Positions 1 through 64,000 of a DNA stretch of 64,000 nt are shown one piece after another. Within the stretch, counting starts at the first letter, position 1. Each line of letters begins with the position of its first letter. A program made the position numbers and the translations under genes. The notes beneath the pieces are model-generated. The model was not told the DNA's origin and did not search any database. It was given only the letters and a program-made list of their open reading frames with translations. Origin of the DNA: Bacillota bacterium (GTDB lineage: Bacteria; Bacillota; Clostridia; Oscillospirales; Oscillospiraceae); the NCBI GenBank assembly GCA_030529825.1, contig JAUMWD010000002.1, forward strand, positions 120,789 to 184,788, read 5' to 3'.

Positions 1-658
1 CAGTTACCTTGCCACTGACATTATAGCAGTTCTGGAGCCATTCATGGGGCTCAAATACAGTGCCGCATTCTTTGAGACTTTCTTCAAATTCATCAGTGAC
101 TATCTTAAGAGTATTTAACTGAATTGTTGTTTTTGCAACCGAATTATTTGCCGCAAGGAAAGCCTCTGCAAAGTCGTATCCCTTTTCGCTTATGATCAGC
201 TCTGCAAGCCACTGAGGATGGCTGTATCTAACAGCAAGATACTCTGAAGTACCCTTGTTTGGAATTTCGGGAAGATTATTCTTGTTTGTGCTAATCTTTC
301 GCAAAACAGCATTTATAAAGCCGGAAGCCCTTGAAAAGCCAAGCTTTTTTGCCTGCTCTACCGCCTCATTAACAGCAGCATTATCCGGAATTCTGTCCAT
401 AAACAGTATCTGATAAACCGCAGACCGTAATATATCCCGAACCTTGGGCTCAATCTTCGACCAGCTGTAGCTGTCAATGTAAAAGTCGCACAGAGATGAG
501 TTTTGCATAACGCCGAGGCTTATGCCTGAAGCAAGAGACGCAGAACGCGAATCCAGCGAATATTTAGTTATAACAGAATCAATAGTCGCCGATGACCACG
601 CGTTGTTTCTTCTGCACCGTTCTAATATTTCAAGTGCGGCGGCTCTTGCCATATCCAT
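1..658 (-). CDS. rsmB: 16S rRNA (cytosine-5)-methyltransferase RsmB, N-terminal part (cut by window edge)
   Basis: The first 219 residues are visible and the rest lies beyond base 1. The N-terminus reads MDMARAAALEILERC and continues through an all-helical NusB-like domain with AVYQILFMDRIPDNAAVNEAVE and GFINAVLRK, the RNA-binding fold that precedes the methyltransferase domain in RsmB/Sun proteins. The SAM-binding catalytic domain is not in the window. RsmB makes m5C967 in 16S rRNA. The ATG at 658 was chosen because an AAGGTGG ribosome site sits 7 bases upstream, inside the end of fmt; a second ATG lies at 652. It starts 2 bases after the fmt stop and so closes the def-fmt-rsmB translation-factor cluster. 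Confidence 0.9.
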   Translation of the reverse strand, partial: MDMARAAALEILERCRRNNAWSSATIDSVITKYSLDSRSASLASGISLGVMQNSSLCDFYIDSYSWSKIEPKVRDILRSAVYQILFMDRIPDNAAVNEAVEQAKKLGFSRASGFINAVLRKISTNKNNLPEIPNKGTSEYLAVRYSHPQWLAELIISEKGYDFAEAFLAANNSVAKTTIQLNTLKIVTDEFEESLKECGTVFEPHEWLQNCYNVSGKVT

Positions 659-660
659 AA

Positions 661-1581
661 TCAATCCACCTTAATGGGATGGCCCAGCAAATAATCAGCA
701 GCCTTCATGCGCTTTTTGCCGGGTGCCTGAAGCTCTGTAATAAGTAGGGTTTTACCACCACCGCAGGCAACCTCTATTCCTTTTTTGCCTGCTTCAACAA
801 TTTTACCGCACTCTTTATCAGTGCTGTTTTCCGTATATTCGGCGCCGAACACCCTGAAGGTGTCGCCGTTAAGCTGCATGGTGGCAACTGGCCACGGCTG
901 CAGTCCGTATATCCATTTTATAATTTCTCGCGGAGTTTTGCTCCAGTCGATGGGGCTTATACTCTTATCGAGCATGGTAACATAGCTTGCATCCTCGTGA
1001 TTCTGTGCTGTTCTCGGAGCGATCCCCGCATCAATATCACGAAGCGTCTTGTCAAGCAGCTCCGCGCCCATGACCATAAGTCTGTCAAAGAGCTCACCGG
1101 AAGTCTCAAACTCTCCGATTTCGGTTTCATCTGTGTAAATAATGTCGCCGGTATCCATTTCCGAAGCAAGATACATAGTGGAAACGCCCGTTACCTTATC
1201 ACCGTTAAGCACTGCCCATTGAATAGGCGCTGCGCCGCGGTATTTTGGCAGAAGCGATGCGTGGACATTGATTGCGCCGTATTTGGGGATTGCAAGAATG
1301 TCATCGGGAAGTATTCTACCATATGCAACTACAACAAGAATGTCGGGCTCAAGAGACTTAACCATCTCATATGCCGTACCGTCTCGCATTTTTACAGGCT
1401 GATAAACGGGAATGTTATTCTCAATAGCAAGCTCTTTTACCGGACTGAATGCAAGCTGCATCCCCCTGTTTTTAGGCTTGTCTGGCTGGGTAAAAACGCC
1501 CACTACATCATATTTCTCATCAATGAGCTTTTTAAGGGACGCCGCAGCAAAGTCGGGCGTACCCATGAAAACTATGCGCAT
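661..1581 (-). CDS. fmt: methionyl-tRNA formyltransferase
   Basis: Fmt formylates initiator Met-tRNA using 10-formyl-tetrahydrofolate. The protein opens MRIVFMGTPDFAA and carries the formyl-THF signature NVHASLLPKYRGAAPIQW, with the expected Asn and His near residues 105 and 107 and the catalytic Asp of MDTGD near 143. A C-terminal tRNA-binding domain follows, giving 306 residues, normal for the family. The start at 1581 was preferred over an in-frame upstream codon at 1596 because GAGGAG, at the very end of def, lies 7 bases before it. It begins 4 bases after the def stop, so the formylating and deformylating enzymes are translationally linked. Confidence 0.95.
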   Translation of the reverse strand: MRIVFMGTPDFAAASLKKLIDEKYDVVGVFTQPDKPKNRGMQLAFSPVKELAIENNIPVYQPVKMRDGTAYEMVKSLEPDILVVVAYGRILPDDILAIPKYGAINVHASLLPKYRGAAPIQWAVLNGDKVTGVSTMYLASEMDTGDIIYTDETEIGEFETSGELFDRLMVMGAELLDKTLRDIDAGIAPRTAQNHEDASYVTMLDKSISPIDWSKTPREIIKWIYGLQPWPVATMQLNGDTFRVFGAEYTENSTDKECGKIVEAGKKGIEVACGGGKTLLITELQAPGKKRMKAADYLLGHPIKVD

Positions 1582-1585
1582 GGTA

Positions 1586-2083
1586 TTACTCCTCACCGCC
1601 GCTGATTTCCTCTTCTGTCAGCATACGCTCACATTTTTCAAGGAAAAGGTGTCCGTCGAGGTGCTCAAACTCATGGCACATACATCTTGCGGTGAGACCG
1701 GTTCCCTCATATTCAAACCACTCACCGTTTCTGTCCTGAGCTCTTGCTTTTACATAGTCAGGGCGGGTTACAATACCATACTCTCCGGGAACGCTCAGGC
1801 AGCCTTCTGCGCCTGTCTGTTCGCCGGATACTTCAATTATTTCGGGATTGATGAATTCGATTATAAATTCCTCTTCATCTTCCTCGACATTTGTTTCAAT
1901 AACGAGTACCGCACGTCTTAAAATGCCTACCTGCGGTGCGGCAAGACCGACGCCGTTTGCCTTTTCCAGCGTTTCGGCCATATCGTCCAGCAATATATGC
2001 AGCTTCTCGTCAAACTTATTTACAGGTCTGCAGACCTTGCCGAGAATGCTCTCACCCTTTGTAACAATGTTTCTTAATGCCAT
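1586..2083 (-). CDS. def: peptide deformylase
   Basis: Def removes the N-formyl group from nascent proteins and is a ferrous or zinc hydrolase. All three family motifs are present: GVGLAAPQVG (residues 44-53), EGCLSVPG (93-100, metal ligand Cys95) and CHEFEHLDGHLF (136-147, metal ligands His137 and His141, catalytic Glu138). At 165 residues it is a usual length. The usual Asp before the second motif-3 His is Glu here, a conservative change. AGGAG precedes the start. It lies between priA and fmt, the classic bacterial order. Confidence 0.96.
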   Translation of the reverse strand: MALRNIVTKGESILGKVCRPVNKFDEKLHILLDDMAETLEKANGVGLAAPQVGILRRAVLVIETNVEEDEEEFIIEFINPEIIEVSGEQTGAEGCLSVPGEYGIVTRPDYVKARAQDRNGEWFEYEGTGLTARCMCHEFEHLDGHLFLEKCERMLTEEEISGGEE

Positions 2084-2098
2084 ATCTGTTCTCCTGTA

Positions 2099-4342
2099 TC
2101 AATCGGCAGGGTTGTTGTCCGCAAAAATGCTGACGCCCTTGTATTTTCCGTCTGAATTGCACTTTATGAGAATTGCGGAAACAATTTTTCTTATCTCCGC
2201 ATCTGCCTTGCAGTCAATATTTATTCTATATCTGTATCTGTTGTTAACCTTAACAACAACGAGAGGCGCCGGTCCAAGTACTCGGGCATCGCTGCGGTGC
2301 TTTAACGATGCTGTAAGAATGTTTCTTATATCAACACAGCATCTAACAACCTGATCCTCATTAAGACCGGTGGCAGTTATGGAAATTATGTCCGAAAAGG
2401 GCGGCGTTTGCTGTAGCTTTCGCAGCTGAATTTCGGATTCAAAAAAGCTGTCATAGTCCTGGGCTGCAGCCTGAAGAATGATTTCATTCTGCGGCGTAAA
2501 GGTCTGAATGACGGCCCTGCCGGGCTTTGAGCCACGGCCGCTGCGCCCCACGACCTGAGTAATTAGTGAAAATGTTCGCTCACCTGCGCGATAGTCACTG
2601 CAGTAAAGACTTTGGTCTGCGGAAATAACGCCAATCAAGGTAACATTTTCGAAGTTGAGCCCCTTTGTTACCATCTGCGTTCCCACCATTATAGGTATTT
2701 TCTCGTTTACAAAACGATCAAGAAGGACGTCGTGGGAGCCGGCTTTTCGCACAGTATCTGCATCCATGCGCAGCACCTCAACATCCGGGAAAAGCTCTGA
2801 AAGCTCTTCTTCAATGAGTTGGGTTCCTGCACCAACAGAGGTGAGCTTGCCGCCGCAGTCGGGACATTCCTCGTCTGGCTTGCGGCTGTAACCGCAATAG
2901 TGGCAGATCAGCTTGCGATTAACGCTGTGATATGTGAGAGAAACGCTGCATCGGGGGCATTTATAAATATAACCGCACTCTCCGCAGCTTATAAGCTTGT
3001 GTGCTCCACGGCGGTTTATGAATAAAATGCTCTGTTCTCCTCGGCTGATGTTTTCCGAAAGCTCATTCCGGAGCATAATGCTTAAGTTGCCGCCGTTTCC
3101 CCTTCGCAGCTCACGCTTCATGTCAACAATGCTGACCTTTGGCAGAGTCATATCGTTATAGCGTTCAGCAAGCTCAAAGTAGCTGTACTTACCTGTTTCT
3201 GCCGCATATCTGCTTTCTATATCGGGGGTTGCCGAGCCCATCAGCAGCAAAGCATTAGATTTGGCACAGCGATATTTAGCAATATCTCTTGCATGATATC
3301 TGGGACTGTTTTCGGATTTATAGCTATCCTCCTGCTCCTCATCAATGATAATGAGGCCCAGATTTTCATTGGGAGCAAAGACAGCACTGCGTGTTCCTAT
3401 AATCAGCTTTGCGTCTCCGTTTTTAACACGCTTCCATTCGTCATATCTCTCTCCCACGCCGAGACTGCTGTGCAGAACTGCGATGTTGTTGCCGAAATAT
3501 TCGGAAAATGTTGCAAGCATCTGCGGTGTAAGGGCAATTTCGGGAACAAGCAATATTGCCGTCTTCCCATGATTAAGAGCTTCGCTGATAAGGTGAATAT
3601 ACACAGAGGTTTTTCCACTGCCGGTTACTCCGAAAAGAAGAGCAGCTTCAGCATTACTGCGGCCAAGAAGCTCTTTGAGACCGCAAAACGCCTTATTCTG
3701 CGCGTCATTTAGCGTCGGAGGAGCGATAGTCTCATCGTTCCATATCTCAGGGCGACGAAATACCTCCTCATAATCCACGCTGACAAGCTCGGCGTTAATA
3801 AGCGCTTTGAGAGATTGCCGTGTAGCACCCACGAATTCCAGCACATCGCCGGCTGATACTCTTCCAGTTGTACAAAGTAGATCGAGTATTGCCGATTGCA
3901 TGGGTGCCTTCCGCTTCTTCTGAAGGGCAATTTCCATTGCATCCTCGACGGGAATTGCTAACTCAACCATCTCAACAGTTTTGTCATTTGCCCTGCGGCT
4001 GCCGTCTGCCTTGAACCACAGACCTGCAGGCAAGATAGTCTTAACCGCGTCGTAAACCGTGCAGAAAAATCTGTCGTGCATCCACATGGCAAGCTTTATC
4101 TGCTCTGTAGAAAGCACCGGCGCAGCATCAAGCACGGATTCAATGGCTTTCAGCCTGTCATATTCACTATGGTCGGAAACACCGAGGATGACGCCTTCGC
4201 TTCGACGGTTACCTCTCGAAAAGGGTACGGTAACACGAACTCCCGGTACCGCTGCGTTTTCAAATTTTTCGGGTATGAGGTAGTCATAGGGCCTGTCCAG
4301 CCAATATGTAGCTGCGGAAACAGCAATTTTTGCAACCTTCAC
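2099..4342 (-). CDS. priA: primosomal protein N' (replication restart helicase PriA)
   Basis: PriA recognises stalled forks and reloads the replisome. The 747-residue protein has an N-terminal DNA-binding domain (KIAVSAATYWLDRPYDYLIP), Walker A GVTGSGKT near residue 238, the DEEQ box near 333 (DEEH in many homologues), and a zinc-binding insertion of paired cysteines around residues 450-495 (CGECGYIYKCPRC, CHYCG, CPDCGG), then helicase motifs including VGRSGRGSKPGRA. It starts with GTG, supported by GAGGT 7 bases upstream. It is followed after 15 bases by def and preceded by rpoZ, as in many Firmicutes. Confidence 0.96.
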   Translation of the reverse strand: MKVAKIAVSAATYWLDRPYDYLIPEKFENAAVPGVRVTVPFSRGNRRSEGVILGVSDHSEYDRLKAIESVLDAAPVLSTEQIKLAMWMHDRFFCTVYDAVKTILPAGLWFKADGSRRANDKTVEMVELAIPVEDAMEIALQKKRKAPMQSAILDLLCTTGRVSAGDVLEFVGATRQSLKALINAELVSVDYEEVFRRPEIWNDETIAPPTLNDAQNKAFCGLKELLGRSNAEAALLFGVTGSGKTSVYIHLISEALNHGKTAILLVPEIALTPQMLATFSEYFGNNIAVLHSSLGVGERYDEWKRVKNGDAKLIIGTRSAVFAPNENLGLIIIDEEQEDSYKSENSPRYHARDIAKYRCAKSNALLLMGSATPDIESRYAAETGKYSYFELAERYNDMTLPKVSIVDMKRELRRGNGGNLSIMLRNELSENISRGEQSILFINRRGAHKLISCGECGYIYKCPRCSVSLTYHSVNRKLICHYCGYSRKPDEECPDCGGKLTSVGAGTQLIEEELSELFPDVEVLRMDADTVRKAGSHDVLLDRFVNEKIPIMVGTQMVTKGLNFENVTLIGVISADQSLYCSDYRAGERTFSLITQVVGRSGRGSKPGRAVIQTFTPQNEIILQAAAQDYDSFFESEIQLRKLQQTPPFSDIISITATGLNEDQVVRCCVDIRNILTASLKHRSDARVLGPAPLVVVKVNNRYRYRINIDCKADAEIRKIVSAILIKCNSDGKYKGVSIFADNNPAD

Positions 4343-4403
4343 AGGACCGACCTCCCCTCAGTTTAAACACAGCGGAGCTGTGCGCCCCGCTGATAAGTAA
4401 TAA

Positions 4404-4595
4404 TTATTTTTCTATGGTGAGTTTTCCGGTATATACCTCTTCGATTGCCGCGGAAACAGGCTTCTTCTCAAGGATTTCGCCGTTTTCTTCTGCTTCGGAG
4501 GATATGGTACGGGCTCTTCTTGCTACGAGATTTACAAGCTGGTAACGGCTGCCGGTCTTGTCTACCAGGTCAGCTACAGGGGGATAAAGCATCAT
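4404..4595 (-). CDS. rpoZ: DNA-directed RNA polymerase omega subunit
   Basis: This 63-residue protein has the omega core: MLYPPVADLVDKTGSRYQLVNLVARRAR, followed by a short acidic helix and KPVSAAIEEVYTGKL. Omega stabilises the beta-prime subunit of RNA polymerase. It starts 5 bases after the gmk stop, with GAGGT in the gmk end serving as ribosome site; two adjacent ATGs (4595, 4592) are possible. The gmk-rpoZ-priA order is conserved in Firmicutes, which supports the call for so short a gene. Confidence 0.93.
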   Translation of the reverse strand: MMLYPPVADLVDKTGSRYQLVNLVARRARTISSEAEENGEILEKKPVSAAIEEVYTGKLTIEK

Positions 4596-4600
4596 GATTA

Positions 4601-5203
4601 TTATACCTCACTCAAATAAAATTTTCTGTCCTCAAATTTGCAGCTCTCTGCAGTAATTATAGCGGAGAATTCATTTGCGGCTACATCGGCGTCATCATTG
4701 ACAATGATGTAGTTATAGAAATCGGCCAGCGCATATTCCTCTTTTGCACGATAGAGTCTTGCCTGAATCTTACGCTCCGAGTCTGTTCCTCTGCCGCGCA
4801 GGCGTTTTTCAAGCTCTTCCATGGAGGGAGGAATGAAGAAGATAAGAATTGCTTCCGGCATTTTCTCGTGAACCTGAAGTGCACCCTGAACCTCAATGTC
4901 AAGAATTACATTCATGCCCTCGTCAAGCTTCTTCTCAACATAGGCTCTGGGAGTACCATAGGAATTTGCAACATACTCCGCGTGCTCAAGAAGCTCGTCG
5001 TTTGCAATCATTTCCTTGAATCTGTCGGGATCGACAAAGAAATATTCTCTTCCGTCAACCTCTGTGGGGCGGGGTTTCCTTGTAGTTGCAGATACGGAGA
5101 AGCAGCAGTCGCTGCGTCCTTCAAGAGCCTTGAATACAACTGTGCTCTTTCCTGCTCCGGAGGGCCCGGAAATTACGATGAGTTTTCCTCTTTGTTTAGC
5201 CAT
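4601..5203 (-). CDS. gmk: guanylate kinase
   Basis: Gmk phosphorylates GMP to GDP. The 200-residue protein has a P-loop GPSGAGKST near residue 13, the GMP-binding stretch with [17 protein letters not shown], and the lid region [17 protein letters not shown]. The start ATG overlaps the end of remA by 8 bases, so the two are probably translationally coupled. The remA-gmk-rpoZ arrangement is the standard Firmicutes context. Confidence 0.97.
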
Positions 5204-5456
5204 TATTTATTCCTTCCTCTGCTTTATTTGTCATTCGAGCTGCCAAAGCCTCCGGTGTAAGCGCTGACAGTACTATATTTCCGCTGTCAACTACCACAAC
5301 TGATTTTGTGCTTCTGCCGAAGGAGGCGTCTATCAGAAGTCCTTTGTCTCTAACATCCTGAATCATTCGCTTGATTGGCGCTGATTCAGGGCTTACTATT
5401 GCCACAATTCTTTCCGCGGCAACCATATTACCAAATCCGATATTGATTAGCTTCAT
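5196..5456 (-). CDS. remA: RemA-family (DUF370) DNA-binding regulatory protein
   Basis: The 86-residue protein reads [21 protein letters not shown] and then contains [31 protein letters not shown], the conserved DUF370/RemA core. RemA activates matrix and osmoprotection genes in Bacillus subtilis as an oligomeric DNA-binding protein; its targets here are unknown. It lies between yicC and gmk, the usual place for this family. A short C-terminal extension (about 15 residues) overlaps the start of gmk. Confidence 0.92.
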
Positions 5457-5468
5457 TCGAAAGACTCC

Positions 5469-6347
5469 TTACTCAATATTCTGAATCTGTTCTCTGATTT
5501 TTTCAATTTCGGACTTAAGCTCAACTACAACATAGGAAATGTCCTTATTCTGGCACTTTGAGCCGATGGTGTTTGCCTCGCGGTTAAACTCCTGGATGAG
5601 AAAATCAATTTTTCGTCCGATGGGAGATCCGGAATCCAACATAATCTTTAATTGCTCCATATGGCTGCGCAGACGCACGGTTTCTTCATCAGTGGCAACC
5701 TTATCGGCAAAAATTGCGGCTTCGGCAATAATTCTGTTTTCATCAACACCTGCAGCGCCAAGCACCTCGTTCATTTTCTGGAGCAAGCGTTCTCTGTATG
5801 CCGCAACCGTCTGCGGTGCGGTTTCTTCAACCTTGGTCACGAGCTCGTCTATGGTGGCAAGCTTATTCAGGACATCCTCGTGGAGCTTCTTGCCTTCTCT
5901 GATACGCATTGCGTCAAAGTCGCAGAGTGCCTGCTCCGCAATTTCTCTAATTCCTTCAGCAACCGCTTCCGCATTCAGTTCCTTCTTTTCCACTGAAAGG
6001 ACATCGGGAAAGCAGCTGACATTCATTGATGTCATGTCGCAGGGAAGCCCAAAGCCATCTGAAATGCTTTTAATTGCATCAACATATCCTCGAAGCAGAG
6101 GTTCGTTTACTCTCACAACCATGTCATCAGCCATGGAGGAATCGACGGTAATAAAAACGTCTACCTTGCCTCTGCTGATGTGGGACTGCACAGCAGATTT
6201 AAGCGTTTCCTCGGCAAATATGAAGCTTCTCGGAAGCCTTACAGATGTATCAAGGAATTTGTTGTTTACGCTTTTTAACTCAACAGTTATATCAATGCCC
6301 TCAACAGTGCCCTTTGCACTGCCGTAGCCTGTCATACTTTTTATCAT
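5469..6347 (-). CDS. yicC: YicC/YloC-family endoribonuclease
   Basis: The protein begins with the hallmark MIKSMTGYGSAKG and ends with the DUF1732 region LRSHMEQLKIMLDSGSPIGRKIDFLIQEFNREANTIGSKC. At 292 residues it is full length. YicC/YloC proteins are recently recognised metal-dependent endoribonucleases acting on small RNAs or mRNAs. It sits 12 bases upstream of remA, the conserved yicC-remA-gmk order. A ribosome site of the GGAG type precedes the ATG. Confidence 0.94.
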   Translation of the reverse strand: MIKSMTGYGSAKGTVEGIDITVELKSVNNKFLDTSVRLPRSFIFAEETLKSAVQSHISRGKVDVFITVDSSMADDMVVRVNEPLLRGYVDAIKSISDGFGLPCDMTSMNVSCFPDVLSVEKKELNAEAVAEGIREIAEQALCDFDAMRIREGKKLHEDVLNKLATIDELVTKVEETAPQTVAAYRERLLQKMNEVLGAAGVDENRIIAEAAIFADKVATDEETVRLRSHMEQLKIMLDSGSPIGRKIDFLIQEFNREANTIGSKCQNKDISYVVVELKSEIEKIREQIQNIE

Positions 6348-6358
6348 TTCTTCTCCTG

Positions 6359-6766
6359 TCAGCGCAGCTGAATAATTTCGAATTTTATTGGATTTTTCTT
6401 TTTGCTAATTCGCTGATAAATAACCACAAGTGCAACAGCTACAGCGAAGAAGCCAAAGCTAACAAGAATGCTCAAGCCTTCGGTGAGACTATAATGCGCC
6501 GCAAGGGCATAGCCGATAAAGAGCATAATAATCGGTACTATATACAACAAGAATGCTGCGCTGAAAATCCTTGAAGAGACAGTTTCAATTACAACCTTCT
6601 CGCCCTGTTTTGCACTTATCGTGTTCTTTGCAAAGGCCTTAAGCTCGTTCTGAAAAGCACAGCTTTCGCAGTTTCCGCAGTTACTGCCGCAGGCAGTACC
6701 GCGTGAAACCACAACCTCAGCCATGCCGTTTTTTAATACTTTTGTTACGACCGCGTCTTGAGTCAT
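6359..6766 (-). CDS. RseC/MucC-like (SoxR-reducing family) small membrane protein
   Basis: The 135-residue protein has a cysteine cluster near the N-terminus (ACGSNCGNCESC, residues 26-37) followed by two predicted membrane helices (AAFLLYIVPIIMLFIGYALA and ILVSFGFFAVAVALVVIYQ) and a basic tail. This is the layout of the RseC/MucC family, some members of which support reduction of the SoxR iron-sulphur cluster or anti-sigma control. In Clostridia the partner is usually unknown. AAGGAG lies upstream of the ATG. It sits between ybbR and yicC and may belong to either transcription unit. Confidence 0.8.
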   Translation of the reverse strand: MTQDAVVTKVLKNGMAEVVVSRGTACGSNCGNCESCAFQNELKAFAKNTISAKQGEKVVIETVSSRIFSAAFLLYIVPIIMLFIGYALAAHYSLTEGLSILVSFGFFAVAVALVVIYQRISKKKNPIKFEIIQLR

Positions 6767-6779
6767 TATGCGCTACTCC

Positions 6780-8039
6780 TTAATCTTTCTGTATAGTTAC
6801 GGTTACCTTAACTTCACCAATTGCACCCACAGCAGAATTGCCGCTAACATGTACTATGCCGTTTGCCATGACCTTTCCTGTAGTTGAGCCGAAATTTGAA
6901 AGGTCTGCAACAACGGTAATATCATCGGTCTTTATTGATGCAAGTGCATCAGCGTCTTTAGAGCGCAATGTAACCTCAACTGACTCGGTATCAATGCTGG
7001 CAGTATATCCGCTGGAACAATTGCTGCAGGATATATTTGTGACTCTAAAGGTACGCACCTTGACATCGGGAATTTCGACTTTTACAATCGCTTCGGTTTC
7101 ACCGGTAAGGTTATCCATACCTTCATCCAGCTGGATTACAAAGGTTTGCTCATAGGAGCTTTGGAAGGAAGATAGATTAATTGTTCCCAGAATTATGCTG
7201 GACATATCATCTATCAGTCTTGAATCAGCAGCAACGCTGATAGCTTTAGGCTCAATGGTAATCTTGCAGTCTTCCCTTGTAATTCCGCCGCCGTTAACAA
7301 TATCGACATCCAGCCGAAGCTCTTTAGTCTTAAGAATAGGTTGTGTTACATTTATCGTGTCAGATGATAGTTTAAGCGAGCTTTTTGAAACACTGTTGCC
7401 GTTCTTATCAAGCAGCGTATATTCAACATTTGCTGAATATGTGGCGTCAATTTCCATGTCCTTGCCGAAAGAAACCCACGCATGGTCAATAGTCAGAAGT
7501 ACATTTTCAGGGCCTTCAACCACCAGAGTTTCGGGATCGAACACAAGCTCTTCAGCTACACAGCCATCAGCAATGGTGCCTTCAAAGCTGCCCTCAATGG
7601 GTATTGTCTTTTTCGCATTTTTCACAACGGAAAAGCTGATGGTGTCGGGGCTGCGGCTCACAATGGTGATGTCGCTCTTATCAACATTGTCGGGGAACAC
7701 AATCTCATATGTCCAGGACATATCATTAGGCTGCGTGACCTTGCTCACATCGATAACAGCCTTTATATCCGAAGCATTGATTTTACCTATGTTGGCTCTG
7801 CTTCCTCTGACTCTGACGGTAACAGAGGTTGTTTCTATGTTAGTTATTGCAAGACCTTTCTGCGACAGCAGATTGTTCTCGCCCATGAACTGTACCTCGA
7901 TGCCGGAAAATGTCTTTTCCATTGTAGATCCGTCAATACTTGACACATAAGACCAGATAATCAGGGAAAGAATCAGAGAGATAATTGCCCAGAAAATCTT
8001 ACTGTTGTAAATTTTACTAATACGCTTTTTCTCTTTCAT
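6780..8039 (-). CDS. ybbR: YbbR-domain protein, regulator of diadenylate cyclase (CdaR-like)
   Basis: A single N-terminal membrane helix (FWAIISLILSLIIWSYVSS, about residues 14-32) is followed by about 390 extracytoplasmic residues made of repeated YbbR units, seen as recurring segments such as LAITNIETTSVTVRVRGS and LRLDVDIVNGG. CdaR/YbbR proteins sit beside and modulate the membrane diadenylate cyclase CdaA. The start overlaps the cdaA stop by 4 bases (ATGA), so the two are co-translated. The usual third partner glmM is not adjacent here. Confidence 0.9.
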   Translation of the reverse strand: MKEKKRISKIYNSKIFWAIISLILSLIIWSYVSSIDGSTMEKTFSGIEVQFMGENNLLSQKGLAITNIETTSVTVRVRGSRANIGKINASDIKAVIDVSKVTQPNDMSWTYEIVFPDNVDKSDITIVSRSPDTISFSVVKNAKKTIPIEGSFEGTIADGCVAEELVFDPETLVVEGPENVLLTIDHAWVSFGKDMEIDATYSANVEYTLLDKNGNSVSKSSLKLSSDTINVTQPILKTKELRLDVDIVNGGGITREDCKITIEPKAISVAADSRLIDDMSSIILGTINLSSFQSSYEQTFVIQLDEGMDNLTGETEAIVKVEIPDVKVRTFRVTNISCSNCSSGYTASIDTESVEVTLRSKDADALASIKTDDITVVADLSNFGSTTGKVMANGIVHVSGNSAVGAIGEVKVTVTIQKD

Positions 8040-8902
8040 TTTTTCACCTTCAGAATTCCTTTAACGCGCTCAACAAAATCAGCAGGACGACGCTTTATGC
8101 TTTCCTCAACGAGAAGCTCCTTGCGAAGCAGCTTCTCAAATGTGTCTCTGTTCAAATTGCGCTTGAGCATACCCTCTGCGGCAACGGAAATTGCACCGGT
8201 TTCTTCTGAAACAATTACAACAAGTGCATCACTTTGCTCGCTGATGCCTATACCTGCTCTGTGGCGCATACCAAGCTCTTTGCTCAAATTTGTTTTATTG
8301 GTAAGAGGAAGAACACAGCCCGCAGCCGCGATTCTGTTGTTGCGGATGATTAATGCGCCATCATGCAGCGGAGCCTTTGGGTAAAAAATATTCTTCAGAA
8401 GCTCTGCCGTTATATCAGAATCAATAACCGTACCAGTTGTAATAATATCGTTTAGAAGAAAGCCCTTCTCGAAAATAATCAGCGCGCCGGTTTTTGTTGC
8501 GGACATCTGCTCACAGGCCAAAACCGTTTGGTTTATTGCTGCCTCAATTTCGGAGGTATTCTGACCTCTTCCGGAGAACACACCCAAGAAGCTGCTGCTT
8601 CCCACTTTGGCAAGCAGCTTGCGCAGCTCGGGCTGGAAAATAATAACCAGTGCAATCAAACCGATTTCAACTGCCTTCTTAAGAAGGAAGTTTATCATTG
8701 TCAATTTGAGCATACCGGACAGCCAGACCATTATCAGAACAAGAACTAAACCTTTTGCAAGATTATAAGAGCTTGTCTTTCTGATGAGGCCGATTATTTT
8801 GTAAATCAGATATGCAACTATTATTATGTCAATAATGTCATTAACCTGAATCGTTGACAGATAGTTTAATCCGTTTACAAAGAATTCCTTAATTCCCTGC
8901 AT
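8036..8902 (-). CDS. cdaA: diadenylate cyclase CdaA (c-di-AMP synthase)
   Basis: The 288-residue protein has three N-terminal membrane helices (about residues 17-85) and a DAC domain with the two defining motifs: DGA (PLHDGALIIRNNRIAAAGC, near residue 180) and RHR (MRHRAGIGISEQSDAL, near residue 212). It makes the essential second messenger c-di-AMP from two ATP and so links to potassium, turgor and wall homeostasis. It is the first gene of its unit: a near-consensus promoter and a perfect hairpin leader lie just upstream. It overlaps ybbR by 4 bases. Confidence 0.97.
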   Translation of the reverse strand: MQGIKEFFVNGLNYLSTIQVNDIIDIIIVAYLIYKIIGLIRKTSSYNLAKGLVLVLIMVWLSGMLKLTMINFLLKKAVEIGLIALVIIFQPELRKLLAKVGSSSFLGVFSGRGQNTSEIEAAINQTVLACEQMSATKTGALIIFEKGFLLNDIITTGTVIDSDITAELLKNIFYPKAPLHDGALIIRNNRIAAAGCVLPLTNKTNLSKELGMRHRAGIGISEQSDALVVIVSEETGAISVAAEGMLKRNLNRDTFEKLLRKELLVEESIKRRPADFVERVKGILKVKK

Positions 8903-8922
8903 AAAATTTCCCCATTCGTCAC

Positions 8923-8959
8923 CCCGTAAATACTGTTTTATTCAGTCAGTATTTACGGG
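8923..8959 (-). promoter_or_regulatory. perfect 13-bp hairpin in the cdaA leader
   Basis: Arms 8923-8935 and 8947-8959 are exactly complementary (CCCGTAAATACTG) around an 11-base loop. No T-run follows in either direction, so it does not look like a finished terminator. It lies between the predicted cdaA transcription start (about 8971) and the cdaA ATG at 8902, so it would form in the leader of the mRNA. It could be a protein operator, an RNA stability element or an attenuator part. Confidence 0.6.
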
Positions 8960-8977
8960 TATACTTTTTATCAATAT

Positions 8978-9006
8978 ATTATAAATCAAAGTAGAAAAAA
9001 AGGCAA
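8978..9006 (-). promoter_or_regulatory. predicted sigma-A promoter of the cdaA operon
   Basis: On the minus strand a -35 box TTGCCT (9006-9001) is separated by exactly 17 bases from a -10 box TATAAT (8983-8978). It lies in the gap after the cysteine desulfurase stop and points at cdaA. Transcription would start near 8971. Confidence 0.7.
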
Positions 9007-9018
9007 TTGCTTAATAGT

Positions 9019-10140
9019 TTATTTTTTATGAACAATTATCTTTTCTAATGCATTAACAGCTGTCAGCACTTCTTTTTCAGAGTTAAACGGCGAAAAGCTG
9101 ATGCGCAAGGTTCCTGTGTCAATGGTTCCAGCCGTTTTGTGGGCTATGGGAGCGCAATGCAGACCGCATCTGCAGGCAATACCGCGCTTACCCAACTTCT
9201 CGCAAAGATTTTCGGAATCCAAAACGGTATGCCTTACCGAAAGCACACCAGTCTGACAGGCAAGTTCTGTGCTGAATATTTCTAGTTCATCAATATTCTT
9301 TAGCCTTTCCGCCGTTCTCCGACATAAATATCGCTCATACTCACCTATTTTTGCCGGAGTTTCTTTAAGCACAAACCTTATACCTTCTGAAAGTCCGGCA
9401 ATCCCCGGGATGTTATGAGTTCCTGCCTCAAGCAAATCAGGAAGGTAGTCCGGCATTGTCTGTACAATGCTGTCAGAGCCTGTTCCGCCAAATAAAATCG
9501 GCACAGGCTCATCACCGCACAGAAGTATTCCCGTCCCCTGAGGCCCAAGAAGGCCTTTATGCCCCGGCATGGCAATAAACGCTGCTTTTAATCTTGCAGT
9601 ATCTATCTCACATACGCCCGCCGACTGGGATGCATCCACAATAAGAGGAATATTCTTTCTTTGGCACAGCTCTGAAATACCATATATCGGCTGAACAAAG
9701 CCAAACACATTTGAAATGTGATTACACACTACCAACTTTGCCCCGTCAAGACGGCTTTCAAAGCTTTTTATCGCCGCCTCCGAATCAAACAACGGTGCCT
9801 CTGCAACAATAACTCTTGCTCCGATATCCTGCAAAACTCTTGTAACCGAGTTATGCTCATAACCGGAGATTACAACCTTATCTCCGCTTCTTGCCATTGT
9901 TCGTATGGCAATGTTAAGTGAGTGTGTGGCATTGGAGGTAAAAACTATTCGCTCGGTGTTTTCGAAGTTAAACAACTCTCCTGCAAGTTCACGGCACTCA
10001 TACATCATATTCGACGCTCTCATCGCTTGGGTATATGAACCTCTCCCCGGGCTTGCCATGGTATGCATTGCCCTTACCATGGCTCTTTCCACTGACGGCG
10101 GCTTCAGGAAGCTTGTCGCTGCAGAGTCAAGGTAAATCAA
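9019..10140 (-). CDS. cysteine desulfurase-family PLP enzyme (class V aminotransferase)
   Basis: The protein opens MIYLDSAATSFLKPPSV and has the PLP lysine in MPGHKGLLGPQGTG, TSNATHSLNIAI in the cofactor pocket and a late Cys (CRCGLHCAPIAHKT) typical of the SufS-like subgroup next to DUF3343. At 373 residues it is complete. Such enzymes release sulfur or selenium from cysteine or selenocysteine. The start is TTG at 10140, supported by AGGAGG 7 bases upstream, and overlaps the DUF3343 stop by 4 bases. The pairing suggests that the small upstream protein is its sulfur or selenium acceptor; no SelD or YedF is visible nearby to decide between the elements. Confidence 0.85.
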   Translation of the reverse strand: MIYLDSAATSFLKPPSVERAMVRAMHTMASPGRGSYTQAMRASNMMYECRELAGELFNFENTERIVFTSNATHSLNIAIRTMARSGDKVVISGYEHNSVTRVLQDIGARVIVAEAPLFDSEAAIKSFESRLDGAKLVVCNHISNVFGFVQPIYGISELCQRKNIPLIVDASQSAGVCEIDTARLKAAFIAMPGHKGLLGPQGTGILLCGDEPVPILFGGTGSDSIVQTMPDYLPDLLEAGTHNIPGIAGLSEGIRFVLKETPAKIGEYERYLCRRTAERLKNIDELEIFSTELACQTGVLSVRHTVLDSENLCEKLGKRGIACRCGLHCAPIAHKTAGTIDTGTLRISFSPFNSEKEVLTAVNALEKIIVHKK

Positions 10141-10388
10141 AATACGACCTCCTTATAGCTTCCGATGGATTCCTGAAGATATATTTTGCCTTGCAGAAGA
10201 TTTGATTTTTTAAGGATTTCAGCAGCGCGGCTTCCTCTAACATAGCCAACGCTCACGCTGTAGCCGCATCCTCTCGTCGAAAGTGAGCTTGGTGATTTAA
10301 TTATATTAGCTGAAATACCCGCGCGCTCAAGCAGCTTTTGAGAACGCTGTGCGTAGGTAAGTGATTTGCACATAAACAAATAACGCAT
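10137..10388 (-). CDS. DUF3343 putative sulfur/selenium carrier protein
   Basis: This 83-residue protein (MRYLFMCKSLTYAQRSQKLLERAG) matches the DUF3343 pattern, with a Cys in a mobile STRGCGYSV segment near residue 43 that could carry a persulfide or selenide. DUF3343 proteins occur next to this kind of cysteine desulfurase and are proposed Se/S carriers; that role is from family context, not proven. Its ATG lies in one arm of a 10-bp inverted repeat (10384-10425) while the ribosome site AAGGGG lies in the loop. Confidence 0.8.
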   Translation of the reverse strand: MRYLFMCKSLTYAQRSQKLLERAGISANIIKSPSSLSTRGCGYSVSVGYVRGSRAAEILKKSNLLQGKIYLQESIGSYKEVVF

Positions 10389-10425
10389 AGAATACCCCTT
10401 TACAGGTTTTATTCCATTCTATGCG
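10384..10425 (-). promoter_or_regulatory. inverted repeat enclosing the DUF3343 ribosome site and start codon
   Basis: Arms 10384-10393 and 10416-10425 are perfect 10-base complements (CGCATAGAAT / ATTCTATGCG) with a 22-base interval. The DUF3343 ATG (10388-10386) is inside one arm and AAGGGG is in the interval. In RNA this would hide the start codon; in DNA it could be an operator. Confidence 0.55.
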
Positions 10426-10434
10426 CAAGCGCAA

Positions 10435-10467
10435 AAAAAGTAACAGACCGCAAGCCTGTTACTTTTT
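10435..10467 (-). terminator. Rho-independent terminator of ispD-ispF
   Basis: Arms 10435-10446 and 10456-10467 form a 12-bp stem (core GTAACAG/CTGTTAC) with a 9-base loop, followed on the minus strand by seven T. The ispF stop codon (10461-10459) lies inside the stem. It ends the carD-ispD-ispF unit. Confidence 0.85.
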
Positions 10468-10935
10468 ATTATCAATTAGTGCTATCGCGTGAGCGGAAAT
10501 ACCGAGACCTTCCCCGGTAAATCCCAGCTTTTCTTCAGTGGTGGCTTTCACACTGACACAGCCAGCCGGTATGTTCATTGCATTGGCAAGTATGCCGCGC
10601 ATCTGCTCAATATACGGAGCAAGCTTTGGCCGCTGCGCAATAACAGTGCAGTCTACATTGCCGATTTCATATCCCTTTTTATCAATGACTACGCAAACTT
10701 TTTTCAGCAGCTCTATACTGTCTGCACCGAGATAGGCATCATCATTGTCCGGAAACAGCTTTCCTATATCACCGAGTGCTGCAGCGCCGAGCAGTGAATC
10801 CATAAGTGCGTGAGTGAGCACATCCGCGTCAGAATGGCCGTCAAGGCCTTTTTCATAGGGTATCTCCACTCCGCCGAGAATCAATTTGCGGCCTTCAACA
10901 AGTCTGTGGACATCATATCCCTGTCCGATTCTCAC
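10459..10935 (-). CDS. ispF: 2-C-methyl-D-erythritol 2,4-cyclodiphosphate synthase
   Basis: IspF cyclises CDP-ME-2-phosphate in the MEP isoprenoid pathway. The 158-residue protein has the zinc site GYDVHRL near the start, the [26 protein letters not shown] signature and [16 protein letters not shown] at the end. The start overlaps the ispD stop by 4 bases. With ispD here and ispH at 12325-14301, three MEP-pathway genes lie within 4 kb. Confidence 0.96.
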
Positions 10936-11666
10936 ATCAGTTCACCTCTGTCCGCAAGAATTCGTTCTGCAACATAGACATCACGCTTTGTTGTCAGCTT
11001 AATATTGTCAAACTCACCGTCAACAACAGTTACTTTAACACCCATGGCTTCAACAGCCGAGCAGTCATCAGTAACGGGCAGCTTCTTTTCTACCACCTTT
11101 GTAAGCGCAGATTTAATTACATCTGCATTAAATACCTGCGGTGTCTGAACAAGTGCCACAAGGCTCCTGTCAGGCGTGTCAACCACCGCACCTTTTTTAT
11201 TCATAATCCGAACAGTATCCGTTGCCCTTACAGCAGGCGCAGCTGCACCAAATTGCTCCGCTGCATTTACGGTTCTTTCAATCAGCGCAGCAGTGAGAAA
11301 GGGTCTTGCTCCATCATGAATGGCTATTAAAGTTGCATTCTCGTTGGCATTTAATACACCTATAAGCGCGGATTCAGCTCTGGAGCTTCCGCCACACACA
11401 ATACGGCTTACTTTAGATATATCATACTTACCGCAAATATCAGCAAGGCTCTGAAGACTGTCGTGCTTTGTAACCACAATTATTTCATCAATTCTATCTG
11501 AATTCTGAAATGCTTTGAGCGTATAGGCAATAACCGGCGCACCGCCGATGGTCATCAGAATCTTGTCACTGCCCATGCGTTGAGAATTACCTGCAGCAAG
11601 TATTACCGCGGTGCAATGAGGCTCCTGTGGAGTAATAATTTTGCGGATTTTATTGATTACAGACAT
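10932..11666 (-). CDS. ispD: 2-C-methyl-D-erythritol 4-phosphate cytidylyltransferase
   Basis: IspD couples CTP to MEP. Family features are the nucleotide-binding loop [29 protein letters not shown] and the late [31 protein letters not shown]. At 244 residues it carries a short extra N-terminus (about 16 residues before the nucleotidyltransferase fold). It lies between carD and ispF, and overlaps ispF by 4 bases. Confidence 0.95.
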
Positions 11667-11677
11667 TGTTTCTCCAA

Positions 11678-12154
11678 TCAGGTCATGCAGTCATTGAGCT
11701 GAAGCTCAACCTGCTCATATGTCAAATTAAGTGCGATTACGATTTCGGAAATGAGAATTTGCTTTGCGGAATGAAGCATTCTTCTCTCGCCGGTGGAGAG
11801 ACCGCGCTCTGAATCTCTGGCCATGAGACCTTTTACGACCTCAGCGACATCCATGGGATTTCCACTCTTTATTTTTACCATATTCTCTCTATAGCGCTTA
11901 TTCCAGTTCTGTGTCATGCTCACATCAATTCCGGGAAAGGCAGCCAACACCTGACGTGCCTCGTCAGCGCTGATTATCTGTCTGACACCGATATTCTCAC
12001 AGCCGATTACAGGTACAAGCACAAGCATGTCTCCAACCGGTAATTTGAGGACATAATACTCCCGGTCTGCGCCGTCTATTCTCTTGCTGACAATGCCGTC
12101 GATCACGCCGGCGCCGTGCATGGGATGCGCAATATAGTCGCCGATGCTAAACAA
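11678..12154 (-). CDS. carD: CarD-like RNA polymerase-binding transcription regulator
   Basis: The 158-residue protein begins MFSIGDYIAHPMHGAGVIDGI, the CarD/TRCF-RID Tudor-like domain that contacts the RNA polymerase beta subunit, followed by a helical C-terminal half (MAEVVKGLMARDSERGLSTGERRML) that in CarD binds promoter DNA. The start codon is TTG at 12154, chosen because GGAGG lies 7 bases upstream. It heads the carD-ispD-ispF unit, an arrangement common in Clostridia. Confidence 0.9.
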   Translation of the reverse strand: MFSIGDYIAHPMHGAGVIDGIVSKRIDGADREYYVLKLPVGDMLVLVPVIGCENIGVRQIISADEARQVLAAFPGIDVSMTQNWNKRYRENMVKIKSGNPMDVAEVVKGLMARDSERGLSTGERRMLHSAKQILISEIVIALNLTYEQVELQLNDCMT

Positions 12155-12210
12155 GATTATGCCTCCAATCCGATAATTTTCATGAATATCACAAATAGTA
12201 TTCTATACTA

Positions 12211-12239
12211 AATATACACTAAATGTTTAACTATTGCAA
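12211..12239 (-). promoter_or_regulatory. predicted sigma-A promoter of carD-ispD-ispF
   Basis: On the minus strand TTGCAA (12239-12234) and TATATT (12216-12211) are 17 bases apart, upstream of the carD TTG start at 12154. Confidence 0.6.
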
Positions 12240-12277
12240 GCACCTTATGCGAAAAAATACAGCAATACCAACAAAAA

Positions 12278-12304
12278 ATGCCTGCCGAATATATCGACAG
12301 GCAT
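12278..12304 (-). terminator. Rho-independent terminator after the ispH-S1 gene
   Basis: Arms ATGCCTG (12278-12284) and CAGGCAT (12298-12304) with a 13-base loop are followed on the minus strand by six T. It lies 21 bases past the stop of the ispH-S1 gene. Confidence 0.85.
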
Positions 12305-12324
12305 TAATTTTTAAGAATGTTTGA

Positions 12325-14301
12325 TTACTCTTCGGTAACCTCTGCGACCTCTTCGTCAGCCTCTGCAGGTGCAGGCTCGGCAAGTGCGCGGATGGAGAGA
12401 GAAATCTTCTGCTTCTCTTCGTCGATAGCTGTAATCTTTGCTTCAACAACATCACCGACAGCGAGAACCTCTTCGGGCTTGCCAATGCGGCGGTTTGCAA
12501 TCTGAGAAATGTGAATCAGACCGTCAACACCGGGAAGAACTTCAGCGAATGCACCGAAGGGCATGAGCTTTACGATGGTAACAGAAGCAACAGCACCGAC
12601 CTCATATGCGGCCATAAACTTTGCCCAGGGGTTGTCCTCGGGATTCTTGTAGCCCAGAGAAATCTTGCGCTTTTCCTTGTCGAAGCTGATAACATAGACA
12701 TCAGCCTCATCGCCAACTGCGAACACTTCTGCGGGATTCTTAATGCGGTTCCAGCTCATTTCGGAAACATGAACCATACCGTCAATGCCGCCGATGTCAA
12801 CAAATGCGCCGTAGCTGGTCATGGACTTTACGGTGCCGTGGTACTTCTTACCGACTTCGATTTCGTTCCAGATAGCTTCTGCACGCTCACGACGCTCCTT
12901 CTGTGCAACAGCACGGATGGAACCGACAACGCGCTTGCGGCTGCGGTTAACCTCGGTGATCTTTACGCGAACCTTCTGCTTGAGTAGCTGGCTCATCTCT
13001 GCTTCCTTGGGCAGACCGGACTGAGATGCGGGAACGAATACACGAACGCCCTTGACGGATACAACGATACCGCCCTTGTTCTCTTCGGTAACAACGCCTT
13101 CGAGAACGCCGCCGTTTTCGGCTGCTTCCTCGACATCATTCCAGCTCTTTGCAGCGTCAAGACGCTTCTTGGAGAGCATTACGGTACCTTCAACATCGTT
13201 TACGCGGACAACAACTGCTTCGATGGTGTCGCCGACCTTGACAGCATCTTCGACTTTGATGCCGTCATCGGTGAACTCGGTGGTGGGAATGAAGCCACTG
13301 TACTTGGTGCCGATATCGACACTGATTTCAGTGCCGGTAATAGCAACGACATAGCCGGTTACCTTATCTCCATTATATATAGTTTTGATGCTTTCCTCCA
13401 GCATTTCATCAAAGGACATTTCCTTCTCTTCTACTGCAGTTTCATCAATTTTGATCTCTTCGCTCATCTTATTACTTACCTCCTTAATTATCCACGACGG
13501 GGCTGATGCTCCGGCAGTTATGCCGACAGTATCCGCAGCTGCAAGCATATCCATATCAAGCTCATCTGCGTTATTGATAAACTGGACATTGTCACAGGAT
13601 TCACGGCAGATTTCCGCTAAATGAACGCTGTTTGCGCTGTGTTTACCACCGATAACAACCATGGCATCACATTTGGCCGATAGTTTTGAGGCCTCATCCT
13701 GCCTCGTGGATGTTGCACCGCATATTGTATCAAAGATTTCGGCGTTTGTACATCTTTTTTTTAAGAAATTCGCACATTCAGTAAAATTATTGCGTGTCTG
13801 CGTGGTTTGAATGACCATTGTTATTGCATTATCATGAATATCAGGGTTATTTTCCCACCACTTCTCCAGTTCGGAAACATTTTCGCAGAGAATGTGCGCT
13901 CCGCACCAGCCACAGACAGCCTCTACCTCGGGGTGATTGTGCATACCTATGATGACGACGAATCTTCCCTCTTCCGTTGCTCTGCTGACTATCTCGTGAA
14001 TTTTCTTAACCTTCGGGCAAGTTGCGTCAATAATGACGGCATTTCTGCTCTCAAGAGCATCGTACACAGCCTTTGATACGCCGTGGGAGCGAATCATTAC
14101 CTTTTCACCTACAGGAAGCTCCTCCGGAGAATTTATAACGCCCAGTCCGCTTTCGCTTAATTTTACAACAACATCATCGTTATGGATAAGCTGCCCCAGA
14201 GAATATGCAGGCCCGTCTTCAAGCAGTTCCTCGGCCATTTTCACTGACCTGCTGACGCCAAAGCAAAAGCCGGCGCTTTTTGCTACAATTACTTCCTTCA
14301 T
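12325..14301 (-). CDS. ispH: 4-hydroxy-3-methylbut-2-enyl diphosphate reductase fused to ribosomal protein S1-type domains
   Basis: The first ~285 residues are IspH, the 4Fe-4S enzyme ending the MEP pathway: the three cluster cysteines are in GFCFGV (near residue 13), ATCPKV and CGATSTRQ. After an acidic linker come four S1 RNA-binding repeats, recognisable from DKVTGYVVAITGTEISVDIG, LEGVVTEENKGGIVVSV, YHGTVKSMTSYGAFVDIG and ASVTIVKLMPFGAFAEV, then an acidic tail. This IspH-S1 (RpsA-like) fusion is known in Clostridia. The ATG at 14301 was chosen because IspH starts MKEVIVAKSAGFCFGV there; the longer frame adds nothing conserved. It overlaps the cmk stop by one base (TGATG), the usual cmk-ispH/rpsA link. 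Confidence 0.95.
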   Translation of the reverse strand: MKEVIVAKSAGFCFGVSRSVKMAEELLEDGPAYSLGQLIHNDDVVVKLSESGLGVINSPEELPVGEKVMIRSHGVSKAVYDALESRNAVIIDATCPKVKKIHEIVSRATEEGRFVVIIGMHNHPEVEAVCGWCGAHILCENVSELEKWWENNPDIHDNAITMVIQTTQTRNNFTECANFLKKRCTNAEIFDTICGATSTRQDEASKLSAKCDAMVVIGGKHSANSVHLAEICRESCDNVQFINNADELDMDMLAAADTVGITAGASAPSWIIKEVSNKMSEEIKIDETAVEEKEMSFDEMLEESIKTIYNGDKVTGYVVAITGTEISVDIGTKYSGFIPTTEFTDDGIKVEDAVKVGDTIEAVVVRVNDVEGTVMLSKKRLDAAKSWNDVEEAAENGGVLEGVVTEENKGGIVVSVKGVRVFVPASQSGLPKEAEMSQLLKQKVRVKITEVNRSRKRVVGSIRAVAQKERRERAEAIWNEIEVGKKYHGTVKSMTSYGAFVDIGGIDGMVHVSEMSWNRIKNPAEVFAVGDEADVYVISFDKEKRKISLGYKNPEDNPWAKFMAAYEVGAVASVTIVKLMPFGAFAEVLPGVDGLIHISQIANRRIGKPEEVLAVGDVVEAKITAIDEEKQKISLSIRALAEPAPAEADEEVAEVTEE

Positions 14302-14984
14302 CAGTTTGCCGCCTTTATACCGGTTTTTTCTGAAATTATGCCGCACACACGGCGGAGGCTTTCATCAAAGTCATAGTCGCTGGTATCAAGAGTAACCGCA
14401 TCCACTGCTGCTGCAAGGGGCGCTGCCGCACGGTTTGTATCCTGATAGTCCCGCATTTTCATGTCTTCCATGACTTCCTCGAAGCTATCGTTTACGCCCT
14501 TTTCCAATAGCTCCTTGTAGCGTCGCATAGCTCTTGCCTCCAAGCTTGCGGTGAGGAATATCTTCACATCTGCGTCAGGTAAAATTACCGTACCGATATC
14601 TCTGCCGTCCATTATGACATTATACTTTTTTGCCATGCCCCGCTGCATATCGGTAAGGAAGTTCCTTACCTCCTGCATAGCAGATACATTGGAAGCGCAC
14701 ATGGAGATCTCCGGCAGACGAATGTCCGATGACACATCCTCGCCGTCAAGATACATTCTCTGCTCACCGTTTTCATTATATTTAAGCTCGATATTCAGCT
14801 CGGGGAGCATAGGCAGTATAAGGCTCTTATCCTTTGTGTCATAGCCTCTTCTGAATGCTGCAAGGCCAATAGTCCTGTAGAGAGCGCCCGTATCCACATA
14901 TATAAAGCCGAATACCTTTGCAGCGCAGCGTGAAATAGTGCTTTTTCCTGCTCCGCTGGGTCCGTCAATTGCTACTGAAATCAT
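14301..14984 (-). CDS. cmk: cytidylate kinase
   Basis: Cmk phosphorylates CMP and dCMP. The P-loop [13 protein letters not shown] follows directly on the start MISVA, and DGRDIGTVILPDADVKIFLTA is the conserved NMP-binding region, with the lid around DTNRAAAPL. Length is 227 residues. The ATG at 14984 with GAGAGG 7 bases upstream was preferred over a longer frame that would overlap the preceding gene. It lies between the flavoprotein gene and ispH-S1. Confidence 0.96.
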   Translation of the reverse strand: MISVAIDGPSGAGKSTISRCAAKVFGFIYVDTGALYRTIGLAAFRRGYDTKDKSLILPMLPELNIELKYNENGEQRMYLDGEDVSSDIRLPEISMCASNVSAMQEVRNFLTDMQRGMAKKYNVIMDGRDIGTVILPDADVKIFLTASLEARAMRRYKELLEKGVNDSFEEVMEDMKMRDYQDTNRAAAPLAAAVDAVTLDTSDYDFDESLRRVCGIISEKTGIKAAN

Positions 14985-14995
14985 ATTAAAACCTC

Positions 14996-16225
14996 TCAAA
15001 GTGAATTTGCCGCTGTATAGGCTGTCGCCCATGCTATCTGGAGATTAAATCCGCCCGTATATGCGTCGAGGTCCAGAACCTCTCCTGCAAAATACAATCC
15101 CTGAACAAGCTTTGACTCCATAGTTCTGGGATTAACCTCTTTTGTTGATACCCCACCTGATGTGACTATTGCTTCATCTATGGGGCGGGTACCGATTACG
15201 GAAACCGGGAACGCTTTAAAAAGCTGCAAAAGCTTATGGCGCTGTTCACGTGTAATTGAATTTACCTTTGTATCCGCAGGGATTCCCGATAGCTTAACAA
15301 GAACGGGAATCATGGTTCTGCCCGCGAGATCACAAAGCGCATTTGCAAAATCGCGGTTTGCGTATTTTTCAAAATCCCTCAAAATCCTTGCATCGAGCTT
15401 TTTCTCGTCAAGGGCAGGCTTGAGGTCAATCTCCAATCTGTATTTATTGTTTGCGAAATCGCGCATATGCGCGCTTGCAGAAAGAACTAACGGGCCGCTA
15501 ACACCGAAGTGCGTAAACAGCATTTCGCCAAGCTCTTTATATATGAGTTTATCACACTCAAAAGCAGAGAGCGTCACATTTTTCAAAGAAAAGCCCTGCA
15601 TTTTACCGCAGTAATCATCAGCACTTTCAAGCGGAACAAGTGAAGCTCTGCGGGGCGTAACAGTATGGCCGAGCTCACCGGCGGCCTTATAGCCCCAGCC
15701 GGTTGAGCCCGTAAGCGGGTAGGAAAGTCCTCCGGTGCAGATAACGGTTGCTCTGCAGGAAATCATTCCCTCTTCCGTCTCAACACCCACAACGGCTCCG
15801 TCTTCGGTAACAACCCTTTTTGCGCTGCAGCGCTCAAGTCTCACACCGTTTCGCTGCATATATCTCTGAAGTGTCCCTGCCACATCGTTTGCGTTGTCTG
15901 ATACGGGAAACACCCTATTTCCACGTTCGGTTTTCAGCGGTAAGCCCAGATTCTCAAAAAACGCCATTACCTCACGAGGCGGAAACTTATTGAGAGCACT
16001 GTAGAGGAAGCGGCCGTCACCGGGGATGTTTGCAAGAATATCCTTGATTTCACAATTATTCGTTACATTACATCTGCCCTTGCCGGTGATTCTCAATTTT
16101 CTGCCGAGAACCTTATTGGGCTCAAGCAAAACAACATCGAGACCCCGTTCTGCGGCTATGCCACTGCACATCATACCCGCAGCTCCGCCGCCGATAACAA
16201 CGACATCAGCCGTTTGATTTTTCAT
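14996..16225 (-). CDS. FAD-dependent oxidoreductase of the HI0933/BaiN family
   Basis: An N-terminal Rossmann motif VVVIGGGAAGMMCSGIAA binds FAD, and GRKLRITGKGRCNVTN is the family-defining stretch, with a C-terminal repeat TSGGVSTKEVNPRTMESK and GEVLDLDAYTGGFNLQ. BaiN-type members reduce bile-acid intermediates in some gut Clostridia, but most HI0933 proteins have no proven substrate, so none is assigned. The start at 16225 (MKNQTADVVVIGGG) is taken because an AGGAG lies 10 bases upstream; ATGs at 16234 and 16231 are alternatives. It overlaps the end of the RpiR-type gene by about 20 bases and precedes cmk by 11 bases. Confidence 0.85.
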   Translation of the reverse strand: MKNQTADVVVIGGGAAGMMCSGIAAERGLDVVLLEPNKVLGRKLRITGKGRCNVTNNCEIKDILANIPGDGRFLYSALNKFPPREVMAFFENLGLPLKTERGNRVFPVSDNANDVAGTLQRYMQRNGVRLERCSAKRVVTEDGAVVGVETEEGMISCRATVICTGGLSYPLTGSTGWGYKAAGELGHTVTPRRASLVPLESADDYCGKMQGFSLKNVTLSAFECDKLIYKELGEMLFTHFGVSGPLVLSASAHMRDFANNKYRLEIDLKPALDEKKLDARILRDFEKYANRDFANALCDLAGRTMIPVLVKLSGIPADTKVNSITREQRHKLLQLFKAFPVSVIGTRPIDEAIVTSGGVSTKEVNPRTMESKLVQGLYFAGEVLDLDAYTGGFNLQIAWATAYTAANSL

Positions 16226-17069
16226 ATACATCATGCTCCTGCCAGAAGTTTTCAAGTCTTTCAAATGTCTTGAGTACATCCTCCCTGTTCTTCTTTGCAA
16301 CCTCCATAATAATTGCATTTATCAGACTTAAGGGTGCCACAAGAGAGTCAATGAAGGAAACCATATCACTCTTCGCATACAGGCAGATGTCCGCAATACC
16401 ATTAACAGGTGATGCGGAGCTGTCAGTTATAGCAATGGCCTTTGCGCCCATCTTCTTTGCAAACTGCATTGCCTCGATAGTATGGCTTGAATATCTCGGA
16501 TAGCTGATGCCGATAAACAAGTCGCCCTCGTTAATTCTGATTAGCTGCTCAAAAATCTCACTTGAAGCAGTATCTCGTACCGTAGTTACTCCGTCTCGCA
16601 GCAGGTTAAGGTACAGGCCGAGGAAGGAAGCCAGCGCAGTTGAGGTGCGCATACCTACAATATAAACACGCTTTGCGTTAATAATTTCATCCACGGCAGC
16701 GTTAAAGCTTTCCTGGTCCAGATTATCAAGAGTTGCCTGCAGATTCTGCATATCGCTGGAGATAACTGACTTGACTATATCTTTTTCGTCAAGCATGCTT
16801 CTTGCAACCTCAATACGCTGAACAGAAGTTAGGCGGTTGCGTATCATCTCCTGCAGAGCCTTACGCATAACAGGATATCCGTCGTAGCCGAGCTCGGTTG
16901 CAAAGCGCACAACAGTGGATTCGCTGACGCCGACGATTTCGCCAAGCTTACCCGCAGTCATAAATGCGGCCTTGTCGTAATTACTTAATATATACTTTGC
17001 AATTGCACGCTGTCCCTTTGAGAACTTGCTGCAGTCTTTTGCTAATCTCGACAGAAGGTTTTCTTCCAT
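16206..17069 (-). CDS. MurR/RpiR-family transcriptional regulator (HTH + SIS domain)
   Basis: Residues 1-80 form an RpiR-type helix-turn-helix (FSKGQRAIAKYILSNYDKAAFMTAGKLGEIVGVSESTVVRFATELGYDG is the recognisable span), and residues ~120-260 a SIS sugar-isomerase fold that senses phosphosugars (VYIVGMRTSTALASFLG; IGISYPRYSSHTIEAM). At 287 residues it is typical. It is the first gene of its unit with a good promoter upstream. No sugar-metabolism gene is adjacent, so its target is unclear. The three TTGCAA half-sites upstream could be its own operator. Confidence 0.9.
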   Translation of the reverse strand: MEENLLSRLAKDCSKFSKGQRAIAKYILSNYDKAAFMTAGKLGEIVGVSESTVVRFATELGYDGYPVMRKALQEMIRNRLTSVQRIEVARSMLDEKDIVKSVISSDMQNLQATLDNLDQESFNAAVDEIINAKRVYIVGMRTSTALASFLGLYLNLLRDGVTTVRDTASSEIFEQLIRINEGDLFIGISYPRYSSHTIEAMQFAKKMGAKAIAITDSSASPVNGIADICLYAKSDMVSFIDSLVAPLSLINAIIMEVAKKNREDVLKTFERLENFWQEHDVYEKSNG

Positions 17070-17097
17070 ATTATCATCTCCAAATAATTATGGGTAC

Positions 17098-17126
17098 ATT
17101 TTACTTTTTGTTGCGCTAAATTGCAA
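17098..17126 (-). promoter_or_regulatory. predicted promoter of the RpiR-family regulator gene
   Basis: Minus-strand TTGCAA (17126-17121) and TAAAAT (17103-17098) are 17 bases apart. Two more TTGCAA palindromes follow upstream at 17134-17139 and 17156-17161, making a possible operator overlapping the -35 box. Confidence 0.6.
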
Positions 17127-17200
17127 TAGCGATTTGCAATTTTTTAGCCCCAAACTTGCAAAAAAGCAAAATTCAGGGCTTAAAATTTGTTGAATAATAA

Positions 17201-17920
17201 TTATTTGGCTTGAGTCTTGAAAAATTCTTGCAATTCTGTTTCGGTAATGTAACGCCATTTTCCGGGTTGCAGGTCTCCTAAAAGGAAGCTTGCTTCCGAT
17301 ACTCTCTTAAGTCTTGTGAGCTTTAATCCGGCAAGCTCACACATCTTGCGAATCTGCCTGTTTCTGCCTTCGTGGATTGTAATTTCCAGCACAGCACCCT
17401 CTGCATTCCTGTCCAAAACAGAGACCTCTGCAGGCTTGATGCGGTATCCGTCTATAGTCATCGGCGACCTCATAGTCTCAATTGCACAATCCGTGCATGC
17501 TCCGGAAATACAGGCATGATACGTCTTATTTTCTAGGCCGGACGGATGCATCAATTTGTTTGCAAAGTCACCGTCGTCGGTCATAATAAGCAGACCTTCC
17601 GAATACATATCGAGTCTGCCCACGGGATATACTCTTCTCCCACAGTCCTTAATGAGCTCCGCAACGCACCTTCTGCCCTGCTCATCCTTCATTGTTGTGA
17701 CATATCCTCTTGGCTTATTCAGCATTATGTAGGTCTTTTTCTCGGCCACGGAAAGTCTGATGCCGTCAACTGTGATTTCATCACATTCAGCATCAGCGCT
17801 GTCACCCAATGAGGCAACAGTTCCGTTTACAGTTACGCGGCCTGCCTTAATGAGCTCCTCTCCGGCTCTTCGCGAGGCATAGCCGGAGGCGGATATGATT
17901 TTTTGCAATCGTTCTTTCAT
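17201..17920 (-). CDS. rluB: 23S rRNA pseudouridine synthase, RluB type
   Basis: The start MKERLQKIISASGYASRRAGEELI is an S4 RNA-binding domain and is followed by the RsuA/RluB catalytic domain: KPRGYVTT, the catalytic Asp in GRLDMYSEGLLIMTDDG, and EGRNRQIRKMCE. It converts a specific uridine of 23S rRNA (or 16S, for RsuA) to pseudouridine. The ATG at 17920 fits the family start; the longer frame runs into the preceding gene. It follows the carboxypeptidase stop by one base. Confidence 0.92.
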   Translation of the reverse strand: MKERLQKIISASGYASRRAGEELIKAGRVTVNGTVASLGDSADAECDEITVDGIRLSVAEKKTYIMLNKPRGYVTTMKDEQGRRCVAELIKDCGRRVYPVGRLDMYSEGLLIMTDDGDFANKLMHPSGLENKTYHACISGACTDCAIETMRSPMTIDGYRIKPAEVSVLDRNAEGAVLEITIHEGRNRQIRKMCELAGLKLTRLKRVSEASFLLGDLQPGKWRYITETELQEFFKTQAK

Positions 17921-17921
17921 T

Positions 17922-19034
17922 TTATTTTCCCGAAATATAATATGGTTTTGAGCCGAACATTCTTTCCGCAATTGATGCTTTATTAGCCATATCGATTGTG
18001 TCATCTACAGTATAAACCAGATTTTCCTCTGACGCAAGTTCGCCGTTTAAATACACTCTGATTACACCTATTTTTTCTCCCTGCAAGCCGCCGGCAAAAA
18101 GGAATCTGGGAAGCTCAAGCTCAATGGATACCTCCGTTGAGCTGCCAGTAAGGAACACTGTATCGTTTTCTATTGAAACAACAGCAAATTTATTTATCCC
18201 CGACACGGTAGGGATCTGAATCTTAAAGCTTTCTTTTCTGAAAGCTGCCAGCTTATACGCAGAAAACGCCCAATCATATAACTTCATATGGTCATTCCAG
18301 TCATCGGGAGCATTCAATGTTACGCAGATTAGCCTCATGCCATTGCGTTCACAGCAGCTAACGAGGGTTCTGCCTGCTGCAATTGTATAACCCGTCTTGA
18401 CGCCTATACACCCTTCGCAGTTCCACAGCAGCTTATTGTGATTAACAAATGTAAGCTCACCGATATCTGCGGTTTTCCGGGCTACGATATCCCTGAACAC
18501 TTCGTTTTCCATGCAGTATGCGGTAAGAAGGGCCATGTCTCTTGCACTTGAATACTGTTTTTCTCCGTCGAGTCCGTGAGGATTCTCAAAGGAAGTATTC
18601 TTAAGGCCAAGCTCCTGCGCCTTGGAATTCATAAGCTGCGCAAAATCCGCTGTGCTTCCCGAAATATAGCACGCCAAAGCAGTTGCGGCATCATTGCCGG
18701 AGGTGATCATCATTCCCGTTAGCAGCTCAAGAACGGTATAAGTCTTTCCCGCTTCAAGATACATGGATGAGCCCTCAATATTACACCACTCCGTATCTAT
18801 CAGAACCTCTTCGTCTAAATCACAGCTTTCAATCACTACAATTGCGGTCATGATTTTTGTAGTACTTGCAATAAGCATGTGTGAATCGGCGTTTTTTTCA
18901 TAAATGAATTCCCCCGTGTCGGCACACAAAAGTGCGGCACACTGTGCAGAAAGCTCCATCTGTTCAGCATACACGGAAGTTGATAAAAGTATTGATATTG
19001 CTGCAAAAAATGCCATTACGCGTTTTTTCAAAAA
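17922..19034 (-). CDS. D-alanyl-D-alanine carboxypeptidase (S11 family, DacB/DacF type)
   Basis: This secreted penicillin-binding protein trims D-Ala from peptidoglycan stem peptides. A signal peptide (KKRVMAFFAAISILLSTSVYA) precedes the catalytic domain with SxxK in ASTTKIMTA, the SGN motif in TSGNDAATA and KTG in GVKTGYT, and a C-terminal beta domain. TTG at 19034 is preferred as start, since GTG at 19046 overlaps the AGGTGG ribosome site; ATG at 19019 is another option. The ribosome site lies in the loop of a terminator-like hairpin (19035-19066). rluB follows after one base. DacF-type members often act in spore cortex formation. Confidence 0.92.
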   Translation of the reverse strand, partial: FLKKRVMAFFAAISILLSTSVYAEQMELSAQCAALLCADTGEFIYEKNADSHMLIASTTKIMTAIVVIESCDLDEEVLIDTEWCNIEGSSMYLEAGKTYTVLELLTGMMITSGNDAATALACYISGSTADFAQLMNSKAQELGLKNTSFENPHGLDGEKQYSSARDMALLTAYCMENEVFRDIVARKTADIGELTFVNHNKLLWNCEGCIGVKTGYTIAAGRTLVSCCERNGMRLICVTLNAPDDWNDHMKLYDWAFSAYKLAAFRKESFKIQIPTVSGINKFAVVSIENDTVFLTGSSTEVSIELELPRFLFAGGLQGEKIGVIRVYLNGELASEENLVYTVDDTIDMANKASIAERMFGSKPYYISGK

Positions 19035-19066
19035 AATAAGCACCACCTTTCAAGGCAGTGCTTATT
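19035..19066 (-). terminator. terminator-like hairpin between ytfJ and the carboxypeptidase gene
   Basis: Arms 19035-19043 and 19058-19066 (AATAAGCAC / GTGCTTATT) enclose a 14-base loop and are followed on the minus strand by a T-run. It would stop transcription coming from ytfJ. A TATAAT box (19069-19064) overlaps the upstream arm, so a transcript started there would lack that arm and keep the ribosome site free. Confidence 0.65.
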
Positions 19067-19093
19067 ATAATCAAATGTCTGTATATTTAATCA

Positions 19094-19456
19094 TCATTTT
19101 CTGGCGAATAGCTGATCAACTTTATCCAAAACCTGAGGCACAAGGTCAAGCATACGCTCGGCGCTGTTATTTGTTTGAGGCGAAAGATTCACCATTCTTG
19201 CGTTTCCGTCCTTAACCACAAGAAACCCAAGAGGCTCAATTTTAACACCTGCGGCGCTGCCGGCATTAAGATTATCTCTGCCGCCGTTTTTGGAGTCGCC
19301 TCCACCGCCGCCGAAGCCGAAGCTGGCCTTTGATATGGGAATCAGCATGGTTCCCTCCGGTGCCATAATCGGCTCGCCCACAACATTGCTGACCTTAACA
19401 AGCTCCTCAATATTTGTCATAGTTGTACGCATTAAATCACCAAGCTTATTTTCCAC
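19094..19456 (-). CDS. ytfJ: GerW-family sporulation protein YtfJ
   Basis: The sequence LGDLMRTTMTNIEELVKVSNVVGEPI, SKASFGFGGGGGDS, GSAAGVKIEPLGFLVV and a C-terminal amphipathic tail match the YtfJ/GerW family, needed for spore germination proteins in Bacillus. Length is about 120 residues. The start is probably GTG at 19456, with AAAGGA 9 bases upstream; GTG at 19474 is the alternative. The end of the DUF2953 gene overlaps its start by 11 bases, which suggests one unit scpA-scpB-DUF2953-ytfJ. Confidence 0.92.
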   Translation of the reverse strand: MENKLGDLMRTTMTNIEELVKVSNVVGEPIMAPEGTMLIPISKASFGFGGGGGDSKNGGRDNLNAGSAAGVKIEPLGFLVVKDGNARMVNLSPQTNNSAERMLDLVPQVLDKVDQLFARK

Positions 19457-20054
19457 GGGATGCTTTCCTTTCACGCCGCTTTTTTATGCGGCTTCTGAAG
19501 AATACAACTCCGAATGCAAAAGCGGCGAGCAGAATTATATATAAAATCTGCCCTACTCTTACAGATAAAGTTGCTCCGAATTCACCGGAGCTGATTTCAG
19601 CATCATAATCCGTGGAAATATCAATTTCGCGATTTTTAACTCTAAACGCCTTCTCAAACAGCGGGGTAACAGAGTTAAGAGCAGCATTGACTGCGTTATA
19701 GCGAAGCGCCGCTGTACTCGGATCCGGATTTGCCGAAACATAAATCAGCTTGATTCTGTCAAAGCATATGCTCTTTCTGAATCTTCCCAGTGCCTTCACT
19801 GCTATTTTAGCCACTTCAAACCATTCTTCAATACTGAAATTAAGCCTAAATTTTTTAATTTTTGATTTTTTCTTTTTATTTTTTGTTTCCAGGTCATCCT
19901 TTGACTTTTTTACCCTTCTCGGCATGATTAAAAAGTCCGCCACCAAGACTCTTGCGGAAAGCCTGAAGCCTTCGTCATCATAGTCAGCAGCAACGCCGAC
20001 GGGAATTAGTAAAACAAGAATGCCTGCAACAACGATAATTGCAATTGTCAGCAT
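19446..20054 (-). CDS. DUF2953 membrane-associated protein
   Basis: A first membrane helix (MLTIAIIVVAGILVLLIPVG) is followed by a soluble middle with a basic stretch (KKSKDDLETKNKKKKSKIKK), the DUF2953 core FDRIKLIYVSANPDPSTAALRYNAVNAAL, and a last helix (ILYIILLAAFAFGVVFF) with a basic end. Function is unknown; in Bacillus the homologue YtfI is next to ytfJ, and the same pairing is seen here, hinting at a role in sporulation. 202 residues. Confidence 0.85.
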   Translation of the reverse strand: MLTIAIIVVAGILVLLIPVGVAADYDDEGFRLSARVLVADFLIMPRRVKKSKDDLETKNKKKKSKIKKFRLNFSIEEWFEVAKIAVKALGRFRKSICFDRIKLIYVSANPDPSTAALRYNAVNAALNSVTPLFEKAFRVKNREIDISTDYDAEISSGEFGATLSVRVGQILYIILLAAFAFGVVFFRSRIKKRRERKASRGK

Positions 20055-20070
20055 TGTACCACTCTCCGGC

Positions 20071-20673
20071 TTACTTAATTTCCTCTATTTGAAGCTGGTC
20101 ATCACCAACCGTTGTCAGCTTATCTATTGCATCCTCCAGCTTCTTAACTCCATCACTGCCGGAAATATCGGGCAGCTCCGGAAGCTCCTCAAGACTGCTT
20201 ACACCCATGGTGCGCAAAAACACATCTGTTGTGCGCAGAAGTGAGGGTCTGCCCGGAACATCCAGCTTTCCGCAGCGTTCAATCAGTCCGCGGTCAAGCA
20301 AAACACCCACGGTGTAGGAGCTGTCCACTCCGCGCACCTGATCAATATATGCTCTTGTAACGGGTTGGAAATATGCCACAACAGCAAGCGTCTCCAAAGC
20401 AGGCTGCGAAAGCATGGGAGGCTTACGCTGTTCAAGTGTCTTGCTTATGACCACAGCATACTCCGGTGAGGAGCAAAGCTGGAGACTCTTATCCAGCTTA
20501 AGGAGGCGTATTCCCCGCTGATTGAAGCTGTATTCATCGGAAAGCTCCTTTGCCGCGGCATAAACCGCATCTTCCTCAACCTCAAGAATAAGCGAAATTC
20601 GTGCCGCAGGCACAGGCTCACCTGCCGCAAACAGTATTGCTTCAATTGCCGATTTAAGATTCTGAATTTCCAT
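20071..20673 (-). CDS. scpB: segregation and condensation protein B
   Basis: ScpB is the winged-helix partner of the SMC-ScpA condensin. The protein starts MEIQNLKSAIEAILFAAGEPV, has QLCSSPEYAVVISKTLEQRKPPMLSQPALETLAVVAYFQPVTRAYIDQVRGVDS as its recognisable core, and ends with an acidic tail. Length is 200 residues. The ATG at 20673 lies 7 bases past the scpA stop; a longer frame would overlap scpA without conserved sequence. Confidence 0.95.
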   Translation of the reverse strand: MEIQNLKSAIEAILFAAGEPVPAARISLILEVEEDAVYAAAKELSDEYSFNQRGIRLLKLDKSLQLCSSPEYAVVISKTLEQRKPPMLSQPALETLAVVAYFQPVTRAYIDQVRGVDSSYTVGVLLDRGLIERCGKLDVPGRPSLLRTTDVFLRTMGVSSLEELPELPDISGSDGVKKLEDAIDKLTTVGDDQLQIEEIK

Positions 20674-20680
20674 ATCGTAC

Positions 20681-21469
20681 CTACTCAACAATTCTTTCGA
20701 GAATTTCTTCAATATTACCGCCGACAAATTTCAGCGTATAATCTCCGTCCTCTCCCTCAAGGACTATACTGCCCATACTGCAAAGCTCGAGAATCGAAAT
20801 AAATGTTGCCACAATTTCCGACCGGCTTTCGCACCGAGCATAGAGTGCGTCCAACCTTGCATCACAGGATTGCAGCAAAGATATAAGCTCGCGACTCTTT
20901 GTTCGAACCTCATAAACTATTCGTGACGGTGCGATTCTGTGGGCAAACTCAGGCTCAACAGGCTTGCCTCCGCGGGTAATAACGGTGTACAGTGCCTTAA
21001 AAAGGTCTGCAGGCTCATGCCTATATTCATACTCCCTTGTGGTTTTGGGCAAAGGCTCGGGCATTTTGGCGTAATACAACAAACCCGTTTCAGAAGCCTT
21101 CTTGAGCTCCGGTGTAACCTTCTGTACCGCAGTATAAATATCACGGCACTTCAATTGTTCAAGGGAGCTCATGAGCTCTTCAAGCTCACTAACCTCTTCA
21201 TCTCCGGCCAGCAAAGTCCTTGTCTTTATGTACAGCAGATGAGATGCCATTTGAACGAATTCACTGGCAATTTCAAGGTCCATACGCTCCATTTCAGCAA
21301 GGTAGTCAAGATACTGATCCAGAATATCCGCAATCTTAATATCACGAATCTCAATTTTGTTTTTTGACAGAAGCATGAGTATAAGACTCAACGGCCCCTG
21401 AAAATCCTGGAGCTCATTGCGTTCCTTTACAACACCTTCAAGATGAAAAGTCAAATCTTCCATAATCAC
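20681..21469 (-). CDS. scpA: segregation and condensation protein A
   Basis: ScpA is the kleisin that bridges the two SMC heads. The N-terminal part (LEGVVKERNELQDFQGPLSLILMLL, KIEIRDIKIADILDQYLDYL, FVQMASHLLYIKTRTLL) is characteristic, as is the winged-helix C-terminus. The opening is slightly unusual: where most ScpA read FEGPLDLLLHLI, this has FQGPLSLILMLL. 262 residues. It overlaps the M50 peptidase stop by 4 bases (a second ATG is at 21463). Confidence 0.94.
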   Translation of the reverse strand: MIMEDLTFHLEGVVKERNELQDFQGPLSLILMLLSKNKIEIRDIKIADILDQYLDYLAEMERMDLEIASEFVQMASHLLYIKTRTLLAGDEEVSELEELMSSLEQLKCRDIYTAVQKVTPELKKASETGLLYYAKMPEPLPKTTREYEYRHEPADLFKALYTVITRGGKPVEPEFAHRIAPSRIVYEVRTKSRELISLLQSCDARLDALYARCESRSEIVATFISILELCSMGSIVLEGEDGDYTLKFVGGNIEEILERIVE

Positions 21470-22164
21470 ATAAGCTTTGCGAAGAGACTAAAGCCCCATT
21501 CAGCAAAAAACATGAATTTATTAACCAAAAACATTGTACCCTTCTGCAGCGGATTACCCAAAGCGCCCGTAGCAACAAGTATGAGTAAGGCAATCATTCC
21601 GTATCTCTCATACCGCATGAGCTTCATATAGGCAGAATCGCTCATAAGTGAGAACAGCACCTTTGAGCCGTCAAGAGGCGGCACAGGTACAATATTGAAT
21701 ACCGCAAGAGCAAAGCTCAAATATGCCGTAACATACACGGTTTCGAGTATCGCATCGGAAAAGCTGCTGGCGCTATTAAGGCAGGGTACATATACGAGTC
21801 CGTAAACAAAGAGAAATACACACCCGATAACAATATTAGAAACAGGTCCTGCCAAAGCGGTAATCGCCATGTCACGCTTCGGGTTCTTGAAATTCCTCAT
21901 ATCAACCGGCACGGGCTTTGCCCAGCCGAATTTAAATACAACCATCATCACAAGGCCGAACAGATCTATGTGTTTAATGGGATTCAGTGTAAGACGCCCC
22001 ATATTTTTCGCTGTATTATCGCCAAGCTTGTACGCAACAAAGCCGTGGCTCAACTCATGGAGCGTAATACAAATAAGCGCAGGAATAACCGCAAAAATTA
22101 TGTCGGTAAGAACGCCGAAGTCAAGGCCTCGAATGACATCGGAAAAAGAATTAGCAGTATTCAT
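21466..22164 (-). CDS. site-2 protease-family membrane metallopeptidase (M50)
   Basis: A zinc motif HELSH lies in the second region (ICITLHELSHGFVAYKLGD), followed by NPIKHID and the second ligand region PPLDGSKV, with about five membrane helices in 232 residues. This is the YwhC-like group of small site-2 proteases. Substrate is unknown. It is commonly found upstream of scpA in Clostridia, as here, with a 4-base overlap. Confidence 0.9.
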   Translation of the reverse strand: MNTANSFSDVIRGLDFGVLTDIIFAVIPALICITLHELSHGFVAYKLGDNTAKNMGRLTLNPIKHIDLFGLVMMVVFKFGWAKPVPVDMRNFKNPKRDMAITALAGPVSNIVIGCVFLFVYGLVYVPCLNSASSFSDAILETVYVTAYLSFALAVFNIVPVPPLDGSKVLFSLMSDSAYMKLMRYERYGMIALLILVATGALGNPLQKGTMFLVNKFMFFAEWGFSLFAKLM

Positions 22165-22165
22165 A

Positions 22166-22759
22166 TTATTTTACAAATTTTAATACCTCTGCCATAAGAA
22201 GCTCTCTGCCGGTTCCCTTTTCAGCGGAAAACGGAATTAGCTGAACTGCTTCCGGCAGCTCCAAGGTGTCACGAATAAGCTGTAAATTGGGCTCAATCTC
22301 GCTCTTCTTCAGCTTATCGCACTTGTTTGCTACCACCACCAGCGGGCAGTGGGTGCTTAAAAACCACTGGGCCATGGTGATATCATCAGCCGTGGGCTTG
22401 TGTCTGGAATCAACTATCATTACTCCGAGAGTGATGACTCCCTCTGTGGCAAAGAATTTCTCCATAAGCCTGCCCCAGCGGTCTCTTTCAGACTGGGACA
22501 CCTTTGCATATCCGTAACCGGGAAGGTCAACAAAATATGTTTTTCCGTCAATGAGAAAATAATTAACATGAATGGTTTTTCCCGGAGACTGGCCTACTCT
22601 TGCGAAATTCTTTCTGTTGAGGAGTCTGTTAATTACAGATGATTTTCCCACATTTGACTTGCCAGAAAAAACTATTGCGGGCAAGTCGCTTTTAATAAAT
22701 CCCTTTGGGTCGGCGGCTGATTTTATAAACTCCGCCTTATTTACATTTAATGATGCCAT
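22166..22759 (-). CDS. engB: ribosome biogenesis GTP-binding protein EngB (YsxC/YihA)
   Basis: G motifs are in order: G1 [10 protein letters not shown]2 region with [11 protein letters not shown]3 DLPGYG and G4 NKCDK, in 197 residues. EngB assists large-subunit assembly. It follows lon with 8 bases between, the same lon-ysxC order as in Bacillus. Ribosome site AAGGTG precedes the ATG. Confidence 0.95.
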
Positions 22760-22767
22760 ATAACACC

Positions 22768-25170
22768 TTACTGTCTCAATTCCCTGCCGCTGATTTTCGG
22801 TGCAACGGGAATCAAAACCTCGTTTTTATTATCCTTATCGGACCTGACAAGGGCATTTTCCACTACCTTATCCATATGGTCAACAATGATGAAATTCAGT
22901 GCAGCATACACCCGGGGATCAATTTCCGCCAGGTCAGTTTCGTTGTCGGCGGGAATAATGACGGTTTTAACGCCGTTTCTCATGGCTGCCATGGTCTTTT
23001 CCTTAAGTCCGCCTATGGGAAGGACTCTGCCGCGAAGGCTGATTTCCCCCGTCATTGCAACATCATGGCGCACAGGTCTTCCTGTAAGCGCAGAGATGAT
23101 GGCAAGGCAGATGGTAATGCCTGCGGAAGGTCCGTCCTTGGGTACTGCAGCCTCCGGGAAATGAATGTGAATATCCTTGTTTTTATAGAATTCCTTGTCA
23201 ATTCCGAGAGCCTCGGCGCGGCTGCGGATATAGGTAACTGCCGCGTGGCAGGACTCCTTCATGACATCGCCTAAATTGCCGGTAAGCTCGAGCTTTCCCG
23301 TGCCGTCAACAGCCGCAACCTCCACATCAAGGACCTCACCGCCCACAGAAGTCCATGCAAGTCCTCTTACAAGACCGACTTCATCATTCAGTCTTGTCTG
23401 CTCGGGCTTAAACTTCGGAGCGCCGAGATAGGTGTTAAGTGTTCCTGCGCGAAGGCTGATGCTTTTCTTTTCACCGCTGCCGATTATTACAGCAGCTTTT
23501 CGGCAGACAGCGGCAAGCCGTCTTTCAAGGCTTCTGACGCCGGCTTCTCTTGTATACAGACTTATGATTTCACGAATGGCATCGTCGCTGACCTTAAGCT
23601 GACGGCCGTTAAGCCCATGCTTTTTCCTCTGCTTGGGCAGCAGATGATTCTTGGCAATGTGGAGCTTTTCCTCGTCGGTATAGCTATAGAGCTCTATAAC
23701 CTCCATGCGGTCAAGCAGAGCCTTTGGAATTGTTTCCGTAGTATTTGCGGTTGTGATGAAGAACACATCGGACAGGTCATACGGAAGCTCAAGGAAGTTA
23801 TCTCTGAAAGTGGCGTTCTGCTCGGGATCAAGTGCTTCAAGCAGTGCCGCAGACGGATCCCCCCGGTAATCAGAGCCCAGCTTATCAATTTCATCAAGCA
23901 CCATGAGTGGGTTGCTGCTCTTTGCCTGCCGCAGACCGTTCACAATGCGGCCCGGCATTGCGCCGACATAGGTTTTTCTATGGCCGCGAATTTCAGCTTC
24001 ATCATGTACACCACCGAGAGAAATGCGTACAAGATTACGGTTTGTTGCTCTCGCAATGCTCATGGCAATACTTGTCTTGCCGGTGCCCGGAGGGCCTACA
24101 AGACAAATCAGGCTGCTCTTCATTGCAGGAGAAAGCTTTCTAACGGCAAGATATTCGATAATGCGTTCCTTAACCTTTTCAAGGCCGAAATGGTCCTCGT
24201 CAAGCATTTTCTTCGCCGCATCAATGTCAAGCGACTCCTCTGTCTTAACTCCCCAGGGAAGCTCAAGACAGGTTTCAATGTAATTTCTGATAACGGTTGC
24301 CTCAACAGAGCCAAAGGGCTGCTTTGCAAGATGAGAAACCTCTTTAAGGAGCTTTTCCTCAACAGCTTTTTCCAGATTCATGCTGCGGATTTTTTCCCTG
24401 AATTCTCCGATTTCATCGCCGATATCATCTTCACCCAACTCCTGCTGGATGATTTTCATTTCCTCGCGCAGATAAAATTCACGCTGATTTTTGCTCATCT
24501 GCTCGTTGGTTGCTTCCGCAAGCTCCTGCTCAATTGACATTACATCAAGCTCATGATTCAGGAGATCAACAAGCTTTTCCAGACGTCGTATAGGATGCAG
24601 CTCCTCGAGGATATTCTGTTTTTCCGTGTATAGCAGATGTACATTTTGCGCAATGAAGTTTGATACGAAGGCAGGATCCTTGCTCATTACGACATTCAGC
24701 AGCATTTCAGGCGCCATATTTCCGGACAGTCTGACATACTCATCAAAATAGCCCAAAGCCGTTCTGATGAGTGCCTCTGCCTTCGCGCTGTCAACTTTGT
24801 CAGCCTTATCGGGGACACGCACGATATCTCCATAGAAATTAGGTGTGTCGTAGATAATCTCTTTAATTGCTCCTCTGTAGACACCCTCGACCATGACCTT
24901 GCAAAGCTTTCCACCGGGTTGACGCACCATCTGGCGGATGCGGCAGACCATACCGATGTTGTAAAGATCATTAATTGTAGGTATATCTGCTGCAATATCC
25001 TTCTGGGTTACAAGGAAAATCTCCTGATTTCCACTCATCGCCTGATTAAGAGCAGAAAGTGATGCAGGGCGCTCAACATCAAAATTGAGCATCATTCCCG
25101 GGAATATGTTAAGGCCGCGCAATGCCAAAATAGGCAGAGATCGGCTTGCTTCTTTATTAATAAAACCCAT
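22768..25170 (-). CDS. lon: ATP-dependent protease Lon (LonA type)
   Basis: Lon degrades misfolded and regulatory proteins. The N-terminal substrate domain starts [23 protein letters not shown]; the AAA module has GPPGTGKTS and a Walker B segment [29 protein letters not shown]; the protease domain carries the catalytic Ser in PKDGPSAG (about residue 682) and Lys in [10 protein letters not shown] (about 724). It is 800 residues from the ATG at 25170, selected because GGAGGG lies 6 bases upstream. A terminator and possible pseudoknot precede it. Confidence 0.97.
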
Positions 25171-25186
25171 GTTTTTCCCTCCATTT

Positions 25187-25227
25187 GGGGCAAAAAGCGC
25201 AAGACGAGACAAATTGCCCCGTCTTGC
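25187..25227 (-). promoter_or_regulatory. clpX terminator / lon leader with pseudoknot potential
   Basis: Stem 1 pairs 25220-25227 with 25199-25206 (GCAAGACG/CGTCTTGC). Bases in its loop (25214-25219, GGGCAA on the minus strand) can pair with 25188-25193 just downstream, which is directly ahead of the lon GGAGGG. A short T-run (five T) follows stem 1. It therefore may serve as terminator for clpX and as a folded leader for lon. Confidence 0.55.
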
Positions 25228-25238
25228 ATCTAAAAATA

Positions 25239-26483
25239 TTAATTCTTTCGAATAACATCGGGGCTGGTGTTGTTCTTCACGCAGTCGGCGGTGATAACTA
25301 CTTTCTCAATATTCACATCTGACGGCACGCTGTACATTATGTCCGTCATAACGCTTTCCATTACACTGCGAAGACCGCGAGCACCGATTTTCATTTCAAT
25401 TGCCTTATCGGCTACAGCATTAAGAGCCTCCGGCTCAAACTCAAGGTCAACACAGTCGATGCCCATGAGTGCCTGATACTGCTTGGTCATTGCGTTCTTG
25501 GGTTCAGTGAGAATTCGAACAAGATCCTCACGGTTGAGAGAACGCAGCGGAGCAATAACGGGAAGTCTGCCTATGAGCTCGGGAATTATGCCGAATTTCA
25601 GCAAATCATGCTGCTGTACCTGAGCAAGAAGCTCACCCACATCGCGCTCACGTGAGCTTTGAATATCCGCACCGAAGCCTATTGTTGTCTTCTTGGTGCG
25701 CTTTTCCACGATCTTATCAAGGCCGTCAAAAGCGCCGCCGCAGATAAACAGAATATTAGTGGTGTCAATTTTAATGAATTCCTGATGGGGATGCTTGCGT
25801 CCGCCCTGGGGAGGAACATTCGCAACCGTGCCCTCAAGAAGCTTTAACAGAGCCTGCTGAACACCTTCGCCTGAAACATCTCGTGTAATGGAGGTATTCT
25901 CGCTCTTTCTTGCTATCTTATCTATCTCATCAATATAGATGATGCCCTTTTCTGCACGCTCAACATTGAAGTCCGCTGCCTGAATCAAGCGAAGAAGGAT
26001 ATTCTCAACATCCTCGCCAACATATCCGGCCTCGGTAAGAGTTGTAGCATCAGCAATAGCAAAGGGTACATCAAGCATCTTTGCAAGTGACTGGGCAAAC
26101 AGAGTTTTGCCGCTGCCTGTAGGGCCTATCAGCAGAATATTGCTTTTCTGAAGCTCAACATCGTTTTCACCTGCATAGAGAATACGCTTATAGTGATTGT
26201 AAACTGCTACGGCAAGAACGACCTTTGCCCTATCCTGGCCAACAATATATTGGTCAAGCTTTGCTTTAATCTGCGAAGGTCTCGGCAGATTATCAAATGT
26301 AAGGCGATTGCCGTCGCTGTCCTTAATGGGACTTATGCCGTCCTCATCTATTATGTTCATGCAAAGCTTAACACACTCATCGCAGATATATGCACCGTTT
26401 CCGGCAATAAGTCTGCCGATCTGATTCTGTGTTTTGCCGCAAAATGAGCACTTAATGCTTCTTCTATCATCGGTTTTTGCCAT
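25239..26483 (-). CDS. clpX: ClpX ATPase, specificity subunit of the ClpXP protease
   Basis: The N-terminal zinc-binding domain is visible as [17 protein letters not shown] and CDECVKLC; the AAA domain has GPTGSGKT, the DEIDK Walker B ([16 protein letters not shown]) and the sensor segment [10 protein letters not shown]; the IGF loop for ClpP docking is TTIGFG. At 414 residues it is normal. It lies next to clpP and lon, with 58 bases between clpP and clpX. Confidence 0.97.
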
Positions 26484-26541
26484 GTAAATACCTCAACACA
26501 ATTAGATAAAGATGAGGGAACGCTATGTTCCCCCATCAATC

Positions 26542-27123
26542 TCAACGCTTTGTAATTACTTCGTCGATAAGGCCGTACTCCATAGCTTCAGCTGCGGACA
26601 TGAAGTGGTCACGTTCACAATCTCGTTCTACGGTTTCAACCGGCTTGCCGGTATTCTCGGCAAGAATACGGTTCAGATTATGCTTGATCTTCAAAATCTG
26701 TTCTGCCTGAATCTGAATATCTGTGCACTGGCCCTTGCTTCCACCGGAGGGCTGATGAATCATGATTTCAGAATTGGGCAGCGCCTTACGCTTTCCTTTC
26801 GCGCCGCTGGACAGCAGGAATGCTCCCATAGATGCCGCCATACCGATGCACACCGTGCATACATCAGGCTTTATATACTGCATGGTATCATATATTGCCA
26901 TACCTGCAGTTACACTGCCGCCGGGGCTGTTGATGTAGAATGTAATGTCTTTGTCGGGATCCTGAGCCTCAAGGTACAGAAGCTGGGCCACAATAAGGCT
27001 TGCGGTTGCGTCGTTTACTTCCTCGGACAGCATGACTATTCGGTCATTAAGCAGTCTTGAGAAAATGTCATAAGAACGCTCGCCGCGACTTGTTTGTTCA
27101 ACTACATAGGGTACTAAACTCAT
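26542..27123 (-). CDS. clpP: ATP-dependent Clp protease proteolytic subunit
   Basis: The protein starts [21 protein letters not shown] and has the catalytic Ser in [11 protein letters not shown] (about residue 97), His in MIHQPSGG (about 121) and Asp in the C-terminal third. Length is 193 residues without a long propeptide. The ATG at 27123, with AAGGAG 8 bases upstream, is preferred over an earlier in-frame start. It follows tig by 60 bases; the tig-clpP-clpX-lon order is classic. Confidence 0.97.
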
Positions 27124-27183
27124 ATTTGGTTCTCCTTTCAGATTATCGCCTATCCAGGAGATCATATCCGAATAAAACTATTA

Positions 27184-28464
27184 TTATTCAGCGGTTGCAG
27201 TCTCGATAATGATTCTGCTGGCCTTTTCCTTAAGGAACTCGTTCTTGATGAAGCTGAGGCCAAAGTGATTGATAATATCCTCGGGCTTTGCGCCTACGGT
27301 CTGTGCTGCCCCCTGAACATACTCATCAAGCTCTTCGTCGGAAACTTCAAGCTTTTCTTCCTCAACTATAGCGTCAAACAGCATATCCTGCTTCACCTGT
27401 GCAATAGCGGAGGGACGGAGTGCGGTTTCCATGGTCTCGTCGTCAACGCCCATGAGCTTCATGAGCTCTTCGGTGGAGATTTCCTTGTCGCTGATGCCGA
27501 ACTGTGCTGCATAGTTGCGGAGCATGTCGTCAACCTTCTCCATAATCATGGATTCGGGAATCTCAACTTCGAGATTGTTGCATGCCAGCTCCATAATGTC
27601 GCTGCGGAACTTGGTATCAACACGGTCCTGCTCCTCAACAATCAAATCCTCGCGGAGGTCTGCCTTGTACTCATCAACGGTATCGAACTCGGAAACATCC
27701 TGAATGAACTCGTCGTCAACCTCGGGAAGCTCTGCAACTGTGAGACCGTTGAGCTTTACCTTGAATACAACTGCCTTGCCGGCAAGATTCTCAACATAGT
27801 TCTCAGGGAAGGTAATGTCGAGATCCTTCTCCTCACCGATCTGCATACCGACTACCTGCTCCTCAAAGCCGGGAACAAAGGTGTTGGAGCCAAGCTCAAG
27901 GCTGAAGCCCTCTGCCTTGCCGCCATCAAACTGCTCGCCGTCGAGATAACCGTCAAAGTCGATGTTTGCGGTATCGCCCATCTCTGCGGGACGGTCAACA
28001 TCTACCATGCGTGCGTTGCGCTTACGGAGCTCTTCAATCTTCTCATCAATCATTTCATCGGTAACAACAGCTTCTTCCTTCTTGGTAACAAGGCCTCTGT
28101 ACTGGCCGAGCTTTACTTCGGGATAGAGCTCAACAGCAAAATCATAGGTAAGAACCTTTTCATCGCTGAGGTCAACATTGGTGATTGCGGGCTTGCCGAT
28201 TATCTTAAGAGCGCTGCTTTCAAGGCCGAAAACGAAAGCTTCGGGACCGAGATCGTCCATTGCATCCTGATAGAATGCATCTTCGCCGTACATGTTTTCG
28301 ATGATTGCACGGGGTGCCTTACCCTTGCGGAAACCGGGAACGCTGATGCTGCCCTTGGCCTTGTTATATGCCTTGTTTACGGCAGCGTCAAATTCTGCTG
28401 CGTCGATTTCTACCTGAAAGCTTGCGGTTTTGTCTTCTTTCTTTTCAATATTCTTGACAATCAT
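27184..28464 (-). CDS. tig: trigger factor (ribosome-associated chaperone)
   Basis: Trigger factor docks at the ribosome exit tunnel through the PGFRKGKAPRAIIENMYG loop in the N-terminal domain, carries an FKBP-type prolyl isomerase domain (GDTANIDFDGYLDGEQFDGG, GSNTFVPGFEEQVVGMQIGEEKD) in the middle and a long helical chaperone domain at the end. Length is 426 residues. It begins the tig-clpP-clpX-lon stretch, with AGGAGG before the ATG and a predicted promoter upstream. Confidence 0.97.
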   Translation of the reverse strand: MIVKNIEKKEDKTASFQVEIDAAEFDAAVNKAYNKAKGSISVPGFRKGKAPRAIIENMYGEDAFYQDAMDDLGPEAFVFGLESSALKIIGKPAITNVDLSDEKVLTYDFAVELYPEVKLGQYRGLVTKKEEAVVTDEMIDEKIEELRKRNARMVDVDRPAEMGDTANIDFDGYLDGEQFDGGKAEGFSLELGSNTFVPGFEEQVVGMQIGEEKDLDITFPENYVENLAGKAVVFKVKLNGLTVAELPEVDDEFIQDVSEFDTVDEYKADLREDLIVEEQDRVDTKFRSDIMELACNNLEVEIPESMIMEKVDDMLRNYAAQFGISDKEISTEELMKLMGVDDETMETALRPSAIAQVKQDMLFDAIVEEEKLEVSDEELDEYVQGAAQTVGAKPEDIINHFGLSFIKNEFLKEKASRIIIETATAE

Positions 28465-28506
28465 TGGTTTACTTCCTCCTAATAATGTTCATTCAAACAC
28501 CACGAT

Positions 28507-28535
28507 ATAATAACAGATTATACCGTTAAAAGCAA
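28507..28535 (-). promoter_or_regulatory. predicted sigma-A promoter of tig
   Basis: Minus-strand TTGCTT (28535-28530) and TATTAT (28512-28507) are 17 bases apart, upstream of the tig ATG at 28464. The -35 box overlaps the AT-rich hairpin below. Confidence 0.55.
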
Positions 28536-28554
28536 TATTTTTTTATAAATATTG
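28533..28554 (-). terminator. weak AT-rich hairpin after the phosphoesterase gene
   Basis: Arms CAATATT and AATATTG (28533-28539 / 28548-28554) with an 8-base loop and CTTTT after them on the minus strand. The stem is AT-only apart from one pair, so terminator strength is doubtful. Confidence 0.35.
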
Positions 28555-28558
28555 TAGG

Positions 28559-29245
28559 TTATACGAGTTTTTTTGGCTTGAAATGCAAATGATCCGCGGA
28601 AACCAGCATATGCTCCGTACCGGCATACATACCGTTAAAGGCAAACGCGCAGCCTGCGCTGTGAATATGTCCGTAGCAGCAAAGTTCAGCCTCATATTTC
28701 TTCAGCAGTTCAAGAATTTCGGAGCATTCATAGCCCTGATACTTCGGAGGATAATGAAGAAAGGCGAATTTACGCTTATCCCCTGCCGCCTTCAGCGACG
28801 CCTCCAGACGCATACATTCCCTATTCATTATCTTTTTATCATGCTCATCATTTTTGCTTTCCTCAAAAAACCAGCCTCGGGTGCCGCAGATTGCAACATC
28901 GCCGTATTCAAAGCAGTTATTATGAAGAACATCTATAGTGCCGATGCCGTGCTCATTAAAGAACTTTTTTGTTTTTGTTGCAGTTGTCCACCAATAGTCA
29001 TGGTTTCCCTTAAGAATAATCTTTTTTCCGGGAAGCCGATCAATAAACAGAAAGTCCTCCAAGGCCTCATCCATGGTCATTCCCCATGTGATGTCGCCGC
29101 ACAAAACCGTGAGGTCATCGTCCGTCAGCGTTGAAAAGCCTTCTGAAATTTTATCTACATAGTTTTCCCATCTACCCCCGAAAACATCCATTGGTTTTTC
29201 GGTTCCGAGAGAAAGATGAAGGTCACCGATTGCATATAAAGACAT
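28559..29245 (-). CDS. calcineurin-like metallophosphoesterase
   Basis: The metal motifs of the family appear in order: GDLHLS at the N-terminus, CGDITWGM, KGNHDYWW and a late GHIHSAG. Length is 228 residues. The substrate is not predictable; proteins of this subgroup are annotated simply as metallophosphoesterase. The ATG at 29245 (MSLYAIGDLHLS) has GGAGG 4 bases upstream and matches the fold's first strand. It stands alone, divergent from the DUF1540 gene. Confidence 0.88.
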   Translation of the reverse strand: MSLYAIGDLHLSLGTEKPMDVFGGRWENYVDKISEGFSTLTDDDLTVLCGDITWGMTMDEALEDFLFIDRLPGKKIILKGNHDYWWTTATKTKKFFNEHGIGTIDVLHNNCFEYGDVAICGTRGWFFEESKNDEHDKKIMNRECMRLEASLKAAGDKRKFAFLHYPPKYQGYECSEILELLKKYEAELCCYGHIHSAGCAFAFNGMYAGTEHMLVSADHLHFKPKKLV

Positions 29246-29320
29246 ATGGCCTCCGAATAAATCTAAAGGATAATACAAACACTAAACCTGCCACAGGCAA
29301 AACTATAGGAGGTAAATATT

Positions 29321-29503
29321 ATGAGCGAAATTAAATCCCGGGACAGCAAGATAACAGGCGTTGGCTGCGATGTCACCAAGTGCAAGTACAACACCCGCGA
29401 CAGGAAATGTTCTGCATCCGGCATTGAAGTGGGAAACGAAAAGGCATCCACCAAGGGTGAAACCTATTGCTCCACCTTCTGTCCCAGAGGCTGCAGCGAT
29501 TAA
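29321..29503 (+). CDS. DUF1540 domain-containing protein
   Basis: A 60-residue cysteine-rich protein with the DUF1540 pattern GCDVTKCKYNTRDRKCSASGIEVG and YCSTFCPRG, five to six cysteines likely binding metal. AGGAGGT lies 8 bases ahead of the ATG. DUF1540 proteins are frequent in Clostridia, often several per genome; their role is unknown. It is transcribed on the plus strand against its neighbours. Confidence 0.88.
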   Translation: MSEIKSRDSKITGVGCDVTKCKYNTRDRKCSASGIEVGNEKASTKGETYCSTFCPRGCSD

Positions 29504-29514
29504 TTCGACATCAA

Positions 29515-29534
29515 AAACGGGAGAAATCCCGTTT
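29515..29534 (-). terminator. Rho-independent terminator of thrC
   Basis: A 7-bp stem (29515-29521 AAACGGG / 29528-29534 CCCGTTT) with a 6-base loop is followed by five T on the minus strand. It separates thrC from the convergent DUF1540 gene. Confidence 0.75.
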
Positions 29535-29539
29535 ACATA

Positions 29540-31018
29540 TCAGTTCAAAAAACCCTTAACAACCTCAATCATATCTTCCCTTTCGCACACACCGCTAAAG
29601 CGCTGCTCGCGCTTGTCGAGGCCGGCAAGAGGTGCGGGTACATCAAGTCCCGTGCTCTTTGAAAGCTTATCAATAAGTTCTGTGCCTGCGGCGTTACATT
29701 CATCACCCAATGCAGAAAGCACGCTGTCGCAGAATTTGAAGGGGCTTGCGGTGGATACTACGATTGTGGGTACAACAGCATTATTTCTGCGATAATCCTC
29801 AACAACCTTGCAGGCAACGGCAGTATGCGTGTCTATGAGATAGCCGTACTTGCCGTACATATCACTGATAAGTGCCTTTGTATCATCATCGGAGCAGAAT
29901 CCGCCCTTGAAATTTGCGGAAATGACCGTCTTAATCTCTTCGGATACCGCATAGCTGCCCTCTGTACCGAGAGCCTTCATATAAGATGCCACAAGCTCAT
30001 CATCCTCGCTGATGCAATAGAGCAGGCGCTCCAAATTGCTGGAAACCAAAATATCCATAGAGGGAGAGATAGTGCAGCAGAAGGGACGGTTTTTATTATA
30101 AACGCCGCTTTCAAAGAAATCCGTCAGAACATTGTTAGCATTGGATGCACAGATGAGCTTGCCCACGGGCAGTCCCATTTTTTTTGCGTACCAGCAGGCA
30201 AGGATATTGCCGAAGTTGCCTGTTGGGACAGCGAAATCAACCGTATCACCCATGTTAATTTTACCGGAATTAACATAGTCGCAGTATGCGGAAAAATAGT
30301 AGGCAATCTGGGGAAGCAGTCTGCCCCAGTTGATGGAGTTTGCAGAGGAAAGGAACCAGCCGCTGCCGGAGATTTCTTCAGCAAATTTCTTGTCGGAAAA
30401 AATCATTTTAACGCCGGTCTGTGCATCGTCAAAATTGCCGTAAACCGCTGATACGCCAACATTTTTACCACTCTGGGTAATCATCTGGAGCTTCTGCACA
30501 TCAGACACTCCGTTATGGGGGTAAAACACCAGAATCTTTGTGTCCTCAACATCTGCAAAACCCTCAAGTGCAGCCTTTCCGGTATCGCCGCTGGTAGCTA
30601 CAAGGATGCAAACCTTGCGCTCTTCCCCGCACTTTTTCAGGGATGCCGTGAGCAGATGGGGAAGCATCTGAAGGGCCATATCCTTGAAGGCGCAGGTCGG
30701 GCCGTGCCACAGCTCAAGAACGCCTGTAGTATCATCAATAAAATGGACGGGAGCTATTGCGGCATCATCAAAATTATCGCCATAGGCAGCATTTACATAG
30801 CCTTCAAGCTCTTCCCTGCTGAAATCCTCAAGGTAGCGGGACATAACATTAACAGCTCTGCCGCAATAATCCATATCGCACAGTGCCTTAATTTCAGCTG
30901 CACTGATTGCAGGTACGGTTTCAGGTACAAACAATCCTCCGTCGGGAGCAAGTCCCTTGGCAATTGCTTCGGCAGCAGAGACCTTATAATTTTTATTTCT
31001 TGTGCTGAAATATTGCAT
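29540..31018 (-). CDS. thrC: threonine synthase
   Basis: ThrC converts O-phosphohomoserine to threonine with PLP. The N-terminus YFSTRNKNYKVSAAEAIAKGLAPDGGLFVPE and the PLP lysine in HGPTCAFKDMALQMLP (near residue 112) define it; ATSGDTGKAALEGFADV binds the cofactor phosphate. At 492 residues it is the long class typical of enterobacteria, yeast and many Clostridia. It is the last gene of a run lepB-ylqF-rnhB-yraN-thrC. Confidence 0.96.
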   Translation of the reverse strand: MQYFSTRNKNYKVSAAEAIAKGLAPDGGLFVPETVPAISAAEIKALCDMDYCGRAVNVMSRYLEDFSREELEGYVNAAYGDNFDDAAIAPVHFIDDTTGVLELWHGPTCAFKDMALQMLPHLLTASLKKCGEERKVCILVATSGDTGKAALEGFADVEDTKILVFYPHNGVSDVQKLQMITQSGKNVGVSAVYGNFDDAQTGVKMIFSDKKFAEEISGSGWFLSSANSINWGRLLPQIAYYFSAYCDYVNSGKINMGDTVDFAVPTGNFGNILACWYAKKMGLPVGKLICASNANNVLTDFFESGVYNKNRPFCCTISPSMDILVSSNLERLLYCISEDDELVASYMKALGTEGSYAVSEEIKTVISANFKGGFCSDDDTKALISDMYGKYGYLIDTHTAVACKVVEDYRRNNAVVPTIVVSTASPFKFCDSVLSALGDECNAAGTELIDKLSKSTGLDVPAPLAGLDKREQRFSGVCEREDMIEVVKGFLN

Positions 31019-31020
31019 AA

Positions 31021-31386
31021 TTATACCTCAAATGCATTCTCTATGTGGTTAATTTCAATGCGCCTGCTGTCAATGCCGTCAGGCGCATAAATCTCAATTA
31101 CATCAAAACGCGGCTGCTTTTCCGTTTCGTGTTCTGTCAGCCAAAGCTGTGCCGCCGTAATAACTCGTCGCTGCTTCGCGACGGTGACAAATTCTTTTGC
31201 TTCGCCGTGGCTGTCATTCTTCCGCAGCTTGACTTCCGCAAAAACTATAAATTTTCTGTTTTCTGCAACAATATCTATCTCGCCCTGGCGATATCGGCAA
31301 TTCATGTCGACAACTTTGTAGCCGTGGCGCTTTAGAAAAGCGGCAGCTTTTTTCTCTCCATAGGAGCCAAGATTTCTGACATCCAT
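31021..31386 (-). CDS. yraN: YraN family (UPF0102) nuclease-like protein
   Basis: The 121-residue protein has the UPF0102 layout GSYGEKKAAAFLKRHGYKVVDMNCRYRQGEIDIVAENRKFIVFAEVKLR, a restriction-endonuclease-like fold with E, D and ExK catalytic residues. Some relatives help resolve or cut DNA, but the function is not settled. It overlaps the rnhB stop by 1 base, as commonly seen. Confidence 0.92.
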   Translation of the reverse strand: MDVRNLGSYGEKKAAAFLKRHGYKVVDMNCRYRQGEIDIVAENRKFIVFAEVKLRKNDSHGEAKEFVTVAKQRRVITAAQLWLTEHETEKQPRFDVIEIYAPDGIDSRRIEINHIENAFEV

Positions 31387-31985
31387 CAGTGCATCTTCCT
31401 CAAAAAGCTCATTCTGTGAATTTCACAGGGGCCAAACTCACGAAGTGCCTCATAGTGGAGCTTTGTACCGTAGCCCTTGTGCTGTTCAAAATGGTACTGC
31501 GGATATTTTTCCGCCATTTCCAGCATATATCGGTCACGGGTGACCTTGGCAAGAATAGAGGCTGCAGCAATATCGGCGCACTTTGCATCGCCTTTTATAA
31601 CGCAGCGGCTGGGGTACTCAATGGCGCTGTTGCGGTTACCGTCAATCAAAGAGAGCTCCGGAACGGGATCAAGCTGTGATATTGCCCTGTTCATGGCAAG
31701 CATCGACGCATTGAGAATGTTCATTTCCTCAATTTCCTCAACTGAAGAAAACGCAATTCCATAGCTTACGGCGTTCTCTCGTATCACATCAAATAGCGCG
31801 TCCCTTTTCTTTTCCGTGAGCTTTTTGGAGTCATTGAGACCGGCAATCTCAAGGTTTCGGGGAAGAATTACAGCAGCAGCGCAAACAGGTCCAGCAAGAG
31901 GCCCCCTGCCTGCCTCATCAACGCCACAGATTATATTGACTCCGCTGTCATATATTTCGTTTTCGATTACCCAAAGTTCGTTCAT
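31386..31985 (-). CDS. rnhB: ribonuclease HII
   Basis: RNase HII removes ribonucleotides from DNA. The active-site stretch GVDEAGRGPLAGPV (Asp23, Glu24), LNDSKKLTEKKR, and KGDAKCADIAAASILAKVTRDRYM with further acidic residues match fully; 199 residues. It overlaps ylqF by 4 bases and yraN by 1, giving a tight ylqF-rnhB-yraN cluster. Confidence 0.96.
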   Translation of the reverse strand: MNELWVIENEIYDSGVNIICGVDEAGRGPLAGPVCAAAVILPRNLEIAGLNDSKKLTEKKRDALFDVIRENAVSYGIAFSSVEEIEEMNILNASMLAMNRAISQLDPVPELSLIDGNRNSAIEYPSRCVIKGDAKCADIAAASILAKVTRDRYMLEMAEKYPQYHFEQHKGYGTKLHYEALREFGPCEIHRMSFLRKMH

Positions 31986-32854
31986 TCAGGTTTCTCCAAG
32001 CTGATTCTTCCGAGCTTTCCGTCATGATACTCACCCAAAAGAGTGTTTGCCATGCGTTCAATATCATATTCGCCTCGGGAAATGAGGAAGCCGCGCTTTT
32101 TTGCCGCCTCCTCTAGAAGCTCAAAGCCGTTCATTTCAAGGTTTGGCTCAAACTTATAGCGAGCCTTAACCGCATCGGGATACAGCCTGCACAAACGCAG
32201 CATAAAGTTTGCCGCAAGGGTTTCCTTGTCAAGAACATCCGCCTTAATAGCATTTGTAATTGCAAGCATTTCCCCCACTTCCTGTGAGTCAAATTTCGGC
32301 CACAGGATTCCCGGCGTATCAAGCAAATCAAGCCCCTGGTCAATGCTTATCCATTGCTTTCCGCGGGTAACGCCGGGTTTGTCGCCGGCTATAGCAGCCT
32401 TGCGCTTTGCAACCTTGTTGATAAACGTGGACTTTCCCACATTGGGAATGCCGAGAATCATGATCTTTAGGGGGCGGTTTGCCTGTCCCTTTGCGGCATA
32501 AGCCTCAATTTTCTCCTTGAGCACTTCTCTGACAGCCTGATTGAACTGGTTTACGCCCTTACCGCTTTTTGCATCGGTTTCGAGAATCTTAATACCCTGT
32601 GCTTCAAAATATCTGCGCCACTGTGCGGTTATATTGGGGTCTGCCAGATCAATTCGATTGAGTATTATAAGCCTCGGCTTACCGGCAGCAAGTCTGTCAA
32701 TATCGGGATTTCGGCTGGCATTTGGTATTCTCGCGTCCAGTATTTCGCAAACAGCATCAACAAGCTTGAGGTTTTCCTCAATCATCCGCTGTGCCTTGGT
32801 CATATGGCCCGGGAACCACTGTATATTCATTTTTTCAAAGCTTGCTTCAGACAT
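31982..32854 (-). CDS. ylqF: ribosome biogenesis GTPase YlqF (RbgA)
   Basis: A circularly permuted GTPase: G4 NRIDLAD comes first, then G1 GIPNVGKST and G3 DTPGILWPK, after the characteristic NIQWFPGHMTKAQRMI. RbgA matures the 50S subunit. The ATG at 32854 has GGTGA about 7 bases upstream; ATG at 32830 (MNIQWFPGHM) is the other choice. It overlaps the lepB end and rnhB start. Confidence 0.95.
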   Translation of the reverse strand: MSEASFEKMNIQWFPGHMTKAQRMIEENLKLVDAVCEILDARIPNASRNPDIDRLAAGKPRLIILNRIDLADPNITAQWRRYFEAQGIKILETDAKSGKGVNQFNQAVREVLKEKIEAYAAKGQANRPLKIMILGIPNVGKSTFINKVAKRKAAIAGDKPGVTRGKQWISIDQGLDLLDTPGILWPKFDSQEVGEMLAITNAIKADVLDKETLAANFMLRLCRLYPDAVKARYKFEPNLEMNGFELLEEAAKKRGFLISRGEYDIERMANTLLGEYHDGKLGRISLEKPE

Positions 32855-32856
32855 TT

Positions 32857-33426
32857 TCAATCACCGTAGGGGCTTCCGATATGGTCAAGCGGAAATGCGA
32901 CAAAATATACCTTTCCGATTATCATGCGTTCATCAACCATGCCGATTTCCGCTTTGCGGCTGTCGGTGGAATCGTTTCGGTTATCACCCATAACAAAAAC
33001 ACAGCCTTCGGGAACAACCTGCTTTCCCGGGAAATCGAGCTGGTTAATGGTGGGGGCAGCAATATATGGCTCATCAAGAACAACTCCGTCAACCTTTACA
33101 ACGCCCTTATTGAAGTCAATTTCAATGGTTTGGCCTTCTGTTGCAATAACTCGCTTTACCAAAGCCTCGGGCTTATACTCATCCTTACGGAAAATCACTA
33201 TATCTCCCGCCTTCGGTTCATAGAAGAGGTTAGATACGATCATCTTATCTCCGTCTTCAAGAGTCGGGTTCATTGAAGGCCCCACAACATCAATAATTCG
33301 CACAAAGAATGTAAAAACTATTACGCAGAAAATAATTGCAATAATAATTGACTCTATCCACTCGTATATCTCACCGCGTGCGGTCAAGGTCTTTTCAACT
33401 TTCTCTTTTGATTTTTTATTATTCAT
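32857..33426 (-). CDS. lepB: signal peptidase I
   Basis: One N-terminal membrane helix (ESIIIAIIFCVIVFTFFV) precedes the catalytic Ser51 in GPSMNPTL and Lys91 in ALVKRVIA; the conserved GDNRNDSTDSR box follows. 189 residues is the small Gram-positive type. It cleaves signal peptides at the membrane outer face. GAGGT precedes the ATG. It follows rplS after a strong terminator, so some transcription must start near it or pass through. Confidence 0.96.
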   Translation of the reverse strand: MNNKKSKEKVEKTLTARGEIYEWIESIIIAIIFCVIVFTFFVRIIDVVGPSMNPTLEDGDKMIVSNLFYEPKAGDIVIFRKDEYKPEALVKRVIATEGQTIEIDFNKGVVKVDGVVLDEPYIAAPTINQLDFPGKQVVPEGCVFVMGDNRNDSTDSRKAEIGMVDERMIIGKVYFVAFPLDHIGSPYGD

Positions 33427-33492
33427 GGTATTACCTCAAATCAAAAATGGTTATTCAAGATATTATACACTATTCAGCTATTAATAGGCAAC

Positions 33493-33521
33493 AAAAAAAG
33501 AGGCCAACGGCCTCTTTTTTT
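33493..33521. terminator. strong bidirectional terminator after rplS
   Basis: A 13-bp stem (33493-33505 / 33509-33521, core AGAGGCC/GGCCTCT) with a 3-base loop has A-run and T-run on both sides, so it works in either direction. It ends the rplS transcript. Confidence 0.9.
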
Positions 33522-33545
33522 GACACAGTAACAGGTTTAGAGCGA

Positions 33546-33887
33546 TTACAGGCGCTCCTTAACCTTTGCAGCCTTACCAACGCGATCACGCAGGTAGTAA
33601 AGCTTTGCACGGCGTACCTTGCCCTTACGCACGGTTTCAACAGAAACGATGGAGGGAGAGTGTACGGGGAAGACCTTCTCACAGCCTACGCCGTAGGAAA
33701 TACGACGAACGGTGATGGTCTCATTGATGCCGCCATGCTTCTTGGCAATAATGGTGCCTTCGAAAGCCTGGGTGCGCTCGCGGCTGCCTTCCTTAACGCG
33801 GACGGTGATACGCACGGTATCGCCGACATTGAGTTCGGGCAGTTCGGGCTTCATGTACTGTTCGCTGAGAATTTTGACCAGATCCAT
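33546..33887 (-). CDS. rplS: 50S ribosomal protein L19
   Basis: The 113-residue protein begins [38 protein letters not shown] and includes [50 protein letters not shown], the L19 signature. It stands as a single-gene unit between its own promoter with a long leader and a terminator; the usual trmD is not upstream here. Confidence 0.98.
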
Positions 33888-33985
33888 AATCTAATCCTTC
33901 CTTTACATTAAGGCGTTCTTACCGTTGGGCGCATCAGGCCTCGGCAGCGGACCGCTTGATAGCCGGCGGGCGTACCCGCACAAGC
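33888..33985 (-). ncRNA. structured rplS leader (candidate L19 autoregulatory leader)
   Basis: About 100 transcribed bases lie between the predicted start and the rplS ATG. They are GC-rich compared with the flanks and hold short inverted repeats such as 33966-33970/33975-33979 (GCGGG/CCCGC) and AGCGG/CCGCT. L19 leader motifs regulated by the protein are known in Firmicutes. I did not match the full consensus, so this is by position and structure only. Confidence 0.45.
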
Positions 33986-33991
33986 TTAAGT

Positions 33992-34020
33992 ACTATACCA
34001 CATAATTCCTTGTAAATCAA
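33992..34020 (-). promoter_or_regulatory. predicted sigma-A promoter of rplS
   Basis: Minus-strand TTGATT (34020-34015) and TATAGT (33997-33992) are 17 bases apart. Confidence 0.7.
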
Positions 34021-34027
34021 GCACTTT

Positions 34028-34690
34028 TTAACGAAAAACGCTCATATTTTCATCAAAAATCTCGAGTCTTTTAAATTTTGCGAAGTCCGGCGCAATTTCG
34101 GGCATAAGCTGACGGAGAGCATCGGCAAGAAGCTCCGGATTAAGCGTAGGCTCCTGTGCGGAAATGGTGGCATTCATGCAAACAATATTATCGCAAGCCG
34201 AAAAAGCAATGTCCTTTATGGCAGGCTTTATATCACTTTCCCCTATTCCGCGCTTGGTTTTCTTCTGAATTACAATGCTGTCCTTTGCGAAGAATTCACA
34301 GAGCTTCGGAAGCATTTCTTCGGAGCTTCTTTCGTCGTACTCAAATACTCCTTCGATTTTCAGCCACTTAAGCTCTCTTACCTTGCGGTCGGACTGATAA
34401 ACTTCAAGGGCGCTGATACCCTCGGGAAGCTGGGTTTTCAGGCGCTTGAGTATTTCTTCGGGCTCCATATCGTCAAGGAGCTTGAAATCAAGGATTTCGC
34501 ATACGCTTTCTGCACCTACGGAAAGCGGCATCGCAATGGAGATATTGGGGTGAGGGTTAAAGCCCTCGGAGTATTTCAAATTACAATCAGCACGCTTGAA
34601 AGCGCGTGTAAGAGTGCGCATAAGGTCAAGGTGGGAAATATATACAGCTCTGCCCGTCTTTGAAAACAGTAATCTCAATTTATCCATCAC
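34028..34690 (-). CDS. DUF2344 protein, partner of the TIGR03960-type radical SAM protein
   Basis: The 220-residue protein has LRLLFSKTGRAVYISHLDLMRTLTRAFKRADCNLKYSEGFNPHPNISIAMPLSVG, the DUF2344 (TIGR03936) N-terminal block. In many bacteria this domain is fused to the C-terminus of the radical SAM protein; here it is separate and overlaps it by about 10 bases. Its role is unknown; it may bind RNA or a protein substrate of its partner. No rng or rplU follows here, though they often do. Confidence 0.9.
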   Translation of the reverse strand: MMDKLRLLFSKTGRAVYISHLDLMRTLTRAFKRADCNLKYSEGFNPHPNISIAMPLSVGAESVCEILDFKLLDDMEPEEILKRLKTQLPEGISALEVYQSDRKVRELKWLKIEGVFEYDERSSEEMLPKLCEFFAKDSIVIQKKTKRGIGESDIKPAIKDIAFSACDNIVCMNATISAQEPTLNPELLADALRQLMPEIAPDFAKFKRLEIFDENMSVFR

Positions 34691-36512
34691 AACGACCTCC
34701 GCTTAAGCATCTTGCACCGCAGGCAGAGCACTGCTTGCGGCAGTCGGGAGAAAGCTCGGATTTATAGCACTGCTCCTTCTCATGCCACAGATGCTCCTTA
34801 CGCACGCCTATATCTACGCAGTCCCAGGGCATTACCTCGTCCTTGTTTCTCTCTCTGTGGGCATAGAAGCCGGGATCAACTCCGCACTTTTCAAAGGCCT
34901 TCATCCAGCGGTTAAAATTGAAATAGTCGCTCCAGGCCTCAAGTCTTCCGCCGTTACGCCAAACATCCTCAATAACGGCGCCCATGCGTCTGTCACCTCT
35001 TGACAGGGTTGCCTCAATATAGCTCGTCTGTGGATCATGCCAGTTATATACCACATTCTTCGCGGTAATTGCCTCGCGCAGGAGATTGACCTTGCGAATA
35101 TACTCCTCCATGGTGTTCTGGGTTTCCCACTGGAAGGGGCTGTGGGGCTTGGGAACAAAGCAGGAGGTTGAAACGGTAATGCGTACTCCCCTGTTCTTGT
35201 TCTTTGCATACAGGCGCCATGTATGGAGAACCTGATTTGCAAGCTCTGCAATGCCGCGTATGTCGTCATCCGTTTCTGTTGGAAGACCCAGCATGAAATA
35301 AAGCTTAACATTGTTCCACCCGCCCTCAAAGGCGAGGCGGCAGGTATTAAGCAGATCTTCCTCGGTGACATTTTTGTTAATGGCGTCACGCAGGCGCTGG
35401 CTGCCTGCCTCAGGAGCAAAGGTAAGGCCGCTTTTACGTGTCTTCTGAATACGGTGCATAATATCAATGGAGAAATTATCCGCGCGCAAGGAAGGCAGAG
35501 AAATGCCTATGCTTTTAGGCTCGCAGTATTCCAGCAGGCCGTCACAAAGCTGTTCAAGTCCGCGATAATCGCTGGAGCTTAAGGAAAGCAGCGTAATGTC
35601 CTGGCATCCGGTATTCTTAAGCAGAGTCTTCCCTTGTTCAATGAGCAGCTCGGGACTCTTTGCGCGAATAGGTCTGTAGGTATGACCTGCCTGGCAGAAG
35701 CGGCAACCGCGGATGCAGCCTCGGAACAGTTCAAGATTTACACGGTCATGTACAACCTCCGTAGAGGGCACAATGGGGTTAAGCGGAAAATGCACGGAAT
35801 CCATATCCGTAATTATGCGCTTTGTTACTCTTTCGGGAGCCCCAGCCAAAACTTCAAAATGGTTTATGGTGCAATCATCATTCAACACAGGTGTGTAGAA
35901 CGCAGGAACATATACCCCGCCGATTTTTGCAGCTTCCTTAAGGAATTTTTCCTTTTCCCATCCCTCATTCTTCGCAACATGCAAAAGTTCCAGCAGCTCA
36001 TTGTTCATTTCTTCTCCCTCGCCAAGGAGAAAAATGTCAACAAAATCAGCCATGGTTTCGGGGTTAAGTGCCGCTGTGCCGCCTGCAATCACAAGAGGTG
36101 TAAGCGCCTTGCGCTCCTCACGGTGAATGGGCAGTCCTGCCATGTCAATCATGTCAAGAACAGTTGAATATGCCATCTCATAGCCAATTGAAAATGCAAG
36201 CACATCATGCTGTGAAATAGGATCTCCACTCTCCAGGGCATACAGAGGAATGTCGGCTTTTTTCATTTCGTCGTACATATCGCCCCAGGGAGCAAAGACT
36301 CTCTCACACCAAACATATGGCAGCTCATTCATTGTAGAATAAAGAATGCTCATACCGAGATTGGACATGCCGATCTCATAGGTATCAGGAAAGCAGAAAG
36401 CAACTCTGATGTCTATGTCAGCCTTGTCTTTAATTATTTGATTATATTCCCCTCCCGTGTATCTTGCCGGCTTCTGAACGCGGGGCAGAATTCTTTCAAG
36501 TCTTTTATCCAT
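34680..36512 (-). CDS. radical SAM protein, TIGR03960 (YgiQ-like/uncharacterised) family
   Basis: The 610-residue protein starts LERILPRVQKPARYTGGEYNQI, has a B12-binding-like N-terminal half (DIRVAFCFPDTYEIGMSNLGM) and a radical SAM core with the CxxxCxxC cluster in RGCIRGCRFCQAGHTYRP near residue 265. The C-terminus holds a Cys-rich tail (CRKQCSACGARC). It is the partner of DUF2344. The reaction is not known; a tRNA or rRNA methylthiolation-like role has been guessed for such proteins but is unproven. GGAGA precedes the ATG. Confidence 0.9.
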   Translation of the reverse strand: MDKRLERILPRVQKPARYTGGEYNQIIKDKADIDIRVAFCFPDTYEIGMSNLGMSILYSTMNELPYVWCERVFAPWGDMYDEMKKADIPLYALESGDPISQHDVLAFSIGYEMAYSTVLDMIDMAGLPIHREERKALTPLVIAGGTAALNPETMADFVDIFLLGEGEEMNNELLELLHVAKNEGWEKEKFLKEAAKIGGVYVPAFYTPVLNDDCTINHFEVLAGAPERVTKRIITDMDSVHFPLNPIVPSTEVVHDRVNLELFRGCIRGCRFCQAGHTYRPIRAKSPELLIEQGKTLLKNTGCQDITLLSLSSSDYRGLEQLCDGLLEYCEPKSIGISLPSLRADNFSIDIMHRIQKTRKSGLTFAPEAGSQRLRDAINKNVTEEDLLNTCRLAFEGGWNNVKLYFMLGLPTETDDDIRGIAELANQVLHTWRLYAKNKNRGVRITVSTSCFVPKPHSPFQWETQNTMEEYIRKVNLLREAITAKNVVYNWHDPQTSYIEATLSRGDRRMGAVIEDVWRNGGRLEAWSDYFNFNRWMKAFEKCGVDPGFYAHRERNKDEVMPWDCVDIGVRKEHLWHEKEQCYKSELSPDCRKQCSACGARCLSGGRCDG

Positions 36513-36543
36513 TATGTATCTCCAACAATTTAGTCTATATATT

Positions 36544-37125
36544 TTACAACACGCGCTTTCTTTTTACAATACCCGTTTGCGCAATTAAAAGGCATATTCC
36601 TCCGCCCACGAAAATATACCGTGCGCTGAAAATGCCCGAAAGCGCTGCAAAAACGCCGGAGAAAACACCGAATGCTTCAAGTATTTTTTCTCTTTTTTCT
36701 CTCCTAATTCTTGTTGAAAGCAAGCGCTCCGCTATTCTTCCTCCGTCAAGGGGCATTGCAGGAAGAAGATTATATGCTGACAGCCAAAGGCTGATTTGCC
36801 CCATCAATTTGAAAACATAATCATATTTGCCGAAGCTAAAATTACAGCACAGCGCTGCAAGACCAAGTCCAAACATAGGTCCCAAAAGGATAGCAACGAT
36901 TTCACCCATTCGTGACGCCAATCCTGCGCCATCCATGGAAAATCCCCCTATCTCAAGATGTATGCTTTTTATTTTGCCACCGAAAAGCACAACACCCACT
37001 ATGTGGCCTATTTCATGAACGCAAGCCGATGCGATGAATGCAATTATGGTTGAAAAACCATAAAAATAGTAAACTGCCAGCAAAACGGCAACGCATATCG
37101 CGCTGATTCTTACGCCGAGCTTCAC
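36544..37125 (-). CDS. SpoIVFB-like site-2 protease (M50)
   Basis: Multiple membrane helices, the zinc motif HEIGH (ASACVHEIGHIVGVVLFGG) and the Asp ligand in MPLDGGRIAE define an M50 protease of 193 residues. It is followed by overlap with an M23/SpoIVFA-like partner upstream, the same pairing as spoIVFA-spoIVFB in Bacillus, where the protease cleaves pro-sigma-K. The presence of a BofA-type gene at 50941 fits. It is shorter than Bacillus SpoIVFB (about 290 residues) and lacks its CBS domain. Confidence 0.82.
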   Translation of the reverse strand: MKLGVRISAICVAVLLAVYYFYGFSTIIAFIASACVHEIGHIVGVVLFGGKIKSIHLEIGGFSMDGAGLASRMGEIVAILLGPMFGLGLAALCCNFSFGKYDYVFKLMGQISLWLSAYNLLPAMPLDGGRIAERLLSTRIRREKREKILEAFGVFSGVFAALSGIFSARYIFVGGGICLLIAQTGIVKRKRVL

Positions 37126-37907
37126 AGATAAAACTCCGGGTTTAGATAGTATTCATCGTGCATAATTTCAAAATGCAGGTGAGGTCCTGTAGCAAGCCCA
37201 GTTTCTCCCACAAGAGCGATTGTATCTCCTCTTTTCACACCTCCGCAGCCCACACAAAGCTCACTGCAATGGGCATACAGGCTTGTATAGCCGTTGCCGT
37301 GGTCGATAATCAAGTATTTTCCGTAGCTGTCGCTGTTCCCTGCGGCAACAATTGTGCCATCGGCAAAGGCCTTAACCGGCGTACCTGTATTGGCAGCGAA
37401 ATCCGTTCCGTAATGAAACTTAAGCTCTCCCGAAATAGGATGAATTCTATATCCGAAGCCGGAGGATTTAACCCCATCTACAGGAGAGGAATATTCAAAT
37501 CCCAAATCCGGAATTTCCAGAAATACATTTTTCGGAATTACCGCACCGCTGTATTGAGCCTGCGACGAGGCAAATGTTGCCACCTTGTCCGATTCTTCTT
37601 TTTCCTTGAGTCCTTCCTTTTCGTCAGAATCAATGCGGTAACGAATTTCATCCCCAAAGACTTCGGCGCGCCGCTTTTCAGAATTAAGGCATTTCATACT
37701 CTTCTGTTTTGCTGCAGGCTCACCGCCGAACAGCCTGTCTGCGGTTTTCTCTCCATATTCTATAGCCGTCTCTGTTTGACGGGTCTCCATTTCAAGGGCT
37801 GAATTTATGCCGCTTACAAGCTCATTATTTATGACGGGAAAAGCAATTCTTATTACTGTAAGGATAACAAAAATCGCCGAAGAAATGTATATTTGCACGA
37901 GTTTCAT
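37122..37907 (-). CDS. M23/LytM-domain membrane protein, SpoIVFA-like
   Basis: An N-terminal membrane helix (VQIYISSAIFVILTVIRIAF) is followed by a ~120-residue linker and a LytM domain: FHYGTDFAANTGTPVKAFADG (the HxxxD motif), YTSLYAHC and GPHLHFEI (HxH). All zinc ligands appear present, so it may be an active peptidoglycan hydrolase, while SpoIVFA of Bacillus lacks them. The ATG at 37907 with GAGGTG 6 bases upstream gives 261 residues. It overlaps the M50 gene by 4 bases, which argues for a shared role. Confidence 0.82.
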   Translation of the reverse strand: MKLVQIYISSAIFVILTVIRIAFPVINNELVSGINSALEMETRQTETAIEYGEKTADRLFGGEPAAKQKSMKCLNSEKRRAEVFGDEIRYRIDSDEKEGLKEKEESDKVATFASSQAQYSGAVIPKNVFLEIPDLGFEYSSPVDGVKSSGFGYRIHPISGELKFHYGTDFAANTGTPVKAFADGTIVAAGNSDSYGKYLIIDHGNGYTSLYAHCSELCVGCGGVKRGDTIALVGETGLATGPHLHFEIMHDEYYLNPEFYL

Positions 37908-37965
37908 GGCAATCACCTCATAATATGATATTGCCCGCCCTCATTGCGTATGCGTCATAAACATC

Positions 37966-37994
37966 TTGACAACGCAGTTTGCTCTTATTATAAT
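37966..37994 (+). promoter_or_regulatory. consensus promoter of tRNA-Pro
   Basis: TTGACA (37966-37971), 17 bases, TATAAT (37989-37994): both boxes match the consensus fully. The tRNA begins 13 bases after the -10 box. Confidence 0.9.
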
Positions 37995-38007
37995 AAAAAA
38001 GCTGTTT

Positions 38008-38083
38008 CGGGGAGTAGCGCAGTCGGTAGCGCGCATGGTTCGGGACCATGAGGCCGGGAGTTCAAGTCTCCTCTCTCCGACCA
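38008..38083 (+). tRNA. tRNA-Pro (anticodon CGG)
   Basis: A 76-base cloverleaf with acceptor stem CGGGGAG/CTCTCCG (one G-U), D arm, anticodon stem CATGG/CCATG with loop TTCGGGA (anticodon CGG), the GTTCAAGTC T-loop region and encoded CCA. It reads CCG proline codons. Confidence 0.95.
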
Positions 38084-38117
38084 AAAAGACATCTGCAAAT
38101 TGCTGATGTCTTTTTTT
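38084..38117 (+). terminator. terminator of tRNA-Pro
   Basis: Stem 38084-38093 / 38105-38114 (AAAAGACATC / GATGTCTTTT) with an 11-base loop and a T-run, directly after the tRNA CCA end. Confidence 0.9.
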
Positions 38118-38134
38118 ATACATTTCATACACAA

Positions 38135-38168
38135 AAAAATAACACGGGCAAAAGCCCGTGTTATTTTT
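38135..38168. terminator. terminator of the SLH-protein gene (bidirectional)
   Basis: A 15-bp stem (38135-38149 / 38154-38168, core AACACGGGC/GCCCGTGTT) with a 4-base A/T loop and A/T runs on both sides, 11 bases past the SLH gene stop on the minus strand. Confidence 0.9.
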
Positions 38169-38179
38169 ATATTTGTTAA

Positions 38180-41100
38180 TTACAGAGAAGCATATACTCT
38201 GAAAATTACCGTTGCTGCCATGCCGCGGTTTGCGGTGGCATTGGGTGCAAATGTCGTAGCGCTTGTTCCGTTCATAATCTTTGCGGAAACGATGGCGCTT
38301 ACAGCCTCAACATAGGGACTTGCAATGCTGTCCTTATCAGCAAAGCTGATCTCGGGAACAACTCCGAAGTCACATCCCTCTACATTCTTAAGATATCTGT
38401 AGATGAATGTAGCCATCTGCGCACGGGTTATGTTCTGATTCGGTCTGAAGGTATTATCACCATATCCTGCAATAATGCCGTTTTCCACGCCCCAGATCAC
38501 GGCATCCTGATATGCGGCGGCAATGCTTGCCTTATCAGCGAAATTAAGTGTGCCGGTGACCGCGGGAGAACCAACAGAACGGTAAAGCATGGTGATGAAC
38601 TGTGCGCGGGTTACTTCAGCTTTAGGTTTGAAGGTATTATCCGGATAACCGTTGATGATTCCCGCATTTGCAGCGGCAACAATGTAGTCATGGTATCCAC
38701 TGCCTGCAATATCAGTGAAGGGATCCTCAACAACCGCGCCGCAAACTATATTTGCACGGTCATTTATACGAATTCTCGGGAAGGGACCTTCAGGCGCATT
38801 GAAAGTATCATCAAAAGAGGAAACGCCGCTTACGGTAATTTCGCAGCCTACCTTAAGATTCTCAATTTCCACATTGGAGCAAATATAGCCGTCGATGAAT
38901 ACGCGTGCCACATCGCCTGCGGCATCCTTGACCATAATGGTCTGTACAAGGCCGTTTTCAAGCGCAACGCTCTCCACGATACCCTTGATAGTAATGAACT
39001 GGCCCAGAACGGAGCCGTCATTGATCTGTGCTGCCGTAACCTCTGCAGGAGTTACGGCTTCTGCTTCACCAATCTTCTGGATGGAGGTAACCTGAAGCTC
39101 CATTTCGCCCTGGTAGAAGTCAGTTGTGCCTGTTACACGCACCTTATCGCCAATCTTATATTCACCCGCTACAGGGAAGCAGCACACGCCGCCGGTTTCA
39201 TCCTGAACATAGATGCAATCAAAGAATGCCGTATTCTTGTCGTAACCGGAAGCGTTTGTGGTTACAACACCCTCAATTGTGTACTTATAACCGGTTTCGG
39301 TCTGCTTCTGCACCTCCGCAATGGGAGTTACGGAAATAGGATTAATGTACTGAACAAGATTCTCACAAATCTTGTAGTTAGAATAGTTCTTTTCAGCGCC
39401 GCTGTCTTCAACAGTAGCCTGTACCTCAAAGTTTGACATGAAGGCTGCACCGGAAACAACTATCAGGCCCTTGCCTGCAAGCTGCTCAGTGGCCATAATC
39501 ATGAGGCGGCTGTCACCTTCTGCAACAGCGTACTTTGTTGCCTCAAAACCGACTCCGTCGGAGTTCTTGGAATAGGTGCTTGTGTGACCGTAAACAACGG
39601 GAGATACGCTGTCGGGAATTGCAGTTGTGGGATTACCCTCTGCATCGACAACATAGATGGATGCACCGCCATAGTGACTGAATACTTCGGTATACAAACG
39701 GTCGTTGGGATGCTCGGAGTCAACCTCAACGCCTTCAACAAGGAAGCTATCGTTGTTGTATGTATTGAAGTAGAGTCGCTGTGTCTGGCCGCCGTTAAGG
39801 GAGTCGTCATTGGTGCCGTCATCAGCTATCCGCAGACTTGATCCTAGCGCCGCAAGCAGCTTATTCTGCTGGGCAGCCATATGGTCGGCTTCGGGGAAGG
39901 AGGAGTAGCTCTCATAGTAATCCGACCAGCCGGCGAGAACAATTGCACCGCCTGCATTATTAAATGCCGTAAGTGCTGCAATCTCCTCATCAGAGTAGCA
40001 ATTATACGGATTGCGAAGTGCGCTGCCGTCACGGCGAGATGGTGCAGTAAGGATAATGGCCTTATACTTATCATTATCGCATGCAGCGATGAGATCAGCA
40101 GAGGTCTTCAGCTCAACAGTTCTCACGGAATATCCTGCGGCAAGCTGGCTGAAATTGCCCATAGAGTCCTTGTAGTTGCCTGCAACATACTCGTTCTGGT
40201 GGGCTGCGTCAATACCGATGTAAACGAGATCGTCAGCATTCAGAATGTCAAGGGTAATATCCTTTGTGAAGGTATATTCCTTTCCGTCCTGTTCAACGAC
40301 AACGGTTGCGGTAACAGCCATCACCTTTGCAACCTCGGGTGTAAATTTGAATTCGGTGGTAAGGCTTCCACCGGCAGGAATTGTATATCCCTTGGTATCG
40401 GCACCGATGACCTTGCTGCCTTCGGTGGTGTAGGTTACGGACTTAATGGCAGCTTCAACGCTTTCGCTGTTAAACACAGTGGTTTTGAGTGTGAGCTCTT
40501 CACCTGTTACAGGTGTAGAGGTATCACATTCAAGAGAAGAAATACCGAGCTTGAGGCTCTCGCCAACCCATATAGGTGCGGTAACGGCGATATCACCGTC
40601 ACCCTCGGTAACGCGAACAAAGTAGTAGCTGTAGTCGGGAGAAAGGCTTACTGCAAGCTCACCGGAGGAAAGCTCCAGCTGATTATCCCATGTGTAAACA
40701 ACCTTTCCGCTGTTTGCAACTATCTCAACCTTGCTTATAGAGTCTTTTGCATCATTGTCATGCGCGCTGATCTCAAAGTTCAGAACTTCGGGAACATCAA
40801 TAATGCTGCTGCCCAACTGGAAGTCGTTGATGGAATAGTAGATTTCCAGGTTCTTATCCTCGGTTGAGTAAACACGCAGACTGCGGATTGCGCTGTAAAT
40901 ACCTTCCTCGGAGAAGTCGTTGGTTAGAATAACATCGCGTGCGTCGTTTGCATTGCCCCACTTACCCTTGTGATTATCCTGATTGTTTGTGGGTGCAACA
41001 TGCCAGCCCTTGTCAAGAGCCATGATGTACTGCTCGTAGCTGGGATAGTAGCCGCCGGCGCCAATCTGGCCTTCGCCGTTGCCAACCTCAACAAGGAATA

Positions 41101-43291
41101 CGCGGCTGTCAATTAAGGCATCCCAGTATGAGAAGTCAGAGAAGTTACCGAAGGTAGTGCCGGGGTGGTTGAGCTGGCTGATGGAGTCCGCGCCCTCTGT
41201 CTGGCTGAGGAGCGAATAATATGCTTTCATACCGGCATCGGAGGTCTTATTATTAAGAGTAGTATTATTACGGGATACAATACCGGGAGTATTGAAGGTG
41301 TTAATATGGCCTGGGCCGCCGGACCATGTCATCTCAAAGCCTGCAATGGCAATAACATCGGACTGGCTTTCATTGAAAGCGGCAACCGTTTCGTTGTACT
41401 TTGCCCACTTCTCTCGGCTTGCTGCGGTGGCAACGCTCATATCATAGAGTGCCTGCTCGGGGTTTGCCGATCCGCTGGCGTCAAAGTAGTTGGAGTGGTC
41501 GGTGAAAGCAACAAACTGGACATTTGCACTTTCAGGGAGATCCTTAATATAGTCAAGGCCCTGCTGGAGAGTACCTGCACCGTCAGAGTACTCTGCTGTA
41601 TGGCTGTGGAGCTGACCGAAGTAAAGCCTATACTTCATATCTCCGACGTAGAAGCTCCAGTTCTTTACGGCGGTTTTGCCGTCTTCTCTGGTTACTGTAA
41701 CTGCAACAGCAACCTTGCCGTCTTCCATATCGTTATCCGGAGTGTAAGTAATTACTCCGTTTTCATAAACAGCTGCAACCGCCTGATTATTGACCGTCAT
41801 GGAAATTTCAGGCTTGTCTCCGCAATTAATTATAGCTGCGGAAATTACCGGGCGCTTATTTTCAAGCGTAGTGGAGTTTGATGTCGGCGTTACATTGGTA
41901 ATTACAGGCTCATCAAGGATTTTTACAACCTTTGTTGCGCTGAATTCAACGCCGCAGGTATCCCTGCCGCTTACGGTAAATACCATCTCCGAGCCGACAA
42001 TCTTATCTTTAGTTACAGTGGCGGAGAATTCATTATCCGTGGAGAACTGCAGGCTCTCACCGTTGAGCTTAACCAAAAGCTCATCATAGCCGAACAGGGT
42101 ATTAAGGCTGAAGGTGAGCTTATAATCCACACCCGCATAAGCATCGCCGCTGCTGAATACAACCTCGGGCTTATTTACAATTCCGTCGGTAATTGTTGTA
42201 TCTTCGGCTACGGGATAGAAATTGAACTCAAATATCTCGGAGCTGGCGCTTTTATATGTCCAACCGGAGAATGCGCCTGCGTAATACTCAATACATACGG
42301 GAGAGTTTTTATATTTTGCTGCCTTATTGGTGAAAAGATATCCGTTAGTCTTCTTATCGAGAGTCCATGCGGCGTAGTCATTTTGCTCCTCGCCCAAAAA
42401 TAGATTCTCGTCATCGTTAGAGCTGAGATACTTACCGTTATTTTCAAATGTGTAGTATGTGCCGTTAACATGAACGGTAAATACAAGAGCGCCGTTTTCG
42501 GGTTGTGCAACACCGTCGACAATCGTCGCAGGTGCCGCAGTCATGGAAGCACCCATACTGTCGCCCATGCCGATTACGCTTTCAGCGCTGGCGTTGTAAA
42601 TTACAATCTCGTCGCCTTCCTTGGGCAGCTCCTCGGAGGGAGGTATTACTACGGGATTCTCATTTTCCTCAACAATAAGGAAAAGCTGCATGCCATAGTC
42701 CTTTTCGGTAAGTCTGCTCGTGCCTGTGGAATAACCGCAGAAAACATCGGCAGATTCACCGCTGTAGCTTTTCTTATATGTCTCTATGTATGCGTGGCCG
42801 TAAGTTGTGCTCAATGTGGAGCTGTAGACATAGAATGTGCTGTTTTCCTCATTGCAGCTTTCAAGCATCCACACATTGTCATACTGCTTCTCCATGGACA
42901 TCTCAACATATGTTCCGCTGAGCCATGCAGAAACGGTTACTGCGTTTTCCTCGCCGTTTAAGTCCTGATAGAAGCTGATGTTGCCGTCATCGTCAACATC
43001 AACCGTCCAGACCATAGAATCATCAGGTGTCTTAATGTGCGTGCCGTCAATTTCGACAGCACCGCCTCTGATGCACCATGAGCCGAACATTTCAGACTTA
43101 AGTGCAAGCTCGTGTCCGGGATTATAAATGACTATCCGGTCACCGTCTTTGAGCTGGGAGATGTCCGTTACAAGTTGATTTACCTCTTCAGCAGGTGTTT
43201 CCTCTGCCAGTGCAGTCATGGGCATCAGTGAAAGCACCATCATCAGCACAAGCAGCGCTGAAAGAAGTCTTTTGCGTCCTTTTGTACGCAT
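38180..43291 (-). CDS. large S-layer (SLH) surface protein with a PHP/CehA-type metallophosphoesterase domain
   Basis: About 1,703 residues. A signal peptide (KRLLSALLVLMMVLSLMPMTALA) is followed by two related repeats (DGDRIVIYNPG... and EGDEIVIYNAS...), Ig-like segments, and a PHP domain from about residue 554 with HSHTAEYSDG (His near 562 and 564) and FTDHSN near 598, the CehA/McbA pattern of metal ligands. Residues about 1026-1270 form a second unassigned domain, then two OB-fold-like segments (about 1345-1410 and 1425-1515), and three SLH repeats (about 1525-1703) for anchoring to wall polymers. Substrate is unknown; a secreted phosphodiester or phospholipid hydrolase is possible. ATG at 43291 has GGAGG 9 bases upstream; ATG at 43297 is closer than usual. 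Confidence 0.85.
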   Translation of the reverse strand: MRTKGRKRLLSALLVLMMVLSLMPMTALAEETPAEEVNQLVTDISQLKDGDRIVIYNPGHELALKSEMFGSWCIRGGAVEIDGTHIKTPDDSMVWTVDVDDDGNISFYQDLNGEENAVTVSAWLSGTYVEMSMEKQYDNVWMLESCNEENSTFYVYSSTLSTTYGHAYIETYKKSYSGESADVFCGYSTGTSRLTEKDYGMQLFLIVEENENPVVIPPSEELPKEGDEIVIYNASAESVIGMGDSMGASMTAAPATIVDGVAQPENGALVFTVHVNGTYYTFENNGKYLSSNDDENLFLGEEQNDYAAWTLDKKTNGYLFTNKAAKYKNSPVCIEYYAGAFSGWTYKSASSEIFEFNFYPVAEDTTITDGIVNKPEVVFSSGDAYAGVDYKLTFSLNTLFGYDELLVKLNGESLQFSTDNEFSATVTKDKIVGSEMVFTVSGRDTCGVEFSATKVVKILDEPVITNVTPTSNSTTLENKRPVISAAIINCGDKPEISMTVNNQAVAAVYENGVITYTPDNDMEDGKVAVAVTVTREDGKTAVKNWSFYVGDMKYRLYFGQLHSHTAEYSDGAGTLQQGLDYIKDLPESANVQFVAFTDHSNYFDASGSANPEQALYDMSVATAASREKWAKYNETVAAFNESQSDVIAIAGFEMTWSGGPGHINTFNTPGIVSRNNTTLNNKTSDAGMKAYYSLLSQTEGADSISQLNHPGTTFGNFSDFSYWDALIDSRVFLVEVGNGEGQIGAGGYYPSYEQYIMALDKGWHVAPTNNQDNHKGKWGNANDARDVILTNDFSEEGIYSAIRSLRVYSTEDKNLEIYYSINDFQLGSSIIDVPEVLNFEISAHDNDAKDSISKVEIVANSGKVVYTWDNQLELSSGELAVSLSPDYSYYFVRVTEGDGDIAVTAPIWVGESLKLGISSLECDTSTPVTGEELTLKTTVFNSESVEAAIKSVTYTTEGSKVIGADTKGYTIPAGGSLTTEFKFTPEVAKVMAVTATVVVEQDGKEYTFTKDITLDILNADDLVYIGIDAAHQNEYVAGNYKDSMGNFSQLAAGYSVRTVELKTSADLIAACDNDKYKAIILTAPSRRDGSALRNPYNCYSDEEIAALTAFNNAGGAIVLAGWSDYYESYSSFPEADHMAAQQNKLLAALGSSLRIADDGTNDDSLNGGQTQRLYFNTYNNDSFLVEGVEVDSEHPNDRLYTEVFSHYGGASIYVVDAEGNPTTAIPDSVSPVVYGHTSTYSKNSDGVGFEATKYAVAEGDSRLMIMATEQLAGKGLIVVSGAAFMSNFEVQATVEDSGAEKNYSNYKICENLVQYINPISVTPIAEVQKQTETGYKYTIEGVVTTNASGYDKNTAFFDCIYVQDETGGVCCFPVAGEYKIGDKVRVTGTTDFYQGEMELQVTSIQKIGEAEAVTPAEVTAAQINDGSVLGQFITIKGIVESVALENGLVQTIMVKDAAGDVARVFIDGYICSNVEIENLKVGCEITVSGVSSFDDTFNAPEGPFPRIRINDRANIVCGAVVEDPFTDIAGSGYHDYIVAAANAGIINGYPDNTFKPKAEVTRAQFITMLYRSVGSPAVTGTLNFADKASIAAAYQDAVIWGVENGIIAGYGDNTFRPNQNITRAQMATFIYRYLKNVEGCDFGVVPEISFADKDSIASPYVEAVSAIVSAKIMNGTSATTFAPNATANRGMAATVIFRVYASL

Positions 43292-43345
43292 GCTCATATT
43301 CCTCCTTATTTTCCGCGTATAAATTACTCGAAATTATGCGACATT

Positions 43346-43374
43346 ATTTTAACACAGAAAACTTTGGTTTTCCA
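43346..43374 (-). promoter_or_regulatory. predicted SLH-gene promoter with a dyad in the spacer
   Basis: Minus-strand TGGAAA (43374-43369, 4 of 6 consensus) and TAAAAT (43351-43346) are 17 bases apart. The spacer holds a perfect dyad GAAAAC-4-GTTTTC (43357-43372 on the plus strand), placed where a repressor could block polymerase. Confidence 0.45.
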
Positions 43375-43451
43375 CATAACGCACCATATTATACTGCATC
43401 ACCCTGATTTTCTACAAAATGCCAAATTGTCGCACACATTTTTGCGCATAC

Positions 43452-43480
43452 TTGACAAAATATTTTGCAGTTGCTATTCT
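43452..43480 (+). promoter_or_regulatory. predicted promoter of the YibE/F gene
   Basis: TTGACA (43452-43457), 17 bases, TATTCT (43475-43480), 31 bases ahead of the ATG at 43512. The pair of TGCGACA/TGTCGCA copies at 43337 and 43428 lies in this divergent region. Confidence 0.7.
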
Positions 43481-43511
43481 GAATTTATAATTCCATCAAA
43501 GGAAGAGTGTC

Positions 43512-44690
43512 ATGAAAAGCGGTAAAAAATCAGATTTCAAAACCCGGATATCCAATAGCAAATGGTCCATTGTCGTTCTTTCTGCCGCGGCTGTTATTTT
43601 CATAGTTCTCTGCTGTATGTGTCGCACTCCGAAGGCAAGTGACTCACTTGGAGCAGATTATGCCGAATACGAATCAGGAGCTGTTGTAAGTATTATCTCT
43701 GACAGCACCTGGCAGGATGAGGACTCCGACGGTGCATACCGTGGTGAGCAATCACTTGTAGTAGAGGTAAAATCAGGGCAGTATAAAGGTGAGCAATTGC
43801 TTGCCGACAACGCAATCGGTCCTCTCTACGGTGTTCCTCTCGATGTCGGTGATAATGTTATTCTTCTGATATCCACATATTCAGACGGTGATGTGCGGGC
43901 AACTGTACACGAATACAACCGTGAAACTGCAATAATAATCGTTGTACTCTTGTTCATGCTGACAACTGTTCTCGTGGGCGGCAAGACCGGTGCAAAATCG
44001 CTGATAAGCCTCATAATCACGGTTGCCTGTATTTTCTGCATACTTATTCCCCTCCTGCTCAAGGGCTTCCCTACTCTTCTCACGGTTTTCATCACCTGTG
44101 CTTATGTGGCAATTGTGAGCTTTGTAATTTTAGGCGGAGTTTCAAAGAAGACCGTATGCGCGATTTGCGGTACAATATCGGGAATAGCTTTAGCTCTGCT
44201 GTTCGGTCTTTTTGCTCAAAGCATCGCAAGAATCGACGGGCTGCGAGTGTCCGATGTCGAGCCTCTACTGCAGCTTCGTCAGACCGGTACACCCATTGGT
44301 CTGCGTGGTCTTTTAGTCGGCGGAATCACCGTCAGCGCGCTTGGCGCCGTAATGGATGTGGCCATGAGCCTTTCCTCTGCAATGTACGAAATCAAGGAGG
44401 TTGACAACTCCATTGGCCGCAAAGCGCTGTTCAAAAGCGGCATGAACATCGGCCGCGACATGGTTGGCACCATGACAAACACCCTGATATTGGCCTTTAT
44501 CGGCAGCAGCTTTGTGCTCATCATATATCTTTACTCTTTGGGCCTTCAGCCCCATCTGCTCTTCAGCTCCGCTTTCCTTGCAATTGAAGTGATAAGCGGT
44601 GTTGCAAGCAGTATTGGTGTAATCCTCTCCGTTCCCATAACCGCACTCATAAGTTCAATTATACTTTCAAAAACAAAAAAGGCTTGCTGA
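43512..44690 (+). CDS. YibE/F-family membrane protein
   Basis: The 392-residue protein has an N-terminal membrane anchor (SIVVLSAAAVIFIVLCC), an extracellular domain of about 80 residues and then some eight membrane helices, including ILLISTYSDGDVRATVHEYNRETAIIIVVLL and GLRGLLVGGITVSALGAVMDVAMSLSSAMYEIKEVD, the YibE/F hallmark. Its function is not known; in lactic acid bacteria relatives are linked to lactococcin or export. It has its own promoter, AAAGGAAGAG ahead of the ATG, and its stop codon lies in a stem-loop. Confidence 0.88.
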   Translation: MKSGKKSDFKTRISNSKWSIVVLSAAAVIFIVLCCMCRTPKASDSLGADYAEYESGAVVSIISDSTWQDEDSDGAYRGEQSLVVEVKSGQYKGEQLLADNAIGPLYGVPLDVGDNVILLISTYSDGDVRATVHEYNRETAIIIVVLLFMLTTVLVGGKTGAKSLISLIITVACIFCILIPLLLKGFPTLLTVFITCAYVAIVSFVILGGVSKKTVCAICGTISGIALALLFGLFAQSIARIDGLRVSDVEPLLQLRQTGTPIGLRGLLVGGITVSALGAVMDVAMSLSSAMYEIKEVDNSIGRKALFKSGMNIGRDMVGTMTNTLILAFIGSSFVLIIYLYSLGLQPHLLFSSAFLAIEVISGVASSIGVILSVPITALISSIILSKTKKAC

Positions 44691-44703
44691 TAATCAGCAA
44701 GCC
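44681..44703 (-). terminator. second minus-strand terminator behind tRNA-Gly
   Basis: An 11-bp stem (44681-44691 / 44693-44703, GGCTTGCTGAT/ATCAGCAAGCC), with six T following on the minus strand. The YibE/F stop TGA (44688-44690) lies in the arm, so the gene ends inside it. Confidence 0.6.
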
Positions 44704-44734
44704 GGCATATGAATATAGAACTTGTACATAAAGC

Positions 44735-44766
44735 AAAAGAAACAGCCGAAAGGCTGTTTCTTTTTT
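44735..44766. terminator. bidirectional terminator between YibE/F and tRNA-Gly
   Basis: A 13-bp stem (44735-44747 / 44752-44764, core GAAACAGCC/GGCTGTTTC) with a GAAA loop, T-run on the plus strand and TTTTG on the minus strand. Confidence 0.85.
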
Positions 44767-44767
44767 A

Positions 44768-44843
44768 TGGAGCGGGCAACGAGACTCGAACTCGCTACCT
44801 CCACCTTGGCAAGGTGGCGCTCTACCGGATGAGCTATGCCCGC
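44768..44843 (-). tRNA. tRNA-Gly (anticodon GCC)
   Basis: A 76-base cloverleaf on the minus strand: acceptor GCGGGCA/TGCCCGC, anticodon stem CCACC/GGTGG with loop TTGCCAA (anticodon GCC), GTTCGAGTC in the T arm, and encoded CCA. It has a promoter just upstream and a tandem terminator downstream. Confidence 0.95.
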
Positions 44844-44859
44844 ACACGGAACATTTTAG

Positions 44860-44887
44860 ATTTTAGCATATTTTTTTGATTTGTCAA
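44860..44887 (-). promoter_or_regulatory. predicted promoter of tRNA-Gly
   Basis: Minus-strand TTGACA (44887-44882), 16 bases, TAAAAT (44865-44860). Confidence 0.75.
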
Positions 44888-44915
44888 GCTAAAATTTTAT
44901 GTTCCTTTAAAAAAA

Positions 44916-45782
44916 TCAACTCATATCCGCAATATCCCCAAAACCGCGGCCGTATACATTCTTTGCATCGGTAACGATAAAGAAGGCATTCTCGTCAATG
45001 GCCGTAACCATTTTGCGAATTTCGCTGATTTGAGGCCGCTTTACAACGCAAAGCAGAACCTGCTTATTCTGGCGGGAGTATGCTCCCTGTCCGTCGAGTA
45101 TGGTAACTCCGCGGTGCAGGCTGTCTGTAATCGCTTTTACAACCTGCTCGCTCTCATTGCTTATGATATAGCACACATTGGAATTATCAATGCCGTAAAG
45201 CACAAGGTCAATAGCCTTCGAGGTAATGAACATTGCTATTACCGCATACATCGAGCTTTCAATCTTTTTGAAAACAATGGCAAATACTATGATAATGATG
45301 CAGTCCATTACAAGGACTATTGTGCCGAAGTTAATATACGGGAATTTGCGTCGGGCAAATTTGGCAACAATGTCAGCGCCGCCCGTAGTTGCACCAACAT
45401 AGTAAATCAGGCCAAGCCCCGCGCCTTTTATGGCACCGCCGATGAAGCAGGCAAGCAGCATGTCATTTGTCGGTGAAAAGTTGAATATTGCCAGCAGGTC
45501 GACAAACACAGAGGAAAGCAGCATACCCACAAGTGAGCCGACAATAAACTTCGAACCGAAGTATTTCCACGCCAGAATAAACAGCGGTATATTCATGATT
45601 ATTGTGAGAACACCCACCGGCAGCTCGGTGAGCATATTGATAATCATAGCAATACCCGAAACACCGCCAACTACAATGGCATTGGGATACAGAAAGAACT
45701 GAAAGCCCGCAGCGTAAAGCATGGTGCCAAGCACAATCACGGAATATTTGATTATTGAATCGGTAATTTTTGATCTCTTCAT
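44916..45782 (-). CDS. YitT-family membrane protein (DUF161 + DUF2179)
   Basis: Five to six membrane helices in the first 200 residues (VIVLGTMLYAAGFQFFLYPNAIVVGGVSGIAMII is characteristic), then a soluble DUF2179 domain (GVTILDGQGAYSRQNKQVLLCVVKRPQISEIRKMV). Function is not established, and many Clostridia carry several copies. The start ATG at 45782 follows the topoisomerase A stop by one base, so it may be translated by read-on; no clear ribosome site is seen. 288 residues. Confidence 0.88.
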   Translation of the reverse strand: MKRSKITDSIIKYSVIVLGTMLYAAGFQFFLYPNAIVVGGVSGIAMIINMLTELPVGVLTIIMNIPLFILAWKYFGSKFIVGSLVGMLLSSVFVDLLAIFNFSPTNDMLLACFIGGAIKGAGLGLIYYVGATTGGADIVAKFARRKFPYINFGTIVLVMDCIIIIVFAIVFKKIESSMYAVIAMFITSKAIDLVLYGIDNSNVCYIISNESEQVVKAITDSLHRGVTILDGQGAYSRQNKQVLLCVVKRPQISEIRKMVTAIDENAFFIVTDAKNVYGRGFGDIADMS

Positions 45783-45783
45783 T

Positions 45784-48021
45784 TTAGTCAATCAGCGAAA
45801 GCTGTGTCTCTCCCCTGTCCTCATCCTTAAGAAGCGCGCCGGCAGCGGGGATGCTTCTGACTCTGTAGCGCGATTTATTTACTATAGCGGTATCGGCTAA
45901 TGCCGCAGCGGAGGTCAGTCGATGCTTATTCTTTATATTCATTGCGGCAACACCCTGTGTGGTACGGCTTGTTTTGGTCTGCATGAGAGAGCTGTTGAAC
46001 ACAAGGGCTCTGCCGTCGCTGGAGAACATTGCAATATCGGTTTCTTCACCCACGAGCATAACCTCAGCCAGAGGACTTTTATCGCAGTAAGCATTTATGA
46101 GCTTCTTACGGTTGGTCTTGGTTTCATAAGTATTAAGCTCAAGCCGCGCTACCTTACCGTTTTCAAAGAACAGCAGCAGATTCTTCTTGTAGTCACCGGG
46201 CATTACAATGGTGTGTACCTTTTCCCCGTCTTCCATTTCCAGCTTACCGGGAAGATATGTTCCCAGTGCCGATGCCTTGGTGTCGTCAAACTCGCTGAGT
46301 TTAGTCTTATAAACTCTCTGCTTGTCAGTAAACACAAGAAGCTCTGTGCGGTTTGTTGCTTCAAAGGAGGTTTTCAGGCTATCTCCTTCCTTAAATTTCT
46401 GCTCCCCACTCATTCGCAGAGACAGGGGTGTAATTTTCTTTATATAGCCCTCGTTTGACAGGAATACGGTTACGGGATAATCCTCCACGGTATCCGTCTC
46501 ATCAAAAAGCTCAACCTCATTAGCATAGACAATACCGGTTCTTCGCGGGCTGGGGTATTTCTTGATAATTGCCTTGAGCTCATTTACGATTATGCCCTTG
46601 ATTTTCCGGCGGCTCTTAAGCGTATCTTCAAGCTCGGCAATTGCCTTCTCAAGGTCTTCCCTGTCAGCCACACGCTTAAGAATATATTCACGGTTAATAT
46701 TACGCAGCTTGATTTCCGCAACATATTCTGCCTGAATCTGATCAATGCCAAAGCCCATCATGAGGTTGGGAACGACCTCGGACTCAAGCTCGGTATTGCG
46801 GATAATCGCAATCGCCTTATCAATATCAAGCAGGATTTTTTCAAGGCCCCTGAGAAGATGCAGCTTTTCCTTCTTGCGGTTTAGGTCAAAGTATACTCTG
46901 CGGCGCACACATTCCATACGCCAGCCGCACCAGTTTTCAAGAATCTCACGAACACCCATAACCTTGGGATTGCCCTCAATGAGAATATTGAAATTGCACG
47001 GGAAGCTGTCCATAAGCGGGGTGAGCTTGAACAGCTTCTGCATGAGCTTTTCGGGATCGGTACCGCGCTTTAGGTCAATTGCAAGCTTCAGGCCGCTGAG
47101 GTCGGTTTCATCGCGCATATCGCTGATTTCACGGATTTTTCCGGCCTTAATAAGCTCGGCAACCTTGTCAACAATTGCCTCCGAGGTTGTTGTGTACGGT
47201 ATCTCGTACACCTCAATAATGTTTTCCTTGGGAATATAGCGCCAGCGTGAGCGCACCTTAAAGCTGCCTCTGCCGCTGTTGTAAATGCCCTCCATCTCTG
47301 CTCTGTCATAGATAATTTCGCCGCCTGTGGTAAAATCGGGCGCAGGCAGAGTTGTAAAGAGATCACATTCCGGATCCGTAATATAGGCAATGGTGGTATT
47401 GCACACCTCTTCAAGGTTAAAGCCGCATATCTGGCTCGCCATGCCTACCGCAATGCCCGTATTGCTGGACACAAGGACATTGGGAAATGCCGTGGGCAGT
47501 AATGTAGGCTCCTTCATGCTTCCGTCGTAGTTATCTACAAAATTGACCGTGTCCTGATCAATGTCTCTGAAAAGCTCGCCGCAGATAGGCGCCAGCTTTG
47601 CCTCGGTATATCGGGATGCGGCAAAGGACATATCTCGGGAAAAAACCTTGCCGAAGTTGCCCTTTGAGTCGACGAAGGGCATGAGAAGCGCATCGTAGCC
47701 CTTGGAAAGTCGCACCATAGTTTCATAAATTGCCGCATCGCCATGAGGGTTAAGTCGCATGGTTTGTCCCACAATATTGGCGCTCTTGGTACGGGAGCCG
47801 TTAAGCAGTCCCATTTTATACATGGTGTAGAGCAGCTTCCGGTGAGACGGCTTGAAGCCGTCTATTTCCGGTATTGCACGGGAAACTATAACGCTCATGG
47901 CATAGGGCATATAGTTCTGCTCCAGCGTTTCGGTAATCGGCTGCTCAACAACCTCGGCACGGAGACCTACAACATTGGGATTATTATGTTTTTTCTCTTC
48001 ATGTACTTGTTTTTTAGCCAT
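45784..48021 (-). CDS. type IIA DNA topoisomerase subunit A (GyrA/ParC family)
   Basis: The 745-residue protein has the breakage-reunion domain with YAMSVIVSRAIPEIDGFKPSHRKLLYTMYKMGL, QTMRLNPHGDAAIYETMVRLS and the catalytic Tyr in AASRYTEAKL near residue 137, then a coiled-coil with the C-terminal domain much shorter than in true GyrA (about 820-890 residues). It is best called a topoisomerase IV-like subunit A. Together with the subunit B gene upstream it forms a separate topoisomerase operon common in Clostridia. Confidence 0.9.
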   Translation of the reverse strand: MAKKQVHEEKKHNNPNVVGLRAEVVEQPITETLEQNYMPYAMSVIVSRAIPEIDGFKPSHRKLLYTMYKMGLLNGSRTKSANIVGQTMRLNPHGDAAIYETMVRLSKGYDALLMPFVDSKGNFGKVFSRDMSFAASRYTEAKLAPICGELFRDIDQDTVNFVDNYDGSMKEPTLLPTAFPNVLVSSNTGIAVGMASQICGFNLEEVCNTTIAYITDPECDLFTTLPAPDFTTGGEIIYDRAEMEGIYNSGRGSFKVRSRWRYIPKENIIEVYEIPYTTTSEAIVDKVAELIKAGKIREISDMRDETDLSGLKLAIDLKRGTDPEKLMQKLFKLTPLMDSFPCNFNILIEGNPKVMGVREILENWCGWRMECVRRRVYFDLNRKKEKLHLLRGLEKILLDIDKAIAIIRNTELESEVVPNLMMGFGIDQIQAEYVAEIKLRNINREYILKRVADREDLEKAIAELEDTLKSRRKIKGIIVNELKAIIKKYPSPRRTGIVYANEVELFDETDTVEDYPVTVFLSNEGYIKKITPLSLRMSGEQKFKEGDSLKTSFEATNRTELLVFTDKQRVYKTKLSEFDDTKASALGTYLPGKLEMEDGEKVHTIVMPGDYKKNLLLFFENGKVARLELNTYETKTNRKKLINAYCDKSPLAEVMLVGEETDIAMFSSDGRALVFNSSLMQTKTSRTTQGVAAMNIKNKHRLTSAAALADTAIVNKSRYRVRSIPAAGALLKDEDRGETQLSLID

Positions 48022-48038
48022 TTAAGTACAATATCCTT

Positions 48039-48332
48039 TCAGTGCTTTTTCTTATTACCCTTGCCGTACTTGGCTCCGGTAGCAAGATCCCGCCGACATT
48101 TCGGACAGCGTTTTATTTTGAACATACCAAGAATTATGTGCTTACCGCAGTAAGGACATATGCAGTACAGATAAGCAATGACAATTGACAGGACGAAGCA
48201 TATGCCGGAAATCAGCATTACAGTAACAGAGAGGCTCGGATCAGACGAGGAAAGAATAATGCTGAACAAACACAATATCAGGCACAACACGAGGCAGGTC
48301 TTTACTGCATTTTTTGCTCTATCGAATTTCAC
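48039..48332 (-). CDS. small membrane protein with C-terminal zinc ribbon
   Basis: About 97 residues with two membrane helices (VKTCLVLCLILCLFSIILSSS and VTVMLISGICFVLSIVIAYLY) followed by a zinc-ribbon CPYCGKHIILGMFKIKRCPKC and a basic tail. The start GTG at 48332 is preferred: AGGAGG lies 7 bases upstream; ATG at 48350 would overlap the subunit B gene. I do not recognise a named family. It sits between the two topoisomerase subunit genes and probably belongs to their operon. Confidence 0.75.
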   Translation of the reverse strand: MKFDRAKNAVKTCLVLCLILCLFSIILSSSDPSLSVTVMLISGICFVLSIVIAYLYCICPYCGKHIILGMFKIKRCPKCRRDLATGAKYGKGNKKKH

Positions 48333-48346
48333 GGCATTTCCTCCTC

Positions 48347-50341
48347 TCATGAAATGTCTGCCATGTCAAGGAACAGATATCCGTTTTCGGAAATATGCTC
48401 CTTGCGTCCGCTTAAGTCATCGCCAAGCAGCAAATCAAACATGGCGGCCATATGCTCGGCGTCCTCCGGCAGGACTTTGATTAGTCTGCGCGTTTCCGGA
48501 TTCATTGTGGTCATCCACATCATCTCCGGGTCGTTTTCACCGAGGCCCTTACTTCTGTTAATGCTTGCTTTTGCACCGTTGAGAGATTCTACAATTTCGG
48601 TTTTTTCCCTGTCGGAGTAGGCAAAGTATGTCTTCCCCTTGGACTCGATCTCATACAGAGGAGATTCGGCAATGTAAACATATCCCTCCTTGATAAGAGT
48701 GGGCACAAGTCTGTAAATCATGGTTAGAATGAGCGTTCTTATCTGGAATCCGTCCACATCTGCATCGGTGCATATAATGACCTTGTTCCATCGCAGATTG
48801 TTGATATCAAAGGCATTCAGGTCTTTTACACCCTTTGCCTGAACTTCAACACCGCAGCCTAAAACGCGAAGCAAATCAGTAATGATATCACTCTTGAAAA
48901 TGCGTGCGTAGTCTGCCTTAAGGCAATTAAGGATTTTTCCTCTGACGGGCATAATACCCTGGAATTCAGCATCTCTCGATTGCTTACAGGCGCCAAGAGC
49001 CGAATCACCCTCGACGATGTAGATTTCTCGCTTCTGGGGATCTCTGCTGCGGCAATCGACGAATTTTTGAACGCGATTTGCGATGTCGATATTGCCGGAC
49101 AGCTTCTTTTTCATGCCCTGGCGTGCTTTTTCCGCTGCCTCACGGCTGCGCATATTAACCAATACCTGCTCGGCAATTCTGTCAGCCTCGGGCTTATTCT
49201 CAATGAAATATATCTCAAGATTTTGCTTGAAAAAATCCGTCATTGCCTCCTGAATGAAACGGTTGGTAATGGCTTTCTTGGTTTGGTTTTCATAGGAGGT
49301 TTGGGTAGAGAAGCAGTTTGTTACAAGAACAAGGCAATCGTTTACATCCTGGAAGCTGATTTTGCTCTCGTTCTTCTGATATTTGCCTATTTTTTTAATG
49401 TAAGCGTCGATGGCATACACAAAGGCGTTGCGTACCGCCTTTTCAGGCGCACCGCCGTGCTCCAGCCAGGAGGAATTGTGATAATACTCTGTGGTACTGA
49501 TTTTGTTGGAGAAGCAGAACGCCGCAGACAGCTTCACCTTATATTCCGGCTTGTCATCACGGTCGCGGCCTTTTCTTTCCGCGCTGATGAAATAAGGAGT
49601 TGTAAGAGGCTTTTCGTGTGCGATTTCCGCAACATAGTCCACAATGCCGTTTTCATACACATAGTCGGTGACATCAAACTTGTTGCCGTTCTGATTTCTG
49701 AATCTGAAAATCGTTCCCGCGTTTACAACAGCCTGACGATGAAGCACATCTCTGAAATACTCCTCGGGTATGTCAATATCGGTAAAAACCTCAATGTCAG
49801 GGCGCCATCTAATGGTGGTACCCGTTTTTTTGCGATCAGAGGGAGAAACCTTGAGCTCCTGCCCTTTCTTACCTACGGGCTTACCCTTCTTAAAATGGAG
49901 CTCATACTTGTTGCCGTCACGCCAGACAGTTACATCCATATACTCTGAAGCATACTGGGTAGCACAACTGCCCAGACCGTTGAGGCCTAAAGAGTATTCG
50001 TAGGACTCACCCTCGTTGTTTTTATACTTACCGCCTGCATAAAGCTCGCAGAAAACAAGCTCCCAGTTAAAACGCTTTTCGTTCGGATTCCAGTCCACGG
50101 GACATCCACGTCCGAAGTCTTCAACCTCTATGGATTTATCCGCATATCGCGTAAGGGTTATAACATTACCGTGTCCCTCGCGTGCCTCGTCTATGGAGTT
50201 TGAAAGAATTTCAAAAACTGCATGCTCGCAGCCGTCAAGTCCGTCAGAGCCGAATATAACACCCGGGCGTTTTCTGACTCTGTCAGCACCCTTCAGGGAC
50301 GATATACTGTCATTACCGTAATCAGCGGTGGATTTTGTCAT
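48347..50341 (-). CDS. type IIA DNA topoisomerase subunit B (GyrB/ParE family)
   Basis: A GHKL ATPase fold (KGADRVRKRPGVIFGSDGLDGCEHAVFEILSNSIDEAREGHG) is followed by the TOPRIM domain with EGDSALGACKQ and DADVDGFQIRTLIL, with the catalytic acids present. About 664 residues. The start at 50341 (MTKSTADYGND) matches the family; ATG at 50350 is also possible as it lies closer to the GAGAGG ribosome site. It forms a pair with subunit A. Confidence 0.9.
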   Translation of the reverse strand: MTKSTADYGNDSISSLKGADRVRKRPGVIFGSDGLDGCEHAVFEILSNSIDEAREGHGNVITLTRYADKSIEVEDFGRGCPVDWNPNEKRFNWELVFCELYAGGKYKNNEGESYEYSLGLNGLGSCATQYASEYMDVTVWRDGNKYELHFKKGKPVGKKGQELKVSPSDRKKTGTTIRWRPDIEVFTDIDIPEEYFRDVLHRQAVVNAGTIFRFRNQNGNKFDVTDYVYENGIVDYVAEIAHEKPLTTPYFISAERKGRDRDDKPEYKVKLSAAFCFSNKISTTEYYHNSSWLEHGGAPEKAVRNAFVYAIDAYIKKIGKYQKNESKISFQDVNDCLVLVTNCFSTQTSYENQTKKAITNRFIQEAMTDFFKQNLEIYFIENKPEADRIAEQVLVNMRSREAAEKARQGMKKKLSGNIDIANRVQKFVDCRSRDPQKREIYIVEGDSALGACKQSRDAEFQGIMPVRGKILNCLKADYARIFKSDIITDLLRVLGCGVEVQAKGVKDLNAFDINNLRWNKVIICTDADVDGFQIRTLILTMIYRLVPTLIKEGYVYIAESPLYEIESKGKTYFAYSDREKTEIVESLNGAKASINRSKGLGENDPEMMWMTTMNPETRRLIKVLPEDAEHMAAMFDLLLGDDLSGRKEHISENGYLFLDMADIS

Positions 50342-50441
50342 AATGCGCATTTTCCTCTCTGTCACAACATCTTGTGGCAAAATATGTATACTACTCAGAT
50401 TATTTAGTATATTACAATTTTTTCAAAAAATCAAGCAAAAT

Positions 50442-50466
50442 GGGGACAGACACCGAGTCTGTCCCC
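50442..50466. repeat. perfect hairpin repeat GGGGACAGAC...GTCTGTCCCC
   Basis: Arms 50442-50451 and 50457-50466 are exact complements with a 5-base loop. This kind of GGGGACAGAC palindrome recalls REP-type elements moved by RAYT transposases in many genomes. No transposase gene is in the window, so only the repeat itself is seen. Confidence 0.5.
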
Positions 50467-50718
50467 TATACCCGGCATTTGCCGGCAAACAAAAAAGCTA
50501 TAATGTATTCTAAATCCTTCGATTAGCTTTTACATTATCCGGCATGCACAGCTATCTGTGCCGGTCTTCTGAGACCTTCGTTTCTGTTGCCGGGCTTTTC
50601 TGTCTGATAATATTTTGCACCAAATCACTCTTGATAGTCATGGAAAAATATTATATATTTGACTAAAAGGAGTCTATTGTGAATATAATAAAGAGAAAAG
50701 AACAAGGAGTCTTTTCTC
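50467..50718. other. gene-free stretch with nested inverted repeats before yaaL-bofA (region 50381-50718)
   Basis: The gap 50381-50718 carries no convincing gene. From 50471 on, several complementary segments nest: CCCGGCA (50471-50477) pairs with TGCCGGG (50588-50594), enclosing ATAATGTA/TACATTAT (50500-50507/50531-50538), CACAG/CTGTG (50547-50551/50556-50560) and GGTCT/AGACC (50563-50567/50572-50576). The hexamer CCGGCA occurs three times and its complement TGCCGG three times. After the last arm comes CTTTTC. It could be a small structured RNA or a decayed mobile element. A GTG-started 26-codon frame at 50679-50759 with AAAAGGAG before it overlaps the next gene. Confidence 0.45.
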
Positions 50719-50931
50719 ATGTCAAAGGCAAAAAAAGAGCTGAAGCGCAGGCAGGCTGAATACAACCGCAGAATAAACGAATTAAATAATATCCGCGCAC
50801 AGCTGCAGTGTGCATATTCCGCGTTCGACTATGTTACGGATAAGGATATGCTCGATGCATGCATTTTTGAGATTAGCGCACTTAAGTCGCGATATAATTG
50901 TGCAGTTATAAATATCAGAAAAATGAATTAA
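50719..50931 (+). CDS. yaaL: DUF2508 (YaaL-family) protein
   Basis: A 70-residue, helical, highly charged protein (KAKKELKRRQAEYNRRINELNNIRAQLQCAYSAFDYVTD...). It matches the YaaL/DUF2508 family by content and position directly upstream of bofA, as in Bacillus. Function is unknown. The AAGGAGT site lies 8 bases ahead of the ATG. Confidence 0.85.
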   Translation: MSKAKKELKRRQAEYNRRINELNNIRAQLQCAYSAFDYVTDKDMLDACIFEISALKSRYNCAVINIRKMN

Positions 50932-50940
50932 GGTGAGTAA

Positions 50941-51201
50941 ATGGTATCAGACATTCTTGCAATTGCAATAGCCGTTATGGCTTTATGGCTATTTTTTAAA
51001 ATTTTTTCAAAATCGTTTAAATTCATTTTCCGGCTTTTGATAAATTCCCTTGTCGGCTTTTTTATTCTGTTCGTGGTAAACTACCTCGGAGGATTTGTGG
51101 GGTTACATATTAATGTTGGCTGGATAAGTGCTCTTATAACCGGTGTACTGGGTATTCCCGGCATTGTTCTGCTTCTGCTTATCGAAAACATGATATTATA
51201 A
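50941..51201 (+). CDS. bofA: BofA-type pro-sigma-K processing inhibitor
   Basis: Two to three membrane helices fill the 86 residues, with the BofA core KFIFRLLINSLVGFFILFVVNYLGG and the hydrophobic end NVGWISALITGVLGIPGIVLLLLI. In Bacillus BofA holds SpoIVFB inactive at the forespore membrane until the signal. Here a SpoIVFB-like gene is at 36544-37125, consistent with a shared path. AAGGTGAG precedes the ATG. Confidence 0.88.
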   Translation: MVSDILAIAIAVMALWLFFKIFSKSFKFIFRLLINSLVGFFILFVVNYLGGFVGLHINVGWISALITGVLGIPGIVLLLLIENMIL

Positions 51202-51238
51202 AAAAACAAGCTGCACCGGGTGGTGCAGCTTGTTTTTT
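51201..51238. terminator. bidirectional terminator between bofA and murF
   Basis: A 17-bp stem (51201-51217 / 51222-51238, core CAAGCTGCACC/GGTGCAGCTTG) with a 4-base loop and A/T runs on both sides, shared by the converging bofA and murF transcripts. Confidence 0.92.
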
Positions 51239-52581
51239 CATTTAAGAAGCTTTAAGGCTTCGGATATTTCGTCAAATTTCATGCTGTGAGAAGCCTTAAC
51301 AAGGACCGTATCCCCCTGCTTTATAAGCTCGGGAAGCTCAGCAATCAGCGCAGAATTTGAAGTAAAGTGCCTCTTATCCGTAAACGCACCTCCGGAGGTA
51401 TTCTCGGAGAGCTCGCCAACCGTAAGCAAAAGGTCAATGCCGCATTCAGAGGCGTATCTTCCCACGCCTGCGTGAAGGGCTTCCTTATTCTCTCCCATTT
51501 CCAGCATATCTCCGAGAATGCAGACCTTGCGTCCCCCGTTCTTCTTCAGGGAGTCTATGCCGCACTTAACCGAATCAGGATTTGCGTTATAGCAGTCATC
51601 AATCAGCGTAATATAACCCGTTTTAACAACATTAGCCCTGCGGCCAACTGTTTCAAATGACTGCACTCCCTCGGCTATCTCTTCATCGGTGAGGCCCATT
51701 ACAATGCCGACAGCGGCGCCCTCAAGTGCCGCATAAACCATATGCTGTCCGTATGCAGGCGTTTTTACATCAATTTTTCTGCCACCGCTTACGACAGTGC
51801 AGCAAAGCTGCATTTCCTCATCATAATAAACATTTTCCGCCCGCACATCCGCATTAGTGCCGGTACCGAACAGCATCTTATTCTGCTTACACGCAAAAGC
51901 AGCTAACAGGTCATCGTCTCCGTTCATGAAAACGGTGCCGTTTTCGGGCATATACTCCAGCATCTCGGTTTTTGCCTTTATTACGCCCTCTCTGTCATGC
52001 AGATGCTCAAGATGGGCGTGACCGATAAGAGTATATACCGCCATAGTGGGGCGAACCATGCGTGCAAGGCGTGTCATTTCACCGAAATCGGAAATACCCA
52101 TTTCAATAACCGCTGCCTCATGCTCCGGCTCAATGCGGAATATGGTCAGAGGTACGCCCAGCTCATTATTAAGATTCTTTTCTGTTTTCAGCACATTATA
52201 TCGACGGGACAAAACAGACGCCACCATTTCCTTGGCAGTTGTCTTGCCCACGCTACCTGCAATACCGATTACGGGAATGTCAAAGCGCTTGCGATAGGCT
52301 TCGGCAAGCACCTTTAGCGCAGCGGCAACATCGGGAACGAGGATAACATCGCCGCTGACCCCTTCGGGAATGCGCTCCGCAATACAGCAGGCCGCACCTA
52401 ACTCAAAGGCCTTTGCCATATAGTCATGGCCGTCTACGCGTTCGCCCTTAAGCGCGGCAAACATACTGCCCTTTTCCACCTTGCGGCTGTCTATACAGAC
52501 ACTTAAAATTTCTTCTGTTCCGTTGCCAATAAGCCTGCCGCCGCAAATTTCCGCGGCTTCCTTAACGGTTACGCCTCTCAT
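51238..52581 (-). CDS. murF: UDP-N-acetylmuramoyl-tripeptide--D-alanyl-D-alanine ligase
   Basis: MurF adds D-Ala-D-Ala to UDP-MurNAc-tripeptide. P-loop GSVGKTTAKEMVA, KTEKNLNNELGVPLTIF and DDCYNANPDSVKCGIDSL mark the Mur ligase domains; 447 residues. The start overlaps the ddl stop by 4 bases, so the D-Ala-D-Ala maker and user are made together. Confidence 0.96.
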   Translation of the reverse strand: MRGVTVKEAAEICGGRLIGNGTEEILSVCIDSRKVEKGSMFAALKGERVDGHDYMAKAFELGAACCIAERIPEGVSGDVILVPDVAAALKVLAEAYRKRFDIPVIGIAGSVGKTTAKEMVASVLSRRYNVLKTEKNLNNELGVPLTIFRIEPEHEAAVIEMGISDFGEMTRLARMVRPTMAVYTLIGHAHLEHLHDREGVIKAKTEMLEYMPENGTVFMNGDDDLLAAFACKQNKMLFGTGTNADVRAENVYYDEEMQLCCTVVSGGRKIDVKTPAYGQHMVYAALEGAAVGIVMGLTDEEIAEGVQSFETVGRRANVVKTGYITLIDDCYNANPDSVKCGIDSLKKNGGRKVCILGDMLEMGENKEALHAGVGRYASECGIDLLLTVGELSENTSGGAFTDKRHFTSNSALIAELPELIKQGDTVLVKASHSMKFDEISEALKLLK

Positions 52582-53606
52582 TTATACTTCTCCATGGATA
52601 CGGCAATAATCTTTTCACAGATTCCGCCAAAGTCTATACCCTGTTCAGCTGCCATCTGGGGCACAAGGCTTGTTGGTGTCATACCGGGCAGAGTGTTAGC
52701 CTCAAGGCAGTACAGCTCGCCGTCGGTGTTGTCCATTAGGAAATCAGCTCTGTAATACACATCCACCATAAGAGCCTTGCCAACGCGCTCTGCAAGGCGC
52801 TGAACGCGTTCGGTGTCCTCCGCGCTGATAGGAGCAGGACAGATCTCCTCCGTAAGTCCCGCCTGATACTTATTCTTATAGTCATACCAGCCGTTTTTAG
52901 GAATAATCTCAATAACGGGCATTGCTTTTCCGTCCATAACACCTACGGTTAGCTCTCTGCCCTTTACGAATTTCTCTACAACAACATGGGATTCAAACTT
53001 AAACGCAAGTTCAAGAGCTGCGTCATATTCCTCACGGCACTGTACCATGGAGGTACCGACGCTGGAGCCGCCGGAGCAGGGCTTTACCACACAGGGGAAG
53101 CCCACATCGGCATAGGGTACCTTGCCCTTTTCCACTATGATGCCCGGAGGTGTGGGAATTCCGTTTGCGCGGAACTGAATCTTTGAAAGCTCCTTATTCA
53201 TTGCAAGAGCACTTCCGAGATAACCGCTTCCGGTATATTTAATGCCGTACATATCTAAAGTTGCCTGAAGCTTTCCGTTTTCGCCGTCCTCACCGTGGAG
53301 GGCAAGGAAGCATATGTCCGCTGCTCTGCAAATCTCTATAACATTCTTTCCGATGCGGGTACCGTCACCGTCGGCAAGGATTTTTTCAATGTCGGGAGTT
53401 TCAACGGATACAGAGTACTTAACATCCTCCTGCTCCATTTCAAAAAGCTCCGCCGGGTCATTATATTCACCCTTGTAGCCGTAATAAAGGTCAACAAGCA
53501 CAACCTTATGGCCCTTGGCGCGAAGCGCACGGGCAACTCCGGTACCGCTTGTGATTGATACATCTCTTTCGCTTGACAGTCCGCCGCAGATAACTGCAAT
53601 TTTCAT
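52578..53606 (-). CDS. ddl: D-alanine--D-alanine ligase
   Basis: Ddl joins two D-Ala. ATP-grasp fold: start ICGGLSSERDVSITSGTGVARALRAKGHKV, LALHGEDGENGKLQATLDMYGIKYTGSG, PCVVKPCSGGSSVGTSM and NTLPGMTPTSLVPQMA, in 342 residues. GAGGT is ahead of the ATG. It is coupled to murF and diverges from the exonuclease gene. Confidence 0.96.
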   Translation of the reverse strand: MKIAVICGGLSSERDVSITSGTGVARALRAKGHKVVLVDLYYGYKGEYNDPAELFEMEQEDVKYSVSVETPDIEKILADGDGTRIGKNVIEICRAADICFLALHGEDGENGKLQATLDMYGIKYTGSGYLGSALAMNKELSKIQFRANGIPTPPGIIVEKGKVPYADVGFPCVVKPCSGGSSVGTSMVQCREEYDAALELAFKFESHVVVEKFVKGRELTVGVMDGKAMPVIEIIPKNGWYDYKNKYQAGLTEEICPAPISAEDTERVQRLAERVGKALMVDVYYRADFLMDNTDGELYCLEANTLPGMTPTSLVPQMAAEQGIDFGGICEKIIAVSMEKYK

Positions 53607-53748
53607 AATCTATACCTCCGCAGAGATTTTTTATCAGTATAACACACAAATAATGCTCATTCAAATATATATTTTAAAAAAGTAGTGCAAGCTAATAGTT
53701 TTTGTGTTATAATTGTGTTTTGTAAAATATATAAAGGTCGTTGAACTT

Positions 53749-54726
53749 ATGAATTATATTGTGGTCGATTTGGAATGGAATCAGGCAATGAGCTCCAAAT
53801 CCTCCGTTTTTAACAAGCTGCCCATTAAGCTTCGGGGCGAAATAATAGAGATTGGCGCAGTTAAGCTCACTGATGATATGAAGCCTGCTGAAGAATTTAC
53901 GGTTGATGTGAAGCCCGTATATTTTAAGCGCATGCACTACAAGGTCAAGAAGCTCACCGGCTTCGACAAGGAGCGTCTTGCTCTCGGTTTGAGCTTTCGT
54001 GATGCCTTTGAGCAGTTCCGCAGCTGGTGCGGCGAAAACCCTGTTTTCCTCACCTGGGGCTGTGACGACAAGGGCATAATGGAGCAGAATATCATTATCC
54101 ATGACTTGGACTGGGATTGGATAGGCGGCTGGATAAACCTCCAGCTTATATACAATATGCAGACCGACGGAGACAAGAATCAGAAATCCCTTGCTACAGC
54201 TATGGAGCATTTCGGGATCGAGCAGACGCGTGTCGCCCATGATGCTCTCGGAGATGCCTATAACACGGCGCTCGTGGCATCTCATCTCGATATGTATGCA
54301 GGTCTTGCACAATATGATGACGCAAGCCGCATCCTCGCAACGCCTAAACCCGGTAATCACGAGGGTGACGGTCCCGAGGCCATAGAGCACCTTGTCTTTA
54401 ACGACTATGTCACCAAGGCTGACGCATTCGCAGATCCGAAGCTAACCACTATTCCCTGTCCCAAGTGCGGCGGAAGCACAGCTTTACAGCACTGGGTAAA
54501 CCAGGGCGACCAGCGCTATATGAACATATACACCTGCGAAGTCTGCACCCCCTATCTTGTACGGCTCAAATTCCGCAAGCACGACGACAATCTTTGGTCT
54601 GCAAATCGCCTCATTTATGAGGCAAATGACGAAATGCTTGATTTCTACCGAACAAAGGCCGCCCTATCCCGCCGTCGCGGCCGCGGTCACACAGCAAAAA
54701 AGAACCGTCCTGCCAATAAGGAATAA
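53749..54726 (+). CDS. DEDDh-type 3'-5' exonuclease with C-terminal zinc ribbon
   Basis: The exonuclease signatures are YIVVDLEWNQ at the start (Asp, Glu), a middle Asp (WGCDDKGIMEQN) and HDALGDAYNTAL near residue 165 (His and Asp), as in KapD and ERI-1-like enzymes. The C-terminus has a zinc ribbon CPKCGGS and CEVC, followed by a basic tail. Length is 325 residues from ATG 53749; the longer frame starts inside the predicted promoter. Whether it acts on DNA or RNA cannot be told. A TATAAT box is at 53708-53713 but no clear -35. Confidence 0.82.
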   Translation: MNYIVVDLEWNQAMSSKSSVFNKLPIKLRGEIIEIGAVKLTDDMKPAEEFTVDVKPVYFKRMHYKVKKLTGFDKERLALGLSFRDAFEQFRSWCGENPVFLTWGCDDKGIMEQNIIIHDLDWDWIGGWINLQLIYNMQTDGDKNQKSLATAMEHFGIEQTRVAHDALGDAYNTALVASHLDMYAGLAQYDDASRILATPKPGNHEGDGPEAIEHLVFNDYVTKADAFADPKLTTIPCPKCGGSTALQHWVNQGDQRYMNIYTCEVCTPYLVRLKFRKHDDNLWSANRLIYEANDEMLDFYRTKAALSRRRGRGHTAKKNRPANKE

Positions 54727-54730
54727 AATA

Positions 54731-54762
54731 AAAAAACCACCTGACTTTTCAGGTGGTTTTTT
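54731..54762. terminator. bidirectional terminator between the exonuclease and HAD genes
   Basis: A 14-bp stem (54731-54744 / 54749-54762, core CCACCTGA/TCAGGTGG) with a 4-base loop and A/T runs both ways. Confidence 0.92.
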
Positions 54763-54774
54763 ATTTGTTCGCGC

Positions 54775-55581
54775 TTATTTATCAGCCTTGAGTATATCCG
54801 CAATCTCGGCTACATTATTAAGAACATAGTCAGGCTTGCGCTCCGCCGCGTTTACATCGTCCATGCTGCTTTCACCGGAAAGCACGCAGACGGAAACGGC
54901 ATCGGCATTCTGGGCAACTGCAATGTCGGTATAAAGTCTGTCGCCCACACAGCAGATATTGGCATTGGGAATACCTGTCTTTGCAGAAATAATATCCACC
55001 ATATTGCGGTTGGGCTTACCGATAAATGTGGGCTTTACGCCGCTTGAGGCGGTGAGCAGTGCGCAGATGCTTCCGCAATCAGGCAAAACCTCATCCGCAG
55101 GCATGGGGCATACCCAATCAGGATTTGCGGCAACAAATGCTGCTCCGCAGCGGCGAAGATAATGTACTGCCTTGTCAAGCTTCTCGTATGTAAGTGTGGT
55201 GTCAAAGCCAACGCATACAACGCTTACGCTTTCATCATCGCCGAGCTTAACACCGTAGCTCTCAAGCTCGCCCAAAAACGCCGGAGTTCCAACGGGATAA
55301 ACGGTAGCACCGGGGTACTTATCGTTGAGATACATCGCCGTTGCCATACCGGAGGTAAACACATTTTCCATCTCGCACGGAAAACCTAACTTACGCAGTC
55401 TTGTAACATAGTCAACACCTGCACGGCTGGAATTATTGGTAAGATAAATATACTCTCTGCCTGTATTTTTAATGGTGTGAATAAAATCAACTGCGCCGTC
55501 AAACACCTCATCGCCCAAATAGAGGGTGCCGTCCATATCTAAAAGGAAAAGTTTTGTTCCCAAAAGCTTATCTGTATTCAT
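54775..55581 (-). CDS. HAD-IIA family phosphatase (NagD-like)
   Basis: The DMDGTLYLGDEVFDGA motif I, TNNSSRAG motif II, KPNRNM motif III and CVGDRLYTDIAVAQNADAVSVCVLSG motif IV mark the family; 268 residues. Members dephosphorylate sugar phosphates, nucleotides or p-nitrophenyl phosphate; the in vivo substrate is not known. AGGAG precedes the ATG. Confidence 0.9.
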   Translation of the reverse strand: MNTDKLLGTKLFLLDMDGTLYLGDEVFDGAVDFIHTIKNTGREYIYLTNNSSRAGVDYVTRLRKLGFPCEMENVFTSGMATAMYLNDKYPGATVYPVGTPAFLGELESYGVKLGDDESVSVVCVGFDTTLTYEKLDKAVHYLRRCGAAFVAANPDWVCPMPADEVLPDCGSICALLTASSGVKPTFIGKPNRNMVDIISAKTGIPNANICCVGDRLYTDIAVAQNADAVSVCVLSGESSMDDVNAAERKPDYVLNNVAEIADILKADK

Positions 55582-55711
55582 ATCTAAACTCCTAATACAT
55601 TTTTACCCCATTATTATAACAATTCAGCCGTCTAAAATCAACTAAAAATGCGGTTTTCAAATCCTTCGACTTATGATAAACTGATTTCAGAGCGTTACAG
55701 GAGGTACAGGC

Positions 55712-58036
55712 ATGGATTATCCTTTCAATAACGATTGGCTTTTTACAGAGAATTTTGACAGCGGTTTTGATGACGCAATCAGCGTAAGATTGCCCCATAC
55801 CGCCAAAGAAATTCCTTACAATTACCTTGACTGTACTGCATATCAGATTGTTTGCGGGTACAAAAAGCTCTTCACCGTGGAGGAAGCATGGCGGGGCAAA
55901 AGGATTCTGCTGCGCTTTGACGGTGCCGCACACCAGGCGTCAGTCTACTGCAACGGTATTCTTACCGCCTGCCACGCCTGCGGATACACCGCCTTCACAG
56001 CGGATATTACCGATTTTGTCATGTTCGGCGCTGAAAACGAAATCACCGTGCGTCTTGACACCCGGGAATCACTCAACATTCCACCCTTCGGCTTTGTTAT
56101 CGATTACCTCTGCTACGGCGGCCTCTACCGTGAGGTAACTCTGCAGGTGCGGGAAGAGGGATATATCCGGGATGTGCTAATCGAAAACACCTCTTTGCGT
56201 GGAATTCATGTGAAAATAAATGCCGATTCAAATCCAAATGGGTATAGAATCCGAACCGATTTCATCAACGAAAGCGGCTCGGTAGTTGCCTTTGCCATCG
56301 GGAGCGAGTTTGACATCAGTTTTCCCGATGCGGAGCTTTGGACTCTCGAGAAACCAAGCCTCATTACCGCTGTTACAAAGCTTGTTGACAAAGACAACAA
56401 AAACATATTTGACACAAAGTCAACTCGTTTCGGACTTCGTACAGCCAGATTTGAAGCAGACGGATTCTATCTGAACGGCGAAAGGCTCAAGCTCCGCGGT
56501 CTGAACCGTCACCAGAGCTATGCTTATGTGGGCTATGCAATGCCGGAATCCATTCAACGACTTGATGCTGAAATTTTGAAAAACGAGCTTGGCGTAAACT
56601 ATGTGAGAACCTCCCACTATCCCCAGTCACAGCATTTTCTTGATGCCTGCGACGAATTAGGTCTGCTGGTATTTACCGAAATCCCCGGATGGCAGCATAT
56701 CGGAGATAAAGCTTGGCAGCAGCAGGCAATCGAAAATACACGGGATATGGTCACTCAATATATGCATCATCCCTCTATAATTCTGTGGGGTGTGCGAATT
56801 AATGAATCCCAGGATTGCGATGAGCTGTATAGGCAAACGAATAAAGTAGCACACGAGCTTGACTCCTCACGCCAGACCAGCGGTGTCAGATATCTTGAAA
56901 AAAGTCATCTGTTGGAGGATGTATATGCCTTCAACGATTTTTCCCATGTGGGCAATAACGCAGGTCTCAAGAAAAAACTTTCGGTAACCTCCAAGGCAAG
57001 CAAGCCTTATATTGTTTCAGAGTGCAACGGTCATATGTTTCCTACCAAGCCCTATGATGATGAAAAGCACAGATTGAACCACGCACTCCGCCACGCAAAG
57101 GTAATCGATGCCATGTACGCAGCAGATGATATCTGCGGCATTTCACCCTGGTGTATGTTTGACTATAACACCCACAAGGATTTCGGCAGCGGCGACGGAA
57201 TATGCTATCACGGCGTTATGGATATGTTCCGCAATCCCAAGCTGGCGGCGACTATATACACAAGTCAGAGTGACAATATTCCCTGCTGTGTTGTGTCCTC
57301 TTCCATGGACATCGGCGAACATCCTGCCGGTGACATCGGAAAGGTATATGTTTTCACTAACGCTGACAGCGTCAAGCTCTACAAAAATGACATTTTCGTG
57401 GGGGAATTCTACCCTGCCACTAACGAATTTCCCGCAATGCCCCACGCTCCCGTAATAATTGACGACTTCATCGGTGAAATGCTGCAAACTGTTGAAAACT
57501 ATGACGCAGCCATGGCCGCCGATGTAAAGCTCATCCTAAATGCCATAGCGAAGCACGGTCCAAGCGGCTTATCACCGAAGCACTACGCAAAATTCGCAAA
57601 GCTCATGGTCTTAAAGGGCTTTAAAATCTCCGACGCACACAGGCTTTACGGAAAGTATGTTGGCAACTGGGGCAGCGAAGCAATCCGCTGGCGCTTTGAT
57701 GCTGTAAAAAACGGGGAAATAATTAAGACAGTAACAAAAATGCCCTGTCAGAAGGCCGTTATCAAGGTTAAGGTAGACCATACAGAGCTTGTGGAAAAAG
57801 GGACTTACGATGCCGCAGCGGTAAGAATAAGCGCAGTTGATCCCAACGGCAGACATCTTCCCTACTATCAGGAGCCCGTTATACTGCGAACAGCTGGAGA
57901 AATTGAGCTCATAGGCCCAAGCGTAATTTCCTTAAAGGGCGGCAGCGGCGGCACCTATGTTAAGACCACGGGCAAAAGCGGCAGCGGAAAGCTGTATATT
58001 AACGACATTTGCATTGATTTTAACTGCAAAGCATGA
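55712..58036 (+). CDS. glycoside hydrolase family 2 protein (beta-galactosidase/glucuronidase-like)
   Basis: The 774-residue protein has the sugar-binding N-terminal domain, Ig-like domain and TIM barrel of GH2. The GH2 signature LKLRGLNRHQS and NYVRTSHYPQSQHFLDACDELGLLVFTEIP are clear, with acid/base Glu365 in RINESQD and nucleophile Glu437 in VSECNGH. There is no signal peptide, so it acts inside the cell on imported sugars. It has AGGAGGT before the ATG and is a lone gene with its own terminator; no transporter or regulator is adjacent. Confidence 0.92.
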   Translation: MDYPFNNDWLFTENFDSGFDDAISVRLPHTAKEIPYNYLDCTAYQIVCGYKKLFTVEEAWRGKRILLRFDGAAHQASVYCNGILTACHACGYTAFTADITDFVMFGAENEITVRLDTRESLNIPPFGFVIDYLCYGGLYREVTLQVREEGYIRDVLIENTSLRGIHVKINADSNPNGYRIRTDFINESGSVVAFAIGSEFDISFPDAELWTLEKPSLITAVTKLVDKDNKNIFDTKSTRFGLRTARFEADGFYLNGERLKLRGLNRHQSYAYVGYAMPESIQRLDAEILKNELGVNYVRTSHYPQSQHFLDACDELGLLVFTEIPGWQHIGDKAWQQQAIENTRDMVTQYMHHPSIILWGVRINESQDCDELYRQTNKVAHELDSSRQTSGVRYLEKSHLLEDVYAFNDFSHVGNNAGLKKKLSVTSKASKPYIVSECNGHMFPTKPYDDEKHRLNHALRHAKVIDAMYAADDICGISPWCMFDYNTHKDFGSGDGICYHGVMDMFRNPKLAATIYTSQSDNIPCCVVSSSMDIGEHPAGDIGKVYVFTNADSVKLYKNDIFVGEFYPATNEFPAMPHAPVIIDDFIGEMLQTVENYDAAMAADVKLILNAIAKHGPSGLSPKHYAKFAKLMVLKGFKISDAHRLYGKYVGNWGSEAIRWRFDAVKNGEIIKTVTKMPCQKAVIKVKVDHTELVEKGTYDAAAVRISAVDPNGRHLPYYQEPVILRTAGEIELIGPSVISLKGGSGGTYVKTTGKSGSGKLYINDICIDFNCKA

Positions 58037-58072
58037 AAAAGACACCAAGTTCACAGAACTTGGTGTCTTTTT
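58036..58072 (+). terminator. terminator of the GH2 gene
   Basis: A 17-bp stem (58036-58052 / 58056-58072, core GACACCAAGTTC/GAACTTGGTGTC) with a 3-base loop and six T. It begins at the last base of the stop codon. Confidence 0.92.
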
Positions 58073-58074
58073 TA

Positions 58075-58150
58075 TGGAGCTGGTAATGTGACTCGAACAC
58101 ACGACCTGCTGATTACGAATCAGCTGCTCTACCGACTGAGCTATACCAGC
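58075..58150 (-). tRNA. tRNA-Thr (anticodon CGT)
   Basis: A 76-base cloverleaf on the minus strand: acceptor GCTGGTA/TACCAGC, anticodon stem GCTGA/TCAGC with loop TTCGTAA (anticodon CGT), GTTCGAGTC in the T arm and encoded CCA. It reads ACG threonine codons. Confidence 0.95.
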
Positions 58151-58162
58151 GAAAGCTTTTGT

Positions 58163-58191
58163 ATTTTAGCACAGAGGGATATTCTTGTCAA
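58163..58191 (-). promoter_or_regulatory. predicted promoter of tRNA-Thr
   Basis: Minus-strand TTGACA (58191-58186), 17 bases, TAAAAT (58168-58163). Confidence 0.75.
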
Positions 58192-58494
58192 CGAAAACAC
58201 GCGAATACAATTTGTAATCTGCACCTGTTTTGATGCACTTATTAAGGTTTTACTTATCTAAAACATCACTGTAAAACAATGCTTTTTAGGGAATCAATTC
58301 GTAAAAAATCGGTTTGCATAATTATTTTTTGTAATATTTATGCAAATAGTTATCAACATTTTCAACAGAGTTTTGAACATATATTTTTCCCTGTTGTATC
58401 AAGGGTTTCACCTAATTTTGACAAAATTCTACAAATCCGCAAGTTTAAAAAAGAAACAAATCGGAAACAAAATTTCATTAACATAACATCCGTA
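58192..58494. other. AT-rich gene-free stretch between tRNA-Thr and radC
   Basis: No credible gene is seen. It holds a perfect 9-bp inverted repeat (58313-58321 TTTGCATAA / 58338-58346 TTATGCAAA), a smaller palindrome AATTTT-GAC-AAAATT (58414-58428), TTCAA/TTGAA pairs and one near-match to a DnaA box (TTATCAACA at 58350-58358). None makes a terminator for radC. Confidence 0.5.
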
Positions 58495-59199
58495 TTATAT
58501 CATGCCATAGGCATTAAGGGAAATATACTTCTCTCCCGCTACAATAACATGGTCGCATAGGTTAACATCAATGACTTTAAGTGCATTTTTAATAGCCTGC
58601 GTGCATTGCTCATCCTCTGCAGAGGGTAAAAGCACACCGGAGGGATGATTATGTGATATTATTACACCTTTCGCCCTAAATTTAAGTGCAAGCTCACACA
58701 ATGCCCGTATACTGATCTCCGTACCGTTTACTACTCCCTGGCTTATTTTCTGGCATGAGAGAATTCTCATTTTTTCGTCAAGCAGCATAGCAAAGGCACA
58801 CTCATTCGTCTCATATGCAAACTTTGCGACTAAATACTTTCCTGCTTCCTCGCTGCTGCTGATTCTCTTGCTCTCAACGCTCTTACATTCAAGATATCTC
58901 TTATTCATCTGGGTAACGAGACTAATAAGGGTTGCCGTATGCTCACTTATGCCATTTACCTGCATAAGCCCTTCCCTGCTTGCCTCAAGCACTGCCGCAT
59001 ATGAGCCGAAATAATTAATCAGCTCATGCGCAATCAAATTAGTGTCTTTTCTGGGGATGGCATAGAAAAGAAGCATCTCCAACACATTATGGTCGCTGAA
59101 GCCCATAAGGCCGGTTTCTGCAAAGCGCTGCTTCATTCTCTGCCTATGTCCGTTATGACAATCTTTGGATTCTACACCCTGTTTATCCTTAACTTCCAT
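58495..59199 (-). CDS. radC: RadC-family JAMM/MPN protein
   Basis: The 234-residue protein has a helix-hairpin-helix start (MKQRFAETGLMGFSDHNVLEMLLFYAIPRKDTNLIAHELI) and the JAMM metal motif in VIISHNHPSGVLLPSAEDEQCTQ. RadC was named from a repair mutant, but the role is uncertain; some relatives are metalloproteases. It follows tsaD by 8 bases, at the end of the polA-to-radC run. Confidence 0.92.
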   Translation of the reverse strand: MEVKDKQGVESKDCHNGHRQRMKQRFAETGLMGFSDHNVLEMLLFYAIPRKDTNLIAHELINYFGSYAAVLEASREGLMQVNGISEHTATLISLVTQMNKRYLECKSVESKRISSSEEAGKYLVAKFAYETNECAFAMLLDEKMRILSCQKISQGVVNGTEISIRALCELALKFRAKGVIISHNHPSGVLLPSAEDEQCTQAIKNALKVIDVNLCDHVIVAGEKYISLNAYGMI

Positions 59200-59207
59200 T
59201 ACTCTCT

Positions 59208-60209
59208 TTAAAGCTCCATGTTTGCATATGCATTCAGGTCACTGCCTGCCGTGTTGCCGGCGAGATACTCAAAATATCCCTGGCATCCAATCATTGCCGC
59301 ATTATCTCCACACAGCTTGAGAGGCGGTACATACAGCTCATAGCCTTCCTTCTCCGCCGCAGCCTTAAAATCAGCTCTGATACGGGAGTTTGCCGCAACA
59401 CCGCCTGCAATGGCGATTTTCTTATAGCCAAGCTCTTTTGCCGCCATCATTGTTCTCGGCACAAGAGTATCGCTGACTGCCGCTGTAAAGGAAGCCGCAA
59501 GAGATGCTCTGTCAAGCTCCTCACCCTTCTGCTCCGCATTGTGGACAAGGTTAATCACCGCGGTCTTAAGACCGGAAAAGCTCATATCATAGGGCGCGCC
59601 GTCAATATTTGTTCTGGGCAGCTTATATTTTTTATCGTCTCCACCCTGGGAAAGCATATCAATGGGTTTGCCGCCGGGATAAGGCAGGCCCAGTACACGG
59701 GCGGTCTTATCAAAGCATTCTCCTGCCGCATCGTCCCGTGTAGCACCGATTATTTTCAGCTCCGTATAGCTGCGTACATCAATTATCAGGGTATTACCGC
59801 CGGAAATTGCAAGGCAAAGGAAGGGCGGCTCCAGCTCGGGATAGGCAATATAGTTTGCCGCAACATGGCCCTTAATATGGTGAACGGGAATAAGAGGAAC
59901 ATCAAGGCTCAAGGCAACCGCCTTTGCAAAATTAAGTCCGACGAGCACCGTTCCGATAAGGCCGGGAGCATATGTAACCGCAACGGCATCTATTTCATCC
60001 CGTGACACGCCGGAAACATCAAGTGCTCTCTGGGCAAGACGGGAAATAACCTCCACATGGCTGCGGGAGGCAATTTCCGGGACAACACCGCCGTAAACAG
60101 CGTGCAAATCAGCCTGTGAAAAAATCTGATCGGTAATAACCTTTCGTCCGTCCTCCACAACCGCTACAGCAGTTTCATCGCAGGAGGATTCAAAAGCAAG
60201 AATTTTCAT
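59208..60209 (-). CDS. tsaD: tRNA N6-adenosine threonylcarbamoyltransferase
   Basis: TsaD transfers threonylcarbamoyl to A37 of ANN-decoding tRNAs. The ASKHA fold starts ILAFESSCDETAVAVVEDG; metal ligands are in HHIKGHVAANY; SGGNTLIIDV and AIAGGVAANSRIR are conserved. 333 residues. It lies next to rimI, as is typical. Confidence 0.97.
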   Translation of the reverse strand: MKILAFESSCDETAVAVVEDGRKVITDQIFSQADLHAVYGGVVPEIASRSHVEVISRLAQRALDVSGVSRDEIDAVAVTYAPGLIGTVLVGLNFAKAVALSLDVPLIPVHHIKGHVAANYIAYPELEPPFLCLAISGGNTLIIDVRSYTELKIIGATRDDAAGECFDKTARVLGLPYPGGKPIDMLSQGGDDKKYKLPRTNIDGAPYDMSFSGLKTAVINLVHNAEQKGEELDRASLAASFTAAVSDTLVPRTMMAAKELGYKKIAIAGGVAANSRIRADFKAAAEKEGYELYVPPLKLCGDNAAMIGCQGYFEYLAGNTAGSDLNAYANMEL

Positions 60210-60219
60210 AAAATATACC

Positions 60220-60666
60220 TCATTTCAGGTAGCTTGTCATAAGTATAGCATCTTCAGTGGGCAGAGTGTAGTAGTTTTTTCGTCTGCCGACATCTGTAAA
60301 GCCATGTTTTTTATAAAGTGCTCTGGCAGCCCCGTTGCTCGCTCTTACCTCAAGAGTCATAAAACAGAGTCCGAGCTTTTCGGAAACGGCTTCAAGCTCG
60401 TTTATGAGTCTATCGGCTACGCCTATCCGTCTATACTCTTCGGCTACTGCGACATTTGAAATATATCCCTCATCAAGGACATACATCATGCCCACATAGC
60501 CCATCACATTGCCGCATTCACTTTCCGCAATAATAAAAACATGGCTGTCATCCGGCATCTGCGAAAGCAGCTGTTCTCTTGTAAAGGGTACGGAAAAGCA
60601 GCGTTTTTCAATATCCAAAATCTGTTCAAGATGCCGGGATTCGGCGTTTACGATACTGTATTGCAT
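60220..60666 (-). CDS. rimI: ribosomal protein S18-alanine N-acetyltransferase
   Basis: A GNAT fold of 148 residues with the acetyl-CoA loop VAEEYRRIGVADRLINELEAVSE and the end LEVRASNGAARALYKKHGFTDVGRRKNYYTLPTEDAILM, characteristic of RimI. It is next to tsaD as usual. The start is 1 base after the zincin-fusion stop. Confidence 0.92.
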   Translation of the reverse strand: MQYSIVNAESRHLEQILDIEKRCFSVPFTREQLLSQMPDDSHVFIIAESECGNVMGYVGMMYVLDEGYISNVAVAEEYRRIGVADRLINELEAVSEKLGLCFMTLEVRASNGAARALYKKHGFTDVGRRKNYYTLPTEDAILMTSYLK

Positions 60667-60667
60667 A

Positions 60668-61453
60668 TCAGTCCTCTAAATTAAGCTCGTCAATTACCGT
60701 CAAAGCAGCATCCTGCAGCCTTGTCATGCACTTTTTCCAGCCAATAGCAAGTATCGGCGGCTCAATATCATCACCTGCAAGGCACATTATCTTGTCGTCG
60801 AGGTTTTGGTAACGCTGTGACAGAAGCTCGGCCTGCCCCATGGTCATGCAAAGTGCCACATCGTATTGCTCGAGCAGCTCACGGCTTACACATAAGGGTT
60901 TAATATGTGAAATATCAATCCCAAGAGCTTCACAGGCCTTTACAGCCTTTGGATTAAGCTCCGCCGCGGCATTCCCTGCCGCCCCGGCCGCTGTGGAAAC
61001 CTCTGACGCGCAGCCGATCTTATTGCAGTCAAAAACCACTTTTGCGGCAGGTGCAAGGGCAGAACAATCATCATCCACAAACAGAATGCTGTGTACATCA
61101 ATACCGTTAAAACCGTACAGCTCCGCCTGACGCTCATCCCAGCGTTCAAGGCTTCTGTCCCCTGCCATGCTTTCCACATGATGAGTCAGCTCGTGGTGCA
61201 AGGTCTTTTTAAGGCGCTCTCTAAAGAGTTCATCATCCATTTCGCCGTAGAGCTCAAGATAAGAGCCATAATATAGCTCAATATGTCTGCCAAGAGCATT
61301 TACAAAATAGGTGCCGAGCGTCACCGTGCCGTCATCTGTGACATGGGCATCCTCCATGAGCAGGACTCCGCCATTGAGCTCCTTGAATATGCCCTCGGGC
61401 AGTTCATCTATAAGTTCACCTAAAACCTCTAACGCTTCTTCATAGTTCAGCAT
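60668..61453 (-). CDS. zincin metallopeptidase (PF06262-like) fused to a degenerate low-molecular-weight phosphatase domain
   Basis: Residues 1-~118 are a small zincin: MEDAHVT, a beta-strand YGSYLELYG and HHELTHHVES with HExxH (His87-Glu88, His91) match the PF06262 type. Residues ~121-261 follow the LMW-PTP/arginine phosphatase fold closely: HSILFVDDDCSALAPAAKVV aligns with the P-loop, STAAGAAGNAAAELNPKAVKACEALGIDISH and ELLEQYDVALCMTMGQAELL with the rest. The catalytic Cys is Asp, the P-loop Arg is Leu and the DPY Asp region reads EPP, so phosphatase activity is probably lost. ATG at 61453 has GGAGG 7 bases ahead and overlaps the polA stop by 1 base (TGATG). Function is unknown; it may sense phospho-arginine or a ligand and steer the peptidase. 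Confidence 0.75.
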   Translation of the reverse strand: MLNYEEALEVLGELIDELPEGIFKELNGGVLLMEDAHVTDDGTVTLGTYFVNALGRHIELYYGSYLELYGEMDDELFRERLKKTLHHELTHHVESMAGDRSLERWDERQAELYGFNGIDVHSILFVDDDCSALAPAAKVVFDCNKIGCASEVSTAAGAAGNAAAELNPKAVKACEALGIDISHIKPLCVSRELLEQYDVALCMTMGQAELLSQRYQNLDDKIMCLAGDDIEPPILAIGWKKCMTRLQDAALTVIDELNLED

Positions 61454-64000
61454 CAATGTGCCTCCGCCCAGCTATGGCCACTCTTCGCTTCCGCAGTCAG
61501 GGGAACAGTCAGCGCGGCTACATTTTCCATCTCATCTTCAAGGATTTTCATTACTATTTCAACCTCATTGTCGGGGCATTCGCATATCAGCTCGTCGTGC
61601 ACCTGAAGAATGAGCTTTGACTCAAGTTTTTCGGCCTTTAGGCGTTTATATACATTAACCATGGCAAGCTTGATAATATCTGCCGCCGTGCCCTGAATTG
61701 GCATATTCAGCGCCACACGCTCGCCGAAGGAACGCTCGTTAAAGTTTTTGGAGTGAAGCTCATGAAGCTCTCGTCTGCGGTTATACAAGGTCTTAACATA
61801 GCCGTCTTCCCTTGCCTGTTCAACAACATTTTTCATATAGTCGTGAACTCCGCTGTATTTTTCCAGATAAGCATCCATATACGCTTTAGCTTCATTGGGA
61901 AATACGCCGATGTCCTGCGCCAATGACCATGCAGATATGCCGTATACAATTCCGAAGTTGACCGCCTTTGCACGGCTTCTCTGGAGACTTGTTACCTCAT
62001 CAACGGGCGTATTAAATACCTGGGATGCCGTTACACGATGAATATCCTCGCCGCTTGTAAAGGCACCCTGCATGTTTTTGTCTCCCGATATGTGGGCAAG
62101 AAGGCGCAGCTCGATTTGACTGTAGTCTGCATCAACAAGAGTTTTGCCTTTTGACGCAATAAACATCCTTCTGATTTGGCTTCCCAGTTCTTTTCTCACC
62201 GGGATATTCTGCAAGTTCGGCTCGGTGCTTGAAAGTCTGCCCGTGGCTGTAACCGTCATCTGGAAGCTCGTTCTGATTCGTCCGTCATTTTTATCAATAA
62301 GCTTGAGCAAGCCGTCAGCATAGGTTGATTTCAGCTTTGTGAGCATACGGTAGTCGAGAATCATCTCAATAACGGGATGCTTTCCCCTGAGCTTTTCGAG
62401 AACATCCGCATTAGTGCTCCAGCCGGTTTTCGTCTTTTTGCCCGCAGGCAGCATTAGCTTTTCAAAAAGCACATCGCCAAGCTGCTTGGGAGAATTAATA
62501 TTGAACTCACAGCCCGCAAGCTCCCATATACCGTCGCGCAGATTGTTAATTCCCTCGTTTAGACTCTCCCCGAATTCTGCAAGTGCCTGTTTGTCAACGA
62601 GAAAGCCTGCGTGCTCCATATCGGCAAGCACCTCACACAGCGGCAGCTCGATTTCATAATAGAGCTTGTCCATATCAAGCTCGCGGAGCTTTTCTTCAGT
62701 AGCCTGCTTCAGATACCATATTGCCTCCGTTCCGTGGAGCTCGGTATCAAGATATCTCATGGAGCTTCGCTCAAGAGAATACTCCTTGTCCGTTGCGTTC
62801 AGAAGATAGCAGGCAAGTGCTGTATCATACACAAAGCCTTCTACCGGCAGATTCTCCGAAATCAGCAGGTGCATAAAATCCTTGACATTGTGGGAAATTT
62901 TTTTAACCTTATCGCTGAAAAGAAATTCACGAAGCTGATCAAATTCGCCCAGCATCATGCTGCCCCACCAGGCAAGGTATATATTTTTGCCGTCACAGAT
63001 TTCCAAACTGTCAAAGCTCATTTTGCCGTCTTTAGCTACTTCGGGCAAAACGGCAACAAATTCAGCATTCAGCACGGCATTCTTTATAGTTTCAAAGTCA
63101 GCATTTTCAATTCTTTCAAAATGCTTGACCGTATCAGAACGGCTTACTGCCTCTTCGTTTTCAGAAAGTCCCCACTTTTCGATGAACTTATTAAAGCCTA
63201 ATTTCTTGAAAATTCCGTAGAGCTCCGGTCTGTAGTCACGGTTCCACAGAGCGTCCTCGGGATTAAACTCAATGGGTGCTTCCCTGCATATTGTGGCAAG
63301 CTCATAGGAGAGTTCTGCGCTTTCCTTGCCCTCACGCAGCTTTTTACGAACGCCCTCTTTGATTTCAAGCTCGTCAATATGCTCATAGATATAATCTATA
63401 CTCGTGTAGCGCTGAATCAAATCCATTGCGGTTTTCTCACCTACACCTGCAACGCCGGGAATATTGTCGGAGGAATCACCCATAAATGCCTTCAGGTCCA
63501 CAATGTGTACAGGCTCAAAACCATACTCATCTCGGAAAACCTCGGGGGTATATTCCTTTGTTTCAGTCTGTCCCATGCGGGACTTGACATGGCATATATG
63601 CGTCGTATCGGAGATGAGCTGAAAGCTGTCCTTATCACCGGTAACAATACGGCAATCCCAGTTTTTCGCCTCACAAATTCTTCCCACGGTGCCGAGAAGG
63701 TCATCGGCCTCATAGCCCTCAAGCTCAAGGCGCTTAATGCCCATGGCGTCAAGCACATCCTTGAGGATGGGCATTTGAACCGCAAGCTCCTCGGGCATAC
63801 CCTTGCGCTGTGCCTTGTATCCCTCATACTTAAGGTGTCTGAAGGTGGGCGCTTTCAGGTCAAATGTTACGCAAAGGGAATCGGGCTTTTCAGCATCAAC
63901 AAACTTTTGCATAATGCTGAGGAAGCCGTAAATTCCGTTAGTCGGAGTTCCGTCAGGTGCATTCATAGGTCTGATGCCGAAGAACGCACGGTTTACTATG
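61453..64000 (-). CDS. polA: DNA polymerase I (5' end cut by window edge)
   Basis: At the window end it reads IVNRAFFGIRPMNAPDGTPTNGIYGF, the start of the 5'-3' exonuclease, so only about the first 10 residues are missing. The exonuclease domain (residues ~1-290), a middle domain and the polymerase follow, with DADYSQIELRLLAHISGD (motif A), KAVNFGIVYGIS (motif B) and QVHDEL (motif C). In the middle domain the Asp-x-Glu of exonuclease site I is replaced (FVAVLPEV), so proofreading is likely inactive, as in Bacillus Pol I. About 848 residues visible. It overlaps the zincin-fusion start by 1 base. Confidence 0.96.
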   Translation of the reverse strand, partial: IVNRAFFGIRPMNAPDGTPTNGIYGFLSIMQKFVDAEKPDSLCVTFDLKAPTFRHLKYEGYKAQRKGMPEELAVQMPILKDVLDAMGIKRLELEGYEADDLLGTVGRICEAKNWDCRIVTGDKDSFQLISDTTHICHVKSRMGQTETKEYTPEVFRDEYGFEPVHIVDLKAFMGDSSDNIPGVAGVGEKTAMDLIQRYTSIDYIYEHIDELEIKEGVRKKLREGKESAELSYELATICREAPIEFNPEDALWNRDYRPELYGIFKKLGFNKFIEKWGLSENEEAVSRSDTVKHFERIENADFETIKNAVLNAEFVAVLPEVAKDGKMSFDSLEICDGKNIYLAWWGSMMLGEFDQLREFLFSDKVKKISHNVKDFMHLLISENLPVEGFVYDTALACYLLNATDKEYSLERSSMRYLDTELHGTEAIWYLKQATEEKLRELDMDKLYYEIELPLCEVLADMEHAGFLVDKQALAEFGESLNEGINNLRDGIWELAGCEFNINSPKQLGDVLFEKLMLPAGKKTKTGWSTNADVLEKLRGKHPVIEMILDYRMLTKLKSTYADGLLKLIDKNDGRIRTSFQMTVTATGRLSSTEPNLQNIPVRKELGSQIRRMFIASKGKTLVDADYSQIELRLLAHISGDKNMQGAFTSGEDIHRVTASQVFNTPVDEVTSLQRSRAKAVNFGIVYGISAWSLAQDIGVFPNEAKAYMDAYLEKYSGVHDYMKNVVEQAREDGYVKTLYNRRRELHELHSKNFNERSFGERVALNMPIQGTAADIIKLAMVNVYKRLKAEKLESKLILQVHDELICECPDNEVEIVMKILEDEMENVAALTVPLTAEAKSGHSWAEAH

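Follow-up and report, generated by a model that had tools for sequence, protein, structure and literature searches.

The polA-rimI-tsaD locus and its two-domain gene

In the 64,000-nt stretch of DNA analysed here (the window), a gene between polA and rimI-tsaD encodes a zinc peptidase-like domain joined to a domain that resembles a low-molecular-weight phosphatase (LMW-PTP) and lacks its catalytic residues. What does a dead phosphatase do behind a zincin? The original prediction for this locus was that a pseudophosphatase, by binding phospho-residues, gates the protease. The gene, its domains and its neighbours are listed in Table 1. The stop codon of polA overlaps the start codon of the fusion gene by one base (TGATG, at 61453), and a one-base gap separates the fusion stop from the start of rimI (60666). 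The predicted one-base couplings are thus real, and the steady production that had been read from the operon position follows only weakly from it. The adjacency to polA was left out as functional evidence.

Table 1. Features of the fusion gene and its operon. Coordinates are positions in the 64,000-nt window; the fusion gene, polA, rimI and tsaD are all on the minus strand.
Feature	Position	Strand	Description or basis
Fusion gene, zincin + pseudo-LMW-PTP	60668..61453	(-)	261 aa, ATG start
Mini-zincin domain, aa 1-111	61121..61453	(-)	2EJQ similarity, conservation, AlphaFold/Foldseek
HELTH motif, aa 87-91 (H87-E-L-T-H91)	61181..61195	(-)	H, E and H invariant in relatives
Pseudo-LMW-PTP domain, aa 122-261	60671..61090	(-)	Pfam, AlphaFold/Foldseek, alignment
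Former phosphate-binding loop, aa 127-134 (DDDCSALA for CTGNTCRS)	61052..61075	(-)	Alignment with slot relatives
Site of the lost general-acid Asp, Pro232 in this protein (DIEPP in place of DI-x-DP)	60758..60760	(-)	Alignment
polA, upstream neighbour, past the window edge	61453..63999	(-)	
rimI (GNAT), downstream neighbour	60220..60666	(-)	
tsaD, t6A synthesis	59208..60209	(-)	

The N-terminal half is a predicted mini-zincin

Residues 4-113 matched 2EJQ (TTHA0227) in a phmmer search of the PDB (E=1.5e-9), and a profile comparison with the same protein gave E=7.5e-20. The AlphaFold model of the zincin half alone, obtained with a separate zincin alignment, had a pLDDT of 95. Foldseek returned 2EJQ as the best match to this model (E=1.2e-7), with 38% identity in the structural alignment, and also matched 3E11 (E=7.1e-5). 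A structural likeness to a DNA-protein crosslink protease (6MDW) was rejected as not significant (E=0.24). The Pfam model Zincin_1 (PF06262) scored the window protein at 17.0 bits, under the curated cut-off of 22.4, and matched 5/19 fused relatives at E 0.01. Since this Pfam model is weak for the branch and both the fold and the similarity to 2EJQ are strong, we refer to the domain as a mini-zincin homologue.

H87, E88 and H91 were invariant across 53 stand-alone and 31 polA-slot zincins, and the extended stretch H87-E88-x-x-H91-H92-x-E94, together with D106, was essentially invariant in these 84 relatives. The published mini-zincin motif, which includes the third ligand, is HExxHxxGxxD; the window zincin reads HHxE...D instead, leaving E94 and D106 as the invariant candidate ligands. 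The third zinc ligand is not settled in the 2EJQ structure either, and the characterised PF06262 mini-zincins are without demonstrated zinc binding or peptidase activity (PMC3890501). The claim of a zincin with an intact HELTH motif is borne out by the motif itself, by the modelled mini-zincin fold and by the retention of HExxH among the fused relatives.

The full-length AlphaFold model had a pTM of 0.59, with the placing of the two halves relative to each other not fixed. The zincin half reached a pLDDT of only about 40-75 in this model, which we attribute to the shallowness of the fused set.

The C-terminal half resembles an LMW-PTP that has lost its active site

The Pfam LMWPc model matched the window protein with E=1.3e-4 and 22.6 bits, slightly under the cut-off of 23.2, and matched 17/19 fused relatives at E 0.01, the best with 1.6e-13. 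Residues 122-258 were modelled by AlphaFold with a pLDDT mostly above 90. The best Foldseek match of this half was the LMW-PTP YwlE (4ETN; E=1.3e-10, TM-score on the target 0.84, rmsd 1.8). Because two independent fold assignments are combined in an architecture that is conserved across eight genera, the fusion lies far beyond chance.

To compare the pockets, 28 fused proteins were aligned with 14 stand-alone LMW-PTPs from the same operon slot. The P-loop residues C, G, N, C, R and S and the D-P general acid were intact in 14/14 of the stand-alone enzymes, and CX5R was found in 0/28 fused proteins. In the window protein the P-loop Cys is replaced by Asp127, the Gly by Asp129 and the Arg by Leu133, and the catalytic Asp by Pro232. 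Across the fused set the Arg was Leu in 27/28 and Met in 1/28, the Gly was Asp (D129) in 25/28, and the general-acid Asp was absent in 28/28, with Pro in its place in 20. The Cys position was more variable, with Asp in 19, Cys in 6 and Ser in 3 of the 28; the Cys is kept in two genera, namely in part of g1 and in g238. The replacement of Cys by Asp, considered as a possible mark of all fused relatives, therefore holds for the window protein and is not universal, and it was rejected as the family's signature in favour of the losses of the P-loop Arg and the general-acid Asp. Since these two losses are universal and the Cys survives in two genera, the Cys was probably lost later. Collectively, these results support the prediction of a fold kept without catalysis. 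The observations named in advance as contrary to it (an intact CX5R in fused relatives, another fold in the C-terminal half, loss of HExxH) are absent: CX5R is missing from all 28 relatives, the fold is that of an LMW-PTP by model, and HExxH is kept.

Control of the protease by a pseudophosphatase that binds phospho-residues would be compatible with the intact zincin motif and the retained PTP fold, and binding-type pseudophosphatases have been described in eukaryotes, such as MK-STYX (PMC4257672). Such gating needs a phosphate site, however, and the sequence has lost it. The Arg and Gly of the phosphate cradle are gone, the loop carries a one-residue deletion in 11/28 fused proteins, and over its eight residues it holds between one and four net acidic residues (mean 2.3) in every one of the 27 fused rows analysed. 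In addition, some lineages have the zincin but only a shortened PTP domain or none. A search for the arginine kinase McsB with PF00217 and NF002194 demonstrated none, but the control genomes gave no match either, so that this result has no bearing on the question. We consider gating by phospho-residues very unlikely.

The fusion was found in a single family, in a slot that elsewhere holds a phosphatase

The fusion was detected in 28/401 genomes of the window's family, spread over eight genera, including 6/6 genomes of the window's own genus. Samples of 341 class, 394 order and 399 phylum genomes yielded no fusion from any other family; these samples overlap in part, and those of the order and phylum were searched at a strict E-value of 1e-38. 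Exact peptide patterns, applied to one genome per species, recovered only three close relatives, and profile and six-frame searches were needed to reach the others. In these samples the only carriers belong to a single family of gut Clostridia. Across the order and the class, stand-alone zincins are frequent, and those read lie away from polA.

In other families of the order, the slot ahead of rimI and/or tsaD is occupied by a stand-alone LMW-PTP in which CX5R and DP are intact (L063-L071, L073 and L108); in most loci that reach far enough polA adjoins it, and at L069 the PTP had no visible tsaD next to it. Within the window's family, g187 and g12 likewise have a stand-alone PTP of intact signature before rimI-tsaD (L140 and L141), with a polA fragment upstream of it in L140; the zincins of g187 lie elsewhere in the genome. 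In the fused genera this same slot, after polA and before rimI and tsaD where readable, is occupied by the fusion.

In a tree of the PTP domains, the 21 full-length fused domains formed one clade (100/100), which grouped with the slot PTPs, apart from LMW-PTPs of the DPWY type. This common descent with LMW-PTPs makes the fused domain a homologous pseudoenzyme rather than a member phosphatase. In the zincin tree, the fused and polA-slot zincins formed one clade (99/93). Together, the trees argue for one origin of the dead PTP domain and one origin of the polA-slot zincin. The window's genome encodes a second LMW-PTP elsewhere (C18:170189-170614; L034 / L072), of the CHGNICRSP, DPWYTGDF type and with an intact catalytic signature. 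Derivation of the C-terminal half from this other LMW-PTP was ruled out by the tree.

The domain is not retained in full everywhere. About 27 internal residues are lost in six proteins (g11 and g185), and the polA-slot zincins of three genera (g219, g223 and g228), which fall inside the zincin clade, have no PTP domain and abut or are fused to RimI. The zincin of g219 may represent the pre-fusion state; the small number of columns behind the zincin tree leaves its position uncertain. We also observed a zincin-pseudoPTP-RimI fusion in g211 (L157 and L158) and a zincin fused straight to RimI in g228 (L175). The PTP-less slot zincins of g223 (L173 and L174) and g219 (L176) end in short tails, both with a GGGY stretch.

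The dead domain evolves faster than the zincin and is still constrained

Selection was estimated by the Nei-Gojobori method, pooling dN/dS over six close pairs and leaving pairs with saturated dS out of the ratios. The pooled dN/dS was 0.125 for the zincin, and 0.33 and 0.23 for the N- and C-terminal halves of the dead PTP. The dead domain thus changes at two to three times the rate of the zincin, yet it is clearly constrained. The altered loop had a dN/dS of 0.22, on only 48 synonymous sites. Several residues (D129, L133, Q207, C224, W239 and E256) are conserved in the fused set and not in the stand-alone enzymes, which suggests a new constraint rather than plain decay.

These data bear on the possibility that the dead PTP is a vestigial passenger without a job, slowly eroding and kept because its truncation would disturb the start of rimI or the stability of the zincin. 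Its faster evolution is in keeping with such erosion, as are the internal deletions in g11 and g185 and the absence of the domain in g219, g223 and g228, whose zincins adjoin RimI or are fused to it. However, dN/dS was well below 1 in every measured pair, the reading frame has been kept across eight genera, the altered loop is conserved, albeit over few sites, and clade-specific residues are retained (C224 in 26/28 and Q207 in 25/28 fused proteins). We regard a purely vestigial domain as possible and on balance somewhat unlikely.

The conserved loop could alternatively be a new site. Here the acidic loop (V-D-x-D-G/D) would bind either metal or a basic side chain, making the domain a non-phosphate sensor that controls the zincin. 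The replacement of Cys and Gly by Asp127 (19/28) and Asp129 (25/28) would suit such a site, and the loop has accumulated few non-synonymous changes. Position 127 is nevertheless Cys or Ser in 9/28 fused proteins, a metal site is without structural support, and the loop dN/dS is based on few sites. A new binding site of this kind is, in our judgement, very improbable.

Proposed history and role of the fusion

Our preferred explanation, which we hold with moderate confidence, is that the zincin carries a tail which derives from an LMW-PTP, has no catalytic role, serves as a scaffold or binds a partner and is partly dispensable, and that the protein stems from a single capture and fusion. Synteny and the trees indicate that, in an ancestor within one family of Clostridia, a mini-zincin gene entered the polA-PTP-rimI-tsaD operon and was fused in frame to the resident LMW-PTP gene. 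The LMW-PTP was probably still active at that time, given that its slot relatives have an intact signature. Catalysis probably disappeared early; the pattern of universal losses suggests that the Arg and the general-acid Asp went first and that the Cys followed later in most lineages. In some lineages the PTP domain would later have been lost or have shrunk.

The zincin is under strong selection and probably does chemistry, with metal binding and peptidase activity as putative functions. The candidate metal ligands are H87 and H91 together with either E94 or D106, and E88 is the putative catalytic residue. With its phosphate cradle lost, the dead domain probably does not read phosphate. It most likely acts as a non-catalytic scaffold that positions the zincin through dimerisation, stability or a partner-binding surface. 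Two PF06262 mini-zincins crystallised as dimers, and the final helix of 2EJQ lies near the interface (PMC3890501). A domain placed directly behind this helix could act on assembly, which we offer as a suggestion only. The absence of the domain from g219, g223 and g228 and the loss of about 27 residues from six proteins indicate that it is not essential and may be decaying. A more specific role, in which the dead LMW-PTP with its acidic loop was repurposed as a ligand- or partner-sensing cis regulator of an intracellular mini-zincin in the polA-rimI-tsaD operon, seems to us unlikely.

Relation to known proteins

The window zincin shares its fold, its length of ~110 aa and an HExxH near the C-terminus with the PF06262 mini-zincins Acel_2062 (3E11) and TTHA0227 (2EJQ), the proposed M94. 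The PF06262 architectures listed in a 2014 survey of mini-zincins comprise the domain alone, with TPR, or with a TM region and a septum-formation domain, and none has an LMW-PTP (PMC3890501). A full-text literature search returned no description of a zincin-LMW-PTP architecture, which is weak evidence as most subscription papers lie outside such a search; the zincin-pseudo-LMW-PTP architecture appears to be undescribed. It gives the mini-zincins a specific covalent partner.

The C-terminal half, with the same fold as YwlE and descended from a slot LMW-PTP according to the tree, differs from YwlE and the LMW-PTPs in having neither CX5R nor the general-acid Asp, in its acidic loop and in its fusion behind a zincin. 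Pseudophosphatases are well known in eukaryotes. MK-STYX, which belongs to another phosphatase superfamily than LMW-PTP, likewise combines a phosphatase fold with a lack of catalysis, but in the window protein the phosphate cradle itself is lost. The fusion offers a clear natural example of an LMW-PTP that has become a pseudoenzyme in bacteria. Since intact-signature slot relatives, shrunken forms and genera without the domain are all available, the successive stages between enzyme and dead domain are directly comparable.

The TsaC/Sua5-LMW-PTP fusions of Clostridia similarly join an LMW-PTP domain to a t6A-pathway gene product, with TsaC as the partner. In several class genomes we observed an LMW-PTP with intact CX5R at the C-terminus of TsaC/Sua5, the threonylcarbamoyl-AMP synthase (L177, 940-2640 (+); L179, L180 and L182). 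Taken with the zincin fusion, these proteins point to a recurring, unexplained link between LMW-PTPs and t6A genes in Clostridia. The TsaC fusions read keep an intact catalytic signature, except for L178 (G985). This minus-strand open frame of 588 aa also encodes a TsaC-LMW-PTP, but its P-loop reads VCKNNRTLSAAAEG and CX5R is lost, so that it is apparently an independent pseudo-LMW-PTP in a t6A gene.
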